From positions 357,215 through 421,214 of the forward strand of contig NZ_AQWL01000003.1 in the NCBI RefSeq assembly GCF_000376425.1: DNA of 64,000 nucleotides, given 5' to 3'. The notes below the pieces were generated by a model, which saw only the letters and a program-made list of their open reading frames with translations, did not search any database and had not been told where the DNA came from. Source of the DNA: Thiobacillus denitrificans DSM 12475 (GTDB taxonomy: Bacteria > Pseudomonadota > Gammaproteobacteria > Burkholderiales > Thiobacillaceae). Positions within the stretch are counted from its first letter, which is position 1. Each line of letters begins with the position of its first letter. Of this stretch, positions 1-64,000 are shown piece by piece. The position numbers were made by a program, and so were the translations under genes.

Positions 1-457
1 GGCCGGCGCGCACCTCGCCCACGTCCAGCGCCACTTCGATTTCCGCGCCGCCATGGTTGTCGATCAGCCAGGCCGTGCGGTTGAAGCGCGTTTCGAACAC
101 CACCACCAGCTGTGCACGCAGTGCCTCCGGCACCAGCGCCCGCGCTTCGGGCGGAAACTTTTCCCAGTCCGGCTTGCTGCGGGATATCGGCATTTCGTAT
201 TCGGGGCGCCGCGACAGGCCGCCGTGCCGTTCGCCCTCGGTTTTCAGCGTTTGCAACCAGTGCCGCCCGGCCCGCCGCACCCTGACCGCCACGCCGAGTG
301 CGCTCAGGGAAAAATCCGGCGTATCGAAATAACGCGTGATGAGTTCCTCCTGCACCGGTGCGTTGCGCTGCCGCGCCATCAGCTTCGTGAATGCCGCCAC
401 CCGCTGCGGTAGCAGCGCCAGCTTGAGCTCGATTTCGACCGGCTGTGATGTTGTCAT
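1..457 (-). CDS. CYTH domain protein, probable inorganic triphosphatase (3' part outside window)
   Basis: The first 152 codons of a CYTH-fold protein, starting at the ATG at 457 and running off the left edge. The family hallmark ExExK is visible at residues 8-12 (EIELK), followed by the expected basic strands (RVRRAG, LQTLKTEG). CYTH enzymes hydrolyse triphosphates, in bacteria usually inorganic tripolyphosphate, in an eight-stranded tunnel with a metal ion. The gene is divergent from ppk1, separated by 63 bases, which fits a role in polyphosphate turnover. Whether a CHAD domain follows cannot be seen because the C-terminus is missing. Confidence 0.85.
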   Translation of the reverse strand, partial: MTTSQPVEIELKLALLPQRVAAFTKLMARQRNAPVQEELITRYFDTPDFSLSALGVAVRVRRAGRHWLQTLKTEGERHGGLSRRPEYEMPISRSKPDWEKFPPEARALVPEALRAQLVVVFETRFNRTAWLIDNHGGAEIEVALDVGEVRAG

Positions 458-520
458 ATAACTGTCATGTCATGATTGAAACGGGCGCTTATCATTGAAG
501 CTCATCCTCGATACTAAATC

Positions 521-2587
521 ATGAACTCTCCCAGCCCCGACACTCTCATCAACCGCGAACTCGGCATCCTCGAGTTTCAGCGCCGCGTGCTGGCCCAGGC
601 CGACGACCCTGACATGCCCTTACTGGAGCGGCTGAAGTTTCTCTGCATCTTTTCCAGCAACATGGACGAATTCTTCGAGGTGCGGGTGGCCGGGCTCAAG
701 GAGCAGATCCGCGCCAACCTGACCCAGCGCTCGCCGGACGGCATGACGCCGCGTCAGCAGTACCGGGCGGTATCCGAGACCGCACGCGCGCTGGTCGCCC
801 GGCAGTACGAACTGTTCAACGAGGAGATCATTCCCCTGCTGGCGGAACAGGACATCCACTTCTTCCGCCGTACGCACTGGAGCGAAACGCAGGCGGCGTG
901 GATCCGCGACTACTTTTTCCGCGAACTGATGCCGGTGCTCACCCCGGTCGGGCTCGACCCTTCGCACCCCTTCCCGCGCGTGCTCAACAAGAGCCTCAAC
1001 TTCGCCGTCGAGCTGTCGGGCCGCGATGCCTTCGGCCGCAATTCCGGCGCCGCAGTGGTGCAGGCGCCGCGCGCACTGCCACGCGTGATCCGGCTGCCGG
1101 AGGACGTCGCCGGCTGCGAATACGGCTTCGTCTTTCTGTCATCGGTCCTGCATGCCCACGTCGGCGAACTTTTCACCGGCATGACGGTGGAAGGCTGCTA
1201 CCAGTTTCGCGTCACCCGCAACTCCGACCTGTTCGTCGACGAGGAGGAAACCAAGAACCTGCGCAAGGCGCTGCAGGGCGAACTGCCGCAGCGGCATTTC
1301 GGCGCGGCAGTGCGGCTGGAAGTGGCCGACAACTGCTCGGCCTCGATGGCGGCGTTCCTGCTCGAGCAATTCGAACTCGACGCCGATGCCCTCTACCAGG
1401 AGCGTGGCCCGGTCAACCTGGTGCGACTGATGCAGGTGCCCGACTGGGTCGATCGCCCCGACCTCAAGTTCTCCCCTTTCGTCCCTGCCCTGCCGGCGCA
1501 GCTTGCCAAGGACACAGACATCTTCGCGCAGATCCGCAAGGGCGACATCCTGCTGCACCACCCGTTCGAATCCTTCCAGCCGGTGATCGACTTCATCGAG
1601 CAGGCCGCCGCCGACCCCCACGTCGTCGCCATCCGCCAGACGGTCTACCGCACCGGCACCGATTCGCAGCTGATGCAGGCGCTGATCCGCGCCGCGCAAT
1701 CGGGCAAGGAGGTCACCGTGGTGGTCGAGCTGATGGCGCGCTTCGACGAGGAAGCCAACATCAACTGGGCCGCCCAGCTGGAAGAGGCCGGCGCCCATGT
1801 CGTATACGGCGTGGTCGGCCACAAGACCCACGCCAAGCTCGCGCTCGTCGTCCGCCGCGAGGACGGTGGCCTGCGCCGCTACGCGCATCTGGGCACCGGC
1901 AACTACCACGCCCGCACTGCGCGCCTGTACACCGACTTCGGCTTGCTGACCGCCGACGATGCGATGACCGCCGACGTCGGCAGCCTGTTCACCCAGATCA
2001 CCGGGCTCGGCAAGGCCGGCAAGCTGAAGCGTCTGTGGCAGTCGCCGTTCACCCTGCACAGCGAGGTCGTCGCCGCGATCAACCACGAGGCCGAGCTGGC
2101 CGCCGCCGGCAAGCCCGCCGCCATCGTCGCCAAGATGAACGCGCTGCTCGAACCGCAGGTCATCGCCGCCCTCTACGCCGCCTCGCAGGCCGGGGTGAAG
2201 ATCAACCTCATCATCCGTGGCGTGTGCGCGCTGAAACCGGGCATCGCCGGCCTGTCGGAGAACATCCGCGTGCGCTCCATCGTCGGGCGCTTCCTCGAAC
2301 ACACACGCATCTTCTATTTCAGAAACGGCGGCGACGAGCAGGTGTATCTGTCCTCCGCCGACTGGATGGACCGTAACTTCTTCCGCCGCATCGAAACCGG
2401 CTTCCCCATCCTCAACCCCAAGCTGAAAAAACGCGTCATCTCCGAGGGCCTCAAGCCCTACCTGCGCGACAACGTGCAAACCTGGGAAATGCAGCCGGAC
2501 GGCAGCTACCGCCGCCGCGCCAAGCGCCGCGCCAAGGCCTACAACGCACAGAACGAGCTGCTGGCGCTGCTGTCCGACAAGAAGTGA
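521..2587 (+). CDS. ppk1: polyphosphate kinase 1
   Basis: Makes inorganic polyphosphate reversibly from ATP. The 688-residue product has the family's usual length and four-domain layout. It opens with the typical N-terminal helix region (INRELGILEFQRRVL, SSNMDEFFEVRV). The autophosphorylated histidine is His437 in GHKTHAKLAL, and the second active-site histidine is His594 in FLEHTRIFYF, close to the numbering of the E. coli enzyme (435 and 592). The phospholipase-D-like C-terminal half is intact. It is divergently placed to a CYTH triphosphatase; the exopolyphosphatase ppx lies 18 kb away in the same window. Confidence 0.97.
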   Translation: MNSPSPDTLINRELGILEFQRRVLAQADDPDMPLLERLKFLCIFSSNMDEFFEVRVAGLKEQIRANLTQRSPDGMTPRQQYRAVSETARALVARQYELFNEEIIPLLAEQDIHFFRRTHWSETQAAWIRDYFFRELMPVLTPVGLDPSHPFPRVLNKSLNFAVELSGRDAFGRNSGAAVVQAPRALPRVIRLPEDVAGCEYGFVFLSSVLHAHVGELFTGMTVEGCYQFRVTRNSDLFVDEEETKNLRKALQGELPQRHFGAAVRLEVADNCSASMAAFLLEQFELDADALYQERGPVNLVRLMQVPDWVDRPDLKFSPFVPALPAQLAKDTDIFAQIRKGDILLHHPFESFQPVIDFIEQAAADPHVVAIRQTVYRTGTDSQLMQALIRAAQSGKEVTVVVELMARFDEEANINWAAQLEEAGAHVVYGVVGHKTHAKLALVVRREDGGLRRYAHLGTGNYHARTARLYTDFGLLTADDAMTADVGSLFTQITGLGKAGKLKRLWQSPFTLHSEVVAAINHEAELAAAGKPAAIVAKMNALLEPQVIAALYAASQAGVKINLIIRGVCALKPGIAGLSENIRVRSIVGRFLEHTRIFYFRNGGDEQVYLSSADWMDRNFFRRIETGFPILNPKLKKRVISEGLKPYLRDNVQTWEMQPDGSYRRRAKRRAKAYNAQNELLALLSDKK

Positions 2588-2602
2588 TCCCGGCGGCGGG
2601 GA

Positions 2603-2631
2603 CTTGAAACCCGCCATCACCGCCCTCATTT
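2603..2631 (+). promoter_or_regulatory. heat-shock (sigma-32) promoter of htpG
   Basis: The -35 element CTTGAAA at 2603-2609 is a perfect sigma-32 match. After a 14-base spacer comes CCTCATTT at 2624-2631, one mismatch from the consensus CCCCATNT. Position and strand suit htpG, giving a leader of roughly 30 bases. The assignment is by pattern and by the known heat-shock control of htpG in E. coli. Confidence 0.85.
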
Positions 2632-2670
2632 CCCGTTCCACCTTATGTGTATTTGACGGGAGATCAAGGC

Positions 2671-4566
2671 ATGTCCGCCACCAAAGAAACCCTCGGCTTC
2701 CAGGCCGAAGTCAAGCAGCTGCTGCAGCTGATGATCCATTCCTTGTATTCCAACAAGGACATCTTCCTGCGCGAACTGATTTCCAACGCCTCCGACGCCG
2801 CCGACAAGCTGCGCTTCGAAGGGCTGTCGGATGGCGCGCTGTTCGAGAACGACCCCGAGCTGAAAATCCGCGTCGCCTTCGACCGCGAAGCACGCACACT
2901 CACCATCAGCGACAACGGCATCGGCATGAGCCGGCAGGAAGTCATCGAGCACATCGGCACGATTGCGAAATCCGGCACCCGCGAATTCTTCAGCCAGCTC
3001 TCCGGCGACCAACAGAAGGACGCCGCGTTGATCGGCCAGTTCGGCGTCGGCTTCTACTCCGCCTTCATCGTCGCCGACCGCGTGACACTCACCACCCGCC
3101 GCGCCGGCCTCACGTCCGAGCACGGCGTGCGCTGGGAATCCGAGGGCGCCGGCGACTACACGCTGGAAACCGTCGACAAACCCGAGCGCGGCACCGAGAT
3201 CGTGCTGCATCTGCGCGAAGGCGAGGACGAGTTCCTGTCGGATTACAAGATCAAGTCGGTCATCCGCACCTATTCCGACCACATCACGCTACCCATCGTG
3301 ATGAAGAAGACCGAATGGAAGGACGGCGTGGAAATCCCCACCGACGAGGACGAGACCGTCAACAAGGCCTCCGCCCTGTGGGCGCGCGCCAAGAAGGACG
3401 TCAGCGACGACGAATACAACGAGTTCTACAAGCACGTCGCCCACGACTTCGAGCCGCCGCTGGCGTGGTCGCACAACCGCGTCGAGGGCAAGCAGGAATA
3501 CATCTCGCTGCTCTACCTGCCGTCGCACGCGCCGTTCGACCTGTGGGACCGCGAGAAGCGCCATGGGATCAAGCTGTACGTGCGCCGCGTCTTCATCATG
3601 GACGATGCCGAACAACTGATGCCGCAATACCTGCGCTTCGTCCGCGGGGTGATCGACTCGGCTGACCTTCCGCTCAACGTCTCGCGCGAAATCCTGCAGT
3701 CGAGCCGCGACATCGACGCCATCAAGAACGGCTCGGTGAAGAAGGTGCTGGGCCTGCTCGAAGACATGGCCGAGAACCAGCCGGAGAAATACGCCGGCTT
3801 CTGGAACGCCTTCGGCAAGGTGATGAAGGAAGGCCCGGGCGAGGACTTCGCCAACCGCGAGAAGATCGCCGGCTTGCTCAGATTTGCCTCCACCCACGCC
3901 GACACCGACGCCCAGATCGTCTCGCTGAAGGACTACATCGGCCGCATGAAGGAAGGCCAGACCGCGATCTACTACATCACCGCCGACAGCTTCGCCGCCG
4001 CCCAGCACAGCCCGCACCTCGAAATCTTCCGCAAGAAAGGCATCGAAGTCCTGCTGCTGTCCGACCGCGTCGACGAATGGCTGACCGGCAACCTGAATGA
4101 ATTCGACGGCAAGCCCTTGAAGTCCGTCGCCAAGGGCGGCCTCGACTTAGGCAGCCTCGAAGACGAAGCCGAGAAGACCGCGCAGAAGGAAGCCGAGGAG
4201 TCGATGAAGCCGCTGGTCGAGCGCATCAAAGCGACGCTCGGCGAGCGCGTGAAGGACGTCCGCGTCACGCATCGGCTGACCGACTCGCCCGCCTGCCTCG
4301 TCACCGGCGAAGGCGACATGAGCGCCAACCTCGAACGCCTCTTGAAGGCCGCCGGCCAGGCCGCGCCCAGCGTCAAGCCCACGCTGGAGATCAACCCGAG
4401 CCACGCCTTGGTCACGCGCCTCGACAGCGAATCCGACGAAGACCGCTTCAAGGACTGGGCCAACCTGCTGTTCGAGCAGGCGCTGCTGGCAGAAGGTGGC
4501 CAGTTGGATGACCCGGCGAGCTTTGTGCGGCGCTTGAATGGGTTGCTGGCGATGTTGCCGGGCTGA
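2671..4566 (+). CDS. htpG: molecular chaperone HtpG (Hsp90)
   Basis: Bacterial Hsp90, an ATP-dependent cytosolic chaperone dimer. The 631-residue product has the N-terminal GHKL ATPase signatures: [15 protein letters not shown] near residue 35, DNGIGM near residue 84 and GQFGVGFYS near residue 120. The middle and C-terminal dimerisation domains are full length. I start at 2671 ([10 protein letters not shown]), preceded by a purine-rich GGGAGATCAAGG; an in-frame ATG at 2647 would add eight unconserved residues and lies close to the expected transcript start. A sigma-32 promoter lies just upstream and a terminator follows the gene. Confidence 0.97.
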
Positions 4567-4612
4567 GAAATCGAACTCTCCTCAACGCGAACCACCTTGT
4601 ATGGTGTATCCG

Positions 4613-4640
4613 GCGCGACTGAGAGATCAGTCGCGCTTTT
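4613..4640 (+). terminator. rho-independent terminator after htpG
   Basis: A perfect 9-bp stem (GCGCGACTG at 4613-4621 and CAGTCGCGC at 4628-4636) with a six-base loop is followed by four T residues. It lies 47 bases after the htpG stop codon. Confidence 0.85.
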
Positions 4641-4820
4641 ACGTTCCGCCAACCTTGTCACGCTGTTGCGCTAGCAGTTGAATGCTGCAATCCTAGCCGC
4701 CCCAATGTCGTCCGCGCTTATCCCTTGATCGCGCTGGATATCGTTCGGGCACACGATCGGCGCACAGCTTTGGCCAAACGCTTGACGCGATTGAACATTC
4801 AGCAACGGGAACAATCCGAA

Positions 4821-5813
4821 ATGACAGCATTTTCCATTCTCGAGCTGGTCCGCGTTACCGAAGAGACGGACGCGGGTGCAGCACTTAACAATGCACGCGA
4901 CATGGCGGCCCATGCGGAGCGCTGGGGCTACAAGCGCGTATGGGCGGCTGAGCATCACAACATGGAAGGCATTGCCAGCGCCGCGACCTCCATTGTTATC
5001 GCCCACATCGCTGGCGGCACCAAGACGATCCGGGTCGGGGCTGGTGGCATCATGTTGCCCAATCACGCGCCCTACATCATTGCCGAACAATTCGGCACGC
5101 TGGAGTGGCTCTATCCCGGGCGCATCGACCTGGGACTCGGCCGCGCGCCGGGCACCGACCAGGTCGCGGTGCGGGCGATGCGCCGCGCCGCCAACGCGTC
5201 GGACCATTTCCCGCAAGATGTTCAGGAGCTTCAGGCGTTTCTTGGTCCGGCCACGCCCGACCAGCGCATCCTCGCGGTGCCGGGCACTGGCACCAACGTA
5301 CCCCTGTGGATACTGGGATCCAGTAATTTCGGGGCGACGCTGGCGGCGGAGCTCGGCTTGCCTTATGCCTTCGCTTCGCACTTTGCACCGGACATGCTAA
5401 TGCCCGCTCTGGAAATTTACCGCAGCCGCTTCAAACCGTCCAAACAGCTTGCCCAGCCCTATGCGGTTGCCGGCATCAACATCATCGCTGCCGATACAGA
5501 CGCCGAAGCCAAACGGCTTGCAACCACGCAACAGATGTCTTTTGCGGATCTGGTCGGCGGGCGGCGTGGGCTGAGCAAGCCGCCCATCGACGATATCGAC
5601 ACCTATTGGTCAGCGGGCGAAAAGGCTCGGGCGATGCATATGTTGAAGCACTCGGTCTTCGGCTCGGTCGACACCGTGCGAACCGGGCTGCAATCTTTTA
5701 TTGCGGACACCGGTGTAGACGAAGTCATGATCGTCTCCGACGTCTACGAGCATCAAGCGCGTCTTCGCTCGCTTGAATTGATCGCCGAGGCGATGAAGCC
5801 TTCACTACTTTAA
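4821..5813 (+). CDS. LLM-class flavin-dependent oxidoreductase (luciferase-like)
   Basis: A 330-residue TIM-barrel protein of the bacterial luciferase-like monooxygenase superfamily, using reduced FMN (or F420 in some subfamilies). It shows the characteristic opening (SILELVRVTE), WAAEHHNMEG, IRVGAGGIMLPNHAP and GRIDLGLGRAPGTD. This set fits the group annotated as MsnO8-like/YhbW-like oxidoreductases; the substrate cannot be told. I prefer the ATG at 4821 because family proteins begin there; the open frame extends to 4725. The ribosome binding site is weak. Together with the next gene it sits as a small accessory block after the htpG terminator. Confidence 0.88.
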   Translation: MTAFSILELVRVTEETDAGAALNNARDMAAHAERWGYKRVWAAEHHNMEGIASAATSIVIAHIAGGTKTIRVGAGGIMLPNHAPYIIAEQFGTLEWLYPGRIDLGLGRAPGTDQVAVRAMRRAANASDHFPQDVQELQAFLGPATPDQRILAVPGTGTNVPLWILGSSNFGATLAAELGLPYAFASHFAPDMLMPALEIYRSRFKPSKQLAQPYAVAGINIIAADTDAEAKRLATTQQMSFADLVGGRRGLSKPPIDDIDTYWSAGEKARAMHMLKHSVFGSVDTVRTGLQSFIADTGVDEVMIVSDVYEHQARLRSLELIAEAMKPSLL

Positions 5814-5990
5814 TACGGCTCTAACTAAGGGGACTGAGGGCAAGCCACCGATCAAGTGAAGCGCGAGTGGCAGGGTGCTTGATTAACCTGTCCGAGAAAC
5901 CCGGGTTAGCTCAGACCATGGTTTTCGCGGCTCTCACATTGCAACAGCAGCGCGGCCGGGTGAACCATCACGCCAAGGAGGCTATCCGCA

Positions 5991-6737
5991 GTGGACATCC
6001 CACGAATCTTCAACATCACTGAAAGCGCTCACCGCATCCACAACCCGTTCACCCCCGAAAAGCTCGCCACACTCGGCGCGGCGCTGCGTCTGGAAGCGGG
6101 GGCGCGAGTGCTCGACCTCGGCAGCGGTTCGGGGGAGATGCTTTGCACCTGGGCACGCGATCACGCGATCGTCGGCACCGGCATCGACCTGAGCCAGCTG
6201 TTCACCGAGCAGGCGAAACGCCGTGCCGAGGAACTCGGCGTTGCCGGCCAACTGAACTTCATCCATGGCGATGCCGCCGGCTACGTCACGGACGAGAAGG
6301 TCGATGTGGCAGCCTGTGTGGGTGCCAGTTGGATAGCCGGAGGCGTCGCCGGCACGATCGGGCTTCTGGCGCAAAGCCTCAGCCCGGGCGGGATCATTCT
6401 CATCGGCGAGCCCTTCTGGCGGCAGTTGCCGCCGACGGAAGAGGTAGCCAAGGGGTGTCGTGCCAACGCGATCTCCGACTTTCTGCTGCTTCCTGAATTT
6501 CTCGCGTCTTTCCACACCCTTGGCTACGACGTCGTTGAAATGGTTCTGGCTGACCAGGACAGCTGGGACAGATACGAGGCGGCCAAGTGGCTCACGATGC
6601 GCCGATGGCTCGAAGCCAATCCCGAGGACGCGCTCGCCGAAGAGGTTCGAGCGCAACTGACCTCGGAACCCGAACGCTACGCGACTTACACCAGCGAATA
6701 CCTGGGCTGGGGCGTGTTCGCGCTGATGGCGCGGTGA
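5991..6737 (+). CDS. SAM-dependent class I methyltransferase
   Basis: A 248-residue Rossmann-fold methyltransferase. Motif I is VLDLGSGSGEM near residue 38, followed by an acidic residue ending strand 2 (GTGIDLSQLF) and the strand-4 motif VDVAACVGASW. The translation start is GTG at 5991, supported by an ideal AAGGAGG at 5975-5981. The acceptor is unknown; the acidic, Trp-rich C-terminal half has no feature I recognise. It stands alone, 177 bases after the oxidoreductase. Confidence 0.85.
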   Translation: MDIPRIFNITESAHRIHNPFTPEKLATLGAALRLEAGARVLDLGSGSGEMLCTWARDHAIVGTGIDLSQLFTEQAKRRAEELGVAGQLNFIHGDAAGYVTDEKVDVAACVGASWIAGGVAGTIGLLAQSLSPGGIILIGEPFWRQLPPTEEVAKGCRANAISDFLLLPEFLASFHTLGYDVVEMVLADQDSWDRYEAAKWLTMRRWLEANPEDALAEEVRAQLTSEPERYATYTSEYLGWGVFALMAR

Positions 6738-6902
6738 CGAGGGAGGGCTCGGCGACGCCCTGGGACGGAACGTTGATTATGCTTAAGAGGCCGATGCGCA
6801 ACGAGGTCAGACTCCATTTTCCCAGGCTCTCGTAGCGGATCTCTCAGTTGGCCCTTGCCGCAGATGCGCTCTGCCCCGTAACCGCGGCGAGGGCCGCAGC
6901 CT

Positions 6903-9296
6903 TCACCGCCCGCCTTTGCAGTAGACAAAGACCTGGGTCGGATTGCAGTAGAAAGTGCCCCGTCCCGGAACATGGTTGACACCCAGGCTCGCGGGAACAT
7001 CGCGGTTGGGAGCGTCGCGGTCGGTGGGATGGATGCCGAAGCCGCAACCGTAAGCGCGGTAGCCCGCCACCATGCCGAGGTCGCGGATGTTGTTGCCCCC
7101 GCACGCCTGGCGCACGGCCACGTTGCCGGACTGGGTGTCGGGCACGCCGCTCACGTTTTGCAGCGGACCTTTGCACAGCCATGCCTTGCCGCCATTCTGG
7201 GGCGGGGCGCATAGGGTGATGCCCTCCCGGTAGACAACTGGCCGGTTGCGCGCTTCTTCCTCCTGCCGCCTCAGCGCCTCTTCCAGCTGCTTGCTGCGCG
7301 CGAGCATTGCCTCGTCCGCCCGCTGCCGCTGGGCGGCTTCTTCCCGGCGGCGGCGCTCGGTGTCGGCATCCTGCTGCCGCTTGCGCTCGGCCTCGGCGGC
7401 TTCGCGGCGGCGGGTTTCTTCCGCGCGTCGCTGTTGCTGTTGCTGTGCCATCTGCTGTGCCCCGGCATTGCGCTGAGCCCCTTGCTGCGGTTGCTGTGTC
7501 TGTTGCTGGGCGCGCTGCTGCCGCTCGAAATCCTGTTGTGCCTGCAATTGGCGTACCCGCTCCATGTCGGCGGCTCGCTGACGCGATGCTTCGGCACGCT
7601 GACGCTCCTCTGCGGCGGCTTGCTGGCGCAAGACTTCGGCCATACGCTCGCGCTCCCGCTGCAGACGTTGGCGATCGGCCTCGGCCTGCTGCTTCAGGGT
7701 TTCGTTGGTGGCGACCAGCGCCGAGTTCACCACCGTCAACGCAGTGTTGAAGGCCTCGTGCCGTTCCCGCTTTCTCTGCCGCTCCTCGCGCTCGCGTTGC
7801 ACTTTCGCTTCCTTTGCCGCGGCGATCAGGTGCGGGACTTCGTCGTTGCTCACCATGACCATGCTGCCCGTGTATCCACCGTCCGAGTACTCGAAGCCAC
7901 CATCGGCCGTCCTGGCAAAGGACATGCGCCATCCAAATAGGCCTTTGGTTTCCAGCGTGATCGAGCGATCGCCGTCAAGGGTGACGTCGGCTTTCCATGA
8001 GCCCCACAGGCTGGGTTCTGCGTTCAGCTTCCCTGTCCCTGGGGATCGTGCGACGTGATGCGTTTCCACGTGGTCAGCGGCAAGACTGTGCGTACGCACG
8101 TACATCGCGTCTCCCGGCACGATCCAGTCGAAGCTCAGGAGACGCTTGTATTTGTCGTCGACCAGGCGCCAGTGCTTTCCTGCAAGATCCGCGTAGGCGC
8201 CCCAGGTTTCGCTTGGTCGCTGCCGATCGCCACGAGGCGCGTCATCGCTCCCGGCGAGATACAGTGTCGTCCTCATGGTATTCCCCGGGGGAACGAGAAA
8301 ATGCTCCAGGCGTGACGGGCTCGGCAGAGACATGGTGTAAAGCCGCTGGTCCAGGATGAGCCCCGGCTTTAACAACTGGATTGAGCCATCCGCCCTGATT
8401 TTTCCCGTGAGCGTCCGCGTCTCCGCGACCTCTCTGTCCAGGCTGAGGACGAGGCTGCCGGGTTTCTCTCCCCGCCGGATCGTCGCAACAAGCTGCTGCT
8501 TGCCTGCATAGTCCCCTCGCTCCGCACCGTAGGTCCACGTCTCGACCAGTTCTTCACCCGGCTTGGTCCAGCGGATCGACACGTTGCTGGCGCCCCGCCA
8601 GTCCTTGCCCACGATGCTCGCGTAGACGCCCCAGTCCGCCGCCAGGGGCGAAGCCGGCTCGGCCGCGGCGACGGCTGGATCAGGCCCTTGCCCCTGGCTT
8701 GCCTCTTCGGTTTTCTTCGCAGGGCCTCCGCTTCCGCTCATTCCTGCCGCCGCCGACGCCACACGTGGGTCATCAAGCTTGGCGCCGGACTGGCTCTGGA
8801 AGCGCCAGACATCCTTGATGCCGGCCACCTCCGAACCCTTCAGGCTGACGTAGTGCTGCTCCCACACGCCATCCCGCGGCGCCACCACGTGCATGGGCCA
8901 TTTGAAGAAGCCATTGCAGACGAACAGCACGCTGCCGTCGGGCCGCACCGTGCCGGTGCGGCTGGCGCACACGCCGTTGGTCGCGGCAAGGCGCAGCTCG
9001 CCGGGCTGGTCGCCGCGGGTGATGACATGCGTCATCGGCCGGGACTGGTTGTCGGTCGACTCCCAGCGCTCGATCAGCGCGACGCCGACTTCGCGCCACT
9101 CGACCGTGATCCGCCAGTTGGCCCCGAAGTTGTCGCCCTGGCGGTTGCCGCCGCGCCAGCTCGTTCCCGCCAGGTTGGCGTAGACCCCCCATTCCTGCGT
9201 GCTCGCAGGGAGCGCCTCGGCGTATGCTGATGCCGCGAGGGCGAACCATCCGAAAGGCAGCAGGGAGAGGTATCGGATCGCCTGATTTTTTTTCAT
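6903..9296 (-). CDS. exported protein with three internal repeats, a coiled coil and a Cys-rich C-terminus
   Basis: A 797-residue protein I do not recognise. Residues 1-26 form a signal peptide (Lys-rich start, hydrophobic core, ASAYA cleavage site). Three related segments follow, each opening with WG.YA.LAGK.WR: about residues 35-165, 221-340 and 364-480. Residues 490-690 are very rich in Gln, Arg, Glu and Ala and should form a long helix or coiled coil. The last 110 residues form a compact domain with six cysteines (near 696, 708, 732, 751, 784, 793), suggesting three disulfides. The architecture implies a periplasmic or cell-surface scaffold, but no function can be assigned. The gene is monocistronic and convergent with the upstream methyltransferase. 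Confidence 0.8.
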   Translation of the reverse strand: MKKNQAIRYLSLLPFGWFALAASAYAEALPASTQEWGVYANLAGTSWRGGNRQGDNFGANWRITVEWREVGVALIERWESTDNQSRPMTHVITRGDQPGELRLAATNGVCASRTGTVRPDGSVLFVCNGFFKWPMHVVAPRDGVWEQHYVSLKGSEVAGIKDVWRFQSQSGAKLDDPRVASAAAGMSGSGGPAKKTEEASQGQGPDPAVAAAEPASPLAADWGVYASIVGKDWRGASNVSIRWTKPGEELVETWTYGAERGDYAGKQQLVATIRRGEKPGSLVLSLDREVAETRTLTGKIRADGSIQLLKPGLILDQRLYTMSLPSPSRLEHFLVPPGNTMRTTLYLAGSDDAPRGDRQRPSETWGAYADLAGKHWRLVDDKYKRLLSFDWIVPGDAMYVRTHSLAADHVETHHVARSPGTGKLNAEPSLWGSWKADVTLDGDRSITLETKGLFGWRMSFARTADGGFEYSDGGYTGSMVMVSNDEVPHLIAAAKEAKVQREREERQRKRERHEAFNTALTVVNSALVATNETLKQQAEADRQRLQRERERMAEVLRQQAAAEERQRAEASRQRAADMERVRQLQAQQDFERQQRAQQQTQQPQQGAQRNAGAQQMAQQQQQRRAEETRRREAAEAERKRQQDADTERRRREEAAQRQRADEAMLARSKQLEEALRRQEEEARNRPVVYREGITLCAPPQNGGKAWLCKGPLQNVSGVPDTQSGNVAVRQACGGNNIRDLGMVAGYRAYGCGFGIHPTDRDAPNRDVPASLGVNHVPGRGTFYCNPTQVFVYCKGGR

Positions 9297-9516
9297 GATA
9301 CGGAAATTGGTTTTTTATTGTGCCAGCATGAGTATAGGGTGGAATCGTGGAGCTGCCGCCGGGGCGTGATGCACGAGGGTCTCGCCAGAAGGCGGTTCCA
9401 CTGGTCGCCACGCTGACGGCGGACTGTCGCACCAGCGCGGCCGACGCGCGATGGCGATTCGGGTCGCAACCGCCCGGGCCGGTGCGCCATCCGGTTGTGT
9501 AAACTGTCGCGCCAGC

Positions 9517-9888
9517 ATGAAAACCCTCTATTCCCTGATCGAATCCCCTTTCCACCCCGATTTCAGCGTCCTGTACCGGGAACTCGGCATCGCAGCGGAG
9601 CGCTTCGCCAGCGCCCGCACGCTTCACCGCGCCCTGCAGAAGCAACCGCCCGATTTCTTCGTCGGCGAGTTCGTCTACGGCTGGAGCAACAACTACGCCG
9701 GCGCAAACGTCTCCAACCTGGACGTCACGATCCGCGCCCTGCAGCGCTTTGCGCCGCAGGCGAAGGTGATCGTGTTCATGCACCCGCGCGAAGCAGACCA
9801 CATCGGCAAGCTGCTGGAGCTGTTTCGCGTCCATGCGGTGCTGAGCTACCCGGTGTCGGAGCAGGCGCTGCGGGCGGCCTTGCAATGA
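9517..9888 (+). CDS. hypothetical protein, degenerate receiver-like fold
   Basis: A 123-residue protein starting at ATG 9517 (MKTLYSLIES); the frame is open from 9451, but the upstream part looks non-coding. The pattern of short hydrophobic strands alternating with helices (DFFVGEFVYGW, AKVIVFMHPRE, HAVLSYPVSEQAL) resembles a CheY-like receiver without a clear phospho-acceptor aspartate. Its stop overlaps the start of rlmA by four bases (ATGA), so the two are probably co-translated. Function unknown. Confidence 0.7.
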   Translation: MKTLYSLIESPFHPDFSVLYRELGIAAERFASARTLHRALQKQPPDFFVGEFVYGWSNNYAGANVSNLDVTIRALQRFAPQAKVIVFMHPREADHIGKLLELFRVHAVLSYPVSEQALRAALQ

Positions 9889-10733
9889 GCATCACGCCGT
9901 TCCAGGCGCTGGCCTGTCCGCTGGACGGCCAGCCTTTGCATCGCAGCGGCTCCGCTTGGCGCTGCGCATCCGGCCACAGCTTCGACATCGCCAGCCAGGG
10001 CTACGCGCACCTGCTGCCGGTGCAGCACAAGCGTTCGCGCGAACCCGGCGACAGCAAGGAGATGGTCGCGGCGCGGCGGCGTTTTCTCGCGGCCGGTTTT
10101 TATCGGCCGCTTGCCGCTGCGGTGAGCCGCGCCGCGCTGGCCGATCTGCCTGCTGGCCTTGCGAGCAGCTGCCTCGATGCCGGCTGCGGCGAGGGCTACT
10201 ACCTGCGCGAGCTGGCTGCGGCGGTGCCGGACGAGCAGCTCCTGGCGCTGCTGGGGCTGGATATTTCCAAATGGGCGGTGCTGGCAGCCGCGAAACAGGA
10301 CAGGCGCCCCACCTGGGTGGTGGGAACCAACGCCAGGCTGCCGGTACTGCCGGGCACGCTCGATCGCGTGCTGTGTCTGTTCGGCTTCCCTGTGTATGCG
10401 GAATTTGCACGGGTGCTCAAGCCGGGCGGCCGCCTGCTGCAGCTCGATGCCGGGCCCGGCCATCTGCGCGAACTGCGCGAGATCATCTACCCCAGCCTGA
10501 AGCCGGAGCGCCCGGTCGACCCGTCGACTCCGGCAGGCTTCATCCGCCGGCCGTCGGAAGCGCTCCGCTTCCCGATCGAACTGACCAGTACCGAGCAGAT
10601 TGCCGATCTGCTGGCGATGACGCCGCATCTCTTCCGCGCCAGCGCCGAGGGCCGCGCGGCGGCAGCGGCACTGGCGACGCTGTCGCTCAGCGTGGATGTA
10701 CGCCTGACGTGTTTTGAACGGGACTTGGGCTAG
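9885..10733 (+). CDS. rlmA: 23S rRNA (guanine-N1)-methyltransferase RlmA-like
   Basis: A 282-residue protein matching RlmA, which methylates G745 of 23S rRNA from SAM. An N-terminal zinc-ribbon-like segment is followed by the diagnostic block GYAHLLPVQHKRSREPGDSKEM near residue 38 and SAM motif I LDAGCGEGYY near residue 100. The zinc site differs from E. coli: ligands would be Cys11, Asp14, Cys27 and His31, with Asp in place of the second Cys. The start overlaps the preceding gene (ATGA), and a terminator follows immediately. Confidence 0.88.
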   Translation: MSITPFQALACPLDGQPLHRSGSAWRCASGHSFDIASQGYAHLLPVQHKRSREPGDSKEMVAARRRFLAAGFYRPLAAAVSRAALADLPAGLASSCLDAGCGEGYYLRELAAAVPDEQLLALLGLDISKWAVLAAAKQDRRPTWVVGTNARLPVLPGTLDRVLCLFGFPVYAEFARVLKPGGRLLQLDAGPGHLRELREIIYPSLKPERPVDPSTPAGFIRRPSEALRFPIELTSTEQIADLLAMTPHLFRASAEGRAAAAALATLSLSVDVRLTCFERDLG

Positions 10734-10742
10734 CAGACACAG

Positions 10743-10772
10743 GGGACCACTCTGGTCCCGTTTCTTGTTTTT
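10743..10772 (+). terminator. rho-independent terminator after rlmA
   Basis: A 7-bp stem GGGACCA / TGGTCCC with a three-base loop (10743-10759), followed by a T-rich tail (TTTCTTGTTTTT). Confidence 0.85.
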
Positions 10773-10822
10773 ATCATAAGATATGAGACTCCTAATATCC
10801 CCTGTTGACCGAGGCCTGATTC

Positions 10823-11713
10823 ATGAAACGATGGAACCTGAAATACCCGCTCCGATTCGACCTCGGCTCGGACGAGGACTACCTGAGATGGCGCGACGAG
10901 AAGCTGGCGGCCTATCCCCGGAATATCGGCGAGCTGGTCGTCGAACTGGGCGACATGACCGCGCCGACCCCTGCCGAGAAGCGCAGGATCATGGAAACGG
11001 TGGAACGGGCCAACATGTGCGTTTACACGGCCGGGGCCGCCGGGCTGGAAATGGCTTCCCTGCTCGCCCTGGGCCAGCAGCTCGGCGTCAGCCGCACCGA
11101 CAAGTCGGCCCGCCACGCGCAGTCCGACGAATTGACCGATTCGGGCATCCTGAACCGGGCCGTGCCGTTCTCCACGCGGCACTGCAACTGGCACACCGAC
11201 GCCACGTATTACGGATCGGGCAATCCCATCCAGGCGCTGTTCCTGCTGTGCAAGCGCCCCGCGGTCGAAGGCGGCAGCAACAAGGTTCTGGACCACGAAG
11301 TGCTCTACATTCACCTGAGGGACAAGGATCCCGGCGCCCTCGATGTCTTGATGAACAGGGACTGCTTCAATTACCGCAACCCCGCCACCGGCGAGATCGA
11401 CCCGCAGCGGGGCGGAAAGGTTTTCTGGACCAACGCCGACGGCCATCTGTGCCACCGCTTTTCCTTCAGGAAAACGGACATGGCCTGGTCCGGGGACGCC
11501 GACGTCGCCGCCGCCAGGAAAGCGCTGGAGTCGCTGATTTCGGACGAGCCGGCGCAGGTCATCGAAGGCCGGCTGGAATCCGGAATGGGCCTGATTTCGA
11601 ACAATGTGCTGCATACCCGGGAAAAGCTGGTGGACAGCGACGATGCCGCGCAAAAGCGGCTGCTCTTCCGCGCCCGCTTCCATGACCGGGTCGACTTCGA
11701 CTGCCCGGTTTGA
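10823..11713 (+). CDS. TauD/TfdA-family Fe(II)/2-oxoglutarate dioxygenase
   Basis: A 296-residue enzyme with the iron-binding facial triad of the TauD/TfdA family: His124-x-Asp126 in NWHTDATY and distal His264 in NVLHTREKL, with a 2-oxoglutarate-binding arginine about 20 residues later (LLFRARF). Such enzymes hydroxylate small substrates such as taurine or alkyl sulfates while decarboxylating 2-oxoglutarate. No sulfonate transporter or regulator lies nearby, so the substrate is unknown. The gene appears to stand alone. Confidence 0.85.
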   Translation: MKRWNLKYPLRFDLGSDEDYLRWRDEKLAAYPRNIGELVVELGDMTAPTPAEKRRIMETVERANMCVYTAGAAGLEMASLLALGQQLGVSRTDKSARHAQSDELTDSGILNRAVPFSTRHCNWHTDATYYGSGNPIQALFLLCKRPAVEGGSNKVLDHEVLYIHLRDKDPGALDVLMNRDCFNYRNPATGEIDPQRGGKVFWTNADGHLCHRFSFRKTDMAWSGDADVAAARKALESLISDEPAQVIEGRLESGMGLISNNVLHTREKLVDSDDAAQKRLLFRARFHDRVDFDCPV

Positions 11714-11904
11714 GCCGGGCGGATCTTAGGGCAATCAGCCCCGGCCACGGGTTTCGCCGACACGCGCTGCGCGCCGGCGCGCAGCGAACCGACGGGCAAT
11801 TCGCCGACGGCAGCAGCGCGGTTTTCGTCGCCCGCCTCCACTTCTTAAGGAATCCCTAAGCATCGTGCGCAATGCTGCGCCTGTCGATCTTACGCAAAGG
11901 GAAC

Positions 11905-12462
11905 ATGATGCCCGCGAACCGGAAGTCCCCTGCCAACCGCTACCGCGCTCCTTCCATCGGCCTCCACTGGCTGATGCTGCTGCTATTCGTCGCCGTGTAC
12001 GGAAGCATCGAATTGCGGCAATTGTTCGAAAAAGGCAGCGATCCCCGCGAGGCGCTGAAGACCTGGCACTTCATGCTCGGCATGCTGGCGTTCGCGCTGG
12101 CCTGGCTGCGGCTGGCGGCGCGCCTGTCCGGCCCTGCGCCCGCCATCCGTCCGGAGCCGCCGGGACTGCAACACCTGTCTTCCAGACTGCTGCATCTGGC
12201 GCTGTATGTGCTGATGATCGGCATGCCGCTGACCGGCTGGCTGGTGCTCAGTGCCACCGGCAAGCCGATTCCGTTCTTCGGTCTGGAACTGCCGGCGCTG
12301 ATCGGCGAAAACAAGGCCCTCGCCAGGCAGATCAAGGAACTGCATGAAACAGTCGGCACCATAGGCTATGTTCTCATCGGCGGCCATGCGATGGCCGCCC
12401 TGTATCATCACTACATCAAGCGCGACGGCACGCTGGTGCGCATGCTTCCCGGGCGGGATTGA
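11905..12462 (+). CDS. cytochrome b561 family membrane protein
   Basis: A 185-residue protein with four predicted transmembrane helices of the bacterial di-heme cytochrome b561 family. Candidate heme-ligand histidines lie in each helix: HWLMLLLF, TWHFMLGM, HLALYVLMIGMPLTGWL and GGHAMAALYHHY. It would pass electrons between quinol and periplasmic or cytosolic partners in the inner membrane. I start at ATG 11905, eight bases after AAAGGG; the open frame reaches back to 11872. A second family member lies at 36232-36780. Confidence 0.88.
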   Translation: MMPANRKSPANRYRAPSIGLHWLMLLLFVAVYGSIELRQLFEKGSDPREALKTWHFMLGMLAFALAWLRLAARLSGPAPAIRPEPPGLQHLSSRLLHLALYVLMIGMPLTGWLVLSATGKPIPFFGLELPALIGENKALARQIKELHETVGTIGYVLIGGHAMAALYHHYIKRDGTLVRMLPGRD

Positions 12463-12522
12463 GCCCGCTCGTCGCAGGCCGCGCTGAACTTAAACATCAG
12501 GATCGCGTTTATCATTCACATC

Positions 12523-13173
12523 ATGACCAGCAATCAACCGACCAAGCTCGACGCCACACATTTCGATGCCAAGGCCCGCCAATGGGACGACAACCCGGTA
12601 TTCCGGGAACGTGGGCAAAAGCTCGCCCAGGCCATCAGGGAAACCGTGCCTCTGCATCGCCACATGAGCGTCCTCGACTACGGTTGCGGCACGGGCCTGC
12701 TGTCGTTTCCGCTCAAGGATGAGCTCGGCGCAATCCTGCTGGCGGACAGCTCGGCCGGCATGCTCGACGTGGTGGCGGAGAAGATCGCCGCGCAGGGGGT
12801 GACGAACATGACGCCGCTGAAGCTGGACCTGCTTGCCGACCCCGCCCCGGCGCAGAAATTCGACCTCATCGTCACTTCGATGACGCTGCACCACGTGCCG
12901 GACACCGACCACATCCTGCACCTCTTCCATGGCCTGCTGCAGCCCGGCGGCTATCTGTGCATCGCCGACCTGGACCAGGAAGACGGCTCGTTTCACGGCC
13001 CGGAGGTCGACGTGCTCCATGGTTTCGACCGCGCCGACCTGAGCCTGCGCGCCGCACAGGCCGGTTTCGCCGACGTGCAGTTCCGGACCGTGTTCAGCAT
13101 CGCCAAGGAGAACGCGGGCGGGACGCGGGACTACCCGGTGTTCTTGATGACAGCACGGCGCGCCGGCGCATAG
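12523..13173 (+). CDS. SAM-dependent methyltransferase (UbiE/BioC-like class I)
   Basis: A 216-residue class I methyltransferase. Motif I is VLDYGCGTGLLSF near residue 50, the post-I acidic region is LLADSSAGML, and motif IV is FDLIVTSMTLHHVPDT. The closest general resemblance is to small UbiE-like methyltransferases; the substrate is unknown. It is monocistronic, starting 60 bases after the cytochrome b561 gene. Confidence 0.85.
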   Translation: MTSNQPTKLDATHFDAKARQWDDNPVFRERGQKLAQAIRETVPLHRHMSVLDYGCGTGLLSFPLKDELGAILLADSSAGMLDVVAEKIAAQGVTNMTPLKLDLLADPAPAQKFDLIVTSMTLHHVPDTDHILHLFHGLLQPGGYLCIADLDQEDGSFHGPEVDVLHGFDRADLSLRAAQAGFADVQFRTVFSIAKENAGGTRDYPVFLMTARRAGA

Positions 13174-13266
13174 CAGGCACCGCAACACGGCCTTCCGCTT
13201 GCCACGCGGTGACACGGGCGTTTATTCTCGTGGCCTTGCCTTGCAACAAGGCCGCGGGGATTACCG

Positions 13267-13683
13267 ATGGGTTTCGAATACCTGTTTTTCAACGCAGCGC
13301 TGCGCGACCGCTTCGTCGACTTTGCGTCGGCGCGCGGCATCGCCGGCACGACACGGCCGGACCCGATCGCGGGCTGTGTCGTCGAGCTGCCGGACGGGCT
13401 TGCCGCCGAACAGCTGGAAGCCGTCGAGGCCGAATACGAATCGATCATGGATGAACAGATGCTGCTCGCCGAAGCGGACGAGGAGTGGGTCAGCCACCAC
13501 GCCGCCGGCATCACGGTGACGCTGGCGGACGGCACGACCCGCGTCGTTCGCATCCCGCCACCGATGGCACGCCGCCTTCTCGATCATTTCACCCCTGGCG
13601 AAATCCACGAGATCGCCAGCGCCATTGCGCAAGGCATCGAAAACCCGGTCGACGGGCCGCTCTGCCGCAAGCTGCCCGAATAG
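13267..13683 (+). CDS. conserved hypothetical protein
   Basis: A 138-residue soluble protein beginning MGFEYLFFNAALRDRFV, with no signal peptide or transmembrane segment. It is acidic in the middle (EAEYESIMDEQMLLAEADEEW) and has a C-terminal helical segment. The codon pattern looks genuine. I do not recognise the family and no neighbour suggests a role. Confidence 0.72.
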   Translation: MGFEYLFFNAALRDRFVDFASARGIAGTTRPDPIAGCVVELPDGLAAEQLEAVEAEYESIMDEQMLLAEADEEWVSHHAAGITVTLADGTTRVVRIPPPMARRLLDHFTPGEIHEIASAIAQGIENPVDGPLCRKLPE

Positions 13684-13764
13684 CGCCAGCGGTGCCGACA
13701 TAAACGAATGAAACGGAGGGACCCGGGCTGGTCGCGTCTCCTCCTTCAGAAGGCATGAGCAGCC

Positions 13765-14862
13765 ATGGCGCACACCCGCAAATGGGCCGAATTGAAGAAT
13801 CTGATGCGCACGGAACTGCGTCATCTGACGGCCATCAATCCCAGCGACCGGCTATGGCAGATGCCGTTTGCCGCAGCGCTGGCGACCGGCCTGCCGTTGC
13901 TGGCCGGCGCCTATTTCGACCACCTGGACTACGGGCTGATCTCGTCGCTCGGCGGCCTGGTGTTTCTGTATTTGCCGCAAACACCGCTGTATCACCGCAT
14001 GGTGACGATGATGGCATGCGCATTCGCCATGGCGGCATGCTACACGCTGGGGGTGATCAGCCAGTTTTCCCCGCTGCTGCTGATGCCGATGCTCGTCTTC
14101 ATCAGCATTCTGGTCACGATGGTGTGCCGGTTTTACGCCCTCGGCATGCCGGGCAGCCTGTTCTTCATCATGGCGGCAGCCATCGGGGCGTATTCGCCTC
14201 TGGAAACATCGCAGATACCACAGGCGGTGGGGCTGGTCAGCATGGGTTCCCTGCTGGCCTGCCTGATCGCATTTTTCTACAGCCTGCTTGCCCTGCGCCT
14301 GCAGGCCTCAAAACCCGTCTCGCCCCTGCCGCCGGCCAGCTTCGATTTCGTGGTGTTCGACTCGGTCGTGATCGGCGTGTTCGTCGGCATTTCGCTGGCG
14401 CTGGCGCAGGTGCTGCAATTGGAGAACGCCTACTGGGTGCCGGTGAGTTGCCTGGCGGTCATCCAGGGCGTTTCGCTGCGCGCGGTCTGGAACAAGCAGT
14501 TTCAGCGCATCCTGGGCACCGGCATCGGCCTGCTGCTGTCCTGGGGCCTGTTTCTGCTGCCGCTGGACAAATGGGGGCTCGCCCTCACCATGATGGCGCT
14601 GACCTTCGTGGTCGAGATGACGGTGGTGCGGCACTATGCCTTTGCCGCCGTATTCATCACCCCGCTGACGATCCTGCTGGCGGAGGCCGCCACGCTGGGG
14701 CATACGTCGCCGACCGTCCTGATCCAGGCAAGGTTTTTCGATACGGTTCTGGGAAGCCTGGTGGGGCTGGCCGGTGGCATCTGCCTGCACAGTCCACGCT
14801 TTCGGAACGTGGCGGGCCGCCAGATGCGGCGCCTGCTGCCGTCCCGTATCGCGCGACCATGA
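13765..14862 (+). CDS. FUSC-family (aromatic acid exporter-like) membrane protein
   Basis: A 365-residue integral membrane protein with two blocks of roughly five to six hydrophobic helices (residues 30-190 and 205-340) separated by a short hydrophilic loop. This duplicated arrangement is typical of FUSC/YccS/AaeB-like proteins, some of which export aromatic carboxylic acids. The block SYWVPVSC-like segment (ENAYWVPVSCLAVIQG) near residue 225 matches the conserved FUSC helix. The large cytosolic domain of full-length AaeB is absent. No AaeA-like membrane fusion partner is adjacent. Confidence 0.78.
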   Translation: MAHTRKWAELKNLMRTELRHLTAINPSDRLWQMPFAAALATGLPLLAGAYFDHLDYGLISSLGGLVFLYLPQTPLYHRMVTMMACAFAMAACYTLGVISQFSPLLLMPMLVFISILVTMVCRFYALGMPGSLFFIMAAAIGAYSPLETSQIPQAVGLVSMGSLLACLIAFFYSLLALRLQASKPVSPLPPASFDFVVFDSVVIGVFVGISLALAQVLQLENAYWVPVSCLAVIQGVSLRAVWNKQFQRILGTGIGLLLSWGLFLLPLDKWGLALTMMALTFVVEMTVVRHYAFAAVFITPLTILLAEAATLGHTSPTVLIQARFFDTVLGSLVGLAGGICLHSPRFRNVAGRQMRRLLPSRIARP

Positions 14863-15121
14863 ACGGGCTGCACTGACCCGGCTTCGCTTCCCGCCCCCCC
14901 ACGCCCTCAGGCACCATGCGTTCGCTCTCTTTGCCTATTTGCAGCTGCACTGCCGCAAGCGGGTCTCGTCGACGTCCCGCCCTGCCGGCTGCGCGCGTGC
15001 CCGAACCCGGCGTGACGCCGACCGAAATAGCGGCAACCTGGCCGTTCACAGGCGGAAAAATTTCGCGTTGCGCTAGACTGCGCCCCGCAACCGGACAACA
15101 GAACACAAGCAAGCATCGCAC

Positions 15122-16258
15122 ATGAACCCGCCGTCAATCGTTTTATCCATTTCGTTTTTCGTGGCGCTGGCGATGAGCGGGATTCTGCTGATCATTGCGC
15201 GGACTTTTCCCAAAACCATTCGCGGCCTGCGCGAATGGAGCGTGGCCGCGCTCGTCATCGCGCTGTGCTTTCCGCTCTTCATCGCCCGAGACCGCATCCC
15301 GGATCTGTTCAGCATCGTGCTGCCCAACCTGATGCTTTTGATTGCCCTCATGGTGATGAACATCGGCACCCGGAAGTTTTCGGGAACGCCGCCGAGATTC
15401 GACCGCGCACTGCTGATCCTGTTCGTGTTTGCGTACGCCGCCTTGTTTGCCTGGTTCACCTACGTTCAGCCCGATATCCGGGTGCGCATTGCGACCCAGG
15501 CCTTGTTCACGCTGGTCGTCATTGTTGACCAGCTGATTCGTGTCCTGAAGGCATTGCCCGGAACCTTGGGACGTCATGTGCTGGTCTTCTCGCTGACCAT
15601 CATGATCGGGTCGAGAGTCATGCGCCTGGGCGCCCTGGCCCTCGGCTTCGATCCGCCGGCCGGCCTTTTCGACGCCTCGGCCGCGCAGCTTGTCTATATC
15701 GCGATACCTGCCATCACGATTCCGCTCGGAACGATCGCTTGCATCATGCTCGCTTCCGAAAAGCTGCGGCAGGACCTGGAATTCATCAGCCGCCACGATG
15801 GCTTGACCCAGTGTCTCAACAAGAACGCTGCCATTGAAGAACTCCAGCGGGAAACCGCCCGAGCCACGCGCCATGGCGGCAAGCTGTCGGTCATGCTGTT
15901 TGATCTGGACAACTTCAAGGATATCAACGACACACACGGCCATCTCGAAGGCGACAGGATCCTGGTCGACTTCTCGAAGAAGACCAAAGCCTCGCTGCGG
16001 GGATCGGATCAGCTCACGCGTTTTGGCGGGGATGAATTCATGGCCATACTCCCCGACACCGATCTTGAACAGGCCTTGCTTGTTGCGAACCGCTTCCATG
16101 AAGCGGACAGGCAAAGCCAGCCCATTGCCTGGTCGGTCAGCATCGGCATTTCGGAATGGCTGGGCGGGGACGACTCCGTGGATGCCCTGTTGAACAGGGC
16201 GGACCAGGCTCTTTACAAGTCCAAGGCGCTGGGCCGCAATCGAACGCAGGCCGCATAA
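15122..16258 (+). CDS. membrane-bound diguanylate cyclase (GGDEF)
   Basis: A 378-residue protein. Residues 1-215 hold about six transmembrane helices without a recognised sensory domain. Residues 220-375 form a GGDEF domain with an intact catalytic GGDEF at 302-306 and the product-inhibition I-site RxxD (RGSD, 293-296) correctly spaced. It should make cyclic di-GMP from GTP at the inner membrane, with feedback inhibition. A second, larger c-di-GMP enzyme is encoded at 24786-28631. Confidence 0.92.
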   Translation: MNPPSIVLSISFFVALAMSGILLIIARTFPKTIRGLREWSVAALVIALCFPLFIARDRIPDLFSIVLPNLMLLIALMVMNIGTRKFSGTPPRFDRALLILFVFAYAALFAWFTYVQPDIRVRIATQALFTLVVIVDQLIRVLKALPGTLGRHVLVFSLTIMIGSRVMRLGALALGFDPPAGLFDASAAQLVYIAIPAITIPLGTIACIMLASEKLRQDLEFISRHDGLTQCLNKNAAIEELQRETARATRHGGKLSVMLFDLDNFKDINDTHGHLEGDRILVDFSKKTKASLRGSDQLTRFGGDEFMAILPDTDLEQALLVANRFHEADRQSQPIAWSVSIGISEWLGGDDSVDALLNRADQALYKSKALGRNRTQAA

Positions 16259-16362
16259 GTGCCGGCCGTCTGTGCGCCGGGTGCGCACCGAATCCCAGGA
16301 GCGGGCAAGTTGAAGCAAGCCACGCCGACAGCCGCTGCTGGCCGCAGACACCCCCGGCCAGA

Positions 16363-16698
16363 TTATGTCCCGGACGCTTCCGTCAGGCCGCGAAATACAT
16401 CGTTGAAAGACGCCTCTCGATTGCGAACAAAACAGGCCACTTCCGCAACGGCGCAGACGGATAATTCCTCGCCCATCATCATCCAGCCCCGCGGGGGCCA
16501 GCCTCCGGTTCCGGAAAGGGTCATGAGAATATCGCTGCCATGGTGCATGATGCGGCCATTCGCGCAACACAACTCGGCCGCCAGTTGCAGGTCGACCTGT
16601 TCCAGCTGGCCTGCGGCCTCTGCGAGCGTCCCGTCATCATAGAAACGCAGCGCGGCAACGACACCCCTGAGCGCTGACAGGCTCTCCAAATCTGACAT
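16363..16698 (-). CDS. DUF2173 / roadblock-like protein, third of a tandem triplet
   Basis: A 111-residue paralogue of the two genes upstream of it. It shares the layout L..L.GV......F...G.L followed by AAELCCANGRIM and SGTGGWPPRGWMMMG. DUF2173 proteins are small soluble proteins thought to have a roadblock/LC7-type fold; no biochemical role is established to my knowledge. The ATG at 16698 follows a GGAG. It is the last gene of the triplet, 30 bases after the second. Confidence 0.8.
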   Translation of the reverse strand: MSDLESLSALRGVVAALRFYDDGTLAEAAGQLEQVDLQLAAELCCANGRIMHHGSDILMTLSGTGGWPPRGWMMMGEELSVCAVAEVACFVRNREASFNDVFRGLTEASGT

Positions 16699-16728
16699 GA
16701 TGCCATTCTCCTTTTACGGGCGCCGGGC

Positions 16729-17061
16729 TCAGACGGCGGCATTGAAGCGCCGGTAAGCCGCGTCGTAATCGAAATCCTTGCCGTGCGCCAGAACCGCATT
16801 GCCATTCATGCCCATCACAACGTGATCCAGGGTCACGAAGGCGAAACCGCGCTCGGGCAGAAAACCCTGCTGGCCCGTCAATTTCGTCCATCCCGTGGCC
16901 TGCATCCGGTAAATCGCCATGTTGGCGGCACACATCTGCGCAACAAGCTCTGCCAAATCACGCCCCAGATCGCCACGCATTTGGCCCAGCTCGCCCGTGC
17001 AGGAAAATTCGATCGCGCCGTACACTCCCGGCAAAGACATCAACTCATCCAATGTCGGCAT
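16729..17061 (-). CDS. DUF2173 / roadblock-like protein, second of a tandem triplet
   Basis: A 110-residue protein (MPTLDELMSLPGVYGAIEF) with the DUF2173 pattern: central LVAQMCAANMAIYRMQATG and FLPERGFAFVTLDHVVMGM. I choose ATG 17061 because AAGGAGAG sits just upstream; six extra residues are possible from 17079. It overlaps the end of the first gene by 17 bases, so translation is probably coupled. Role unknown. Confidence 0.82.
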   Translation of the reverse strand: MPTLDELMSLPGVYGAIEFSCTGELGQMRGDLGRDLAELVAQMCAANMAIYRMQATGWTKLTGQQGFLPERGFAFVTLDHVVMGMNGNAVLAHGKDFDYDAAYRRFNAAV

Positions 17062-17431
17062 TTGGCTCTCCTTTTCCACCCGGTTTGACGGGTTCAGTAC
17101 CCGCCGATTCCGTCATCGCCTTGACCAGCTGATTGAACGAGGCCTGCCTTCCCTGCACGACGCACAGGCTGTCGTGAATCGTGACGATGGACATTTCAGG
17201 CCCCCACGTCACCCAGCCATAGCAGCCATCCCATCCCGATTGGTCGGCCAGACGCCCCAACAGGCGGCCCTGCATTTCCATGGTCAACGTAATGGCTGCA
17301 CACAGGCCTGCCATTTCTTCGGCTTCGACCTGGGTCAACTTCCCCTCGAACTCTTCCAGGAAACCCTTTCTGGAAAAGAGGCCGGCGGCCACAGTACCGG
17401 GCAGTTTCATCAGCTCGGATGTTCTCGACAT
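17045..17431 (-). CDS. DUF2173 / roadblock-like protein, first of a tandem triplet
   Basis: A 128-residue protein starting at ATG 17431 behind a GGAGGGG. The open frame continues upstream to 17617, but that part overlaps the divergent glutathione transferase leader and is not protein-like. It shares MKLPGTVAAGLF, EEMAGLCAAITLTMEMQG and a GWDGCYGW segment with its two paralogues. First gene of a three-gene operon of related small proteins. Confidence 0.82.
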   Translation of the reverse strand: MSRTSELMKLPGTVAAGLFSRKGFLEEFEGKLTQVEAEEMAGLCAAITLTMEMQGRLLGRLADQSGWDGCYGWVTWGPEMSIVTIHDSLCVVQGRQASFNQLVKAMTESAGTEPVKPGGKGEPNADIG

Positions 17432-17619
17432 GACCCCTCCGCAAAATATCCAGACCTGAAAACGAGTATAGGCAGTGATAAATATTTTTCCCCTACGACT
17501 CGCGGCCATGACCTTCTCGGAGGCCGGAAACGATGGTCCATTTCGCTGAAATTCCGGGTGCCGGGTAGAATCGTTTCGACAGCAGCGCCCATCAGCCAAC
17601 TTCTCCTCGCACCGCAACC

Positions 17620-18411
17620 ATGAGCCATCCGACCGTCTATCACATTCCCGCCTGTCCTTTTTGCCAGCGGCTGGACATCCTGCTGACGCTGAAAGGCCGT
17701 CGGGACGAAATCGACTTCCAGGTGATCGACATCACCCGCCCGCGCCCTGACTGGCTGCTGCAAAAGACCCGTGGCACGACGGCGCTACCGGTGCTGGAGA
17801 CCGCCGACGGACACATCATCAAGGAAAGTCTGGTGATTCTTCAGTACCTTGAGGATATTTATCCGGAACGTCCGGTTGCCCAGCGCGATCCTTACCGGCG
17901 CGCGGTGGAGAACATGCTGACGCGGATGGATGGCGAATTCTTCTCCCTCGGCTACGGCTGGCTGATGAATCAGGATTCCGCGCGCCGCGAAGTTCTCCGC
18001 GAAGGCATGCTGAAGCAGTATGCGCAGCTGGACGATTTTCTGCGGGAACATGCACCCGTCGGCCCGTTTCTGTTCGGGGAGTTCGGCTGGGCGGAAACCG
18101 TGTTCACGCCGTTCTTCCAGCGTTTCTGGCTTCTCGAGTACTACGAAAACTTTGAACTGCCCGGCGATGACCGGTACGCGCGCGTGCGCAAGTGGATTGA
18201 TGCCTGTGTTGCGCATCCGGCCGCGCAACAGGTTGCCCGGGAAGAAGTGGTCAAGCTTTACTACGACTACGCCAAGGGCGCTGGCAACGGCGCGCTGCTT
18301 CCTGGCCGCAAACAGTCGTCCTTTGCGTTCGAACCTGACTGGCGCGGCCGTCCATGGCCACCGAAGGACAAGTACCGGCACAGCGCAAGCGACCTTGAAT
18401 TGGGCTTGTGA
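17620..18411 (+). CDS. glutathione S-transferase family protein
   Basis: A 263-residue protein with an N-terminal thioredoxin-like domain carrying a CPFC motif (residues 12-15, PACPFCQRL) and the cis-Pro segment TTALPVLE near residue 55, followed by an all-helical C-terminal domain. The glutaredoxin-like CPFC motif points to omega or beta-like GSTs that act as thiol transferases or dehydroascorbate reductases rather than classical conjugating enzymes. It is divergent from the DUF2173 triplet. Confidence 0.88.
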   Translation: MSHPTVYHIPACPFCQRLDILLTLKGRRDEIDFQVIDITRPRPDWLLQKTRGTTALPVLETADGHIIKESLVILQYLEDIYPERPVAQRDPYRRAVENMLTRMDGEFFSLGYGWLMNQDSARREVLREGMLKQYAQLDDFLREHAPVGPFLFGEFGWAETVFTPFFQRFWLLEYYENFELPGDDRYARVRKWIDACVAHPAAQQVAREEVVKLYYDYAKGAGNGALLPGRKQSSFAFEPDWRGRPWPPKDKYRHSASDLELGL

Positions 18412-18546
18412 CCCGATACCCCGATCCGGTGTGTCCGCGCAAGTACGGCGCATCCCCTGTTGCGCTTGCCCGGCAAGCCGGTATGCCGACGCGTGCTCAA
18501 AACGCCGCGGACCCGGGCGAATTCATCACAGATTTGCGTTCACCCG

Positions 18547-18753
18547 TCATTTCCGAGGAGGATTCCTCACGGCTGCATCCTGGGCGGAATCATTGGGTTG
18601 ATCGATCGGCACAGCCAGGCCCGCCGGGTACTTGCGCCCGTCGATGGCGGTGAACGTCTCATCCCTGCCCAGACTTCCATACACCAGCCAAGGCGCGCCA
18701 ATATCGGCTACCGGCCCCTCAACGAGACGGATGTAGTGAGTGGGAAGCTTCAT
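18547..18753 (-). CDS. small hypothetical protein
   Basis: A 68-residue open frame (MKLPTHYIRLVEGPVADIG) with a plausible AAGGCGAGGGG ribosome binding site before ATG 18753. The sequence has ordinary protein composition up to about residue 50 and a polar tail. No family recognised. It lies on the same strand as cfa, downstream of a hairpin. Confidence 0.45.
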   Translation of the reverse strand: MKLPTHYIRLVEGPVADIGAPWLVYGSLGRDETFTAIDGRKYPAGLAVPIDQPNDSAQDAAVRNPPRK

Positions 18754-18791
18754 GCCCCTCGCCTTTCTTGATTGGTATTAATCCATTGCGC

Positions 18792-18809
18792 CGCCGCCTG
18801 AAGGCGGCG
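18792..18809. repeat. GC-rich hairpin downstream of cfa
   Basis: An 8-bp inverted repeat CGCCGCCT / AGGCGGCG with a two-base centre (a longer loop is possible by shifting the pairing). It follows the cfa stop on the minus strand. It lacks a clear U-tract, so it could be an mRNA 3' stabiliser or a weak terminator. Confidence 0.4.
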
Positions 18810-18862
18810 CGGTTCCGCTTCGCTTGCGCCAGGCCATGCCGGCGCAATGTTTCTTGTGCGCT

Positions 18863-20035
18863 TCAGCGCACCGAGCGATACACCTGTGCTCTTTCCGTCT
18901 TGCTCAGGACCAGCTGCCAGAGCTGCCCCTGGCGAGAACGGAAGAAGCCCGCACAGCTCATCAGGTAGTATTTCCACATGCGGTAAAAACGTTCGCCGTA
19001 TTTTTCCTGCAGGCCGGGCCAGGCCTGGTCGAAGTTGTTCCACCAGGCCATCAGGGTGCGGTCGTAGTCCGGGCCGAAGTTATGCCAGTCCTCGATCAGG
19101 AAGCGCTGTTCCAGGACCGACGTAATCTCCCTGGCCGAGGGCAGCTTGCCGTTCGGGAAGATGTATTTGTCGATCCACGCGTCGGTCTTGGGCGAGGTGA
19201 CGGCGTTGCCGATGGTATGCAGCAGGAACAGGCCGTCATCCGTGAGCGTGCTATGGACCATATCGAAATAGGTGGCGTAATTTTTCGGGCCGACGTGTTC
19301 GAACATGCCGACCGAAACGACCTTGTCGAATTTCTTGGTGAGGTCCCGGTAGTCCATCAGCTCGATTGACACCGGCAGGCCTGCGCAACGCTTGCGAGCC
19401 AGTTTCTGCTGTTCTTTCGAGACGGTGATGCCGACCACCTCGACGCCGTAGTGCTGCGCGGCGAAATGCGCCAGTCCGCCCCATCCGCAGCCGATTTCGA
19501 GCAGGCGTTCGCCGGGCTGCAATTCCAGCTTGCGGCAGATCATGTCGAGTTTTTTCTGCTGTGCGTCCGCCAGCCCTGTTGCGTTATGCCAATAGCCGCA
19601 GGAATAGCTCATGCTGGGGTCGAGCATGGCCTCGAACACGTCGTTGCCGATGTCGTAGTGTTGCTCTCCCACCTGGAAGGCGCGCTGGCTGGATTGGAGA
19701 TTGAACAGGCTGTGGCGCAGGATTTCACCCAGCAGGCGCAGCCGCGACCAGTTGTCGATTTTTTCTTCGGCATTGCTGCTCAACAGGCGGTGAAAGAGCT
19801 GGTCCAGACGGTCGCATTCCCACATTCCGTCCATATAGGCTTCGCCGAAACCGAGCGAACCTTTCGTCAGGACAAGCCGATAGACATCGTCATCGAATAC
19901 CTGGATATCCCATGGGGCATTGCCGTTGATCGAAATTCCCGCCTCGGCCGTGAGCTCGCGAAGAATCGCGGGTGAGCCCTGTGAAACCAGGGTGTTTCCC
20001 TTCGGCTCAAGGGCCAGGGTGTCTTCTTTTTGCAT
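18863..20035 (-). CDS. cfa: cyclopropane-fatty-acyl-phospholipid synthase
   Basis: A 390-residue enzyme that transfers a methylene group from SAM to the double bond of unsaturated phospholipid acyl chains in the membrane. Diagnostic segments are QHYDIGNDVFEAMLDPSMSYSCGYW near residue 125, the SAM motif LLEIGCGWGG near residue 179, VGMFEHVGPKNY, and the C-terminal YYLMSCAGFFRSRQGQLWQLV. Full length for the family. Cyclopropane lipids usually increase in stationary phase or acid stress. The upstream region is unusually AT-rich and holds a palindrome (20122-20142). Confidence 0.96.
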   Translation of the reverse strand: MQKEDTLALEPKGNTLVSQGSPAILRELTAEAGISINGNAPWDIQVFDDDVYRLVLTKGSLGFGEAYMDGMWECDRLDQLFHRLLSSNAEEKIDNWSRLRLLGEILRHSLFNLQSSQRAFQVGEQHYDIGNDVFEAMLDPSMSYSCGYWHNATGLADAQQKKLDMICRKLELQPGERLLEIGCGWGGLAHFAAQHYGVEVVGITVSKEQQKLARKRCAGLPVSIELMDYRDLTKKFDKVVSVGMFEHVGPKNYATYFDMVHSTLTDDGLFLLHTIGNAVTSPKTDAWIDKYIFPNGKLPSAREITSVLEQRFLIEDWHNFGPDYDRTLMAWWNNFDQAWPGLQEKYGERFYRMWKYYLMSCAGFFRSRQGQLWQLVLSKTERAQVYRSVR

Positions 20036-20381
20036 CGATGGGCTCCCTTTTTTCTAACAAGCGTGAAGGCGCCAGAGTAGATAGTCGGGAATTATTCGAC
20101 AAACGATATTTTTATATCATACATATCGAATATATCGATATGTTTATATTTGGATTGCCGATGGATGGCCGTGGATACACCGCAATCGGTCCCTATTTCA
20201 GACCAGGCTGGCCCTGTCCGCAGCACAATCTGTCACGGATTGCGTGCACGCGCAGCAGGCAGCATGCATGGCAACGGCGCCTGCACCTGGGAAACAGGGC
20301 CGGACAGAAAACCGGCAAGCCCTGGGATTGACCCGGATTATTGCTGTGCCGCCAAACGCACGCTGACGGCTGACCGAATTT
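20036..20381. other. intergenic region between ppx and cfa, no gene seen
   Basis: A 346-base stretch. The left third (to about 20150) is AT-rich and must carry the cfa promoter. The rest is GC-rich; open frames here are not protein-like and none has a convincing ribosome binding site. No tRNA, repeat family or terminator recognised. Confidence 0.5.
20122..20142. promoter_or_regulatory. perfect palindrome in AT-rich cfa upstream region
   Basis: CATATCGA and TCGATATG form an 8-bp perfect inverted repeat around a five-base centre. It lies 87 bases upstream of the cfa start, in a local AT-rich patch (about 20090-20150) that stands out from the surrounding high-GC DNA. Candidate operator or promoter region; no regulator is assigned. 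Confidence 0.45.
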
Positions 20382-21857
20382 TTAGTCGAACGCGTATTTC
20401 GTTCCCACCGCATGCCAATGCACCGCCTCCCCCTCCAGCGCGCGCCGGGTAAGCGGCCGGCGTTCCAGCCAGCCTGCGGGCAGGCCCAGACGGATATGTG
20501 TGTTGCCGGCTTCGACGGTCACAGCGGACAGATTCGGGTCGGCGCGGCTGCGGCAAAGAATGACGGCTTGGCGCAGCAGCCACACGAGCAGGCGGTCGTT
20601 GTCTGACACCGCCGCGGCGGCGAATTCCGGCAGCTTGGCCAGCGCGCCGCGCTGGGCGCGCGCCAGCAGCGCCAGGCGCGCCTGCTCGGTGCGCGAGAAG
20701 CCGGGCATGTCGGCGTTTTCCAGGATGTAGCCGGAATGGCGATGGTAGCTGCCGTGCGACACCATGAGTCCGATTTCGTGCAGCCGCGCGGCCCAGTCGA
20801 GAAAGCGTACGTCGTTTTCATCGCTGCTGCCGCTGGCTGCCAGCAGTTTCAGCGCCACCTGCTTGACGCGCTCGGCCTGCCGGGTGTCGATGTGGTAGCG
20901 GCGCATGAATTCGTCCACCGTCACCCCGCGCATGTCGTGCTGGTGGAAGCGGCCCAGCAGGTCGTACAGAATGCCTTCGCGCATGGCGGTGTCGGCGACG
21001 TCCATCCGCTCGATTTCCAGTTCCGCAAAAATGCCCGCCATGATGGCAAAGCCGCCGGCGATCACCGGACGGCGGTCGCGCGTCAGTCCGGGCAGATCGA
21101 GCGCGTCGACATGCCCGGCCTTGATGAATTGGCTGCGCAGCCGGGCGAGGCCGTCGGCGGTGATGCCGCATGCCGACCAGCCGCTCTGCTCGATGATTTC
21201 GCGCAGCGCACGCGCGCTTCCGCTGGAGCCCACCGCCTGCTGCCAGTTGCCCCGGGAAAACTGCCGGGCGATGCGCTCGACCTCGACGCGCGCGCTCATC
21301 TCGGCGGCTTTCAGCGCGGCCTTGTCGATGACACCGCCAGCAAAAAAACGCAGTGAGAAATTGACGCAGCCCATGTGCAGGCTTTCGCGCTCGTGCGGCT
21401 TCAGGCCATGGCCGATGATGACTTCGGTGGAGCCGCCGCCGATATCGACCACCAGCCGCCGATCGGGCGAGGCCGGCAGCGAATGCGCGACGCCGAGATA
21501 GATCAGCCGCGCTTCCTCGCGTCCGGCGACGATCTCGATCGGATGGCCGAGCGCTGCTTCGGCCTGCGGAAGAAACACGTCGGCATTCCTAGCGACGCGC
21601 AGGGCCGAGGTGCCGACGCAGCGCACCGCGCCGGGCGACAGTCCGCGCAGGCGCTCGCCGAAACGCTGCAGGCAGGCCAGCGCGCGCGCCTGCGTCGCTT
21701 CGTCGAGCAGCTTGTCCTTGCTGAGGCCGCCGGCCAGGCGCACGGTTTCCTTCAGTGAATCGAGCGGATACAGCTGGTCGCCGACCACCCGCGCCACTTC
21801 CAGGCGGAACGAGTTGGAGCCGAGATCGACCGCGGCGAGCGTGTCGTAGGTTTTCAT
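20382..21857 (-). CDS. ppx: exopolyphosphatase / pppGpp phosphohydrolase family
   Basis: A 491-residue Ppx/GppA protein. It shows the actin-like ATPase motifs AVDLGSNSFRL at residues 9-19 and VVDIGGGSTEV near residue 141, and a C-terminal HD-like helical domain (LDWAARLHEIGLMVSHGSYHRHSGY). It removes terminal phosphate from polyphosphate and, in some members, the 5' phosphate of pppGpp. Start ATG 21857 overlaps the stop of the upstream membrane protein by four bases (ATGA). It counteracts ppk1 at 521-2587. Confidence 0.94.
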   Translation of the reverse strand: MKTYDTLAAVDLGSNSFRLEVARVVGDQLYPLDSLKETVRLAGGLSKDKLLDEATQARALACLQRFGERLRGLSPGAVRCVGTSALRVARNADVFLPQAEAALGHPIEIVAGREEARLIYLGVAHSLPASPDRRLVVDIGGGSTEVIIGHGLKPHERESLHMGCVNFSLRFFAGGVIDKAALKAAEMSARVEVERIARQFSRGNWQQAVGSSGSARALREIIEQSGWSACGITADGLARLRSQFIKAGHVDALDLPGLTRDRRPVIAGGFAIMAGIFAELEIERMDVADTAMREGILYDLLGRFHQHDMRGVTVDEFMRRYHIDTRQAERVKQVALKLLAASGSSDENDVRFLDWAARLHEIGLMVSHGSYHRHSGYILENADMPGFSRTEQARLALLARAQRGALAKLPEFAAAAVSDNDRLLVWLLRQAVILCRSRADPNLSAVTVEAGNTHIRLGLPAGWLERRPLTRRALEGEAVHWHAVGTKYAFD

Positions 21858-23092
21858 GCCACTGCGCCAAAAAAGAGATAGGCCATGCCAATGGCGGCGA
21901 GGATGCCGGCGACGTCGGCGATCAGCCCGCAAGCGACCGCGTGGCGCACGCGACGGATACCGACCGCGCCGAAATACACTGCCAGCACGTAGAAGGTGGT
22001 CTCGGTGCTGCCCTGCACGATGGAGGCGAGCCGGCCGGCGAACGAATCCGCACCGTGAACCTGCATGGTGTCGATCATCATGGCACGCGCGCCGCTGCCG
22101 GAGAAGGGCTTCATCAGCGCGGTGGGCAGCGCGTCGACCCAGCGCGCATCGAATCCCAGCGCCAGCACCGCGCCGCGTATCCCGCCCATCAACAGATCGA
22201 GCGCGCCGCTGGCACGGAACACGGCAATGGCCACCAGCATCGCGACAAGATACGGAATGATTGTGACCGCCGTGTGAAAGCCCTCCCTGGCGCCCTCGAT
22301 GAAGGCCTCGTAAGCGTTGACGCGGCGGCGCACCGCCATCAGCAGAAAGGTGGCGATGATGCCGAACAGCAGCACGTTGCTCAGTATCGACGACTGCCGC
22401 GTCATTGCCGCGGCGTCGAGGCTGCCGAAATACGTGACCATGCCGCCGACCAGCGCAGTGGCGCCGCCGAGATACGCGAGCGTAACGCGGTTCCACAGGT
22501 GGAGCTTCTGGAACAGGCCGGTGACGAAGAGGCCGATCAGGGTGCCGAGATAGGTGGTGATGAGGAGCGGCACGAAGACGTCGGTGGGATCGGCGGCACC
22601 GAGTTGCGCGCGGTAAGTGAAGATCGTCACCGGCAACAGGGTGACCGACGCGGTGTTGATCACCAGGAACAGGATCTGCGCATCGCTCGCGGTGTCGCTG
22701 GAAGGGTTGAGCTTCTGCAGCTCCTGCATCGCCTTGATGCCCAGAGGGGTGGCCGCATTGTCCAGCCCCAGCATGTTGGCGCCCATGTTCATGGTCATCG
22801 CGCCGAGCGCGGGATGGTTGGGCGGCACCTCGGGAAACAGCCGCCTGAACAGCGGTGCCAGGCCGCGCGTCAGTAACTCGAGCATGCCAGCGCGTTCGCC
22901 GATTTTCATCACGCCCAGCCACAGCGCCATCACCCCGGTGAGGCCGAGTGCGATTTCAAACGCGGTCTTACTGCTGTCGAACAGTGCCTTCACCAGCGCG
23001 GCGAAGATCTCGGCGTCGCCGAGAAAAACCAGTTTGAAAGACGCAATCAGAAAGGCGGCGAGAAAAAAGCCGACCCATAACGCATTGAGCAT
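21854..23092 (-). CDS. nucleoside-recognition (gate) domain membrane protein, SpmA/SpmB fusion type
   Basis: A 412-residue inner-membrane protein. The first half resembles SpmA (LGAMTMNMGANMLGLDNAATPLGIKAM) and the second half SpmB (PYLVAMLVAIAVFRASGALD, GSTETTFYVLAVYFGAVGIRR). These gate-domain proteins are related to concentrative nucleoside transporters; in Bacillus the two halves are separate spore-maturation proteins, whereas Gram-negatives have this fused form with no known substrate. It precedes ppx with a four-base overlap and follows the cobD-like gene by six bases. Confidence 0.86.
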   Translation of the reverse strand: MLNALWVGFFLAAFLIASFKLVFLGDAEIFAALVKALFDSSKTAFEIALGLTGVMALWLGVMKIGERAGMLELLTRGLAPLFRRLFPEVPPNHPALGAMTMNMGANMLGLDNAATPLGIKAMQELQKLNPSSDTASDAQILFLVINTASVTLLPVTIFTYRAQLGAADPTDVFVPLLITTYLGTLIGLFVTGLFQKLHLWNRVTLAYLGGATALVGGMVTYFGSLDAAAMTRQSSILSNVLLFGIIATFLLMAVRRRVNAYEAFIEGAREGFHTAVTIIPYLVAMLVAIAVFRASGALDLLMGGIRGAVLALGFDARWVDALPTALMKPFSGSGARAMMIDTMQVHGADSFAGRLASIVQGSTETTFYVLAVYFGAVGIRRVRHAVACGLIADVAGILAAIGMAYLFFGAVA

Positions 23093-23098
23093 GGAGCC

Positions 23099-24016
23099 TT
23101 ACGCCATCCAGCCTGCAATCACGATCAGCAGCCCCGCCGCCAGCCAGATCACCAGTCCGCGCCAGATCATGCTGACCGCGCTGTCGATGTAGTCGGCGTC
23201 GGGCACCTGGCCGGTGCCGAGTTCGGGCCGCCATACGGTGTCGTCCCCCACGCTGAGGCTCTGCCCCAGCCGCACGCCCATGGCACCGGCGCCGGCGGCG
23301 AGCACCACGCCCTCTTCCGGTTCCGGCCAGGCGGCCGCCTGGGTGCGCCAGCAATAGGTGGCGTCCTCGAAATTGCCGGCGATGGCGTAGGTCAGCGCGG
23401 TCAGTCGTGCGGGCAGCCAATTGATGACATGAAAGGCACGCTGCGCGTACGCGCCGAAGCGTCCCTGGGTCGCGATCCAGCGCCGCGCCAGAATCGAGGC
23501 GGCACGGAACAGCACCGCGCCGGCCGGGCCCAGCGGCACCAGCAGCACGAACCAGAACAGTACGCCGAACATCTGGCGGTGGCTCTCCGCCGTGATCTGC
23601 TCGATGGTGACCCGGGCCACTTCGTCGGCGCTGAAATGGCTGGCATCGCCGCCGCGCCAGACGTCGAGGCGCGCGCGCGCGCCCTCGAGATCGCCTGCGC
23701 GCAACAGGCGCGCAATCTGCTCGGCATTGTCGCTGTAGTACTTGAACCCGAGGGTGAAATACAGCACGGCCACATTCCATACCCAGCCAAGGAACGGGCT
23801 GATGCCGCTGAGCGCGATGAAAACCAGCCACACCGCGACCAGCAGCGGCAGCACCGCCAGCATCCAGGCGATGGCGCCGTGGCTGTACGCGCCTGCATTG
23901 AAGCGGCGCTCCAGCCACTGGGTGAAGCGGGAATAGTGCCGATAGTGCGGCAACGGCTGTCGCAACGGACGCAGGTGTTCGAGAATGACGGCGGCGAGGA
24001 CGGAGAAGAAAACCAT
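23099..24016 (-). CDS. CobD/CbiB family membrane protein (AmpE-like)
   Basis: A 305-residue membrane protein with four to five hydrophobic segments. It carries the family core NAVLY-FTLGFKYYSDNAEQI and the HRQMFGVLFWFVLLVPLGPAGAVLFR segment shared by CobD/CbiB and AmpE. True CobD makes adenosylcobinamide phosphate from adenosylcobyric acid; no other cobalamin gene is nearby, so an AmpE-like role is equally possible. Its start shares one base with the stop of the upstream gene (TGATG). Confidence 0.78.
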   Translation of the reverse strand: MVFFSVLAAVILEHLRPLRQPLPHYRHYSRFTQWLERRFNAGAYSHGAIAWMLAVLPLLVAVWLVFIALSGISPFLGWVWNVAVLYFTLGFKYYSDNAEQIARLLRAGDLEGARARLDVWRGGDASHFSADEVARVTIEQITAESHRQMFGVLFWFVLLVPLGPAGAVLFRAASILARRWIATQGRFGAYAQRAFHVINWLPARLTALTYAIAGNFEDATYCWRTQAAAWPEPEEGVVLAAGAGAMGVRLGQSLSVGDDTVWRPELGTGQVPDADYIDSAVSMIWRGLVIWLAAGLLIVIAGWMA

Positions 24017-24543
24017 CAGCGATTCATTTCCAGGGTAAAGGTGCCGATCCGGTTTGCCTGCCCTGCCGGGCGATACAGCTCGACCGTCGGCATGGCGATG
24101 GCCCGTCCGTGCGGCGCCAGCGTGTCGGACAGCGCCTGGTAGGCCTTGGACGGCGCCAGCAGGACCGCCGCCTGCACCCGGGCCGCATAGACCGGGCGAC
24201 GTTCGATACGGCCTTCCTGCAGTCCTTCCGGGATCGGTGCGGCGTCAGCCAGGGTATAGCCCAGTTGTGCGCGCACCTTGCCGTTGGCGGCGCGCGGATC
24301 GGTGAGGATCACGCTGATGGTGTCGCCCGCCGCCACCTTGGCAACGGTGAATTTGTCCAGCGCCGTACGCTGCGACTTGCGCATGTCGCTGATCGGGCCT
24401 TCGTAGTCCAGATACGCGTAGCGATAAGGCCCGGCGTCGGTTTCCGTCACGCTGACGGCGTTGAACCCGCCCCACCACCAGAATACCGCCAGCAACGGCA
24501 ATACGAACGCCAGCACAAACGCCGGCCACTGTTTTTTGAGCAC
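24016..24543 (-). CDS. membrane-anchored GyrI-like (effector-binding) domain protein
   Basis: A 175-residue protein with one N-terminal transmembrane helix (FVLAFVLPLLAVFWWWGGF, residues 9-27), then a GyrI/SOUL-type effector-binding domain (GPYRYAYLDYEGPISDMRKS and the C-terminal TVELYRPAGQANRIGTFTLEMNR). I prefer GTG 24543, preceded by AAGAAGGGGG; an ATG at 24585 would add 14 residues without a hydrophobic signal. First gene of a coupled set with the cobD-like, gate-domain and ppx genes. Ligand unknown. Confidence 0.75.
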   Translation of the reverse strand: MLKKQWPAFVLAFVLPLLAVFWWWGGFNAVSVTETDAGPYRYAYLDYEGPISDMRKSQRTALDKFTVAKVAAGDTISVILTDPRAANGKVRAQLGYTLADAAPIPEGLQEGRIERRPVYAARVQAAVLLAPSKAYQALSDTLAPHGRAIAMPTVELYRPAGQANRIGTFTLEMNR

Positions 24544-24785
24544 GCACGACCCCCTTCTTCCAGCGGACGAAGATACCACAGCCACGCCGGCGCTTCGCTG
24601 CCGCGATGCGGCGGCGAGCCGGGAACTTCAAGTTTGCGGGGAGAGTGGCCGTAAAACCGGTATTTACATGATCGATCCGCGTTCAGGCCTGCCGCTTCCC
24701 TAAGGCACGGCGCCGCACAGCCGGCCCCAGGCAGGCATGCCGGACGCCCCACTGCACACCCCGGTAAATCCACCGACTGCCTCTT

Positions 24786-27700
24786 ATGTACATTCCCGAA
24801 GCTTTTGACCTCCATCCACAGCCGATGTGGATTTACGACCTGGAAACCCTGCGGTTTCTGGCGGTGAACGATGCAGCGGCGGCGTACTACGGCCATTCAC
24901 GCGCCGACCTGCTTGGCCTGACAACCCGCGACCTCTGCCCGGCCGCAGCCTCCCACGCGAACCCTGAACCGGACGGGCTGACGCCGCGGCGCCATCTCAT
25001 TTCGCAGCCGTTGACGTTTCAGGGCCGGGCCGCCGAGATGGTGCTCGCGCTTGACGCCGGCACACTGGGGCGTACCGCGATGCTCGCGGATTTCCGCGAA
25101 ATCATGCTGAAGATCGGCGGGCAGAGCACCGGCGGGCCCGCCGGCGAACGCGATCAGGCCCAATGGCAGCCTGCCCTGCTGGAAGCCGGCATTGCGCATC
25201 TGAACGACATCATCCTCATTGCCAAGGCCGGACCCATGGACGATCCAGGCCTGCGCACCGCGTTTGTCAACGATGCGTTTGAACGCGTCACCGGTTATCG
25301 GCGCGAGGATGTGCTGGGGAGATCGCCCCGTTTCCTGCAGGGCCCACTCACCGACCGCGCCGAGCTGGAGCGCATCCGCCAGGCACTGGAAAAATGGCAG
25401 CCGCTGCGCAGCGAACTCGTCATCCACACCCAAAGTGGCGAAGCCATCTGGCTCGAACTCGACATCGCCCCGGTGGCCGACGCCGCCGGCCACTACACCC
25501 ACTGGGTGGCGGCGGGGCGCGATATCACCGAGCGCAAGCAGGCCCAGCAGGCGCTGCATAAAAGCGAGCAGCGCTTCGAAAGCGTCGCCCGCACCACCAC
25601 CGACACCATCTGGGACTGGGACCTGGTTTCCGATCGCATCTGGTGGAACGAAGGCATGAAAAGCGTGTTTGGCTACACGCCCGCCGACCTGCCGGCGGAC
25701 AGTCTCGCCTGGGCGCGCCGCATCCACCCGGATGACCGTGAACGCGTGGCGCAGAGCATCCATCGGGCGATCGATTCAGGCGGGGAAAGCTGGTCCGCCG
25801 AATACCGTTTCCAGCATCGGGACGGCCGCTATGCCTATGTGCTGGATCGCGGCTCGGTGATTCGTGACAACAGCGGACGGGCGATCCGCATGATCGGTGG
25901 GATGGCCGATCTCACCACCCGCAAGGAAGCCGAACTGGAGCTCGCTCGCCTCAACCGCGCGCTGCAGGTACGCAGCGCCTGCAATGAAACGCTGATTCGC
26001 GCCACCGACGAAAGCGAGCTGCTGCACGATATCTGCCGCATTGCCGTCGACGTGGGGGGCTACCGCATGGCCTGGGTGGGGTTTGCGCAGGGCGATGCCG
26101 CGCAATCGGTGCGCCCCATGGCGCATGCCGGCGATGGCGCAAGCTATCTGCACGACATCCAGATCAGCTGGTCCGCAGACAGGGCAACCGGACGCGGCCC
26201 GGCGGGTCAGGCCTTGCGCAGCCGGAAGGTCGTGATCATCGAAGACCTGACACACGATTCCGACTTCCAGCCGTGGCTCGATGCCGCATTGCGCCATGGC
26301 TATCGCAGCCTGGTGGTGCTGCCGCTGCACGATGCGCAGCGTACCTACGGGATTTTCGCCTTGTTCGCGCCCGAAGTGGCCCACATCGGCGCCGACGAAA
26401 TGCGCCTGCTGCAGGAATTGACCGACGATCTGGCTTTCGGCATCGACATGCTGCGCAGCCGCCGTGAACAGGACCGGATTCAGGCCGCCGTGATCAAAAT
26501 CGCCGCTGGCGTCTCCGCCAGCACCGGCACGGCGTTTTTCGAAGATCTGGTGATCAACATGGCCGATGCGCTGGGGGCCGCCGCTGGATTCATCGCCCGT
26601 TTCCAGCCCGGCACGCTGCATTCGGCACGTACCAAGGCGGCGGTCGTCGATGGCCGGCTGATTCCCAATTTCGAATACCCGTTGGCCGGCACGCCCTGCG
26701 AAGCGTTGACGGATGCTGTCAATCACGTCATCCCCTCTGGGCTGCATGAGCACTACCCCGGCGCCCCCTCGATCGGCCTGCTGGCGGCGCAGGCCTATGT
26801 CGGGCATCGCCTTGACGATTCGGCCGGCCAGCCGATCGGGCAGCTGTTCGTGCTGTTCAGCCATCCCTTGCAGGACACGGCCTTCATCACCTCGACGCTA
26901 CAGATTTTCGCCACCCGGGTAGCCTCGGAACTCGCGCGCCAGAGCGCCGATGCCCATATCCGCCAGCAGGCCTCGCTACTGGACAAGGCACAGGACGCCA
27001 TCATGGTGTGTGGCCTCGACGGCCTCGTCCGCTACTGGAACAAGGGCGCCGAACGCTTGTATGGCTGGACGCGCGACGAAATCATCGGCCGCTCGATCGA
27101 ACCCCTTCTGTACGGCGATCCGGCGGTTTCCCGCGAAAACACTCGCAAAGCGGTGGACCAGGGCGAATGGAGCGGGGAGATCGCCCAGCGGCAAAAAGAC
27201 GGCAATGCACTCATCGTCGAGGCCTATTGGACCCTGCTGCGCGACGAGCATCGGCTGCCCGACGCCATCCTGGCAATCAATACCAATATCACCGAACGCA
27301 AGGTCGCCGAGCGCAAAATCCAGCATCTGGCGTTTTACGACCACCTGACCGGCCTGCCCAACCGCCAGCTGCTGCGCGACCGCCTGCAGCATGCGCTGGC
27401 GGTCGAGTCGGACTGCAAGATGGTGGGGGCACTGCTGTTCATCGACGTCGACAACTTCAAGACCCTGAACGACACGCTGGGCCACGCCATCGGCGATCTG
27501 CTGCTGCAGCAGATCGCCCAGCGCCTGCAGCACTGCCTGCGCCAGGGCGACACCCTGGCGCGGCTGGGCGGCGACGAGTTCGTGATCGTGCTGGAAAATC
27601 TGGCCGCCACGCCGCACCAGGCGATGGCGCTTGCCACCCAGATCGGTGAAGACATCCTGGTCGGCTTCAAATCGCCCTTCCAGCTGGCCGGCTACGTGCA

Positions 27701-28631
27701 TCACTGCACCTCGAGCATCGGCATCTCGCTGCTGAACGATCATGCTGTATCTCTCGACGAACTGCTGCAGCGCGCCGATCTCGCCATGTATCAGGCCAAA
27801 GCCCACGGCCGCAACACCCTGCGTTTTTTCGACCCGGCCATGCAGGCGCTGGTCGCTGCCCGGGCCGAACTGGAGGCCGATTTGCGCGAGGCCCTGCAAC
27901 GACAGGCGTTCGAACTGCATTATCAGGCTCAGGTCGACAGCCTGGGGCGCATCTGCGGCGCCGAAGCCCTGTTGCGCTGGCAGCATTCCGCGCGCGGCTG
28001 GATGCCCCCCGCATCGTTCATTCCCCTGGCCGAAGAAACCGGCCTGATCCTGCCGCTCGGACTCTGGGTACTGGAAACCGCCTGCGCGCAGTTGACGGCC
28101 TGGGCGGCCCTGCCCTACATGGCGGACCTCGGCATCGCGGTGAATGTCAGCGCGCGGCAGTTCCGCCAGCCGGATTTCGTCGCCCAGATCCTTCAGGTGC
28201 TCGACCGCAGCGGCGCCGATCCGCGCCGGCTCAAACTCGAGCTGACCGAAAGCCTGCTGGTGGACAACATGGACGAAACCATCGTCAAGATGAGTGCGTT
28301 GAAGGCGCGCGGCATCGGCTTCTCGCTCGACGACTTTGGCACCGGCTATTCCTCGCTTGCCTACCTGAAGCGGCTGCCGCTGGACGAGATCAAGATCGAC
28401 CAGTCGTTTGTACGCGACGTGCTGACCGACCCCAACGATGCCTCCATCGCGCGCAGCATCGTCGCCCTGGGGCAAAGCCTGAATCTGGCCGTGGTGGCCG
28501 AGGGCGTGGAAACCGATGCGCAATATGCCTTCCTGGCCGAGCACCACTGCCACACCTATCAGGGCTACCTGTTCAGCAAGCCGCAGCCCGCAGGAATCTT
28601 CGAAGCCTGGGTGCTGAAGCAGCGCTGCTGA
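24786..28631 (+). CDS. PAS/GAF sensor with GGDEF and EAL domains (c-di-GMP turnover)
   Basis: A 1281-residue cytosolic protein without transmembrane helices. Reading from the N-terminus: a PAS-like domain (about 1-115), a PAS with PAC ending GRDITERKQA (130-258), a PAS with PAC (260-385), two GAF-like domains (390-560 and 570-720), another PAS (725-845), a GGDEF domain and an EAL domain. GGDEF is intact at 928-932 and preceded by an RxxD I-site (RQGD). EAL is intact at 1060-1062, and the DDFGTGYSSL loop is conserved. Both cyclase and phosphodiesterase activities are therefore possible, with balance set by the sensory domains. Monocistronic. Confidence 0.93.
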   Translation: MYIPEAFDLHPQPMWIYDLETLRFLAVNDAAAAYYGHSRADLLGLTTRDLCPAAASHANPEPDGLTPRRHLISQPLTFQGRAAEMVLALDAGTLGRTAMLADFREIMLKIGGQSTGGPAGERDQAQWQPALLEAGIAHLNDIILIAKAGPMDDPGLRTAFVNDAFERVTGYRREDVLGRSPRFLQGPLTDRAELERIRQALEKWQPLRSELVIHTQSGEAIWLELDIAPVADAAGHYTHWVAAGRDITERKQAQQALHKSEQRFESVARTTTDTIWDWDLVSDRIWWNEGMKSVFGYTPADLPADSLAWARRIHPDDRERVAQSIHRAIDSGGESWSAEYRFQHRDGRYAYVLDRGSVIRDNSGRAIRMIGGMADLTTRKEAELELARLNRALQVRSACNETLIRATDESELLHDICRIAVDVGGYRMAWVGFAQGDAAQSVRPMAHAGDGASYLHDIQISWSADRATGRGPAGQALRSRKVVIIEDLTHDSDFQPWLDAALRHGYRSLVVLPLHDAQRTYGIFALFAPEVAHIGADEMRLLQELTDDLAFGIDMLRSRREQDRIQAAVIKIAAGVSASTGTAFFEDLVINMADALGAAAGFIARFQPGTLHSARTKAAVVDGRLIPNFEYPLAGTPCEALTDAVNHVIPSGLHEHYPGAPSIGLLAAQAYVGHRLDDSAGQPIGQLFVLFSHPLQDTAFITSTLQIFATRVASELARQSADAHIRQQASLLDKAQDAIMVCGLDGLVRYWNKGAERLYGWTRDEIIGRSIEPLLYGDPAVSRENTRKAVDQGEWSGEIAQRQKDGNALIVEAYWTLLRDEHRLPDAILAINTNITERKVAERKIQHLAFYDHLTGLPNRQLLRDRLQHALAVESDCKMVGALLFIDVDNFKTLNDTLGHAIGDLLLQQIAQRLQHCLRQGDTLARLGGDEFVIVLENLAATPHQAMALATQIGEDILVGFKSPFQLAGYVHHCTSSIGISLLNDHAVSLDELLQRADLAMYQAKAHGRNTLRFFDPAMQALVAARAELEADLREALQRQAFELHYQAQVDSLGRICGAEALLRWQHSARGWMPPASFIPLAEETGLILPLGLWVLETACAQLTAWAALPYMADLGIAVNVSARQFRQPDFVAQILQVLDRSGADPRRLKLELTESLLVDNMDETIVKMSALKARGIGFSLDDFGTGYSSLAYLKRLPLDEIKIDQSFVRDVLTDPNDASIARSIVALGQSLNLAVVAEGVETDAQYAFLAEHHCHTYQGYLFSKPQPAGIFEAWVLKQRC

Positions 28632-28688
28632 CGCGGCTGCCGGGCCGACCCGGATGCTTATAATGCAGCTCACTGTCGGGAGCCTGCC

Positions 28689-29651
28689 ATGATCCTTCGC
28701 CTGTTTGCCCTGCTGTCGCTGATCCTGCTACCTGCCGCTCACGCGGCCCCGCCCGTCGACATGATGGAGGCGACCGTACCGATGAAAGCGGTGCGTCTGG
28801 GTGCTCACAGCTACTTCGTGCAGGGCCTGCCCGGCGCGGCGTCCAGCGAAAACCAGGGCTTCATGTCAAACGCCGGATTCGTCGTCACGCGCGCCGGCGT
28901 GGTCGTGTTCGACGCGCTGGCTTCGCCGCCGCTGGCCGAGAAACTCGTCGGCCTGATCCGCAAGGTCACCCGGCAGCCGATCAAGCGGGTGATCGTCAGC
29001 CACTACCACGCCGACCACTTCTACGGCCTGCAAGTATTCAAGGCGCTGGGCGCCGAAATCTGGGCGCACCGCGCCGCTGAAGGCGCCACCCGCAGCGAAG
29101 GCGCCGCGGCGCGCCTTGCCCAGCGCAGGGAAGTCCTATTCCCGTGGGTGGACGAGCATACCCGGCTGCTGGAGGCCGATCGTTTCCTGGAAGGCGACAC
29201 CGATTTCGAGATGGGCGGGCTGCACTTCGCCCTGCGCCATGTCGGCCCGGCCCACTCCAGCGAGGACATGGCGATGCTGGTCCGGGAAGACCGCGTGCTC
29301 TATGCCGGCGACCTGGTGTTTCGCGGCCGCGTGCCGTTTGTCGGCGACGCCGACAGCCGCGCCTGGATCGCCGCACTGGACAAACTCATTGCCCTGAAAC
29401 CTCGCATCCTGATACCCGGTCACGGCGCACCCTCGCGCGACCCGCGCAGCGACCTCGTTTTCACCCGCGACTATCTGCAGTTTCTGCGCGCCCGGATGGG
29501 GCAGGCCGCACGCGACCTCGTTCCTTTCGATGAAGCCTACGAGCAAACCGACTGGTCGAAATACCGCTCCATGCCGGCTTTCGACGAAGCCAACCGCGTC
29601 AATGCCTACAACCAGTATTTGCGGCTGGAGCAGGAAGGCGCCGGAAAATAG
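28689..29651 (+). CDS. exported MBL-fold metallohydrolase
   Basis: A 320-residue protein with an N-terminal signal peptide (LFALLSLILLPAAHAAP, about residues 4-20). The zinc-binding HxHxDH motif is at residues 105-110 (HYHADH), with further ligands in GPAHSSEDM and IPGHGAPS. The profile matches the SoxH/quinoprotein relay system zinc metallohydrolase-like proteins often found in sulfur oxidisers and methylotrophs. The substrate is unknown. It starts 57 bases after the GGDEF-EAL gene, behind a GGGAGCC. Confidence 0.87.
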   Translation: MILRLFALLSLILLPAAHAAPPVDMMEATVPMKAVRLGAHSYFVQGLPGAASSENQGFMSNAGFVVTRAGVVVFDALASPPLAEKLVGLIRKVTRQPIKRVIVSHYHADHFYGLQVFKALGAEIWAHRAAEGATRSEGAAARLAQRREVLFPWVDEHTRLLEADRFLEGDTDFEMGGLHFALRHVGPAHSSEDMAMLVREDRVLYAGDLVFRGRVPFVGDADSRAWIAALDKLIALKPRILIPGHGAPSRDPRSDLVFTRDYLQFLRARMGQAARDLVPFDEAYEQTDWSKYRSMPAFDEANRVNAYNQYLRLEQEGAGK

Positions 29652-29692
29652 GCGGCCCGGCCGGAAAAAGCCCGGCTTGCACAGGAAGCCGC

Positions 29693-30582
29693 TTGCAGGA
29701 GAAGCACGCGAGCGTACCGCGTCCTGATCGTGGAGGACTCTAGGACAGCCAGCCACCTGATCCGGCGCACGCTGGCGGAAAACCGGATCGTCTCCGACGA
29801 TCGTCAACGATCCGCGCCAGACGCTGAGCATGCTCAAGCAGCTCAATCCGGATCTGATCCTGATGGACATGTACATGCCGAACTGCACCGGCGTCGAAGT
29901 CGCACGCATCATTCGCCAGCACGACGAATTCCTCAGCACGCCCATCGTCTACCTGTCCGGCGAGACCAATGTCGCGCTGCAGGTCGACGCCATGCGGCTG
30001 GGCGGCGACCATTTCCTCACCAAGCCGTTCAACCCGGTGTTTCTCAACGCCATCGTCAAAAGCAAGATCGAGCGTTACCGCGCGCTGCGCCGCACCATGT
30101 ACCACGACAGCCTGACCGGCCTGCTCAACCATTCCAGCGGCAAGCACATGCTCGACATGCTGCTGTCGGGGGTGGCGCACGAAGGCGGCTTCCTGTCGGT
30201 GGTGATGATGAACATCGACCATTTCAAGCAGGTCAACGACACCTACGGCCATCCGGTCGGCGACCAGGTCATCCGCAGCCTGTCGTGGCTGCTCAAGCAG
30301 CACCTGCGCAAGCATGACATCCTTTGCCGTTACGGCGGCGAGGAATTCCTGATCGGTCTGCCGCACACCGATGCCGAACAGGCTTTCGCCGTCATGGACC
30401 GCATTCGCCAGGACTTCGCGCAAATCCGCCATCCGTATCGCGACACCCATTTTCTCGCCAGCGGCGGCATCGCCACCTACCCGTTGCATCAAACCGGCGA
30501 CGCACTGATCAAGGCGGCGGACGAAGCGCTCTACCAGGCCAAGCACGACGGCCGCAACCGCATCCACGCCGACGAGAACTAG
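29693..30582 (+). pseudogene. response regulator with GGDEF domain, interrupted by apparent frameshifts
   Basis: A receiver-GGDEF diguanylate cyclase whose N-terminus is split between reading frames. The segment from 29715 encodes YRVLIVEDSRTASHLIRRTL, the classic receiver start. At about 29796-29800 the frame shifts by one base; removing one G there gives VSDIVNDPRQTLSMLKQ and joins the 250-residue remainder (phospho-acceptor region LILMDMYMP, LTKPF, then GGDEF domain with GGEEF and RKHD I-site). A second one-base shift near 29714 would connect to a TTG start at 29693 with AGGA upstream. Either a decaying gene or sequence errors; the rest of the coding region is intact. Confidence 0.75.
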
Positions 30583-30591
30583 GGCTGGTGT

Positions 30592-31341
30592 TCAGCCCAG
30601 GATCAATTTCAGGCCGATCAATAGCGTCACGATTTCAAACGCCCGCTTGATCCACAGATTGCCTTTCTTGATCGCCAGGTGGCTGCCCAGATAGCCGCCG
30701 ATGAGCGAGCCCGCCAGCAGCGCCGGCATCCAGTCCCACGCCACGGTGCCGATCGCGCCCAGCACCAGCGCGCCGGTTCCGTTCCATATCAGGCCGCAGA
30801 GGATCAGCGTGTAGGCCACCGCACGGGTGTAGTCGAGCCCGAAATAACGAATCAGCCAGATCGTGAGAAACAGCCCGGTGCCGCTGGTGATCGAGCCATT
30901 GAGGAAGCCGACGACGAAGAGTCCGACCATGCCGCCGGCCAGCGCCGCGCCCTGCCGGTGCCTGGGCGTGTGCTCCAGCCCGAGCCGGGGCTTGAATACC
31001 GAATACAGCCCCAGTCCGAGCGTCAGCAAACCCAGCGACAGCGTGGCAATGCGCTCGGGGACATGCAGGATCGTCGCCGCGCCGAGCACTACGCCGGGCA
31101 GGCCGGCGCCAAGGATGATCAGCGAGAAGCGGCGCTCGAGATGCGACTCCTTGAGATGCCTGAGCGTGGCGCCCAGGCCGAGCGCCACGCTGGCGACCTT
31201 GTGGGTGGCAAGCGCAATACCGAACGGCAGCCCAAGGAAAATCAGCATGGGGAACTGGATCAGCCCCGCTCCGCCGCCCGACAAGGCCGAAAAGAAATTG
31301 GCCGCCAGCGAGGCGACGAACAGAATCAGCTGGTCGAGCAC
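30592..31341 (-). CDS. TauE/SafE-family sulfite/anion exporter-like protein
   Basis: A 249-residue membrane protein with seven to eight predicted helices and the family repeats GGGAGLIQFPMLIFLGLPFGIALATHK and NGSITSGTGLFLTIWLIRYFG. TauE/SafE proteins export sulfite, sulfoacetate or other organic anions. The start is uncertain: GTG 31341 (VLDQLILFVASL) gives the normal family length, but its ribosome binding site is poor. It follows the DUF190 gene by 20 bases. Confidence 0.83.
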   Translation of the reverse strand: MLDQLILFVASLAANFFSALSGGGAGLIQFPMLIFLGLPFGIALATHKVASVALGLGATLRHLKESHLERRFSLIILGAGLPGVVLGAATILHVPERIATLSLGLLTLGLGLYSVFKPRLGLEHTPRHRQGAALAGGMVGLFVVGFLNGSITSGTGLFLTIWLIRYFGLDYTRAVAYTLILCGLIWNGTGALVLGAIGTVAWDWMPALLAGSLIGGYLGSHLAIKKGNLWIKRAFEIVTLLIGLKLILG

Positions 31342-31361
31342 GCCAGGTGTGTTGACACGGT

Positions 31362-31673
31362 CTAGGAAGTCACGCCGATTTCGGCCGGCAACCTGGCGTA
31401 GACCAGTTTCAATTCCGCTGCGGCGACGGCCTCCAGCAGCCGGTCGGCCTGCGCCGCCTCGACGAAGAATTCCACCACCACCGGCAGCTCGCCCGCGAGC
31501 TCGAAAAAACCCGCGTCGCGGCGCCCATGGCGGCCGAACCCGGCCAGCGCACGAAATGCCGAGCCACCGCCAATGCCCTGTGCTTTCGCGGTATCGAGCA
31601 GCCATTCGTAAGTCAGCTTGCCGCGGTGGCGGCTGGCTTCGGAGACAAACACCTGCAGACAGACCGTGTTCAT
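31362..31673 (-). CDS. DUF190 family protein
   Basis: A 103-residue PII-like fold protein of the DUF190 family ([45 protein letters not shown], then LPVVVEFF). DUF190 genes are often found next to crcB, as here, where the start overlaps the crcB stop by four bases (ATGA). The role is not established; a regulatory or accessory function in fluoride handling is commonly inferred from the linkage. Confidence 0.85.
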
Positions 31674-32044
31674 TTGAAAAGCCTCAGCGAATAAAACCCC
31701 AGCCCGGTGGCGAGGAAGGAGCCCACCATGTGGGCCAGCGCGATCGAACCGCCGCTGAGCCACAGGCCACGCATCAGCGCAGTGACGACTTCGGCGGAAA
31801 ACGTGGAAAACGTGGTCAGCCCGCCGAGCAGGCCGGTGATGAGGAACAGCCGCGCTTCCGGCGGCACGCCGGGGTGCTCCGCAAACCAGGCGATGACCAG
31901 GCCGATGCAGTAGCCGCCGATCAGGTTGGCGGCCAGCGTGCCGAGCGGCATCGCGGGAAACACGGGGTTGAGCCACAGCCCCAGCCCCCAGCGCAACCAC
32001 GCGCCGATGGCCGCGCCCAGGCCGATGGCGAGGAAGGCGGTCAT
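31670..32044 (-). CDS. crcB: fluoride ion channel/transporter CrcB (FluC)
   Basis: A 124-residue protein with four transmembrane helices and the Fluc signatures [23 protein letters not shown] and [13 protein letters not shown]. It exports fluoride as an antiparallel dimer in the inner membrane. No fluoride riboswitch could be recognised in the short upstream region. It is the first gene of crcB-DUF190-tauE. Confidence 0.92.
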
Positions 32045-32107
32045 GGCTGGAACGCGGCGGGGGGAGTCATGCGCGCATTCTAGCCGACGGCCCCCGGAGT
32101 CAAGCGT

Positions 32108-32566
32108 TTACATCGCGTCCTTGATGATCTCGGTGAGCAGCGTCTCGACTTCGCCGAGCGCCTTTTTCAGCGCGGGGTTTTTCGTTGCGGCCGGCTTGCG
32201 GTAGGCCATATAGACCGCCTTGTCGCCGGGGATCGTGTACACCGCCACGCTGTAGGGGCACATCATGATCGCGTGCGGATCGGCTTCCATCATCCTGCGC
32301 GAAATCGTGGCGCTGCAGAATTCGAACTGCTCGGCGTCCCCGTACACCTGCCGGGTCGCGCCGATATCCTTGCCGGTACGCTCCAGCATCGCGGCAATCT
32401 TGTTGGTGTTGGTGATTTTCAGGCCCTTGCCCTCGATCGCCATCTGCAGCGAATCGCGCACATCCTGAAACGTCCCCTGGGTCTTGAACAGCACGGTGTA
32501 GCTTTCCGCCGCCAGCGCGGAAAGCGGCAGGCAGAGCATCGCGCACACGGCAAGCATTCTTTTCAT
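32108..32566 (-). CDS. exported DUF302 domain protein
   Basis: A 152-residue protein with a cleavable signal peptide (MKRMLAVCAMLCLPLSALAA). The mature part has the DUF302 pattern (NKIAAMLERTGKDIG, DAEQFEFCSATISRRMMEADP, MMCPYSVAVYTIPGD). ATG 32566 lies seven bases after AAGGAG. DUF302 proteins are small periplasmic or cytosolic proteins of unknown function, frequent in sulfur-oxidising bacteria. It is divergent from the ModE-like regulator. Confidence 0.85.
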   Translation of the reverse strand: MKRMLAVCAMLCLPLSALAAESYTVLFKTQGTFQDVRDSLQMAIEGKGLKITNTNKIAAMLERTGKDIGATRQVYGDAEQFEFCSATISRRMMEADPHAIMMCPYSVAVYTIPGDKAVYMAYRKPAATKNPALKKALGEVETLLTEIIKDAM

Positions 32567-32615
32567 GATCATCTCCTTCGATTAAGAACCTTATTTTTAG
32601 GCGCCCGCAGCGGGA

Positions 32616-32634
32616 TAACAATGGTCGTTTGTTA
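32616..32634. promoter_or_regulatory. candidate operator between DUF302 gene and modE-like gene
   Basis: A perfect 6-bp inverted repeat TAACAA / TTGTTA with a seven-base centre, and a further TTGTTA at 32645-32650. It lies in the divergent intergenic region just upstream of the ModE-like start at 32662. Autoregulation is a guess from position. Confidence 0.35.
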
Positions 32635-32661
32635 CGCCGCCCCTTTGTTAAACTGGAACCC

Positions 32662-32997
32662 ATGAATTCCATACTCAAGGCCGATGGCCGCTTCTGGCTG
32701 ACCTTGGACGGCAGAAACTTCCTCGGACGCGGACGCGTCGAACTGCTGCAGCGCATTCGCGAAACCGGGTCCATTTCCAAGGCTGCCAAGGCAATGAAAA
32801 TGAGTTACAAGGCCGCGTGGGACGCCGTCGATGCGATGAACTCCGCCTGGGGCGGTCCCATAGTCGAAAGCGGGCCTGCGGGAAGCCGCCTGACCGGGGA
32901 TGCCGAACGGCTGATTGCCGCGTTTCAGGAGGCCGAAGCGCAGCATGCGGCATTCATGGCGAAACTGGTGGAGAGCCTGCCGCAGCATATGCCATGA
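32662..32997 (+). CDS. ModE-like winged-helix regulator lacking the molybdate-binding domain
   Basis: A 111-residue protein matching the N-terminal DNA-binding domain of ModE: FLGRGRVELLQRIRETGSISKAAKAMKMSYKAAWDAVDAMN and the wing GSRLT. Full ModE has about 260 residues with two C-terminal molybdate-binding Mop domains, which are absent here. Start ATG 32662 is chosen over 32629 because the protein family begins near it. It may act as a stand-alone regulator of molybdenum genes; a ModE-type box lies 7 kb away, in front of moaA. Confidence 0.85.
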   Translation: MNSILKADGRFWLTLDGRNFLGRGRVELLQRIRETGSISKAAKAMKMSYKAAWDAVDAMNSAWGGPIVESGPAGSRLTGDAERLIAAFQEAEAQHAAFMAKLVESLPQHMP

Positions 32998-33031
32998 GCA
33001 AATTGCATCCTTCATATGCCCGCCAGCCGGC

Positions 33032-34996
33032 TTATCCCTGTGCTCGGGCCGGATTGGGGCCGGTTTTATAAAATTCCAGCGGCACGCTGCGTTTGGCGAT
33101 GGCCGGCTTCAGTTTCCCGACGACGTGCATTTCGCACGCCTTGCAGTCAAAGCGCAGGGTGAGTTTTTCGCTGCCGTTGATCAGCGTCAGCGGGGCGGCG
33201 CGCAGCGTGCCCTGCACGCCGGTGACGCCCTTGGCCTGCTTCGGGCACAGGGAGAGCGAATAGCGCACGCAGTGCCTGGTGATCATCAGCGAGACGTCGC
33301 CGGTTTCCTCGTGGCTCTCATAGGCGGCGGCGATGACCTGGACGCCGTGTTTCGCGTAAAAATCGCGCGCCTTGTGGTTGTAGACGTTGGCCAGATAGCT
33401 CAGCGTGTCCTCCGGGTAGATCGCCGGCGGCTCGACTGCCTGCGCGCGCGGGGGGCGCCGGTATGCCGCGGTACGCGCGGCTTGCAGCGCGGCGACGGCA
33501 TCGCGGCGCAGGGCATTGAGGCAGGACGCGGGGATGAACCAGGGCTGCGTCAGTTCCAGCGCGATACCCATCGGAGCAAAGTGTGTAGCGCCAAGCTTGC
33601 CGAGATGCTCGCGCAAGCCGGACTCGGCCTTGGCCGCGTCCCTGGCGGGCTCCTTGGCATGCGCTGCTTCTTCCGTGACGCTGTGGCCGTCTTCGTCGGT
33701 CAGCGTCAGCGCGAAGCCGGCTGCGGTTTCCTCCAGCCGCAGCCACACCCCGATGCGGCGCTCGCTGGAAGGCCGGTCGAGCAGGCGCATCCAGTTCATG
33801 TCGCGGTTGCGGTTGACCGGCGTGCCGGCGCGCAAATCCTTGAAGCTTGTCAGCGGGTCCTTCGGGAACACCCGCCATGCGCCCTCGCCCACCTTTTCGG
33901 CGCGGTTGATCGCCAGCCCGGCAAGATCCTTCTGCAAAGTGTAGTAGCACAGGCCGTCGCCGTTGTTGAGCACGGTGGCGGGCGAATCGGTGTCGATCTC
34001 GACCCATTTGTCGCCGACCTTCTTCACATGCCCGATCGGCAGGCCGGGGTTCTTCGGCGTGTCGAACGCGCCGATGTCGTCGCGGCGGCCGCCGACGAAG
34101 TAGTCGGTGAACTCGCGGTTGAAGTTCTGCTCGGGGTCGGGAGTGAAGGCGAACGTGGTGCGGCCGCTCGATGCGCGCGCGAATTCCGGGCGGCGCTCGA
34201 TGATCTGGTCGAGCAGCGTGCGGTAATGGGCGGTGATGTTCTTCACATAGCCCATGTCCTTGTAGCGCCCTTCGATCTTGAAGCTGCGGATGCCGGCGTC
34301 GATCAGTGCCTCCAGGTTGCCGCTCTGGTTGTTGTCCTTCATCGACAGCACGTGTTTGTCGTGCGCGACGATGCGCCCGTCCAGGTCGGTGACCTGGTAC
34401 GGCAGGCGGCAGGCCTGCGAACAGTCGCCGCGGTTGGCGCTGCGCCCGGTGTGGGCGTGGCTGATGTAGCACTGGCCGCTGTAGGCGACGCACAGCGCGC
34501 CGTGGACGAAAAACTCCAGGGTGGTTTCCGGTCGCGTGGCAGCGCGGATGGCGGCGATCTGTTTCAGATCGAGTTCGCGCGCCAACACGATTTGCGAAAG
34601 CCCGACGTCCTGCAGGAAGCAGGCCTTCTGCGGCGTGCGGATGTCGGTCTGGGTACTGGCGTGCAGCTGGATCGGCGGCAGGTCGAGTTCCAGCAGGCCC
34701 ATGTCCTGGATGATGAGCGCGTCGACGCCGGCGTCGTAGAGTTGCCGGATCTGCCGGCGCGCCGGTTCGAGTTCGTTGTCGGCGAGGATGGTGTTGAGGG
34801 TGACGAACACGCGCGCGTTGAAGCGGTGCGCGTGGTCGAGCAGTCGCGCGATATCGGCTATTTCGTTGGAGGCCGCGGCGCGCGCGCCGAACGACGGGCC
34901 GCCGATGTATACCGCATCGGCGCCGTGGTCGACGGCCGCGATGCCGATGTCGGCATCGCGCGCGGGCGCTAGCAGTTCGAGTTGATGGGATTCCAC
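33032..34996 (-). CDS. rlhA: 23S rRNA 5-hydroxycytidine C2501 synthase (U32 peptidase family)
   Basis: A 654-residue U32-family protein closely resembling E. coli RlhA (YdcP) from end to end: LELLAPARDADIG, ADAVYIGGPSFGAR, FFVHGALCVAYSGQCYISHAHTGRSANRGDCSQACR and a C-terminal domain with CPKQAKG and FDCKACEMH. The length separates it from the shorter TrhP (YegQ). The conserved cysteines probably bind an iron-sulfur cluster; RlhA hydroxylates C2501 of 23S rRNA using prephenate-dependent chemistry. I start at GTG 34996, where the homology begins; the open frame goes back to 35218. Confidence 0.9.
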   Translation of the reverse strand: MESHQLELLAPARDADIGIAAVDHGADAVYIGGPSFGARAAASNEIADIARLLDHAHRFNARVFVTLNTILADNELEPARRQIRQLYDAGVDALIIQDMGLLELDLPPIQLHASTQTDIRTPQKACFLQDVGLSQIVLARELDLKQIAAIRAATRPETTLEFFVHGALCVAYSGQCYISHAHTGRSANRGDCSQACRLPYQVTDLDGRIVAHDKHVLSMKDNNQSGNLEALIDAGIRSFKIEGRYKDMGYVKNITAHYRTLLDQIIERRPEFARASSGRTTFAFTPDPEQNFNREFTDYFVGGRRDDIGAFDTPKNPGLPIGHVKKVGDKWVEIDTDSPATVLNNGDGLCYYTLQKDLAGLAINRAEKVGEGAWRVFPKDPLTSFKDLRAGTPVNRNRDMNWMRLLDRPSSERRIGVWLRLEETAAGFALTLTDEDGHSVTEEAAHAKEPARDAAKAESGLREHLGKLGATHFAPMGIALELTQPWFIPASCLNALRRDAVAALQAARTAAYRRPPRAQAVEPPAIYPEDTLSYLANVYNHKARDFYAKHGVQVIAAAYESHEETGDVSLMITRHCVRYSLSLCPKQAKGVTGVQGTLRAAPLTLINGSEKLTLRFDCKACEMHVVGKLKPAIAKRSVPLEFYKTGPNPARAQG

Positions 34997-35052
34997 GAGG
35001 CGGTGTTCCGGACGGCCAAACCGGCATTTTACCGGAGGCCGCCCCGCCCGTC

Positions 35053-35634
35053 TTATTGCGCGGCCGGTTGCTCTTTGACCGCTTCGATCGCCAGGGTCAG
35101 CGTCACTTCGTCGCTCACGTAAGGCGCATTCTTGCCCATGTTGAAGTCGGTGCGCTTGATCTGGGTGGTCGCGTTGGCGCCGCAGGCTTCCACTTTCAAC
35201 ATCGGATGCGGCTGGCACTTGAAGTGGGTGATGTCGAGCGTCACCTGTTTCGTCACCCCCTTGATCGTCAGGTCGCCCACCAGGCTCACCGGCTGGTCAC
35301 CCCTGAACGCCATCTTGTCCGACTTGAACGTGATCGTCGGATACTTGGCGGTGTCGAAAAAGTCGGCGTCCTGGAGGTGTTCGTCGAACAGCTTATAGCC
35401 GGTGTTGACCGAGGTGGCGTCGATGGTCACGATGGCCGAGCCGGCTTTCGCGGCGCGATCGAGCACCACCTTGCCGCTGGTCTTGTCGAATTTGTGGGTC
35501 TGGTTGGAGAAGCCAAGGTGGTTGTAGCTGAAATGCGGGTAGGTGTGGCTATTGTCGATGACGAAGGTTTCGGGCGCGGCCTGGGCGGCCGTAGCGAAGG
35601 CGACAAGTGCAGCGAGGGTGGCAAGACGTTTCAT
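35053..35634 (-). CDS. YceI family periplasmic protein (first copy)
   Basis: A 193-residue protein with signal peptide (MKRLATLAALVAFATAAQAA) and a YceI lipocalin-like barrel: FVIDNSHTYPHFSYNHLGFSNQTH, ATSVNTGYKLFDEHLQDADFFDTAKYPTITFKS and LTIKGVTKQVTL. YceI-like proteins bind isoprenoid or quinone-like lipids in the periplasm. ATG 35634 follows AAGGAG. It is the last gene of the marR-b561-yceI-yceI operon. Confidence 0.9.
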   Translation of the reverse strand: MKRLATLAALVAFATAAQAAPETFVIDNSHTYPHFSYNHLGFSNQTHKFDKTSGKVVLDRAAKAGSAIVTIDATSVNTGYKLFDEHLQDADFFDTAKYPTITFKSDKMAFRGDQPVSLVGDLTIKGVTKQVTLDITHFKCQPHPMLKVEACGANATTQIKRTDFNMGKNAPYVSDEVTLTLAIEAVKEQPAAQ

Positions 35635-35665
35635 GCAAGACTCCTTGAGAAGAATGAACAACGGG

Positions 35666-36235
35666 TTAGTTGCCGGTGGCGGCAATGCGGAATTTCACCT
35701 TGACTTCGTTGGCGACGGTGGCGACGTCTGCCCACATACCTTCGCCGATGCCAAAGTCCAGACGTTTGAGAACGAACGTACCGTCGAACGTGGCGGCCGC
35801 CTTGCCTGGCACGAACGTCACTGGCACGGCCAGCTCGCGGCTTCTGCCCTTGAGCGTGAGGGTGCCGCGCATCTCGTAGCGGTTGTTGCCCAGCGGACGG
35901 ATCTGGCTGGAGACGAACTGTGCCTTCGGATACGCGCTGCGGTTGAACCACAGCTTGCCGGCGGATTCGTCGTCGGCCTCGGACGAACCGGCATCGATAC
36001 TGGCCAGGTCGATCTCGATCTTCGCGCTGGCGGCTTCGGGCCTGGCCGGATCGAAAGCCATTTGCACCGCGAAGCGCTTGAAGCCGCCCTGCACCGGCAC
36101 GCCCATCTGGCGGAATTCGAAGCCGATGCTGCTCTGCTTCGGCAAGATCGTATGGTATTCCACCGCATGCGCCGCCGGCACGACGAGCGCTGCAAGCAGC
36201 GTGAACAAGGCTGGATTCGTCCAGATGCGTTTCAT
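35666..36235 (-). CDS. YceI family periplasmic protein (second copy)
   Basis: A 189-residue protein with signal peptide (residues 1-24, ending PAAHAV) and YceI barrel features: SSIGFEFRQMGVPVQGGFKRF, AGKLWFNRSAYPKAQFVSSQI and GTLTLKGRSRELAVPVTF. It is divergent in sequence from the copy downstream, so the pair is not a recent duplication. ATG 36235 follows AGGAG and overlaps the cytochrome b561 stop (ATGA). Confidence 0.9.
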   Translation of the reverse strand: MKRIWTNPALFTLLAALVVPAAHAVEYHTILPKQSSIGFEFRQMGVPVQGGFKRFAVQMAFDPARPEAASAKIEIDLASIDAGSSEADDESAGKLWFNRSAYPKAQFVSSQIRPLGNNRYEMRGTLTLKGRSRELAVPVTFVPGKAAATFDGTFVLKRLDFGIGEGMWADVATVANEVKVKFRIAATGN

Positions 36236-36780
36236 GTGCACTCCTGTTTATTCCAGCCCATGCGCTGCAGGAAAGGCCGGCGTTCGATGAAATGGTGCTG
36301 CAGGGTCGCGCCCACGTGCATGATGACCAGGGCCAGCAACGTGAAGTTCAGGGCTTGGTGCACCCCGGCGAGCAGGTCGCCCAGCTCGCGATTCTTTTCG
36401 ACCAGATCGGGTAGCGGCAGCACGCCGAACCACACGGTCTGAAAACCTTTGGCCGAACTCATCAACCAGCCCGACAGCGGAATCGCGATCATCAGCACGT
36501 ACAGCAGGCCATGCACGGCCTGACTTGCACGGCGCTGCCAGACGGCCATGTCGCTCGGCAAGGACGGCGGCGTATGCGTCAGCCGCCACGTCACGCGCAA
36601 CGCCACCAGCATCAACAGCGTGATGCCGATCCATTTGTGATAGCTGTAGAGCTTGAGCTTGCCGGGCGACAGCGGCAGTTCGTGCATGTACACGCCAAGG
36701 GGAAACGCCACGAAAATCAGCAGTGCCACCAGCCAGTGCAGCACGATGGCCGGGGTCGAATAACGCATTCCGACGGTCAT
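36232..36780 (-). CDS. cytochrome b561 family protein (YceJ-like)
   Basis: A 182-residue inner-membrane protein with four helices and b561 heme-ligand histidines (ALHWLVALLIF as VLHWLVALL, YSYHKWIGITLL, AVHGLLYVLMIAIPLSGWL, GVHQALNFTLLALVIMHVG). Its pairing with yceI matches the E. coli yceJ-yceI arrangement. ATG 36780 overlaps the marR stop, and its own stop overlaps the next gene, so the operon is tightly coupled. Confidence 0.9.
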   Translation of the reverse strand: MTVGMRYSTPAIVLHWLVALLIFVAFPLGVYMHELPLSPGKLKLYSYHKWIGITLLMLVALRVTWRLTHTPPSLPSDMAVWQRRASQAVHGLLYVLMIAIPLSGWLMSSAKGFQTVWFGVLPLPDLVEKNRELGDLLAGVHQALNFTLLALVIMHVGATLQHHFIERRPFLQRMGWNKQECT

Positions 36781-37217
36781 GTCGTCTCCTTGCTGAAAAC
36801 CTGTTTCAGTACGCGCAAGGCGGTTTGTACACGCTTGTGTTCGGCCGTGCTCATTCCGGCAAAACACGCCCCCAGATGCGCCATGTGCGCTGGAAATATC
36901 CTGGCGAACAAGGCTTCCCCCGCCGGGGTCAGGCGGATGATCTGGCAGCGGCGGTCGCTGTCGTGCGCAACGCGCTCCACCCAGCCATGATCGACCAGGC
37001 GGTCGACCACACCGGTAAGCGTGCCCTTGGTGATGAGGGTTTTTTCGCCGAGCTCGGTGGCGGTCATCCCGGCGGTATTGCCGAGCGTGGCGACGATGTC
37101 GAACTGCGGTGGCGTCAGGCCCTGCGCGCGGATGTCCGCGGCGGAATACGCTTCGAATGCCTGATAGCACTGCACCAGGGCTTGCACGGTCGGCATGTAT
37201 TCGGCTTGCGGCTTCAC
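36777..37217 (-). CDS. MarR-family transcriptional regulator
   Basis: A 146-residue winged-helix protein with MarR features: LTPPQFDIVATLGNTAGMTATELGEKTLITKGTLTGVVDRLVDHGWVER and the wing DSDRRCQIIRLTPAG. It probably represses its own operon (marR, b561, two yceI genes), given the strong palindromic operator covering the promoter directly upstream. The inducing signal is unknown; a redox-active or quinone-like molecule would suit the operon's content. Confidence 0.9.
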   Translation of the reverse strand: MKPQAEYMPTVQALVQCYQAFEAYSAADIRAQGLTPPQFDIVATLGNTAGMTATELGEKTLITKGTLTGVVDRLVDHGWVERVAHDSDRRCQIIRLTPAGEALFARIFPAHMAHLGACFAGMSTAEHKRVQTALRVLKQVFSKETT

Positions 37218-37228
37218 CTGACACCCAT

Positions 37229-37276
37229 TTAGTTCTAACTAGAACCAAATTTAGTTCTAGTTAGAACTAATGTCAA
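37229..37276 (-). promoter_or_regulatory. promoter with overlapping MarR-type operator
   Basis: On the minus strand TTGACA (37276-37271), a 17-base spacer and TAAATT (37253-37248) form a good sigma-70 promoter. The spacer is exactly one arm of a perfect 17-bp inverted repeat: 37229-37245 and 37254-37270, separated by eight bases. Each arm is itself nearly palindromic, so the site reads as two tandem boxes 22 bases apart, TTAGTTCTA followed by ACTAGAAC or GTTAGAAC. A bound dimer pair would block the promoter. The start codon of marR lies 30 bases downstream. Confidence 0.88.
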
Positions 37277-37509
37277 GCTTTTTTATGGAATCCGATCCCA
37301 CGCTGCCGGATCGACGCCATGAATGCGGCCGCCCCGCCGCTCATGCTGTATTGCAGTGGCGACCCGGCCTGCATGTGCGACGGACGAATGGCGCACGGCC
37401 TACTGCGAGCGCGTGCAGGAATGGATACCGGGGGCTTGAAAGGGCGCCGTCCATGGCGCAGAGGAGATGCGCCGGCCTGCTCGCTGGCTGGCCCGGCGCA
37501 GAAAATGAA

Positions 37510-37965
37510 TCAGGGCGTGTTCCAGCGCGCCGCAGCCGCATCGTCGCTAGCGCGGGCATCCACCCAGCGCTCGCCTTCGGGAGTTGCTTCCTTCTTCCAG
37601 AACGGCGCCTGCGTTTTCAGATAATCCATGATGAATTCGCAGGCGGCGAAGGCTTCTCCACGGTGCTGGCTGGCCACCGCCACCAGCACGATGGGATCGC
37701 CTGGAAGCAGGCGGCCGATGCGGTGGATCACGGTCACGTCGAGCAGCGTCCAGCGCGAATTCGCCTCGTCGACCAGAGCAGCCAGCGCCTTTTCAGTCAT
37801 GCCCGGGTAGTGCTCCAGCGTCATCGCATGCACGCCGCTACCCTCGTTGCAGTCGCGCGCCAGGCCGATGAAACTGGCGATGGCGCCGATGCCGGTACGG
37901 CCGCGGCGCATCGCGTCGACTTCGGCGCCGAGATCGAAGGCCTCGCACTGGATAACAATCTTCAC
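37510..37965 (-). CDS. moaE: molybdopterin synthase catalytic (large) subunit
   Basis: A 151-residue MoaE: GAIASFIGLARDCNEGSGVHAMTLEHYPGM, HRIGRLLPGDPIVLVAVASQHRGEAF and the C-terminal APFWKKEATPEGERWVDAR carrying the active-site lysines. With MoaD it inserts two sulfurs into precursor Z to form molybdopterin. It follows moaD by four bases and ends the mobB-moeA-moaD-moaE operon. Confidence 0.95.
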   Translation of the reverse strand: MKIVIQCEAFDLGAEVDAMRRGRTGIGAIASFIGLARDCNEGSGVHAMTLEHYPGMTEKALAALVDEANSRWTLLDVTVIHRIGRLLPGDPIVLVAVASQHRGEAFAACEFIMDYLKTQAPFWKKEATPEGERWVDARASDDAAAARWNTP

Positions 37966-37969
37966 ACCA

Positions 37970-38221
37970 CTAGCCTCCGGTCACCGGCGGAAAAATCGCG
38001 ACTTCGGCGTGTTCCGGCAAGCGCGCATCGAGCGCGACCAGATCCTGGTTGATCGCCACCCGGAACGCCTTGCCCGCCGCCAGTTCCTCTGCCCACACAT
38101 CGCCGCGCGACTGCAGGTGCACCACCAGATCGGCCGCGGTGGCACCACTGAAATCCAGGGTTTCCTCGGCCACGCCGAAGCGCTCGCGCAGGCGGGCGAA
38201 GTACAGTACGCGCAGTTTCAT
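37970..38221 (-). CDS. moaD: molybdopterin synthase sulfur carrier subunit
   Basis: An 83-residue ubiquitin-like protein ending in the required Gly-Gly (FPPVTGG), which carries the thiocarboxylate used by MoaE. It opens MKLRVLYFARLRERFG, typical of MoaD. The start overlaps the moeA stop by four bases (ATGA). Confidence 0.94.
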   Translation of the reverse strand: MKLRVLYFARLRERFGVAEETLDFSGATAADLVVHLQSRGDVWAEELAAGKAFRVAINQDLVALDARLPEHAEVAIFPPVTGG

Positions 38222-39411
38222 GTCAGCAGCTCCGAAAAGGGAATGAAGCGCACCCAGTCGCCCGGCTGCACGGTCTGGCCGATGGCAAGGTCGACCAGGC
38301 CATCGGCCCAGGAGCACGAGGTCAGCACCCCCGAGCCCTGGTTCGGGAACAGCGCCAGCGTGCCGTTCGGCTGAATCTGCGCGCGCAGGAATTCGCGTCG
38401 CGCGCCCGGCTTGCTCCAGGTGAAATCCGCCGGCACGGGGAACGCGCGGTACAGCACGTCGGTCGCGCCCATGCGCTTGAGCAGAAACGGCCGCACGAAC
38501 AGACAGAAGGTGGCGAAGACCGATACCGGATTGCCGGGCAGGCCGATGAAGTCGGCGTCGTTCACCCGTCCGTAGACGATCGGCTTGCCGGGCTTCATCG
38601 CCACTTTCCACATCTCGACCCGGCCGAGTTTTTCGACTGCGGCTTTCACGAAATCGGCTTCGCCCACCGATACCCCGCCGCTGGTGATGACGACGTCGGC
38701 AACGCTGGCGGCGCCGGCCAGCGCAACCTCGGTCGCTTCGAGCGTATCCGGCACGATGCCGAGATCAATCAGTTCGCAGCCGAGGCCGTTCACCAGCCCG
38801 GTCAGCGTATAGCGGTTGGAGTTGTATATCTGGCCCGGCTGCAGCGCGAGGCCCGGCGTCACCAGTTCGTCCCCGGTGAAGAAACATGCCACTTTCAGCC
38901 GCCTGAACACAGGCAGTTCGGCCAGCCCCACCGACGCGGCAAGCCCCATTTCGGCCGCGCCGATGCGGCTGCCGGCGGCGAGGATCTGCGCGCCGGCGGC
39001 GATATCCTCGCCCGCGCGGCGGATGTTTTCAGCGGGTTGTGGCAGCGTGTTGATGATGATATCCGCGCCGTCTGCGATGCAGTCTTCCTGCATCAGCACG
39101 GCGTCGGCGCCCGGCGGCACCGGTGCGCCGGTGAAGATGCGCGCCGCCGTGCCAGGCTGCAGCGGCTGGCCGACGGTGCCGGCCAGGATGCGCTGCGACA
39201 AGGGTAGCCTGACGCCCGGATGCGTCACGTCGGCAAGGCGTACGGCGTAGCCATCCATCGCGCTGTTGTCCGCAGGCGGCACGGTAATCGAGGAGGTCTG
39301 GCGGGTGGCGAGCACGCGCCCGAGCGCCGCAGCGATGGCAACGGTCTCGATTGCGGTCGGGCCGTGCGCGCGTTCGAGCAGGGCATCAAGCAGTTGGTCG
39401 GCTGAGAGCAT
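38218..39411 (-). CDS. moeA: molybdopterin molybdenumtransferase
   Basis: A 397-residue MoeA that inserts molybdate into adenylated molybdopterin. Key motifs are PPADNSAMDGYAV near residue 45, IFTGAPVPPGADAV, the domain III TSGGVSVGEADF and FIGLPGNPVSVFATF. Full length. Its start overlaps mobB by 26 bases, and its stop overlaps moaD, placing it in a coupled molybdenum-cofactor operon. Confidence 0.96.
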   Translation of the reverse strand: MLSADQLLDALLERAHGPTAIETVAIAAALGRVLATRQTSSITVPPADNSAMDGYAVRLADVTHPGVRLPLSQRILAGTVGQPLQPGTAARIFTGAPVPPGADAVLMQEDCIADGADIIINTLPQPAENIRRAGEDIAAGAQILAAGSRIGAAEMGLAASVGLAELPVFRRLKVACFFTGDELVTPGLALQPGQIYNSNRYTLTGLVNGLGCELIDLGIVPDTLEATEVALAGAASVADVVITSGGVSVGEADFVKAAVEKLGRVEMWKVAMKPGKPIVYGRVNDADFIGLPGNPVSVFATFCLFVRPFLLKRMGATDVLYRAFPVPADFTWSKPGARREFLRAQIQPNGTLALFPNQGSGVLTSCSWADGLVDLAIGQTVQPGDWVRFIPFSELLT

Positions 39412-39886
39412 GGTTCAGAATAAAGTCCGTAAGGGATGGAATGGCATCGATGTCGATGCGGGGAAAGTCGTCGGGCGGCTCGACGTCGGACGCCACCGCC
39501 AGAATATGCGGGTCTTCGGGAAACAGCCAGGGCTTCCCGGTCTCGACGCGATGCACTTCCAGCTTCGGGATGGGCTCACGCTTGTAGCCTTCGACCAGCA
39601 CCAGGTCGCACCGCGGCAGTGCCGCCAGCAAATCGTCCAGCACGAGCGGCGTGTTGCGATGCTCGGTCAGTACCGCCGTGCGGTGATCGGAGGCCAGCAG
39701 CACCGCTGCCGCACCCGCCTCGCGCGCGCGCCAGCTGTCCTTGCCGGGATGATCGATGTCGAAATCGTGATGGGTGTGCTTGATCACCGCCGTACGCACG
39801 CCGCGCGCAGCCAACTGCGGCAGCACGCGCTCGATCAGTGTGGTCTTGCCGCTGCCGCTGTAACCTGCGATGCCAAATACTTTCAT
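39386..39886 (-). CDS. mobB: molybdopterin-guanine dinucleotide biosynthesis adaptor MobB
   Basis: A 166-residue P-loop GTPase with Walker A GYSGSGKTT at residues 8-16 and the MobB segments VIKHTHHDFDIDHPGKDSWRAREAGA and CDLVLVEGYKREPIPKLEVHR. It assists MobA in making the guanine dinucleotide form of the cofactor; mobA is not in the window. First gene of the minus-strand operon. Confidence 0.94.
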   Translation of the reverse strand: MKVFGIAGYSGSGKTTLIERVLPQLAARGVRTAVIKHTHHDFDIDHPGKDSWRAREAGAAAVLLASDHRTAVLTEHRNTPLVLDDLLAALPRCDLVLVEGYKREPIPKLEVHRVETGKPWLFPEDPHILAVASDVEPPDDFPRIDIDAIPSLTDFILNHALSRPTA

Positions 39887-39906
39887 TGCACGATCCCCCC
39901 AAGCTT

Positions 39907-39928
39907 GTTATATTTTTTCATATATAAC
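39907..39928. promoter_or_regulatory. candidate ModE box between mobB and moaA
   Basis: GTTATAT (39907-39913) and ATATAAC (39922-39928) form a perfect 7-bp inverted repeat with an eight-base centre. The half-site sequence and spacing match the ModE operator I recall from the E. coli modABC promoter. It lies in the 69-base intergenic region, 20 bases from the mobB start and 27 bases before moaA, so it could control both directions. Confidence 0.7.
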
Positions 39929-39955
39929 CCATTCCTGCCAGTCATAGCCAACATC

Positions 39956-40939
39956 ATGAACGCACCCGTTCTCATCGACCAGTTTGGCCGCCACATCGAC
40001 TACGTGCGGTTGTCGGTGACGGATCGCTGCGATCTGCGCTGCAGCTACTGCATGCCGGAAGGCTTCAAGGGGTTTGAAGAACCCGAACACTGGCTCGGCT
40101 TCGACGAGATCGAACGCCTGATCGGCGCATTCGCCCGGCTGGGGGTGAGCCGCATCCGCCTCACCGGCGGCGAGCCGCTGCTGCGGCGCAACATCACCGA
40201 ACTGGCCGGACGCATCGCTGCCCTGCCCGGCATTCATGACCTGTCGCTGTCGACCAACGCCACCCAGCTCGACCGCCATGCGCAGGCGCTGAAGGCCGCC
40301 GGCGTGACGCGGCTCAACGTCAGCCTCGACTCGCTGCAGCAGGCGCGGGTGGAAAAAATCAATGGCCGCGACGTGCTCGCCAAGGTGATGGACGGGCTGG
40401 CGGCGGCGCAGGACGCAGGCTTCACGCCGATCAAGCTCAACATGGTGGCCTTGCGCGGCACCAACGACGACGAGATCGACAAAATGGTCGCCTTCTGCAT
40501 GCAGCGCGGCTTCGTGTTGCGGCTGATCGAGGCGATGCCGATGGGCGAAACCGGGCGCAATGCCGAATACCTGGACCTGCAGCCGGTGAAGGAGCGCCTG
40601 CGCGCGCAGTTCGGGCTGGTCGAAACCACCCTGCCCGGCGCCGGGCCCGCGCGCTACCTCGGCACCCCGGACGGCCGTTTCAACGTCGGTTTCATCACGC
40701 CCATCTCACAGCATTTCTGCCAGACCTGTAATCGCATCCGCGTCGCCGTCGACGGCACCGCCTACATGTGCCTAGGCCAGGAAGAGAAATTCGAATTCCG
40801 TCCCTTGCTGCGCGGCGGCTGCAGCGACGCTGCACTCGACGCCGCCATTCTCGAAGCGATCAACCTCAAGCCGGAACGCCACGAGTTCCGCGAAGCACCG
40901 CACAAGATTCTGCGCTTCATGTCGATGACTGGCGGCTGA
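39956..40939 (+). CDS. moaA: GTP 3',8-cyclase (molybdenum cofactor biosynthesis protein A)
   Basis: A 327-residue radical SAM enzyme that converts GTP to the first molybdopterin precursor together with MoaC (not in the window). The N-terminal 4Fe-4S site is Cys25, Cys29, Cys32 (CDLRCSYC); the C-terminal cluster is CQTC with a third Cys 13 residues later. The essential C-terminal Gly-Gly is present (MSMTGG). Start ATG 39956 matches the family; the frame is open far upstream. It is convergent with the EgtB-like gene, with a four-base gap between the stops. Confidence 0.96.
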   Translation: MNAPVLIDQFGRHIDYVRLSVTDRCDLRCSYCMPEGFKGFEEPEHWLGFDEIERLIGAFARLGVSRIRLTGGEPLLRRNITELAGRIAALPGIHDLSLSTNATQLDRHAQALKAAGVTRLNVSLDSLQQARVEKINGRDVLAKVMDGLAAAQDAGFTPIKLNMVALRGTNDDEIDKMVAFCMQRGFVLRLIEAMPMGETGRNAEYLDLQPVKERLRAQFGLVETTLPGAGPARYLGTPDGRFNVGFITPISQHFCQTCNRIRVAVDGTAYMCLGQEEKFEFRPLLRGGCSDAALDAAILEAINLKPERHEFREAPHKILRFMSMTGG

Positions 40940-40943
40940 GCCG

Positions 40944-42101
40944 CTAGCCGGGGCTGGCGGTGCGAAAGCCCGCGAATGGATCGCGCCGCTCGGGCAAATA
41001 GAAATTGCGGAAGCCGGGGCGCTTGAGCGACGGGTCGGTGACGGGTCCGCCGCCGCGCAATTCGCCATGCGTATGAAACCAGGGCTGGGCGTAATCCTGG
41101 TAGGGATCGGGGGAAAATCCCGGATAAGGCGCAAACGCATCGCGCAGCCATTCCCACGCCATGCCGCGGCGAAATTCCGGCTGCCGCGTTGCCCGCAGCC
41201 ACTGCTCTGCGGCGGGCAGCCGCCGCCCCATCCAGGCAGCACAGGCCTCGGCTTCGTGACGGTTCACGTGCAGCATGGGCCGGTCTGCGCTGAGCGGCCG
41301 CCAGCGGTCGAAGTGACGAACCTGCCAGGCCGCGTTTTGCCGTCGCCAGTAAACGGGCTGGCAGGCGCCGCTGGCGGCCCGCCAGGCCCGACCTGCATCC
41401 GACCACCCCGCGCTGCGCCGGTAACCGCCAGCGTCTACAAACTCGGCGAAAGCCACCTCCGACAGCGGGCTCGCATCGATATCGAATGCCGGGACCGGCA
41501 CCGGATGACGCCACTTCTCGTTGTCGAAAATGAAGCCCTCGCCGCTTCCGCTGCCCAGTTCCACCTCGCCCGCGGCGAACGCCAGCCGCGACGCCGGCAA
41601 CGCGCCGGCAACATCGGGCCGCGCGGGCGGCGCATAGCCCAGATTCTGGAACGCCATCCACCAGGCCTCGACGTGCATCAGTTCGTGATACAGGCACAAC
41701 TCGGCGAAATACGCGAGCTCGGGGTCGAGTCCGCTGCGCAGGCGAACGGCCACGGCGGCGGCAACCCGTTCTGCGTATTCGTCGACCGCGGCAGGTTCGG
41801 GCAAGGCCAGATCCCAGCGGCGATCGTGCGGAACGCTGGAGGAATCGTACAGCGCGTCGGCCGCCGCCAGCAGGCTGGCCGCAAACCCGCCATCGGGCCG
41901 TGCCCGCAGGCACCAGCGCTCCTGAAACCAGACGATGTGCCCGTATTCCCACAGCGGCGGATTCAGATGCCCGGCGCGCGGCCCCAGCCAGGCGCCCGCG
42001 GGCAGGCAGTCGATCAATGCCCGCAGCCGGCCGCGCGCCTGCGCCAGCCGATCGATGAGCTGGTTCGCAGTATGGCCGCTGACGGGTCGGGTTCGGTTCA
42101 T
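40944..42101 (-). CDS. EgtB/SenA-type non-heme iron sulfoxide (or selenoneine) synthase
   Basis: A 385-residue enzyme with an N-terminal DinB-like four-helix domain and a C-terminal formylglycine-generating-enzyme/sulfatase-modifying domain (about 190-380). Iron-ligand histidines appear at His54 (YGHIVWFQE) and His139/His143 (HELMHVE), the same spacing as in known EgtB. The C-terminal RNFYLPERRDPFAGFR is typical. EgtB joins hercynine to cysteine or gamma-glutamylcysteine; the homologue SenA uses a selenosugar to make selenoneine. Being divergent from selD, 66 bases apart, with egtD following, favours a SenA-like role, though no senB-like gene is present here. Confidence 0.85.
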   Translation of the reverse strand: MNRTRPVSGHTANQLIDRLAQARGRLRALIDCLPAGAWLGPRAGHLNPPLWEYGHIVWFQERWCLRARPDGGFAASLLAAADALYDSSSVPHDRRWDLALPEPAAVDEYAERVAAAVAVRLRSGLDPELAYFAELCLYHELMHVEAWWMAFQNLGYAPPARPDVAGALPASRLAFAAGEVELGSGSGEGFIFDNEKWRHPVPVPAFDIDASPLSEVAFAEFVDAGGYRRSAGWSDAGRAWRAASGACQPVYWRRQNAAWQVRHFDRWRPLSADRPMLHVNRHEAEACAAWMGRRLPAAEQWLRATRQPEFRRGMAWEWLRDAFAPYPGFSPDPYQDYAQPWFHTHGELRGGGPVTDPSLKRPGFRNFYLPERRDPFAGFRTASPG

Positions 42102-42167
42102 GCTATATAGATGCACTATGTCCAACCGAATTCTAGGCGCCCCTCCCGCGATGGGCGAATTCTGAAA

Positions 42168-43238
42168 ATGAGCAACCCCATTCCCGAGCAGCCCATCCGA
42201 TTGACCCAGCTTTCCCATGGCGGGGGATGCGGCTGCAAGATCGCGCCCGCCGTATTGCGCGACATCCTGGCCGATACGGCCTTCGCTACGCAGATGGCGA
42301 CGGCCTATCCCGATCTGCTGGTCGGCATCGAGCACGGCGACGACGCCGCGGTCTACCGCCTCAACGACGAGCAGGCGATCGTGGCGACCACCGATTTCTT
42401 CATGCCCATCGTCGACGATCCCTTCGAGTTCGGCCGCATCGCCGCCACCAATGCGCTGTCCGACGTCTATGCCATGGGCGGGCGGCCGCTGTTCGCCCTA
42501 GCCATTGTCGGCATGCCGATCGGCAAGCTGCCCAACGAGGTCATCCGGCAGATCCTCGCCGGTGGCGAAGCGGTCTGCAAGGCGGCCGGTATTCCCATCG
42601 CCGGCGGCCATTCGATCGACGCCCCGGAACCGATCTACGGCCTGGTCGGCATCGGCGTGGTGGATCCGCGCAAGGTCAAGCAAAACAACGGCGGCCAGGC
42701 CGGCGACCACCTGATCCTCGGCAAACCGCTGGGCGTGGGCATCTACAGCGCGGCGCTGAAGAAAGGCCTGCTCAGCGCCGAGCAATATGCGGCGATGATC
42801 GCCGCCACCACCCAGCTCAACACCGCGGGCGCCGATCTGGCCGCAACCGCGGGCGTGCACGCGATGACCGACATCACCGGCTTCGGCCTGCTCGGGCACC
42901 TGCTCGAAATCACCCGTGCATCGAACCTGTCGGCCCAGGTTGGGCTGGGCCGCCTGCCCCTGCTGCCCGGCGTCGCCGAACTGGCGCAGGGCGGCCATGT
43001 CACTGGCGCCAGCGGCCGCAACTGGGCGAGCTACGGCAGCGAAGTGAGCCTGGCCGGCGGCATCGCCGACTGGCAGCAGGCCCTGCTCACCGACCCGCAG
43101 ACCAGCGGCGGCCTGCTGGTGAGTTGCGCCACCGCGGCGCGCGACACGGTGCTGGAAACCTTCCGGCGGCACGGCTTCGCGCAGGCGGCGGAAATCGGCC
43201 GGCTGCAGGCCGGCCGCGATGTTGCGATCAGCGTCTGA
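42168..43238 (+). CDS. selD: selenide, water dikinase (selenophosphate synthase)
   Basis: A 356-residue enzyme making selenophosphate from selenide and ATP. The active-site pair is present as Cys21 and Lys24 in HGGGCGCKIAP, with cysteine rather than selenocysteine. GHSIDAPEPIYGL, NTAGADLAATAGVHAMTDITGFGLLGH and DPQTSGGLL are conserved. Start ATG 42168 is taken from family alignment (MSNPIPEQPIRLTQLSH); a longer frame from 42111 is less likely. Its stop codon is followed directly by the egtD start, so the two are coupled. In selenoneine clusters this position is occupied by senC, a selD homologue. Confidence 0.95.
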   Translation: MSNPIPEQPIRLTQLSHGGGCGCKIAPAVLRDILADTAFATQMATAYPDLLVGIEHGDDAAVYRLNDEQAIVATTDFFMPIVDDPFEFGRIAATNALSDVYAMGGRPLFALAIVGMPIGKLPNEVIRQILAGGEAVCKAAGIPIAGGHSIDAPEPIYGLVGIGVVDPRKVKQNNGGQAGDHLILGKPLGVGIYSAALKKGLLSAEQYAAMIAATTQLNTAGADLAATAGVHAMTDITGFGLLGHLLEITRASNLSAQVGLGRLPLLPGVAELAQGGHVTGASGRNWASYGSEVSLAGGIADWQQALLTDPQTSGGLLVSCATAARDTVLETFRRHGFAQAAEIGRLQAGRDVAISV

Positions 43239-44180
43239 GTGTCGTTCACCTTTCAGGACTTTCCCGTCGCCGCCGACGATTTGCGCAGCGACGTGCTGGC
43301 CGGCCTCGCCGCCTGCCCCAAATCCATTCCGCCGAAATATTTCTATGACGAGGCGGGCTGCCGTCTGTTCGAAGCCATTTGTGCGCAACCCGAATATGCC
43401 CTCTGCCGCACCGAACGGATGCTCATGGCCTCCCGCCTGCCCGACATTGCGGCCGCCGCCGGCCCGCTCGACTGCATCATCGAGCCGGGCGCCGGCGAGT
43501 GCAGCAAGGTGCGTCTGCTGCTCGACGCCCTGCACCCCGCCCATCTCGTCGTCCTGGACATCGCCGGCGCCCCGCTGGCCGCCGCCGCGCAAGCCCTCGC
43601 CCAGGCTTATCCGGGCCTTGTCGTCACCGCGCTGGGCATGGATTTCATCCGTGACCTGGAAGCCGCGGCCCCCTGCCTGCCGCCCGGCCGGCGGCTGATC
43701 TATTATCCCGGCTCCAGCATCGGCAACTTCCCGCCCGATACGGCAACCGCTCTGCTCACGCGCTTCCGCCGGCTGGCCGGCGCCGATGGGCGCCTGCTCA
43801 TCGGCTTCGACCTCAAGAAAGATCCGCTGCTGCTGCACGCCGCCTATAACGACGCTGCCGGCATCACCGCCGCCTTCAACCTTAATCTCCTCGAGCGCCT
43901 GAACCGCGAGCTGGGTGCCGATTTCGATCCCGCCCGATTCCGCCACTACGCCTTCTACAATCCGGTTGCCGGCCGCATCGAGATGCATCTGCTCAGCCTC
44001 GCCGCGCAGACGGTGAGCGTAGCGGGCCAACGTTTCCATTTCGCCCTCGGCGAGACGCTGCATACCGAGTATTCCTACAAGTTCCGGCGCGACGAATTCA
44101 GCACGATTGCGGGGAACGCCGGCTGGGAACTGGCGAACGAATGGGAACAGCAAGGATTCGCTGTCCAGCTGTATGGATAA
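43239..44180 (+). CDS. egtD: L-histidine N-alpha-methyltransferase (EgtD)
   Basis: A 313-residue enzyme that trimethylates histidine to hercynine using SAM. Family signatures include SIPPKYFYDEAGCRLFEAICAQPEYALCRTE near residue 27, IIEPGAGECSKVRLLLDAL, YYPGSSIGNFPP and the C-terminal HTEYSYKFRRDEF. The start is GTG 43239, immediately after the selD stop with no gap and no clear ribosome binding site, implying translational coupling. Hercynine is the substrate of the divergent EgtB/SenA-like enzyme. Confidence 0.94.
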   Translation: MSFTFQDFPVAADDLRSDVLAGLAACPKSIPPKYFYDEAGCRLFEAICAQPEYALCRTERMLMASRLPDIAAAAGPLDCIIEPGAGECSKVRLLLDALHPAHLVVLDIAGAPLAAAAQALAQAYPGLVVTALGMDFIRDLEAAAPCLPPGRRLIYYPGSSIGNFPPDTATALLTRFRRLAGADGRLLIGFDLKKDPLLLHAAYNDAAGITAAFNLNLLERLNRELGADFDPARFRHYAFYNPVAGRIEMHLLSLAAQTVSVAGQRFHFALGETLHTEYSYKFRRDEFSTIAGNAGWELANEWEQQGFAVQLYG

Positions 44181-44283
44181 GCAGGCGCGTGCACGCCCGA
44201 TGCGCTTCATGGCACTGCAGGCAGGCGGGTAACCCTGTCGTCGGGCGGGTCGCACAAACCCGGCCAGGCTTTAGAATTTCTCC

Positions 44284-45750
44284 ATGCTCAAACTTGAATC
44301 GCTCGTCTTCGACAACGGCTTCGCCCGCCTACCCGAAGCCTACTATTCGCGCGTCTGCCCGACGCCCGTCCCCGATCCCTACCTGGTCTGCTACAGCCCG
44401 CAAGCGGCCGTGCTGATCGATCTCGATCCGGCCGAGATGGCGCGCCCCGAGCTCGTCGAGACGCTCGCGGGCAACCGCCTGCTACCCGGGATGGACGCGC
44501 TCGCCGCGCTGTATGCCGGGCACCAGTTCGGCCACTACGTGCCGCAGCTGGGCGACGGCCGCGCGATCCTGCTGGGCGAAGTGAAAAATGCGGCCGGCGA
44601 AGGCTGGGAAGTGCAGCTGAAGGGCGCAGGACGCACCCCCTATTCGCGCGGCGGCGACGGCCGCGCGGTATTGCGTTCCAGCATCCGCGAATTCCTCTGC
44701 TCCGAAGCCATGCACGCGCTCGGGATTCCCACCACGCGCGCGCTCGCCATCGTCGGCAGCGATCATCCGGTCTATCGCGAGGACGTCGAAACCGCCGCGC
44801 TGGTGACACGGCTGGCGCCGAGCTTCGTGCGCTTCGGTTCCTTCGAGGTGTTCTACTACCGCAACCAGATCGAGCCGATCCGGCAGCTGGCCGACTACGT
44901 CATCGCACGCTACTACCCGGAACTGGCGGCACGTGCCGAACCCTATGCCGAGCTGCTGCGCGAAGTCGCCCGTCGCACGGCCGAACTGATGGCACAGTGG
45001 CAGGCGGTCGGCTTCTCGCACGGGGTGATGAACACCGACAACATGTCGATCCTCGGCCTGACGCTGGATTACGGCCCGTTCGGCTTCCTCGACGCGTTCG
45101 ACCCCGGCTTCGTCTGCAATCATTCCGACAGCGGCGGTCGCTACGCCTTCGACCAGCAGCCCGACGTGGCGGCGTGGAACGTCACCAAGCTGGCGCAGGC
45201 GCTGGTGCCGCTGCTGTCGGTGGAAACCGCCTCCGCCGCGATCGGCGACTACCCGCAGCAGTTCGGTCGCGCCTATATCGAGCGCATGGCCGCCAAATTC
45301 GGCCTGCCACCGGGCGGCGAGACAGTCCCACTGCTGATGGATACGCTGCAACTGCTGGCGCAGAACCGCGTCGATTACACGATTTTCCTGCGCCGCCTGT
45401 GCGATTTCGATTCCACGCCCGGGGCGCTCAACGCACCGTTGCGCGACCTATTCCCCGACCGCCCCGCCTTCGACGCCTGGGCGGCGCGCTATGCCGCCGC
45501 ACTGCGCCAGCAGGATTCGGCCGACGCCACACGCCGCGAGGCGATGCGCGCGCTCAATCCGAAATACATCCTGCGCAATCACCTGGCCGAAGCAGCCATC
45601 CGTCGCGCCGCGGACCATCGCGATTACAGCGAAATCCATCGCCTGCATGCGCTGCTGTCGCGGCCTTATGACGAGCAGCCGGAATGCGAGGCCTACGCCG
45701 CCGAGCCGCCGGACTGGGCGAAGCGGATCGAGGTAAGCTGCTCTTCGTGA
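44284..45750 (+). CDS. selO: protein adenylyltransferase SelO (YdiU)
   Basis: A 488-residue pseudokinase-fold enzyme that transfers AMP to protein hydroxyl groups and helps in oxidative stress. Seen are GHQFGHYVPQLGDGRAILLGE, the lysine region VQLKGAGRTPYSRGGDGRAVLRSSIREFLCSEAM, and active-site GVMNTDNMSILGLTLDYGPFGFLD. The C-terminus is CSS, the position where eukaryotic SelO has selenocysteine; here it is cysteine. It follows egtD by 103 bases and overlaps the next gene (GTGA). Confidence 0.95.
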   Translation: MLKLESLVFDNGFARLPEAYYSRVCPTPVPDPYLVCYSPQAAVLIDLDPAEMARPELVETLAGNRLLPGMDALAALYAGHQFGHYVPQLGDGRAILLGEVKNAAGEGWEVQLKGAGRTPYSRGGDGRAVLRSSIREFLCSEAMHALGIPTTRALAIVGSDHPVYREDVETAALVTRLAPSFVRFGSFEVFYYRNQIEPIRQLADYVIARYYPELAARAEPYAELLREVARRTAELMAQWQAVGFSHGVMNTDNMSILGLTLDYGPFGFLDAFDPGFVCNHSDSGGRYAFDQQPDVAAWNVTKLAQALVPLLSVETASAAIGDYPQQFGRAYIERMAAKFGLPPGGETVPLLMDTLQLLAQNRVDYTIFLRRLCDFDSTPGALNAPLRDLFPDRPAFDAWAARYAAALRQQDSADATRREAMRALNPKYILRNHLAEAAIRRAADHRDYSEIHRLHALLSRPYDEQPECEAYAAEPPDWAKRIEVSCSS

Positions 45751-46469
45751 ACCGCATCCCTGTCCTGTTCGCCTGCCTGCTGACCTGTGCGCTGCTCGCC
45801 GCCTGCGCCAGCCAGCCCATCCAGCGCAAGGACGGCAGCCGCAGCGTACGCAGTTTCAGCGTCAAGGATCTGGCCAAAGGCGATGTCGACAATGTGATCG
45901 AGATCCACCAGCAGGAAGTCATCGCCACCCTCAAAACGCTGACGCTCAAGCTCTATCGCCGCAACCCCGGCGAATGGCGCAAATCCGGCTTCACCGGTGC
46001 CGACGAGGCGACGGCGGTCCTGTTCAGGCCGCTCTCGCACTGGCATTTGTCGCCGCAAAAAGATCTTGGCTGGGAAACTGCCCTGCGCGCGGCCTGGCGC
46101 GAAGATTACACGGCCGACCGAGTGAAGGCGCTGATGAGCGGCTTGCTGATCATGCACATGGCGGCGTTCAATCATCAGACCGAGTTTTACCTGTTGACCG
46201 AAATGGACGCCCAGAAGCTCTACAACGCCGCACGCAATACCGAAGCGGTAGTCTGGAAGCTCGCCACCGCCAGAAACCTGCGCGGCGATCTCCTGCTGCT
46301 ATCCAACGGTGCCGACGAGAACGGCGTAGCCAACCTCAGCTTCGAGCGCGAATTCGGCAAGCTCATCGGCATCCAGGACACGCTGGCCAGAATCATCGAG
46401 GACAAGAGCAACCGGGCCATTCGCTTCGGCGTCGTCAACGTTGCCACCATGGCCTTTCTGCCGATCTGA
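45747..46469 (+). CDS. predicted lipoprotein, function unknown
   Basis: A 240-residue protein starting at GTG 45747 with a lipoprotein signal (FACLLTCALLAAC; lipobox LAAC, cysteine at residue 20). The mature part is helical and polar, with a conserved-looking stretch NVIEIHQQEVIATLKTLTLKLYRRNPGEWRKSG. I do not recognise a domain. The start overlaps the selO stop, so it is likely co-translated with selO. Confidence 0.78.
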   Translation: MNRIPVLFACLLTCALLAACASQPIQRKDGSRSVRSFSVKDLAKGDVDNVIEIHQQEVIATLKTLTLKLYRRNPGEWRKSGFTGADEATAVLFRPLSHWHLSPQKDLGWETALRAAWREDYTADRVKALMSGLLIMHMAAFNHQTEFYLLTEMDAQKLYNAARNTEAVVWKLATARNLRGDLLLLSNGADENGVANLSFEREFGKLIGIQDTLARIIEDKSNRAIRFGVVNVATMAFLPI

Positions 46470-46472
46470 CCG

Positions 46473-47156
46473 ATGACAGCCGATGCCTATGCCTGCTGCG
46501 AGACGCTGACGCGCGACCAGTGGGCGTGGGCATTCCTGCGCCGCAGCCCAGGTTACCAGGCCGACTATCGCCAGTTCATCGCCCTCTGGCATGCCCTCGA
46601 GGCCGACTATGGCATGCCGCCCCATCGCGATTTCCAGCGCTGGAAGCGCGACCCGCGCGCCTACGGCCCGCTGCCCGGCGATACGGAACTCACCGCGGCC
46701 AGCGGCGAACTGTGCGCGGGAGACGACGACCATGTGCTGCTCGAATGCTGGATGGGCGCGAAATGGGGGTTCTACAAATTTCCGCTCGATCCCGACCGCA
46801 TTGCGCTGCCCAGCCCGGATGAACTCTCCTGGCGACCGCCCCCGCCTGCGCCCTGCATTGATGAAACCTACCGGCTGGAGATCGGCTTCGATCTGTCGCT
46901 GCCGCTGCCGCCGCAACTGGACGCCGCGAAATTCCGCCTGATCGGCCGCGCCGCCGAACTGCGGCGACAGGGCCTCGCTGCGCCGAAGACGGTGGCAAAC
47001 CAGCGCGCGCGCTGGACGCGGATGCTGCGTCTGCTGGACGGCACAGCGTCGCCGGATGCGGAGAATTCGGGCCTGCTGCGCGAGGCGCAGGCAATGGCCG
47101 ATCATGGCTATCTGGACATCCTGCGGCTGGCGGATGCCGGCACAGGCACAAAATAA
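46473..47156 (+). CDS. DUF6499 / transcriptional-regulator-like protein
   Basis: A 227-residue protein. The N-terminus (TRDQWAWAFLRRSPGYQADYRQF) resembles the DUF6499 domain found before DUF2285-type DNA-binding domains in proteobacteria. The C-terminal half (RLIGRAAELRRQGLAAPKTVANQRARWTRMLRLLDG) is helical and basic and could bind DNA. It begins four bases after the lipoprotein stop and is followed by a terminator. The role is unclear; the family match is from memory. Confidence 0.6.
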   Translation: MTADAYACCETLTRDQWAWAFLRRSPGYQADYRQFIALWHALEADYGMPPHRDFQRWKRDPRAYGPLPGDTELTAASGELCAGDDDHVLLECWMGAKWGFYKFPLDPDRIALPSPDELSWRPPPPAPCIDETYRLEIGFDLSLPLPPQLDAAKFRLIGRAAELRRQGLAAPKTVANQRARWTRMLRLLDGTASPDAENSGLLREAQAMADHGYLDILRLADAGTGTK

Positions 47157-47182
47157 AACCGGGACGCGCGCCCCGGTTTTTT
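47155..47182. terminator. bidirectional terminator between converging genes
   Basis: A 9-bp stem AAAACCGGG / CCCGGTTTT around an eight-base loop, with T runs in both directions. It separates the plus-strand gene ending at 47156 from sodB on the minus strand. Confidence 0.88.
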
Positions 47183-47206
47183 ACTTCGCCCAGCTCACAA
47201 GCCGGA

Positions 47207-47791
<585 letters not shown>

Positions 47792-47889
47792 AACTCTCTC
47801 CTGATATTGAACGACAACGTTAAATGATAGAACCTAAACCGGAAATTGCTGATACCGCAACGGCAATAGGGTTTCGGTCGCGCAATAGA

Positions 47890-47913
47890 AAAAGGGCCGG
47901 TTTGACCCGACCC
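47890..47913 (-). terminator. terminator after tRNA-Pro
   Basis: On the minus strand AGGGTCGG and CCGGCCCT pair (one G-U) around a loop and are followed by a T run. It lies 16 bases after the tRNA-Pro CCA end. Confidence 0.7.
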
Positions 47914-47929
47914 TGTTTCTTTGATTTAT

Positions 47930-48007
<78 letters not shown>

Positions 48008-48053
48008 CGAAGCCCGAGATTCTAACAGAGGAGCGGCGCCTGGCGGAAGACCG

Positions 48054-48407
48054 TCAGCCCAATATTTTCAGGATGGCGGTGATTTCGTTGCGCAGGACGC
48101 CGACATCCAGCACGGCCGCAACCGGCTCGGGTGCCGCTTCGGCATCGTGTTCCAGACGCTGGCGCGCGCCGCTGATGGTGAAGCCCTCTTCGTACAGCAG
48201 TTCGCGGATGCGGCGGATCAGCAGCACCTCGTGGTGTTGGTAATAGCGCCGGTTACCACGCCGCTTGACCGGGCGCAACTGGGCGAACTCCTGCTCCCAG
48301 TAGCGCAGCACGTGCGCCTTGACGGCGCACAGCTCCGAGACTTCACCGATGGTGAAATAGCGTTTGGCCGGAATCGGCGGGAGTTCACTCCGGGTTGGGC
48401 GTTCCAA
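48054..48407 (-). CDS. MerR-family transcriptional regulator
   Basis: A 117-residue protein with an N-terminal MerR winged helix: [55 protein letters not shown]. The C-terminal part is short, without the metal-binding cysteines of CueR/MerR types. This small regulator directly after ihfA is common in betaproteobacteria; its target is not known. It overlaps ihfA by 23 bases. Confidence 0.9.
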
Positions 48408-48696
48408 TTTGGGCGCCTTCGACCTGGGATTTGAGTTTCTGGCTGGCGTGGAAGGTCACCACGCGGCGCGCGGAGATCGGCATTTCTTCGCCGGTCTTGG
48501 GGTTGCGGCCCGGACGCTGCGGCTTTTCCCGGCACTGGAAATTGCCGAAACCGGACAGTTTGACGATGTCACCCTTTTCGAGCGACAAGCGGATTTCATC
48601 GAAAAACGACTCGACGACATCCTTGGCTTCGCGTTTATTCAAACCCACTTTTTCGAACAGCAGTTCGGCCAGATCAGCTTTTGTCAGGGTGGTCAT
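48385..48696 (-). CDS. ihfA: integration host factor subunit alpha
   Basis: A 103-residue HU/IHF-fold DNA-bending protein: [63 protein letters not shown] and [14 protein letters not shown]. The GRNPKTGEE arm with the intercalating proline identifies IHF; its place after pheT identifies the alpha subunit. Lies 36 bases after pheT. Confidence 0.96.
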
Positions 48697-48732
48697 GGTC
48701 GTGTTGGCAGGGATGGCTCGTGAAGAAAAGCG

Positions 48733-51078
48733 TCACGCACGCAAACTGGCATTACACTGGCGAAGCGCGGCGTCGATCAGTTTTTGCACTGCATCCTCCG
48801 CTTCCCGATCCGTCAATGTGCGTTCAGTATCTTGCATAACTACCCGAATGGCAAGGCTTTTTTGGGTTTCCCCCATGCCTTTCCCGCGATAGTCGTCGAA
48901 CACCTCGATCGACCGCACCTGGGACGACGCGGCCTCGCGTAGCGCGGTCAGCAGTTCGCCGGCCGGGGTATGGATGTCCAGCACGAATGCCAGATCGCGC
49001 CGCACCAGCGGGAAGCGTGACAAGGCTGCATGGCGCGGCAAGGCACGCCGGGCGAGCGCCTGACTGTCGAGCTCGAACAGCATCGGCACGGCCGGCAGAT
49101 CGAATGCCTGCACCAGGCGCGGATGCAGCGCGCCGATCCAGCCGATCGCCCGGCCCCCGGCCCAAAGCTCGGCGCACTGTCCCGGATGCAGTGCGGGATG
49201 GGCGCCACGTCGGCTGTCGAGCGCGTGGCCGAACAGGCGCTCCAGGTCGCCCTTGAGATCGAAGAAATCGACACGACGCGCAGTTGCGCCCCATTGCTCA
49301 GGTTGCACGTCACCATAAGCGAGGCCGCCCAGCTTCATCGGCTGCTCGACCTGCGACGCATATACCCGCCCCAGTTCGAAAATGCGCACCCGTTCCTGCT
49401 GGCGGTTGAGATTATGGCGCAGCGTCTCGATCAGCCCACCCCACAGCGTGGTGCGCATTGCCGACAGCTGGCTGGCAATGGGATTGGCCAGCGGCAACGG
49501 ACGGGCGTCGGCATTCAACGCCGTTTCCCACGCCGGATCGACAAAGCTGTAGGTGATGACTTCCTGATAATCCAGCCCCACCAGCATCTGGCGCAGGACG
49601 TCGTCGGCCAGCATGGTTTCGTCCTGCGGCAGCATGCGCGACGGTGCCGCCGGCGGCTGCGCCGGAATGTTGTCGTAACCGAACAGGCGCAGCGCCTCTT
49701 CGATCAGGTCCTCCTCGATCGCCAGGTCGAAGCGGAAGCTCGGCGGGGTGACGACAAGACTATCGCCCTGGCGTTCGACCTGCATGCCGAGCGCGCCGAA
49801 GCCGCGCATCACCTGATCCGCGTCGAGTTCGATACCGGCCACACGCTTCAGCCGCGCCAGGCGCAGGACGATCGATTCACGCTGCGGCAACGCGGCCGCC
49901 GCCTCGGTAACCGGCCCCGGCTGGCCGCCGCAGATGTCGAGCAGCAACTGCGTCGCCCGCTCCATCGCCTGACGCGTCGCGCCGTAGTCGACGCCGCGCT
50001 CGAAACGGTGCGACGAATCGGTGGACAAGCCCAGCCGTCGGGCGCGTCCGGCGATCGCCGCGGGGGCAAAGAACGCCGCTTCCAGAAACACGTCGACGGT
50101 GGCGCGTTCCACGCTGCTCGGCTGCCCGCCCATGATCCCGGCCAGCGCCACCGGCCCGCCGGCATCGGCGATGACCAGCATGTCGGGCGCCAGTTCGGCA
50201 GTCTGCCCATTCAGCAGTTCGAGCGTCTCGCCCGCACGCGCCAGCCGCACCTCGATGCCGCCGTTGAGGCGCGACAGGGCGAAGGCATGCATCGGCTGAC
50301 CGAGTTCGAGCAGCACGTAATTGGTGATATCGACCGGCGCCAGCAGCGGGCGGATGCCGCTGCGCTCCAGCCGCTCCGCCATCCAGCGCGGGGTGGGCGC
50401 CTGCGCGTCGATGCCGCGCACCACGCGCCCCAGATACAGCGGGCAGGCGTCCGCAGCCGACACATGCAGCGGCACCGTGTCGTGAATGCGGGCTGGCGTT
50501 TCCTGTATCTGCGGCAGACGCACCTCGGCACCGGTGATCGCACCGACCTCGCGCGCCACGCCCTGCAGCGACAGGCAGTCCGCGCGGTTGGGCGTGAGCT
50601 TCAGGGTGATGAGGGTGTCGTCCAGATTGAGCCAGGCACGGAAATCCTCGCCCACCGGCGCATCCGCAGGCAACACCATCAGGCCGTCGGCCGCGCCTTC
50701 CAGGCCCAGCTCCCGGGTCGAGCACAACATGCCGAAGGATTCGACGCCACGCACCCTGGCGACCTTGATTTCGATACCGGGCAATGTGGCGCCCGGGCGG
50801 GCGCACGGCACCTTGAGCCCGGCCGCCGCGTTGGGCGCACCGCACACGATGGTGACCGGCGCCACCTCGCCGACATCGACCTGGCACACGCGCAGACGGT
50901 CGGCGTCGGGGTGCTTTTCCGCCGACAGGATCTCGGCCACCACCACGGCGTTGAATGGCGGGGCGGCCGGCGCCAAGGCCTCGACTTCCAGTCCAGCCAT
51001 GGTCAATGCGTGGGCCAGTTGGGGGGTATCGAGTGCGGGGTTGACGAGATTACGCAGCCAGGCTTCTGAAAATTGCAT
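48733..51078 (-). CDS. pheT: phenylalanine-tRNA ligase beta subunit
   Basis: A 781-residue beta subunit: tRNA-binding EMAP-like domain (residues 40-150, AEILSAEKHPDADRLRVCQVDVG), B3/B4 editing region, B5 domain and C-terminal anticodon-binding FDX-ACB domain (SRFPLVRRDLAFVLD, FDDYRGKGMGETQKSLAIRVVMQD). It forms the alpha2-beta2 synthetase with PheS, 16 bases upstream. Confidence 0.97.
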   Translation of the reverse strand: MQFSEAWLRNLVNPALDTPQLAHALTMAGLEVEALAPAAPPFNAVVVAEILSAEKHPDADRLRVCQVDVGEVAPVTIVCGAPNAAAGLKVPCARPGATLPGIEIKVARVRGVESFGMLCSTRELGLEGAADGLMVLPADAPVGEDFRAWLNLDDTLITLKLTPNRADCLSLQGVAREVGAITGAEVRLPQIQETPARIHDTVPLHVSAADACPLYLGRVVRGIDAQAPTPRWMAERLERSGIRPLLAPVDITNYVLLELGQPMHAFALSRLNGGIEVRLARAGETLELLNGQTAELAPDMLVIADAGGPVALAGIMGGQPSSVERATVDVFLEAAFFAPAAIAGRARRLGLSTDSSHRFERGVDYGATRQAMERATQLLLDICGGQPGPVTEAAAALPQRESIVLRLARLKRVAGIELDADQVMRGFGALGMQVERQGDSLVVTPPSFRFDLAIEEDLIEEALRLFGYDNIPAQPPAAPSRMLPQDETMLADDVLRQMLVGLDYQEVITYSFVDPAWETALNADARPLPLANPIASQLSAMRTTLWGGLIETLRHNLNRQQERVRIFELGRVYASQVEQPMKLGGLAYGDVQPEQWGATARRVDFFDLKGDLERLFGHALDSRRGAHPALHPGQCAELWAGGRAIGWIGALHPRLVQAFDLPAVPMLFELDSQALARRALPRHAALSRFPLVRRDLAFVLDIHTPAGELLTALREAASSQVRSIEVFDDYRGKGMGETQKSLAIRVVMQDTERTLTDREAEDAVQKLIDAALRQCNASLRA

Positions 51079-51094
51079 GATATATGCGCCCTAA

Positions 51095-52129
<1,035 letters not shown>

Positions 52130-52164
52130 TCAATCACACACAAAAACTCGTATCAATCACAAAC

Positions 52165-52190
52165 AAAAAAAGGCCTTGCGGCCTTTTTTT
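52165..52190 (-). terminator. terminator/attenuator between rplT and pheS
   Basis: A perfect 11-bp symmetric stem (seven A and GGCC against GGCC and seven T) with loop TTGC. It lies 17 bases after rplT and 51 bases before pheS, so it either ends the ribosomal-protein transcript or attenuates pheST. Confidence 0.88.
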
Positions 52191-52206
52191 GTGACGGTTT
52201 GACGGC

Positions 52207-52566
52207 TTACGCCGCCAGCTTGGCCTTGACCTGCTCGACAATCTTGGCGAAGGCATCCTTGTCGAAGATCGCGATATCGGACAACACCTTACGGTCGATA
52301 CCGATCTCGGCACGGCTCAAACCGTTCATGAACACGCTGTAGGTCAGGCCGTGCTGACGCGACGCGGCGTTGATGCGGGCAATCCACAGGGCGCGGAACT
52401 GGCGCTTGCGCTGACGACGGTCGCGGTACTGGTACTGACCGGCCTTCATCACCGCTTCGTTGGCGACGCGGAATACGTTCTTGCGACGACCGCGATAGCC
52501 TTTAGCGGCATCGAGGATTTTCTTGTGACTGGCGCGGGCGGTTACACCCCGTTTGACGCGTGGCAT
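52207..52566 (-). CDS. rplT: 50S ribosomal protein L20
   Basis: A 119-residue L20: [35 protein letters not shown] and [21 protein letters not shown]. It is a primary binder in large-subunit assembly and, in E. coli, represses rpmI-rplT translation. It follows rpmI by 12 bases. Confidence 0.98.
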
Positions 52567-52578
52567 GCTTTCTCTCCT

Positions 52579-52776
52579 TTATGCGTAGGGCAACATGCGT
52601 GCAACCGCCTTGTGGTTGCTGGCATTGACGGTTTCCATGCCGCGCAACTGGCGCTTACGCTTGGTGCTCTTCTTGGTGAGAATGTGGCGCATGAACGCGT
52701 GCGAGCGCTTGAACCCGCCGCCGCCCAGCGCGCGGAACCGCTTGGCGGCGCCGCTCTTGCTTTTCATCTTAGGCAT
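52579..52776 (-). CDS. rpmI: 50S ribosomal protein L35
   Basis: A 65-residue, very basic L35: [28 protein letters not shown] and [16 protein letters not shown]. It lies between infC and rplT, the standard order. Confidence 0.98.
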
Positions 52777-52912
52777 GATGCTTCCTTTTATTTCATGCGG
52801 TCAGGTGATCCCGCGACGCGGAATGCTTCACCAACCCGACTGCACGTATTGTGGTGTTTTCAACCCGCAGGGCCCGAGAAACACCGGTCTCATTACACTC
52901 GAATCTTCTTGC

Positions 52913-53437
52913 TCAAATCTTCTTTTTCGGCGCCAGCATCATGACCAGCTGGCGGCCCTCCATCTTGGGGAACTGCTCGACCACGGCCAACTCGGCCAGA
53001 TCGGTCGAGACCCGCCTCAACTGAGCCATGCCGATTTCCTGATGGGCCATTTCGCGGCCCCGGAAACGCAGCGTAATCTTGGTCTTGTCGCCTTCTTCCA
53101 GAAACTTGATCAGGTTGCGCAGCTTGATCTGGTAATCGCCCTCGTCGGTACCCGGACGGAACTTGATTTCCTTGATCTGGACCTGCTTCTGCTTCAGCTT
53201 GGCTTCGTGCTGTTTCTTGCTTTCCTGGTACTTGAACTTGCCATAGTCCATGATCTTGCATACGGGCGGCTGTGCCGTCGGCGCAATCTCCACCAGATCC
53301 AGGTCCGCCTCTTCCGCCAGGCGCTGCGCTTCGTAAATTTTTACGATGCCAAGCTGCTCGCCCTCCACACCGACCAAACGCACTTCCGGGGTTGTAATTT
53401 CCCCATTGATGCGTGTCTGTTTCTTTTCTGTCGCGAT
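52913..53437 (-). CDS. infC: translation initiation factor IF-3 (ATC start)
   Basis: A 174-residue IF-3: [25 protein letters not shown], the linker [20 protein letters not shown] and the C-terminal [20 protein letters not shown]. No ATG, GTG or TTG lies at the expected start. The codon eight bases after GGAG is ATC (53437), giving [16 protein letters not shown]-3 genes are known to use rare AUU/AUC/AUA-type starts, which IF-3 itself discriminates against, so the start suggests autoregulation. The nearest in-frame ATG (53494) lies upstream of the GGAG. Confidence 0.93.
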
Positions 53438-53492
53438 GAGCTGTTCTCCAAATAAAAACCTGACGCAATGCGCCGAGGCAAAAAGGTCAAAC

Positions 53493-53544
53493 AAAAATAA
53501 AGAAGGCGCGGGACCAATCCCCCCAACGGGGCAGTCCCGACGCC
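53493..53544 (-). terminator. hairpin terminator between thrS and infC
   Basis: On the minus strand a long stem (GGCG-bulged T-CGGGAC with GTCCCGCGCC; 53534-53544 and 53505-53514), enclosing a smaller CCCC/GGGG hairpin, is followed by TTCTTTATTTTT. It lies between the thrS stop and infC. Confidence 0.75.
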
Positions 53545-53558
53545 TTGTTTGACCGCTG

Positions 53559-55466
53559 CTACTGGCGCGCCAGCGTTTCTGCTTTCAGGCGCGCGATGAA
53601 GCCATCCAAACCGAGCTGTCCCAGGTCCTGATTGCCGCGTGCGCGGACGGCGACCACTCCGGCCTCCATCTCCTTGTCGCCAACGACCACCTGATAAGGC
53701 AGCTTCTGCAAGCTATGTTCGCGGATTTTATAAGTAATCTTGTTATTACTCAAGTCCGACACTGCGCGGATGCCGGATTGCCGCAGTGCCTGGGTGACTT
53801 GCTGCGCGTAGTCGGCCTGGCGCTCGCTGATGTTCATCACCATCACCTGCACCGGCGCCAGCCATAACGGGAAGTTGCCGGCGTGATGCTCGATCAGGAT
53901 GCCGATGAAGCGCTCCATCGAGCCAAGGATCGCGCGATGCAGCATCACCGGCGGCTTGCGGCTGTTGTCCTCGTCGACGAACTCCGCCCCCAGGCGCACC
54001 GGCAGGTTGAAGTCGAGCTGGATGGTGCCGCACTGCCACAGGCGAGCGAGCGAATCCTTCAGCGTGAACTCGATCTTGGGGCCGTAGAACGCGCCCTCAC
54101 CGGGCTGCAGATCGAACGCCAGCCGGTTCTTTTCAAGCGCCGCCGCCAGCGCGGCTTCCGCCTTGTCCCACGACTCGTCCGAGCCGACGCGCTTGTCCGG
54201 CCGGGTCGACAGCTTCACCAGTACATCGCTGAAACCGAAGTCGGCGTAGACCTTCTGCAGCATGACGATGAAGTCGGCCACTTCCTGCTCGATCTGGTCT
54301 TCGGTACAGAAGATGTGGGCATCGTCCTGGGTAAAGCCGCGCACCCGCATGATGCCGTGCAGCGCGCCCGATGGCTCGTTGCGGTGACACGAGCCGAACT
54401 CGGCCAGGCGCAGCGGCAGGTCGCGGTAGGAATGCAGGCCGCTGTTGAAGATCTGCACATGGCCGGGGCAGTTCATCGGTTTCACCGCATAGTCGCGGTT
54501 TTCCGATGCGGTGGTGAACATGTTGTCGTGATAGTTTTCCCAGTGACCAGACTTCTCCCACATGCCGCGATCCATCATCGCGGGCGTGCGCACTTCCTGG
54601 TAGCCGTATTCGACGAACTTCTGCCGCATGTACTGCTCGATCTGCTGCCACACGATCCAGCCCTTGGGATGCCAGAACACCATGCCCGGCGCCTCGTCCT
54701 GCATGTGCAGCAGGTCGAGCTGCTTCGCGAGCCTGCGATGGTCACGCTTCTCGGCTTCTTCCAGGCGGTGCAGATAGGCGTCGAGATCTTCCTTCTTCGC
54801 CCACGCCGTGCCATACACGCGCTGCAGCATCTCGTTCTTCGAGTCGCCGCGCCAGTAGGCGCCGGCTAGCTTCATCAGCTTGAAATGCCGGAGCTTACCG
54901 GTCGACGGCACATGCGGGCCGCGGCAGAGGTCGATGAAATCACCCTCGCGGTAGAGCGAAATATCCTCATTGGTGGGGATCGACGCGATGATCTCGGCCT
55001 TGTACAGCTCGCCCATGTCGCGGAAGAAGGTCACCGCTTCGTCGCGCGGCATCACGCTGCGTTCGACCGGGATGTCCCGCTTCGCCAGTTCGGCCATCTT
55101 CTTCTCGATCGCCGCCAGGTCTTCCGGCGTGAACGGGCGCTTGTACGCGAAATCGTAGTAGAAGCCGTCCTCGATCACCGGGCCGATGGTCACCTGCGCG
55201 TCGGGGAATAGCGACTTCACCGCGTACGCCAGTAAATGCGCGGTGGAATGGCGGATCATGTCGAGGCCGTCGGCATCCTTGTCGGTGACGATGGAGAGCT
55301 GCGCGTCCGTATCGATAAGGTGGCTGGTATCGACCAGCCGGCCATCGACCCGCCCGGCAAGCGCTGCCTTGGCAAGGCCGGCCCCGATGCTGGACGCAAC
55401 CTGCGCCACCGTGACCGGCGCATCGAACTGTCTGACGGAACCGTCGGGAAGCGTGACGTTGACCAT
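53559..55466 (-). CDS. thrS: threonine-tRNA ligase
   Basis: A 635-residue class II synthetase with the full ThrRS layout: TGS domain (1-61), editing domain ([11 protein letters not shown] near 75, [11 protein letters not shown]), catalytic core with zinc cysteine in [31 protein letters not shown] and QDDAHIFC, and anticodon-binding domain at the C-terminus. ATG 55466 follows CGGAG and matches the family start [10 protein letters not shown]; a 28-codon upstream extension exists in frame (to 55550). A hairpin-plus-T-run lies in its leader. Confidence 0.97.
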
Positions 55467-55483
55467 ATACAAACTCCGGAAAC

Positions 55484-55504
55484 AAAAAACGCGGCCCGGC
55501 CGCG
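55484..55504 (-). terminator. terminator-like hairpin in the thrS leader
   Basis: On the minus strand CGCGGC and GCCGCG form a 6-bp all-GC stem with a three-base loop, followed directly by TTTTTT and then, 17 bases later, the thrS ATG. Placed inside the leader, it looks like a transcription attenuator rather than the end of another transcript, as no gene lies upstream on that strand. Confidence 0.65.
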
Positions 55505-56044
55505 CTTTCGGATATGACTGATTAAAGATTGCAGACACGCTGCGTGCCATGCGCCGGGTTTATCCTAGTGTCGGCGGCCGGTTCGCGGTGACATATCGCA
55601 ACTTTCAGAGACCATCCCGGCCCCATGAATAGCTTGGACCCTCACCGCCAGCACTTTGCGCCAACGCCCCGCCTCACTGGCATGCGGCTGGCCCAAGGCG
55701 TAATAAGCTACGCGAATAATTCTAGCACCCCCTCAGATCGCCCGTCCATCGGACGCTGCGCGCAAGATACAGCTCCTGCCGCTTTGTGCGCAGCGCTGCC
55801 GTTCACGCCGTCAGATCGCCGCGTCCCGGAGATAGCGACGGGCCCGGGTCAGGCAGCCCCTGATGCTAAACTACGTCGGGTTTCGATTACCGTTTCGACC
55901 GCGTCAAGCGAACATTCCAGTGCCGCAACCAGCCAGTTTCCTGAGGGACGGCCTTGTTTCGCGGCGGAAACAGTTGAAGACTTTTCCGTAAAATCGAGAT
56001 TCGACAAGAGGCCCGGAGACGTGCTGAACAAATGTAAATAGCGC
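55505..56044. other. divergent intergenic region between thrS and mrpA
   Basis: A 540-base stretch that must hold the thrS promoter and leader on the minus strand and the mrp promoter on the plus strand. A plus-strand open frame at 55625-56041 is not protein-like. I recognise no RNA gene, repeat or clear promoter. Confidence 0.5.
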
Positions 56045-58939
56045 ATGTCCTTGCTCCTGATTCTTCTTCTTCCGTTCGTTGGCAGCCTGTGTGCCGCCTT
56101 CCTGCCGGCCAATGCCCGCAATGCCGAGGCATGGCTGGCCGGCATCGTCGCGCTTGCGGCGGCGGCCCTGGTGGCAAACCTGTATCCGCAAATTGTCGCC
56201 GAAGGGGTCATCCGCATGAGCATTCCCTGGGCGCCCGGCCTGGGGCTGGATTTCTCCCTGCGCATGGATGGCTACGCCTGGCTGTTCGCCATGCTGATCA
56301 CGGTGATCGGCGCGCTGGTGGTGGTCTATGCACGCTACTACATGTCGCCGGACGATCCGGTGCCGCGTTTCTTCGCCTTTTTTCTGGCATTCATGGGCGC
56401 GATGCTCGGGGTGGTGCTGTCGGGCAACCTGCTCCAGATTGCCATGTTCTGGGAGTTGACCAGCCTCGCTTCGTTCATGCTCATCGCCTACTGGCATCAC
56501 CGCGTGGACGCGCGCCGCGGTGCGCGCATGGCGCTTATCGTCACCGGTACGGGCGGACTGGCGCTGCTGGGCGGCATGCTGCTGCTCGGGCACATGGCCG
56601 GCAGCTATGACCTGGATGCGGTTCTGGCGGCTGCAGACACGATCCAGAGCCATCCCTGGTATCCCGTGACACTGATCCTGATTGTGCTCGGCGCGTTGAC
56701 CAAGAGCGCGCAGTTTCCTTTCCACTTCTGGCTGCCCCATGCCATGGCGGCACCGACGCCGGTTTCAGCCTACCTGCATTCCGCCACCATGGTGAAGGCC
56801 GGCGTATTCCTGCTGGCCCGGTTCTGGCCGGTGCTGGCAGGCACCGACCTGTGGTTCTGGCTCGTCGGCGGAGCCGGCCTGTGCTCGCTGCTGATCGGCG
56901 CCTACCTGGCTCTGTTCCAGCAGGACATGAAGGGCGTGCTCGCCTACTCCACCATCAGCCATCTCGGCCTCATTACGCTGCTGCTGGGCATGAACAGTCC
57001 GCTGGCGCTGGTGGCGGCGGTTTTCCACATCGCGAATCACGCCACCTTCAAGGCTTCGCTATTCATGGCGGCGGGCATCGTCGACCATGAAACCGGCACG
57101 CGCAACATGCAGCGACTTTCGGGCCTGTATCGGGCGATGCCGATCACTGCGACGCTGGCCATCGTGGCGGCCGCGGCGATGGCGGGGGTGCCGCTGCTCA
57201 ACGGCTTTCTGTCGAAAGAGATGTTCTTTGCCGAGACCATCTTTCTCGACCGCCCCGACTGGCAACACATCAGCCTGCCGCTAGTGGCGACGCTGGCGAG
57301 CATGTTCAGCGTCGCCTATTCGCTGCGCTTCATCCATCAGGTCTTCTTCGGTCCGCCAACCGACGATCTGCCCCGCGCGCCGCATGAGCCGACGCGCTGG
57401 ATGCTGCTGCCGAGCGCGCTGCTGGTGCTAGCCTGCGTGCTGGTCGGAATGTTCCCCGGCATCACCGTCGGGCCCTATCTGCGAACGGCAACCGACTCGA
57501 TTCTCGGCAGCGACGCGCCGTCCTACAGCCTGGCCGTCTGGCATGGCCTCAATCTGCCGCTGTTGATGAGTGCCACCGCGCTCATCGGCGGCGTCGTGCT
57601 CTACCGCGCCTTTCTCTGGCGTGCCGGCACGGAGGTGCCGCTGCTCGAGCGTATCGACGGCAAACGCATCTTCGACTGGTCGCAGACGAGGCTGATGTCG
57701 GGTGCCGAACAGGCCATGCGCTGGCTGTTTTCGCCACGCCTGCAGATGCAGCTCCTGGTCCTCTTTCTCGTTGCCCTGGGCGGCGCGCTGCTGCCCATGC
57801 TCAATACCGGCAGTTCCTGGGGCACACGGGAAACAATGCCCCTCCACCCGGCCTTCGCGCTGCTCTGGATCGTCGGCGGCACCTGCGCGCTGGCCGCCGC
57901 CTGGCAGGCCAAGCATCACCGTTTTGCCGCGCTGATTCTGGCGGGTGGCGCGGGACTGGCGACCAGCCTGACCTTTGTCTGGTTCTCGGCGCCCGACCTG
58001 GCGCTCACCCAGCTCACTGTCGAAGTGGTCACCGCCGTGCTGATCCTGCTCGGCCTGCGCTGGCTGCCGCCGCGCGAAGCACGCTTTGCCCAGGGCCGGC
58101 CCGAAACGGCCCGGGTGCGCCTGCGCCGCCTGCGCGACATGTCGATCGCGGTCGCGGGCGGCGTCGGTCTTGCAGCGCTGGCCTACGCCATCCTGACCCG
58201 CCCCGACATCGATGGCATTTCGCCTTTCTTCATCGAGCAGTCCCTGCCCCGGGGCGGCGGCCTCAACGTGGTCAACGTGATCCTGGTCGATTTCCGCGGC
58301 TTCGACACCCTGGGTGAAATCACCGTGCTCGCCGTGGTCGCGCTGACCGTGTTCGCCCTGCTGCGGCGCTTCCGCCCCGCACCGGAGAGCATCCCCCTGC
58401 CACGCCAGCAGCGTGAGCAGAATGCGGCGGACGGCATCGAGGAAACCCGCGTGCCCGACCCCGACGCCAAGCTGCCAGGCGGTTACATGATGTTGCCGGC
58501 AGTGCTCGTGCGCCTGCTGCTGCCGCTGGCGATGCTGGTCTCGCTATTCTTCCTGCTGCGCGGCCACAACGCGCCGGGCGGCGGCTTCGTCGGCGGACTC
58601 GTGTTGGCCACCGCCATCATCCTGCAATACCTCGTCGGCGGCATCGTCTGGGTGGAGTCGCGCCTGCGCATCCATCCCATGGTATGGATCGCGCTCGGCC
58701 TGCTCAGCGCGGCCACGGCGGGCGCCAGCGCGTGGCTGCACGGCCATCCGTTCCTCACCAGCCTCGCCTGGCACGGTGAATTGCCGCTGCTCGGCGAACT
58801 GCACCTGTCGAGCGTGCTGCTCTTCGATCTGGGCGTTTATATGCTGGTGGTGGGCGCGACGGTGCTAATGCTGGTGGTCATCGCCCACCAGTCGCTGCGC
58901 CGCCATCACCGCAAGCTCAGCCTCGGAGGAAACGCCTGA
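56045..58939 (+). CDS. mrpA: Mrp cation/proton antiporter subunit A with fused MrpB domain
   Basis: A 964-residue membrane protein. Residues 1-770 match MrpA, with about 20 helices and NuoL-like proton-channel motifs ([73 protein letters not shown]). Residues 815-955 match MrpB/MnhB ([26 protein letters not shown]). This A-B fusion fits the six-gene, group 2 type of Mrp operon. With the other subunits it exchanges Na+ (or K+) for protons and supports pH and salt homeostasis. First gene of the operon. Confidence 0.95.
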
Positions 58940-59286
58940 TGGAAATCGTTTTCGCCATCGCCATTGGCGTCATGGCCGGCTCGGGCATATGGCTGGTGCT
59001 GCGTCCGCGTACCTTCCAGGTCATCATCGGCCTGTCGCTGCTCGCTTATGCCGTCAACCTGTTCATCTTCGGCATGGGACGACTACGCGTCGGCGCCGTT
59101 CCGGTGATCGACCCGCTTACCGGCAGCAACCCCGATCTGTATACCGATCCGGTGCCGCAGGCCCTGGTGTTGACCGCCATCGTCATCAGCTTCGCCACCA
59201 CTGCGCTGTTCCTCGTCGTCCTGCTCGCTTCGCGCGGCTTGAATGGCACCGACCACGTCGACGGCCAGGAAACCGATAGAGAATGA
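58939..59286 (+). CDS. mrpC: Mrp antiporter subunit C
   Basis: A 115-residue three-helix protein related to NuoK: IGVMAGSGIWLVLRPRTFQVIIGLSLLAYAVNLFIF and DPVPQALVLTAIVISFATTALFLV. Its ATG shares one base with the mrpA stop (TGATG). Confidence 0.95.
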   Translation: MEIVFAIAIGVMAGSGIWLVLRPRTFQVIIGLSLLAYAVNLFIFGMGRLRVGAVPVIDPLTGSNPDLYTDPVPQALVLTAIVISFATTALFLVVLLASRGLNGTDHVDGQETDRE

Positions 59287-59328
59287 TGCCGCCCCGCCTA
59301 TCGCCCTTATCGCCACCCGGAGCGCCGC

Positions 59329-60948
59329 ATGGGTAGCTGGCTGCAGCATCTGCCGGTCCTGCCGATCGTGCTGCCCCTGCTGACAGGGGCCGCGCTGCTG
59401 CTGATCAGCGAAACCCGACACCGTCTGCGCACCACGATCGCGTTGCTCGCCACGCTCGCCCAGCTATTGCTGGCGCTGACCTTGCTGGCCATCAGCGGCG
59501 CGCACCTGCCCGCTCCGTGGAACGGCGAAATCGCGGTCTATTCGCTTGGCAACTGGGCGGCGCCTTTCGGCATCGTGCTGGTAGTGGATCGTCTGGCGGC
59601 CATCATGCTGACGCTGACGGCAACGCTCGGATCGGCCGCCCTGATCTACTCGCTGGCGCGCTGGGAGCGGGCGGGGGTGCATTACCTGCCCTTGTTCCAG
59701 TTCCTGCTGATGGGCTTGAACGGCGCCTTCCTCACCGGCGACCTGTTCAACCTGTTCGTGTTCTTCGAGGTTCTGCTGGCGGCTTCCTACGGTCTGGCGC
59801 TGCATGGTTCGGGCGTGGCGCGGGTCAAGGCCGGACTGCATTACGTCGCGGTCAACCTGGTCGCCTCGCTGCTGTTTCTGGTGGCGGCGGCGCTCATTTA
59901 CGGCGTGACGGGCACGCTCAACATGGCCGAGCTGGCCCTGCGCGTGCAGGCCCTCAGCCCCGACGACCGTACCCTGTTCGACATCGGCGCCGCACTGCTC
60001 GGCATCGTGTTCCTGGTCAAGGCCGGCGCCTGGCCGCTCAACTTCTGGCTGCCAACAACCTATGCGGCGGCCTCGGCGCCGGTGGCCGGGGTGTTCGCGA
60101 TTCTGACCAAGGTGGGAATCTATGCCTTGTTGCGCACCGAAACCCTGCTGCATGCGGCCGGATCCGCGGCGCCCTTCGGGGGTGAGTGGCTTTACTATGG
60201 CGGCCTGGCAACCATCGCCATCGGCAGTCTCGGCATTCTCGCCGCCCAGCGGCTGGAGCGGCTGGCGGGATTTCTGGTGATCGTCTCGTCCGGCACCCTG
60301 CTCGCCGCCATCGGTTTTCGCGGCACCGCCCTGACCGGCCCGGCCCTGTTCTACCTGGTCAGCTCGGTACTGGGCAGCGGCGCATTTTTCATGGTGATCG
60401 AGATGGTGCAGCGTAACCGGGCCTATGCGGCCGACCTGCTCGCCGTCAGCTTCGAGGCGTTCGGTTTGCAGGATCCTGCCAGCGATACGGAGCACCCCGA
60501 CGAAACGGTCGGTCTGCCGATACCGGCAGCGATGGCGTTTCTCGGATTGACGTTCGTTTCCTGCGCGCTGCTGCTGACCGGACTTCCCCCTCTGTCGGGC
60601 TTCGTCGCCAAATTCTCCCTGCTCGCCGCAGCCATTGCGGAAGCACCGGGCGGCAACCCCCTACCTTCCTGGCTGCTTGTCGCGGCCCTGCTGCTGTCGG
60701 GCCTGGCGGGGGTGATCAGCCTGTCGCGGCTGGGTGTCCGCGTATTTTGGAGCGGCGAACGCAGCACGCCGCGCCTGCTCTGGGTCGAGGCCGGGCCGGT
60801 GGCCGGCCTGATCATCCTCTGCACCGCCCTGGCGCTGGGTGCTGGGCCCGCCATGGAGTACTTCATGGTCACCGCCGAATCCCTGCACAATCCCGCCGTC
60901 TACCCCAACGCGGTGTTGCCAGCCGACGCCGGAGGAACCGGCAAGTGA
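59329..60948 (+). CDS. mrpD: Mrp antiporter subunit D
   Basis: A 539-residue NuoM/N-like membrane protein with about 14 helices: LTGDLFNLFVFFEVLLAASYGLALHG, FLVKAGAWPLNFWLPTTYAAASAPVAGVFAILTKVGIYALLR and LTGLPPLSGFVAKFSLL. It forms the second proton-channel-like unit of the complex. ATG 59329 follows CGGAG; the 42-base gap to mrpC is the largest in the operon. Confidence 0.95.
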   Translation: MGSWLQHLPVLPIVLPLLTGAALLLISETRHRLRTTIALLATLAQLLLALTLLAISGAHLPAPWNGEIAVYSLGNWAAPFGIVLVVDRLAAIMLTLTATLGSAALIYSLARWERAGVHYLPLFQFLLMGLNGAFLTGDLFNLFVFFEVLLAASYGLALHGSGVARVKAGLHYVAVNLVASLLFLVAAALIYGVTGTLNMAELALRVQALSPDDRTLFDIGAALLGIVFLVKAGAWPLNFWLPTTYAAASAPVAGVFAILTKVGIYALLRTETLLHAAGSAAPFGGEWLYYGGLATIAIGSLGILAAQRLERLAGFLVIVSSGTLLAAIGFRGTALTGPALFYLVSSVLGSGAFFMVIEMVQRNRAYAADLLAVSFEAFGLQDPASDTEHPDETVGLPIPAAMAFLGLTFVSCALLLTGLPPLSGFVAKFSLLAAAIAEAPGGNPLPSWLLVAALLLSGLAGVISLSRLGVRVFWSGERSTPRLLWVEAGPVAGLIILCTALALGAGPAMEYFMVTAESLHNPAVYPNAVLPADAGGTGK

Positions 60949-61433
60949 AGCGCAAACTCCTGCTGCCACTGCTGCCGATCGTCCTGATCGTGGTGTGGCT
61001 GTTGCTCAACGACAGCCTGGCGGCGGGGCAGATTGTCCTCGGCATCCTGCTTGCCCTCCTCGTCACCTTTGCCATCGCCCCGCTGCGTCCCCTCCCGGCC
61101 TGGCCCCATCGGCTGCATCTGGCCATCGGCCTGATCTTCCATGTCCTGCACGACATCATCCGTTCCAACCTGGCGGTCGGCAGCATCATTCTCGGGGCAT
61201 CCCGGCGTCAGCCCCGGGTCGGCTTCATGAAGATTCCACTCGACATGCGCGACCCCCACGGACTGGCGATGCTGACCATCATCGTCACCGCCACGCCTGG
61301 CACGGTCTGGGCCGGGCACGATGCGGACAGCAACGTCCTCACGCTGCATGTCCTCGACTTGCAGGATGAGGCCGCCTGGGTGCGCACCATCAAGCAACGC
61401 TATGAACGCCCCCTGATGGAGATATTCGAATGA
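60945..61433 (+). CDS. mrpE: Mrp antiporter subunit E
   Basis: A 162-residue protein with three N-terminal helices and a soluble C-terminal part containing the family segment MLTIIVTATPGTVWAGHDADSNVLTLHVLD. Start is GTG 60945, with an excellent GGAGGAA seven bases upstream; it overlaps the mrpD stop (GTGA). The longer open frame to 60747 lies inside mrpD. Confidence 0.94.
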   Translation: MKRKLLLPLLPIVLIVVWLLLNDSLAAGQIVLGILLALLVTFAIAPLRPLPAWPHRLHLAIGLIFHVLHDIIRSNLAVGSIILGASRRQPRVGFMKIPLDMRDPHGLAMLTIIVTATPGTVWAGHDADSNVLTLHVLDLQDEAAWVRTIKQRYERPLMEIFE

Positions 61434-61711
61434 ACGCCTTTCTCTCCGGATCGATCTACTTCGCACTGATCTGTTTTGCCGTCGCCATGCTGTGCGCCCT
61501 GCTGCGCCTGCTGCGGGGGCCCTCCGCGCAGGACCGGGTGCTGGCCCTCGATACCCTGTACATCAACGGCATGCTCACGATATTGATGCTGGGAATAGGC
61601 ATCGGCTCCGCCGTCTATTTCGACATCGCCCTGCTGATCGCCCTGTTCGGCTTCGTCGCCTCGACCGCGATGGCCAAATTCCTGCTGCGCGGCGAGGTGA
61701 TCGAGCCATGA
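61430..61711 (+). CDS. mrpF: Mrp antiporter subunit F
   Basis: A 93-residue, three-helix protein: RLLRGPSAQDRVLALDTLYINGMLTILMLGIG, typical of MrpF. ATG overlaps the mrpE stop, and the stop overlaps mrpG (both ATGA). Confidence 0.95.
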   Translation: MNAFLSGSIYFALICFAVAMLCALLRLLRGPSAQDRVLALDTLYINGMLTILMLGIGIGSAVYFDIALLIALFGFVASTAMAKFLLRGEVIEP

Positions 61712-62019
61712 TGGCCATCGACATTTCGCCGTGGTTTGCGCTGCCGGCGGCACTGCTCCTGATCTGCGGCGGCCTGCTGACCCTGATCGGCTCCCTCGGC
61801 CTGCTCCGCCTCGACACCTTCTACGCCCGGATCCACGCACCGACCATGGGCAACACGCTGGGCACCGGCTGCGTATTGCTGGCCTCGATCCTGGTGTCTT
61901 CCGCACTGGCCCAACGGCCGGTGATCCACGAAGTCCTCATTACCGTATTCATCCTCCTGACATCGCCGGTCACCGCAATGCTGCTGATGCGCGCAGCCGT
62001 CTTCCGCAACCGCGACTGA
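61708..62019 (+). CDS. mrpG: Mrp antiporter subunit G
   Basis: A 103-residue, three-helix protein: GGLLTLIGSLGLLRLDTFYARIHAPTMGNTLGTGCVLLASIL and LITVFILLTSPVTAMLLMRAA, diagnostic of MrpG/PhaG. Last gene of mrpACDEFG. Confidence 0.95.
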   Translation: MMAIDISPWFALPAALLLICGGLLTLIGSLGLLRLDTFYARIHAPTMGNTLGTGCVLLASILVSSALAQRPVIHEVLITVFILLTSPVTAMLLMRAAVFRNRD

Positions 62020-62130
62020 CGCGCAAGCCGCCGTGCCGGCGTTGGTTATATGGTTTGTCATTAAAGCGAAAAATCTCCCCCGCCCTGCTGCGCATGTTGG
62101 CTGCCAAACCAAAGCGCCGCTTCCTTGAGG

Positions 62131-62153
62131 CGTTGAAGTGAGCGTCTTCAACG
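62131..62153 (+). repeat. perfect hairpin downstream of mrpG
   Basis: CGTTGAAG and CTTCAACG pair perfectly around a seven-base loop, 111 bases after mrpG. There is no T run on the plus strand, so it may stabilise the mRNA 3' end rather than terminate. Confidence 0.4.
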
Positions 62154-62175
62154 GCACAAAAAAAGCCTCTCCGGC

Positions 62176-62205
62176 TCGACACGCGCGTGGCGTTTCGGTT
62201 ATGAT
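62176..62205 (+). promoter_or_regulatory. probable promoter of tRNA-Val
   Basis: TCGACA (62176-62181), an 18-base spacer and TATGAT (62200-62205), ending 12 bases before the tRNA. The G+C-rich TCGCCCC between box and tRNA resembles a stringent discriminator. Confidence 0.6.
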
Positions 62206-62217
62206 TCGCCCCGCATT

Positions 62218-62294
62218 AGGCGCGTAGCTCAGCTGGTTAGAGCACCACCTTGACATGGTGGGGGTCGTTGGTTCGAGTCCAATCGCGCCTACCA
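62218..62294 (+). tRNA. tRNA-Val (anticodon GAC)
   Basis: A complete 77-base cloverleaf: acceptor AGGCGCG / CGCGCCT, D-arm GCTCAGCTGGTTAGAGC, anticodon stem CCACC / GGTGG with loop TTGACAT (anticodon GAC), T-arm GGTTCGAGTCC, discriminator A and encoded CCA. Confidence 0.97.
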
Positions 62295-62307
62295 ACGGTA
62301 ATAAAAC

Positions 62308-62332
62308 AAAACGGGCTTTCGGCCCGTTTTGT
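62308..62332 (+). terminator. terminator after tRNA-Val
   Basis: AAAACGGGC / GCCCGTTTT, a 9-bp stem with a five-base loop and T-rich tail, 13 bases after the tRNA. Confidence 0.88.
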
Positions 62333-62756
62333 CGTTTCTGCGGAGCGCGTTTTCGGCGCATCCGCTGGGAATATCTCGCTGGGCGGCGGGCTTTCCCTGT
62401 CGAGAAGCCGGGGGCAACAGCGTCTACAAGCCTTGCTGTTGATCGGGCATATTGCGCGGATGGCCGGACGGCTGATCGTCGAGGCGGCCAAGAGGCTCAG
62501 CATCATCAACAATTGAGCGCATGTACAAAGGACAGGGCGAGCTGTCGGTGATGATGCTGGCAAAGCGCGTGATACCCCCCCGCGCTGCCGCGAAAACTGA
62601 AAACCCCAATGCCTCGTTGGCATGGCCTGCGACGTCGGGCCAGTACTGCTGCAATCAGCCGCGCTGTTCGCTACTTTATTTTCTCCGCGACAGCGGCGTG
62701 CGTTCTTTGCACTTTCCGTAGGGTGGCCGCACTTTATATTTGTTTTTTTAATGGCT
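62333..62756. other. 424-base region without a recognisable gene
   Basis: Between the tRNA-Val terminator and thpR. Short open frames on both strands overlap the tRNA or lack ribosome binding sites and family resemblance. The fragment LLLIGHIARMAGRLIVEAAKR is the only protein-like stretch and could be a gene remnant. Nothing else recognised. Confidence 0.4.
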
Positions 62757-63311
62757 TCACGCCATCAAAAACCATCGCCGAATCACCTCGTACTGCGCCC
62801 CTTCGGCTTCGGTGCGCGAGGCCACCAGTACGAACTCGCTGGCAGACCAGCTTACCGGCACACACGCCTGCGGTTCGCCACCTGCCGTGTTGCGTAGCAG
62901 GGTGACATGCGGCACATGCGGGCGGGTGTCGACGGGATAGCCGGCAGCCTGCAGGGCGGCATTCAGGGCGCCGATCAGTTCGACGTATTGCGGCGGCGTC
63001 CGGCTCGCGCCCAGCCAGCCGATGCGGTTGTGCCGCCAGTAACCGGGGCGGTCGAGGATCAGCTCGAAGGCGTCGGCCCGAACGGTCGCGGCGCAGGCGG
63101 CCAGGTCGTCCAGCTGTTCGACCGGCGTACGGCCGAGAAACGCCAGGGTGAGATGCAGGGTATCGGCGCGCATGCGCCGGCCGCCCCAGTGCTGGTGCAG
63201 CCATTTTCCGGTGCGGTTGAGTACGGCGCGGGTGGCATCATCCGGCCACAGCGCGAAAAACAGCCGCAGCGTGGCGGGCCCGGCGGTCTCGGCCGGACCG
63301 GATTCAGTCAC
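62757..63311 (-). CDS. thpR: RNA 2',3'-cyclic phosphodiesterase
   Basis: A 184-residue 2H phosphoesterase with the two signature histidine motifs HLTLAFL (near residue 53) and HVTLLRN (near residue 135), and the family start [11 protein letters not shown]. It opens 2',3'-cyclic phosphates on RNA ends. Its start overlaps the ispF stop by eight bases. Confidence 0.93.
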
Positions 63312-63786
63312 GCCCGATCAGGCACACCGCTTCGGCTGCGATGCCCTCGCCGCGCCCGGTGAAGCCGAGCTTCTCGGTGGTGGTGGCCTTGACGTTGACA
63401 CGCTCGATGGCGATGCCGAGGTCGTCGGCGATGTGTGCCGTCATGCGTGCGATGTGCGGTGCCATTTTCGGCGCCTGCGCGATGACGGTGGCGTCGATGT
63501 TGCCGACGCGCCAGCCGCGCTCGCGTAACTGCCCGGCCACGCGGCGCAGCAGGATGCGGCTGTCGATGCCTGCAAACGCGGCGTCGGTATCCGGGAAATG
63601 GCGGCCGATATCACCCAGCCCGGCCGCGCCCAGCAGCGCATCGCTGATCGCGTGCAGCAGCACGTCGGCGTCGGAATGGCCAGCCAGTCCCTGATCGTGG
63701 GGGATATCGACACCACCGATGATGAGCTTGCGGTTGGCGGCGAAGGCGTGCACGTCGAAACCGTGGCCGATGCGGATGTCAGTCAT
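63304..63786 (-). CDS. ispF: 2-C-methyl-D-erythritol 2,4-cyclodiphosphate synthase
   Basis: A 160-residue MEP-pathway enzyme: [11 protein letters not shown] (metal ligands Asp and His), [18 protein letters not shown] and [22 protein letters not shown]. Makes the cyclic diphosphate precursor of isoprenoids. Overlaps ispD by eight bases. Confidence 0.97.
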
Positions 63787-64000
63787 GCAGATGCTCCAGG
63801 ATGAGACTCGCCAGGCGCAGGTCCTGCGGATAGGTCACTTTCAGGTTGCGGCTGTCGGACTCGACGAGCTTCGGGCGCAGGCCCAGCTGCTCGATCGCCG
63901 ACGCCTCGTCGGTCATGTCGCTGGCGGCCGCGCATAGCGCGTCGCGCAGCATGCCATGACGAAACATCTGCGGCGTCTGCGCCTGCCACAGACCGGCGCG
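63779..64000 (-). CDS. ispD: 2-C-methyl-D-erythritol 4-phosphate cytidylyltransferase (C-terminal part)
   Basis: The last 73 codons of IspD, running in from the right edge: [30 protein letters not shown] and [16 protein letters not shown], all typical of the family. The N-terminal nucleotide-binding part lies outside. Directly upstream of ispF in the usual ispDF order. Confidence 0.95.

Follow-up and report, generated by a model that had tools for sequence, protein, structure and literature searches.

A probable two-site selenoneine pathway in a Thiobacillus genome

Introduction

When a gene for an EgtB-like iron enzyme lies beside selD and egtD, with no senB next to it, does it belong to a selenoneine pathway? 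We addressed this question for a locus of Thiobacillus denitrificans DSM 12475, contained in a 64,000-nucleotide stretch of its genome (the window). The sen cluster of Variovorax paradoxus has the order senA-senB-senC (Kayrouz et al. 2022, as relayed in PMC9814287 and PMC10702425). The initial annotation of the window favored selenium incorporation and named three possibilities: a senB elsewhere, another selenium or sulfur donor, or a plain EgtB placed beside selD by chance.

Results

Organization of the senA-selD-egtD locus

The gene for the iron enzyme, here called senA, occupies 40944..42101 on the reverse strand and is read from 42101 to 40944. It diverges from selD (42168..43238, forward strand, ATG at 42168), and the two genes have a 66-base intergenic region (42102..42167) in common. 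The TGA stop of selD (43236-43238) adjoins, with no gap, the GTG start (43239-43241) of egtD (43239..44180, forward strand). A selO/ydiU-family gene follows (44284..45750, forward strand). The layout is thus as first described. An Rfam search of the whole window at gathering scores returned two tRNAs and nothing else.

The selD product is a selenide water dikinase, predicted to act in the role of SenC. It scores 529 bits on NF002098 (cut-off 299), has a GCGCK stretch in its translation and is the only SelD over the cut-off in its genome. EgtD, the histidine N-alpha-methyltransferase that would supply hercynine, reaches 361.9 bits on TIGR03438 (cut-off 290.9) and is the only PF10017 match in the genome. 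The neighboring SelO passes PF02696 (454.3 bits, cut-off 22.8) and the YdiU subfamily model NF000658 (601.6, cut-off 431), and matches two NCBIfam SelO equivalog models below their cut-offs. Among 39 named genomes with senA, selO is present in 24 of the senA loci, all with a SenA at least 72% identical to that of the window, and several senA loci have other reading frames between egtD and selO. Because its linkage is this loose, selO is unlikely to belong to the pathway.

The window protein is of the SenA type

The 385-residue senA product, with DinB_2 and FGE-sulfatase domains, scores 425.6 bits on the NCBIfam SenA model NF041186, a thin margin above the cut-off of 420. The ovoselenol enzyme OvsA (PDB: 8ux5, 8u41) passes the same model with a higher score (435.6 bits), so NF041186 by itself shows only the wider group to which both proteins belong and cannot tell SenA from OvsA. 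The EgtB-related signature TIGR04373 (cut-off 71) is passed by the window protein with 81.8 bits, compared with 93.7 for characterized SenA, whereas OvsA remains under the cut-off at 54.1. On the EgtB model TIGR03440, the window protein reaches 233.2 bits, far under the cut-off of 360. Its best PDB matches are the selenoneine synthases 8ryz and 8k5i, at 247 bits, whereas OvsA reaches 162 and EgtB 134. In a tree of these families, the window protein, characterized SenA and OvsA all lie on the other side of a 98/97 branch from EgtB, and the OvsA and SenA subgroups form an unresolved fork.

The iron histidines are His55, His139 and His143. The latter two had been named correctly at the outset, whereas the first, given as His54, becomes His55 when counted from the ATG at 42101. 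At five further positions (Glu52, His92, Trp96, Met142 and Asp374), the same letters occur in 67/67 other SenA-type rows and in 0/11 EgtB rows; these columns were chosen from nine motif stretches of this alignment rather than from a paper, and OvsA has the same letters there. All 11 EgtB rows instead have Arg at column 92 and Gln at column 142, neither of which is present in the window protein. At columns 140, 336, 340 and 341, the window protein has Glu, Asp, Pro and Trp, as does characterized SenA, whereas OvsA has Gln, Phe, Leu and Gln, a comparison that involves one OvsA sequence and in which the Gln at 140 also occurs in 3/67 SenA-type rows. The window protein has Ala338 where 65 of the 67 rows have Ser. 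Since it passes both the SenA model and the signature, scores far below the EgtB threshold and is placed outside the EgtB branch, we classify the protein as a putative SenA-type selenoxide synthase and not an EgtB.

A SenB is encoded on another contig

The absence of senB noted in the initial annotation holds for the locus but not for the genome: a senB lies at 210095-211024 of contig C4 and scores 436.2 bits on TIGR04348 (cut-off 300). The suggestion that senB might be elsewhere thus proved right, and there is no need for an alternative selenium or sulfur donor. This gene is at least about 225 kb from senA and selD, which lie on contig C3, and a contiguous senA-senB-senC cluster is not present in the genome. 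Relative to characterized SenB (PDB: 8fbx, 8jjq, 8k5u), the protein has the full catalytic set, namely Asn20, Thr23, His58, Arg61, Thr83, Thr85, Arg155, Lys158 and Glu231 in V. paradoxus numbering (residue list from PMC10891094). It differs in its surroundings, having no senA beside it and a SpoU-type methyltransferase as a neighbor, as in some SenA-less genomes. The genome encodes SelA (577.8 bits) and MnmH (372.5 bits) beside SenB. SenB, SelD and a hercynine source are all encoded in this genome. A further FGE-type protein (C3:87540-88259), considered as a second EgtB or SenA, was rejected; it matches PvdO best, at 103.8 bits (cut-off 500), and SenA at only 47.6.

senA, selD and senB across genomes

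In the 39 named senA genomes, which are mostly Thiobacillus kin and hence not independent, 29 loci have selD on the strand opposite senA and no more than 200 bp from it, and egtD is inside the senA locus in 29. With such frequencies, the linkage of senA and selD is not due to chance. EgtD is encoded in 39/39 of these genomes and SenB in 38/39, although senB falls within the retrieved senA locus in only two; the one genome that shows no SenB (G316) is a metagenome-assembled genome.

We also surveyed 300 genomes, 87 of which encode SenB. A SenA-type gene is found within 10 kb of senB in 52 of the 87 and farther away or on another contig in 16, some of which may reflect contig breaks. SelD accompanies SenB in 85/87 genomes and is found in 130/213 of the others, counts that are uncorrected for kinship. 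Conversely, among the 76 genomes for which a SenA-type gene is listed, 8 lack a SenB over the cut-off, and four of these (G033, G104, G242 and G059) have no SenB-like match above 100 bits. SenA is thus not always accompanied by SenB, as G316 and these eight genomes illustrate, which counts against the proposed pathway.

Genomes with SenB but no SenA

Fourteen of the 300 surveyed genomes have a SenB over the cut-off without SenA or OvsA; SelD is present in 14/14 and EgtD in 0/14. In their SenB proteins, the catalytic lysine is conserved, as are nearly all residues that bind selenophosphate. Seven pairs, not independent of one another, gave dN/dS values of 0.145-0.266 (for the pair L071/L075, dS is 1.75, near saturation), compared with 0.188 for the SenB of our strain and that of T. 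denitrificans RG. The retained residues and low dN/dS do not support SenB as a decaying relic. In the SenB tree, the SenB-only sequences form seven separate groups, with seven label changes (6-7 in bootstraps), and a one-clade test, applied post hoc to this tree, rejected a single odd lineage (p-AU 4.3e-17).

Ovoselenol does not explain these genomes either: OvsA itself scores 435.6 bits on the SenA model, yet the best match there has an E-value of 5.8e-50 or weaker. No SenA-model match is listed for G095 and G106, and six SenB-only genomes (G201, G014, G182, G028, G243 and G273) have a weaker one, with E-values of 1e-46 to 1e-50, which could be a candidate partner of SenB. Among 20 neighbor proteins scanned in SenB-only genomes, no conserved partner enzyme was found beside SenB; the identified neighbors are housekeeping, ABC transport and lipoprotein acyltransferase genes. 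Given the co-occurrence with SelD, the conserved residues, the low dN/dS and the seven groups, it is probable that SenB has a function in selenosugar formation that is separate from selenoneine.

Discussion

Read against the characterized Variovorax enzymes, the genes, families, conserved residues and distribution described here would correspond to a split version of an already known pathway, with selenoneine as the predicted product, and we consider it very probable that this Thiobacillus has a selenoneine pathway divided between two chromosomal sites. Following the reaction scheme outlined in PMC9814287 and PMC10702425, SelD would form selenophosphate, and SenB, encoded on the other contig, would build a selenosugar from its selenium and a UDP-sugar. 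EgtD would trimethylate histidine to hercynine, and SenA would join selenosugar and hercynine in an iron-dependent reaction to a selenoxide that breaks down to selenoneine. The single SelD would also have to supply SelA for selenocysteine and MnmH for selenouridine. The V. paradoxus sen cluster has counterparts of SenA, SenB and SelD/SenC in this Thiobacillus, with the catalytic residues of SenB retained; here, however, senB lies apart from the other genes, the senA-selD locus includes egtD, and one SelD is shared with SelA and MnmH.

Other activities of the window protein were weighed. OvsA acts on histidine, and an OvsA-like selenoxide synthase would place selenium on histidine itself, yielding a product of the ovoselenol type. 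Such an activity would fit the common pass on the SenA model, the five common letters and the tree fork, but the TIGR04373 scores, the SenA-type letters at four columns (against one OvsA sequence), and egtD directly after selD, with EgtD in every senA genome, make it very unlikely. That the protein is a plain EgtB for ergothioneine, beside selD by chance, we regard as extremely improbable: it lacks the Gln and Arg of all EgtB rows, falls below the model cut-off and outside the EgtB branch, and belongs to a gene whose proximity to selD and co-occurrence with SenB recur across genomes, even though it has the fold family and iron histidines of EgtB (PDB: 4x8b) and a score of 233 bits on its model.

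A different possibility is that SenA and SenB form a mainly sulfur-using pair, in which a thiosugar leads to ergothioneine and selenium is a by-way. Thiobacillus is a sulfur oxidizer, and we found no EgtB match in this genome at E <= 1e-70, which also bears against chance linkage of a plain EgtB. For V. paradoxus, PMC10702425 reports that SenB, probed with thiophosphate, discriminates only 10-20-fold against it, but also that SenC does not accept sulfide. As SenB in addition tracks SelD across the survey (kinship uncorrected), we judge a sulfur-based pair to be very improbable, and a selenoneine pathway remains our preferred reading.

The SenB-only genomes allow a broader, tentative proposal, which we put forward as a serious possibility somewhat short of an expectation: SenB and SelD may form a stand-alone selenium trait in Burkholderiales without SenA, OvsA or EgtD, with the selenosugar either as the final product or as an intermediate toward a selenometabolite not yet described, and Thiobacillus may have added or kept senA-egtD beside selD, drawing on a separate SenB. 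Our literature search on SenA-less occurrence of SenB and on selenoneine in Thiobacillus returned nothing pertinent, which is no proof of absence.

Because a SenA-type gene lies more than 10 kb away or on another contig in 16/87 SenB genomes, contiguous senABC clusters by themselves are an insufficient guide to the potential for selenoneine. The split pathway would place a dedicated selenium small-molecule route in a genus of sulfur bacteria, where Thiobacillus would have to select selenium against large sulfur fluxes, with one SelD for three selenium uses. The SenB-only relatives suggest that selenium may have yet another use, so far undescribed, and genomes with SenB and SelD but without SenA, OvsA or EgtD are concrete places to seek a third class of selenometabolites.

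Architecture of the senA locus

The four genes are arranged as the initial annotation described: in coordinates read from the sequence, senA (42101-40944, minus strand) is separated by 66 bases from selD (42168-43238, plus strand), the first base of egtD (43239-44180) directly follows the selD stop, and selO occupies 44284-45750. The first iron histidine, previously given as His54, is His55 in the sequence. A moaA-like gene, named by eye, is convergent with senA, their ends lying four bases apart. The SelO C-terminus reads ...EVSCSS, and its cysteine, the third residue from the end, occupies the position of selenocysteine in animal SelO. Judged by its SenA, the window derives from a Thiobacillus-type genome, since the closest SenA proteins (93% identity) belong to Thiobacillus sp. 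65-1402 and 65-1059.

We compared 39 named loci carrying a relative of the window SenA, with flanks of up to 8 kb, some ended by contig ends. In 29 of them selD is on the opposite strand, less than 200 bp from senA, and the locus includes egtD in 29, selO in 24 and senB in two (L046, Hydrogenophilus; L056, Trinickia). SenB is encoded somewhere in 38 of the 39 genomes, the exception being the MAG G316, and EgtD in all 39, including those of five loci with selD but no egtD beside it (L023, L028, L030, L035 and L038). The EgtD match in the genome of L028 (G310) contains one in-frame TAA. Two records titled Klebsiella pneumoniae MAG (L053) and Rhizobium sp. (L036) carry senA of the Betaproteobacteria/Thiobacillus type, and their titles look wrong.

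Assignment of the window enzyme

The window SenA scores 425.6 bits on the NCBIfam SenA model (cut-off 420), 81.8 bits on an EgtB-related signature (cut-off 71) and 233.2 bits on the EgtB model, under the cut-off of 360. Its best solved-structure matches are the selenoneine synthases 8ryz (247 bits) and 8k5i (244 bits), followed by the ovoselenol enzyme OvsA (162 bits) and EgtB 4x8b (134 bits). We built a maximum-likelihood tree of 59 proteins: 55 taken from 85 extracted proteins after removal of duplicates and of many Thiobacillus rows, plus three PDB references and the window protein itself. EgtB (11 survey rows and 4x8b) is set apart by a branch with support of 98/97, on the other side of which stand OvsA, the window protein and the remaining SenA-type rows. 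This placement, together with the low EgtB score, speaks against the earlier suggestion of a plain EgtB linked to selD by chance. We also aligned 67 SenA-type rows with 11 EgtB rows and drew columns from nine motif stretches. Glu52, His92, Trp96, Met142 and Asp374 of the window SenA recur in all 67 SenA-type rows and in none of the EgtB rows, every one of which has Gln at column 142 and Arg at column 92.

OvsA, whose substrate is histidine, shares the same five letters, and the 59-protein tree gives no resolved split between OvsA and SenA subgroups. The curated SenA model NF041186 also accepts OvsA (PDB 8ux5; 435.6 bits), so that automatic "selenoneine synthase" labels may conceal ovoselenol enzymes. 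For the window protein, the signature model, four alignment columns and the neighbouring egtD point to SenA rather than OvsA. Five other genomes (G003, G100, G132, G264 and G294) each contain two SenA-model matches over the cut-off, one of which could represent an enzyme of the OvsA type.

A predicted split selenoneine pathway

The initial annotation found no senB at the senA locus and offered a site elsewhere as one option, which is what the genome (3.61 Mb, 38 contigs, estimated completeness 100%) shows. A single SenB exceeds the cut-off of 300, on another contig (C4:210095-211024; 435.8 bits, 436.2 as protein), separated from senA by at least about 225 kb. Its sequence contains all nine residues to which PMC10891094 assigns roles in catalysis, selenophosphate binding and the choice of sugar. 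The genome has one SelD over cut-off and one EgtD, and no EgtB was found at E <= 1e-70. It also encodes SelA (577.8 bits) and MnmH (372.5 bits), so that this one SelD is the predicted supplier of three selenium uses. With SenB, SelD and EgtD found, the gene set is complete relative to the Variovorax pathway scheme (PMC9814287; PMC10702425), except for linkage. A split selenoneine pathway, its product predicted, is the best-supported reading of these genes and very probably the correct one. By title and abstract opening, the literature searched, with the primary papers outside the search, treats neither selenoneine in Thiobacillus nor SenB without SenA.

Across 300 genomes of the order, SenA exceeds its cut-off in 65 and SenB in 87. 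Of these 87 genomes, 52 have a SenA-type gene no more than 10 kb from SenB, 16 have one at a greater distance or on a different contig, and for 19 none is listed; this count leaves out EgtB rows and does not list SenA-type matches below about 338 bits. Among the 19, a divergent SenA adjoins SenB in G163 (334.7 bits) and G288, and EgtD and EgtB are present in G286, G062 and G277. Conversely, SenB over the cut-off is missing from eight of the 76 genomes for which a SenA-type gene is listed. A SenB-like match at 156-242 bits occurs in four of these (G147, G170, G245 and G275); the remainder (G033, G104, G242 and G059) have a SenA-model match over the cut-off and no SenB-like match above 100 bits, reflecting either gaps or a SenA with another donor. 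SelD occurs in 85 of the 87 SenB genomes (missing in G198 and G002) versus 130 of the 213 others, as raw counts over related genomes. The SelD matches of G131, G293 and G005 contain one in-frame TGA and are possibly selenocysteine-containing.

SenB in genomes apparently without SenA

Fourteen genomes (G043, G088, G201, G261, G014, G182, G095, G050, G028, G106, G187, G243, G273 and G069; SenB loci L066-L079), four of them from the window's own family, have SenB over the cut-off but lack any SenA-model match stronger than 1e-60. Because OvsA scores like SenA on this model, they appear to lack both enzymes. Assembly gaps are an unlikely cause, since G043, G182 and G069 are single contigs with 100% estimated completeness. 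All 14 encode SelD; none has an EgtD match at E <= 1e-20, and thus no hercynine route is visible. EgtB was likewise not found in any of them at E <= 1e-70. Asn20, Thr23, His58, Thr83, Thr85, Arg155, Lys158 and Glu231 are kept in every one of these SenBs and Arg61 in 13, with Lys in the other; dN/dS is 0.145-0.266 in seven SenB pairs. Together this is good evidence that these SenBs have kept a function.

In a tree of 64 SenBs, made from 85 aligned rows by dropping 21 near-copies from Thiobacillus, these 14 fall in seven separate groups. With the five SenB-like rows and the rows of G286, G062 and G277 omitted, SenA presence changes seven times (6-7 across bootstraps), and well-supported branches require six of these changes; the number is eight if these three genomes are scored as lacking SenA; the tree is unrooted and does not separate loss from gain. 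Placing the 14 in one clade was rejected (p-AU 4.3e-17).

In the window genome, senB and a gene for a SpoU-type methyltransferase are divergently oriented. Members of this family, named from one member, lie 1-3 called genes from senB in 12 of 39 compared loci (senB called in 26). Genes were called with a simple script, which did poorly on L074 and L100. The 12 include six of the 14 loci without SenA (L070, L071, L072, L075, L077 and L078) and three from the window's family (L085-L087), and this common neighbour suggests that Thiobacillus senB occupies a long-established site, at which its relatives operate without senA. Five further genomes without SenA (G017, G064, G108, G184 and G215) encode a SenB-like protein that stays below the cut-off, at 173-229 bits; no EgtD was found in them, and four have SelD. 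Their SenB-like gene is divergent and flanked by genes for a short-chain dehydrogenase and for thymidylate synthase/DHFR (L080-L084), with selD alongside in L081-L083.

On a broader and more novel reading than the split pathway, SenB together with SelD may constitute a free-standing selenosugar trait.
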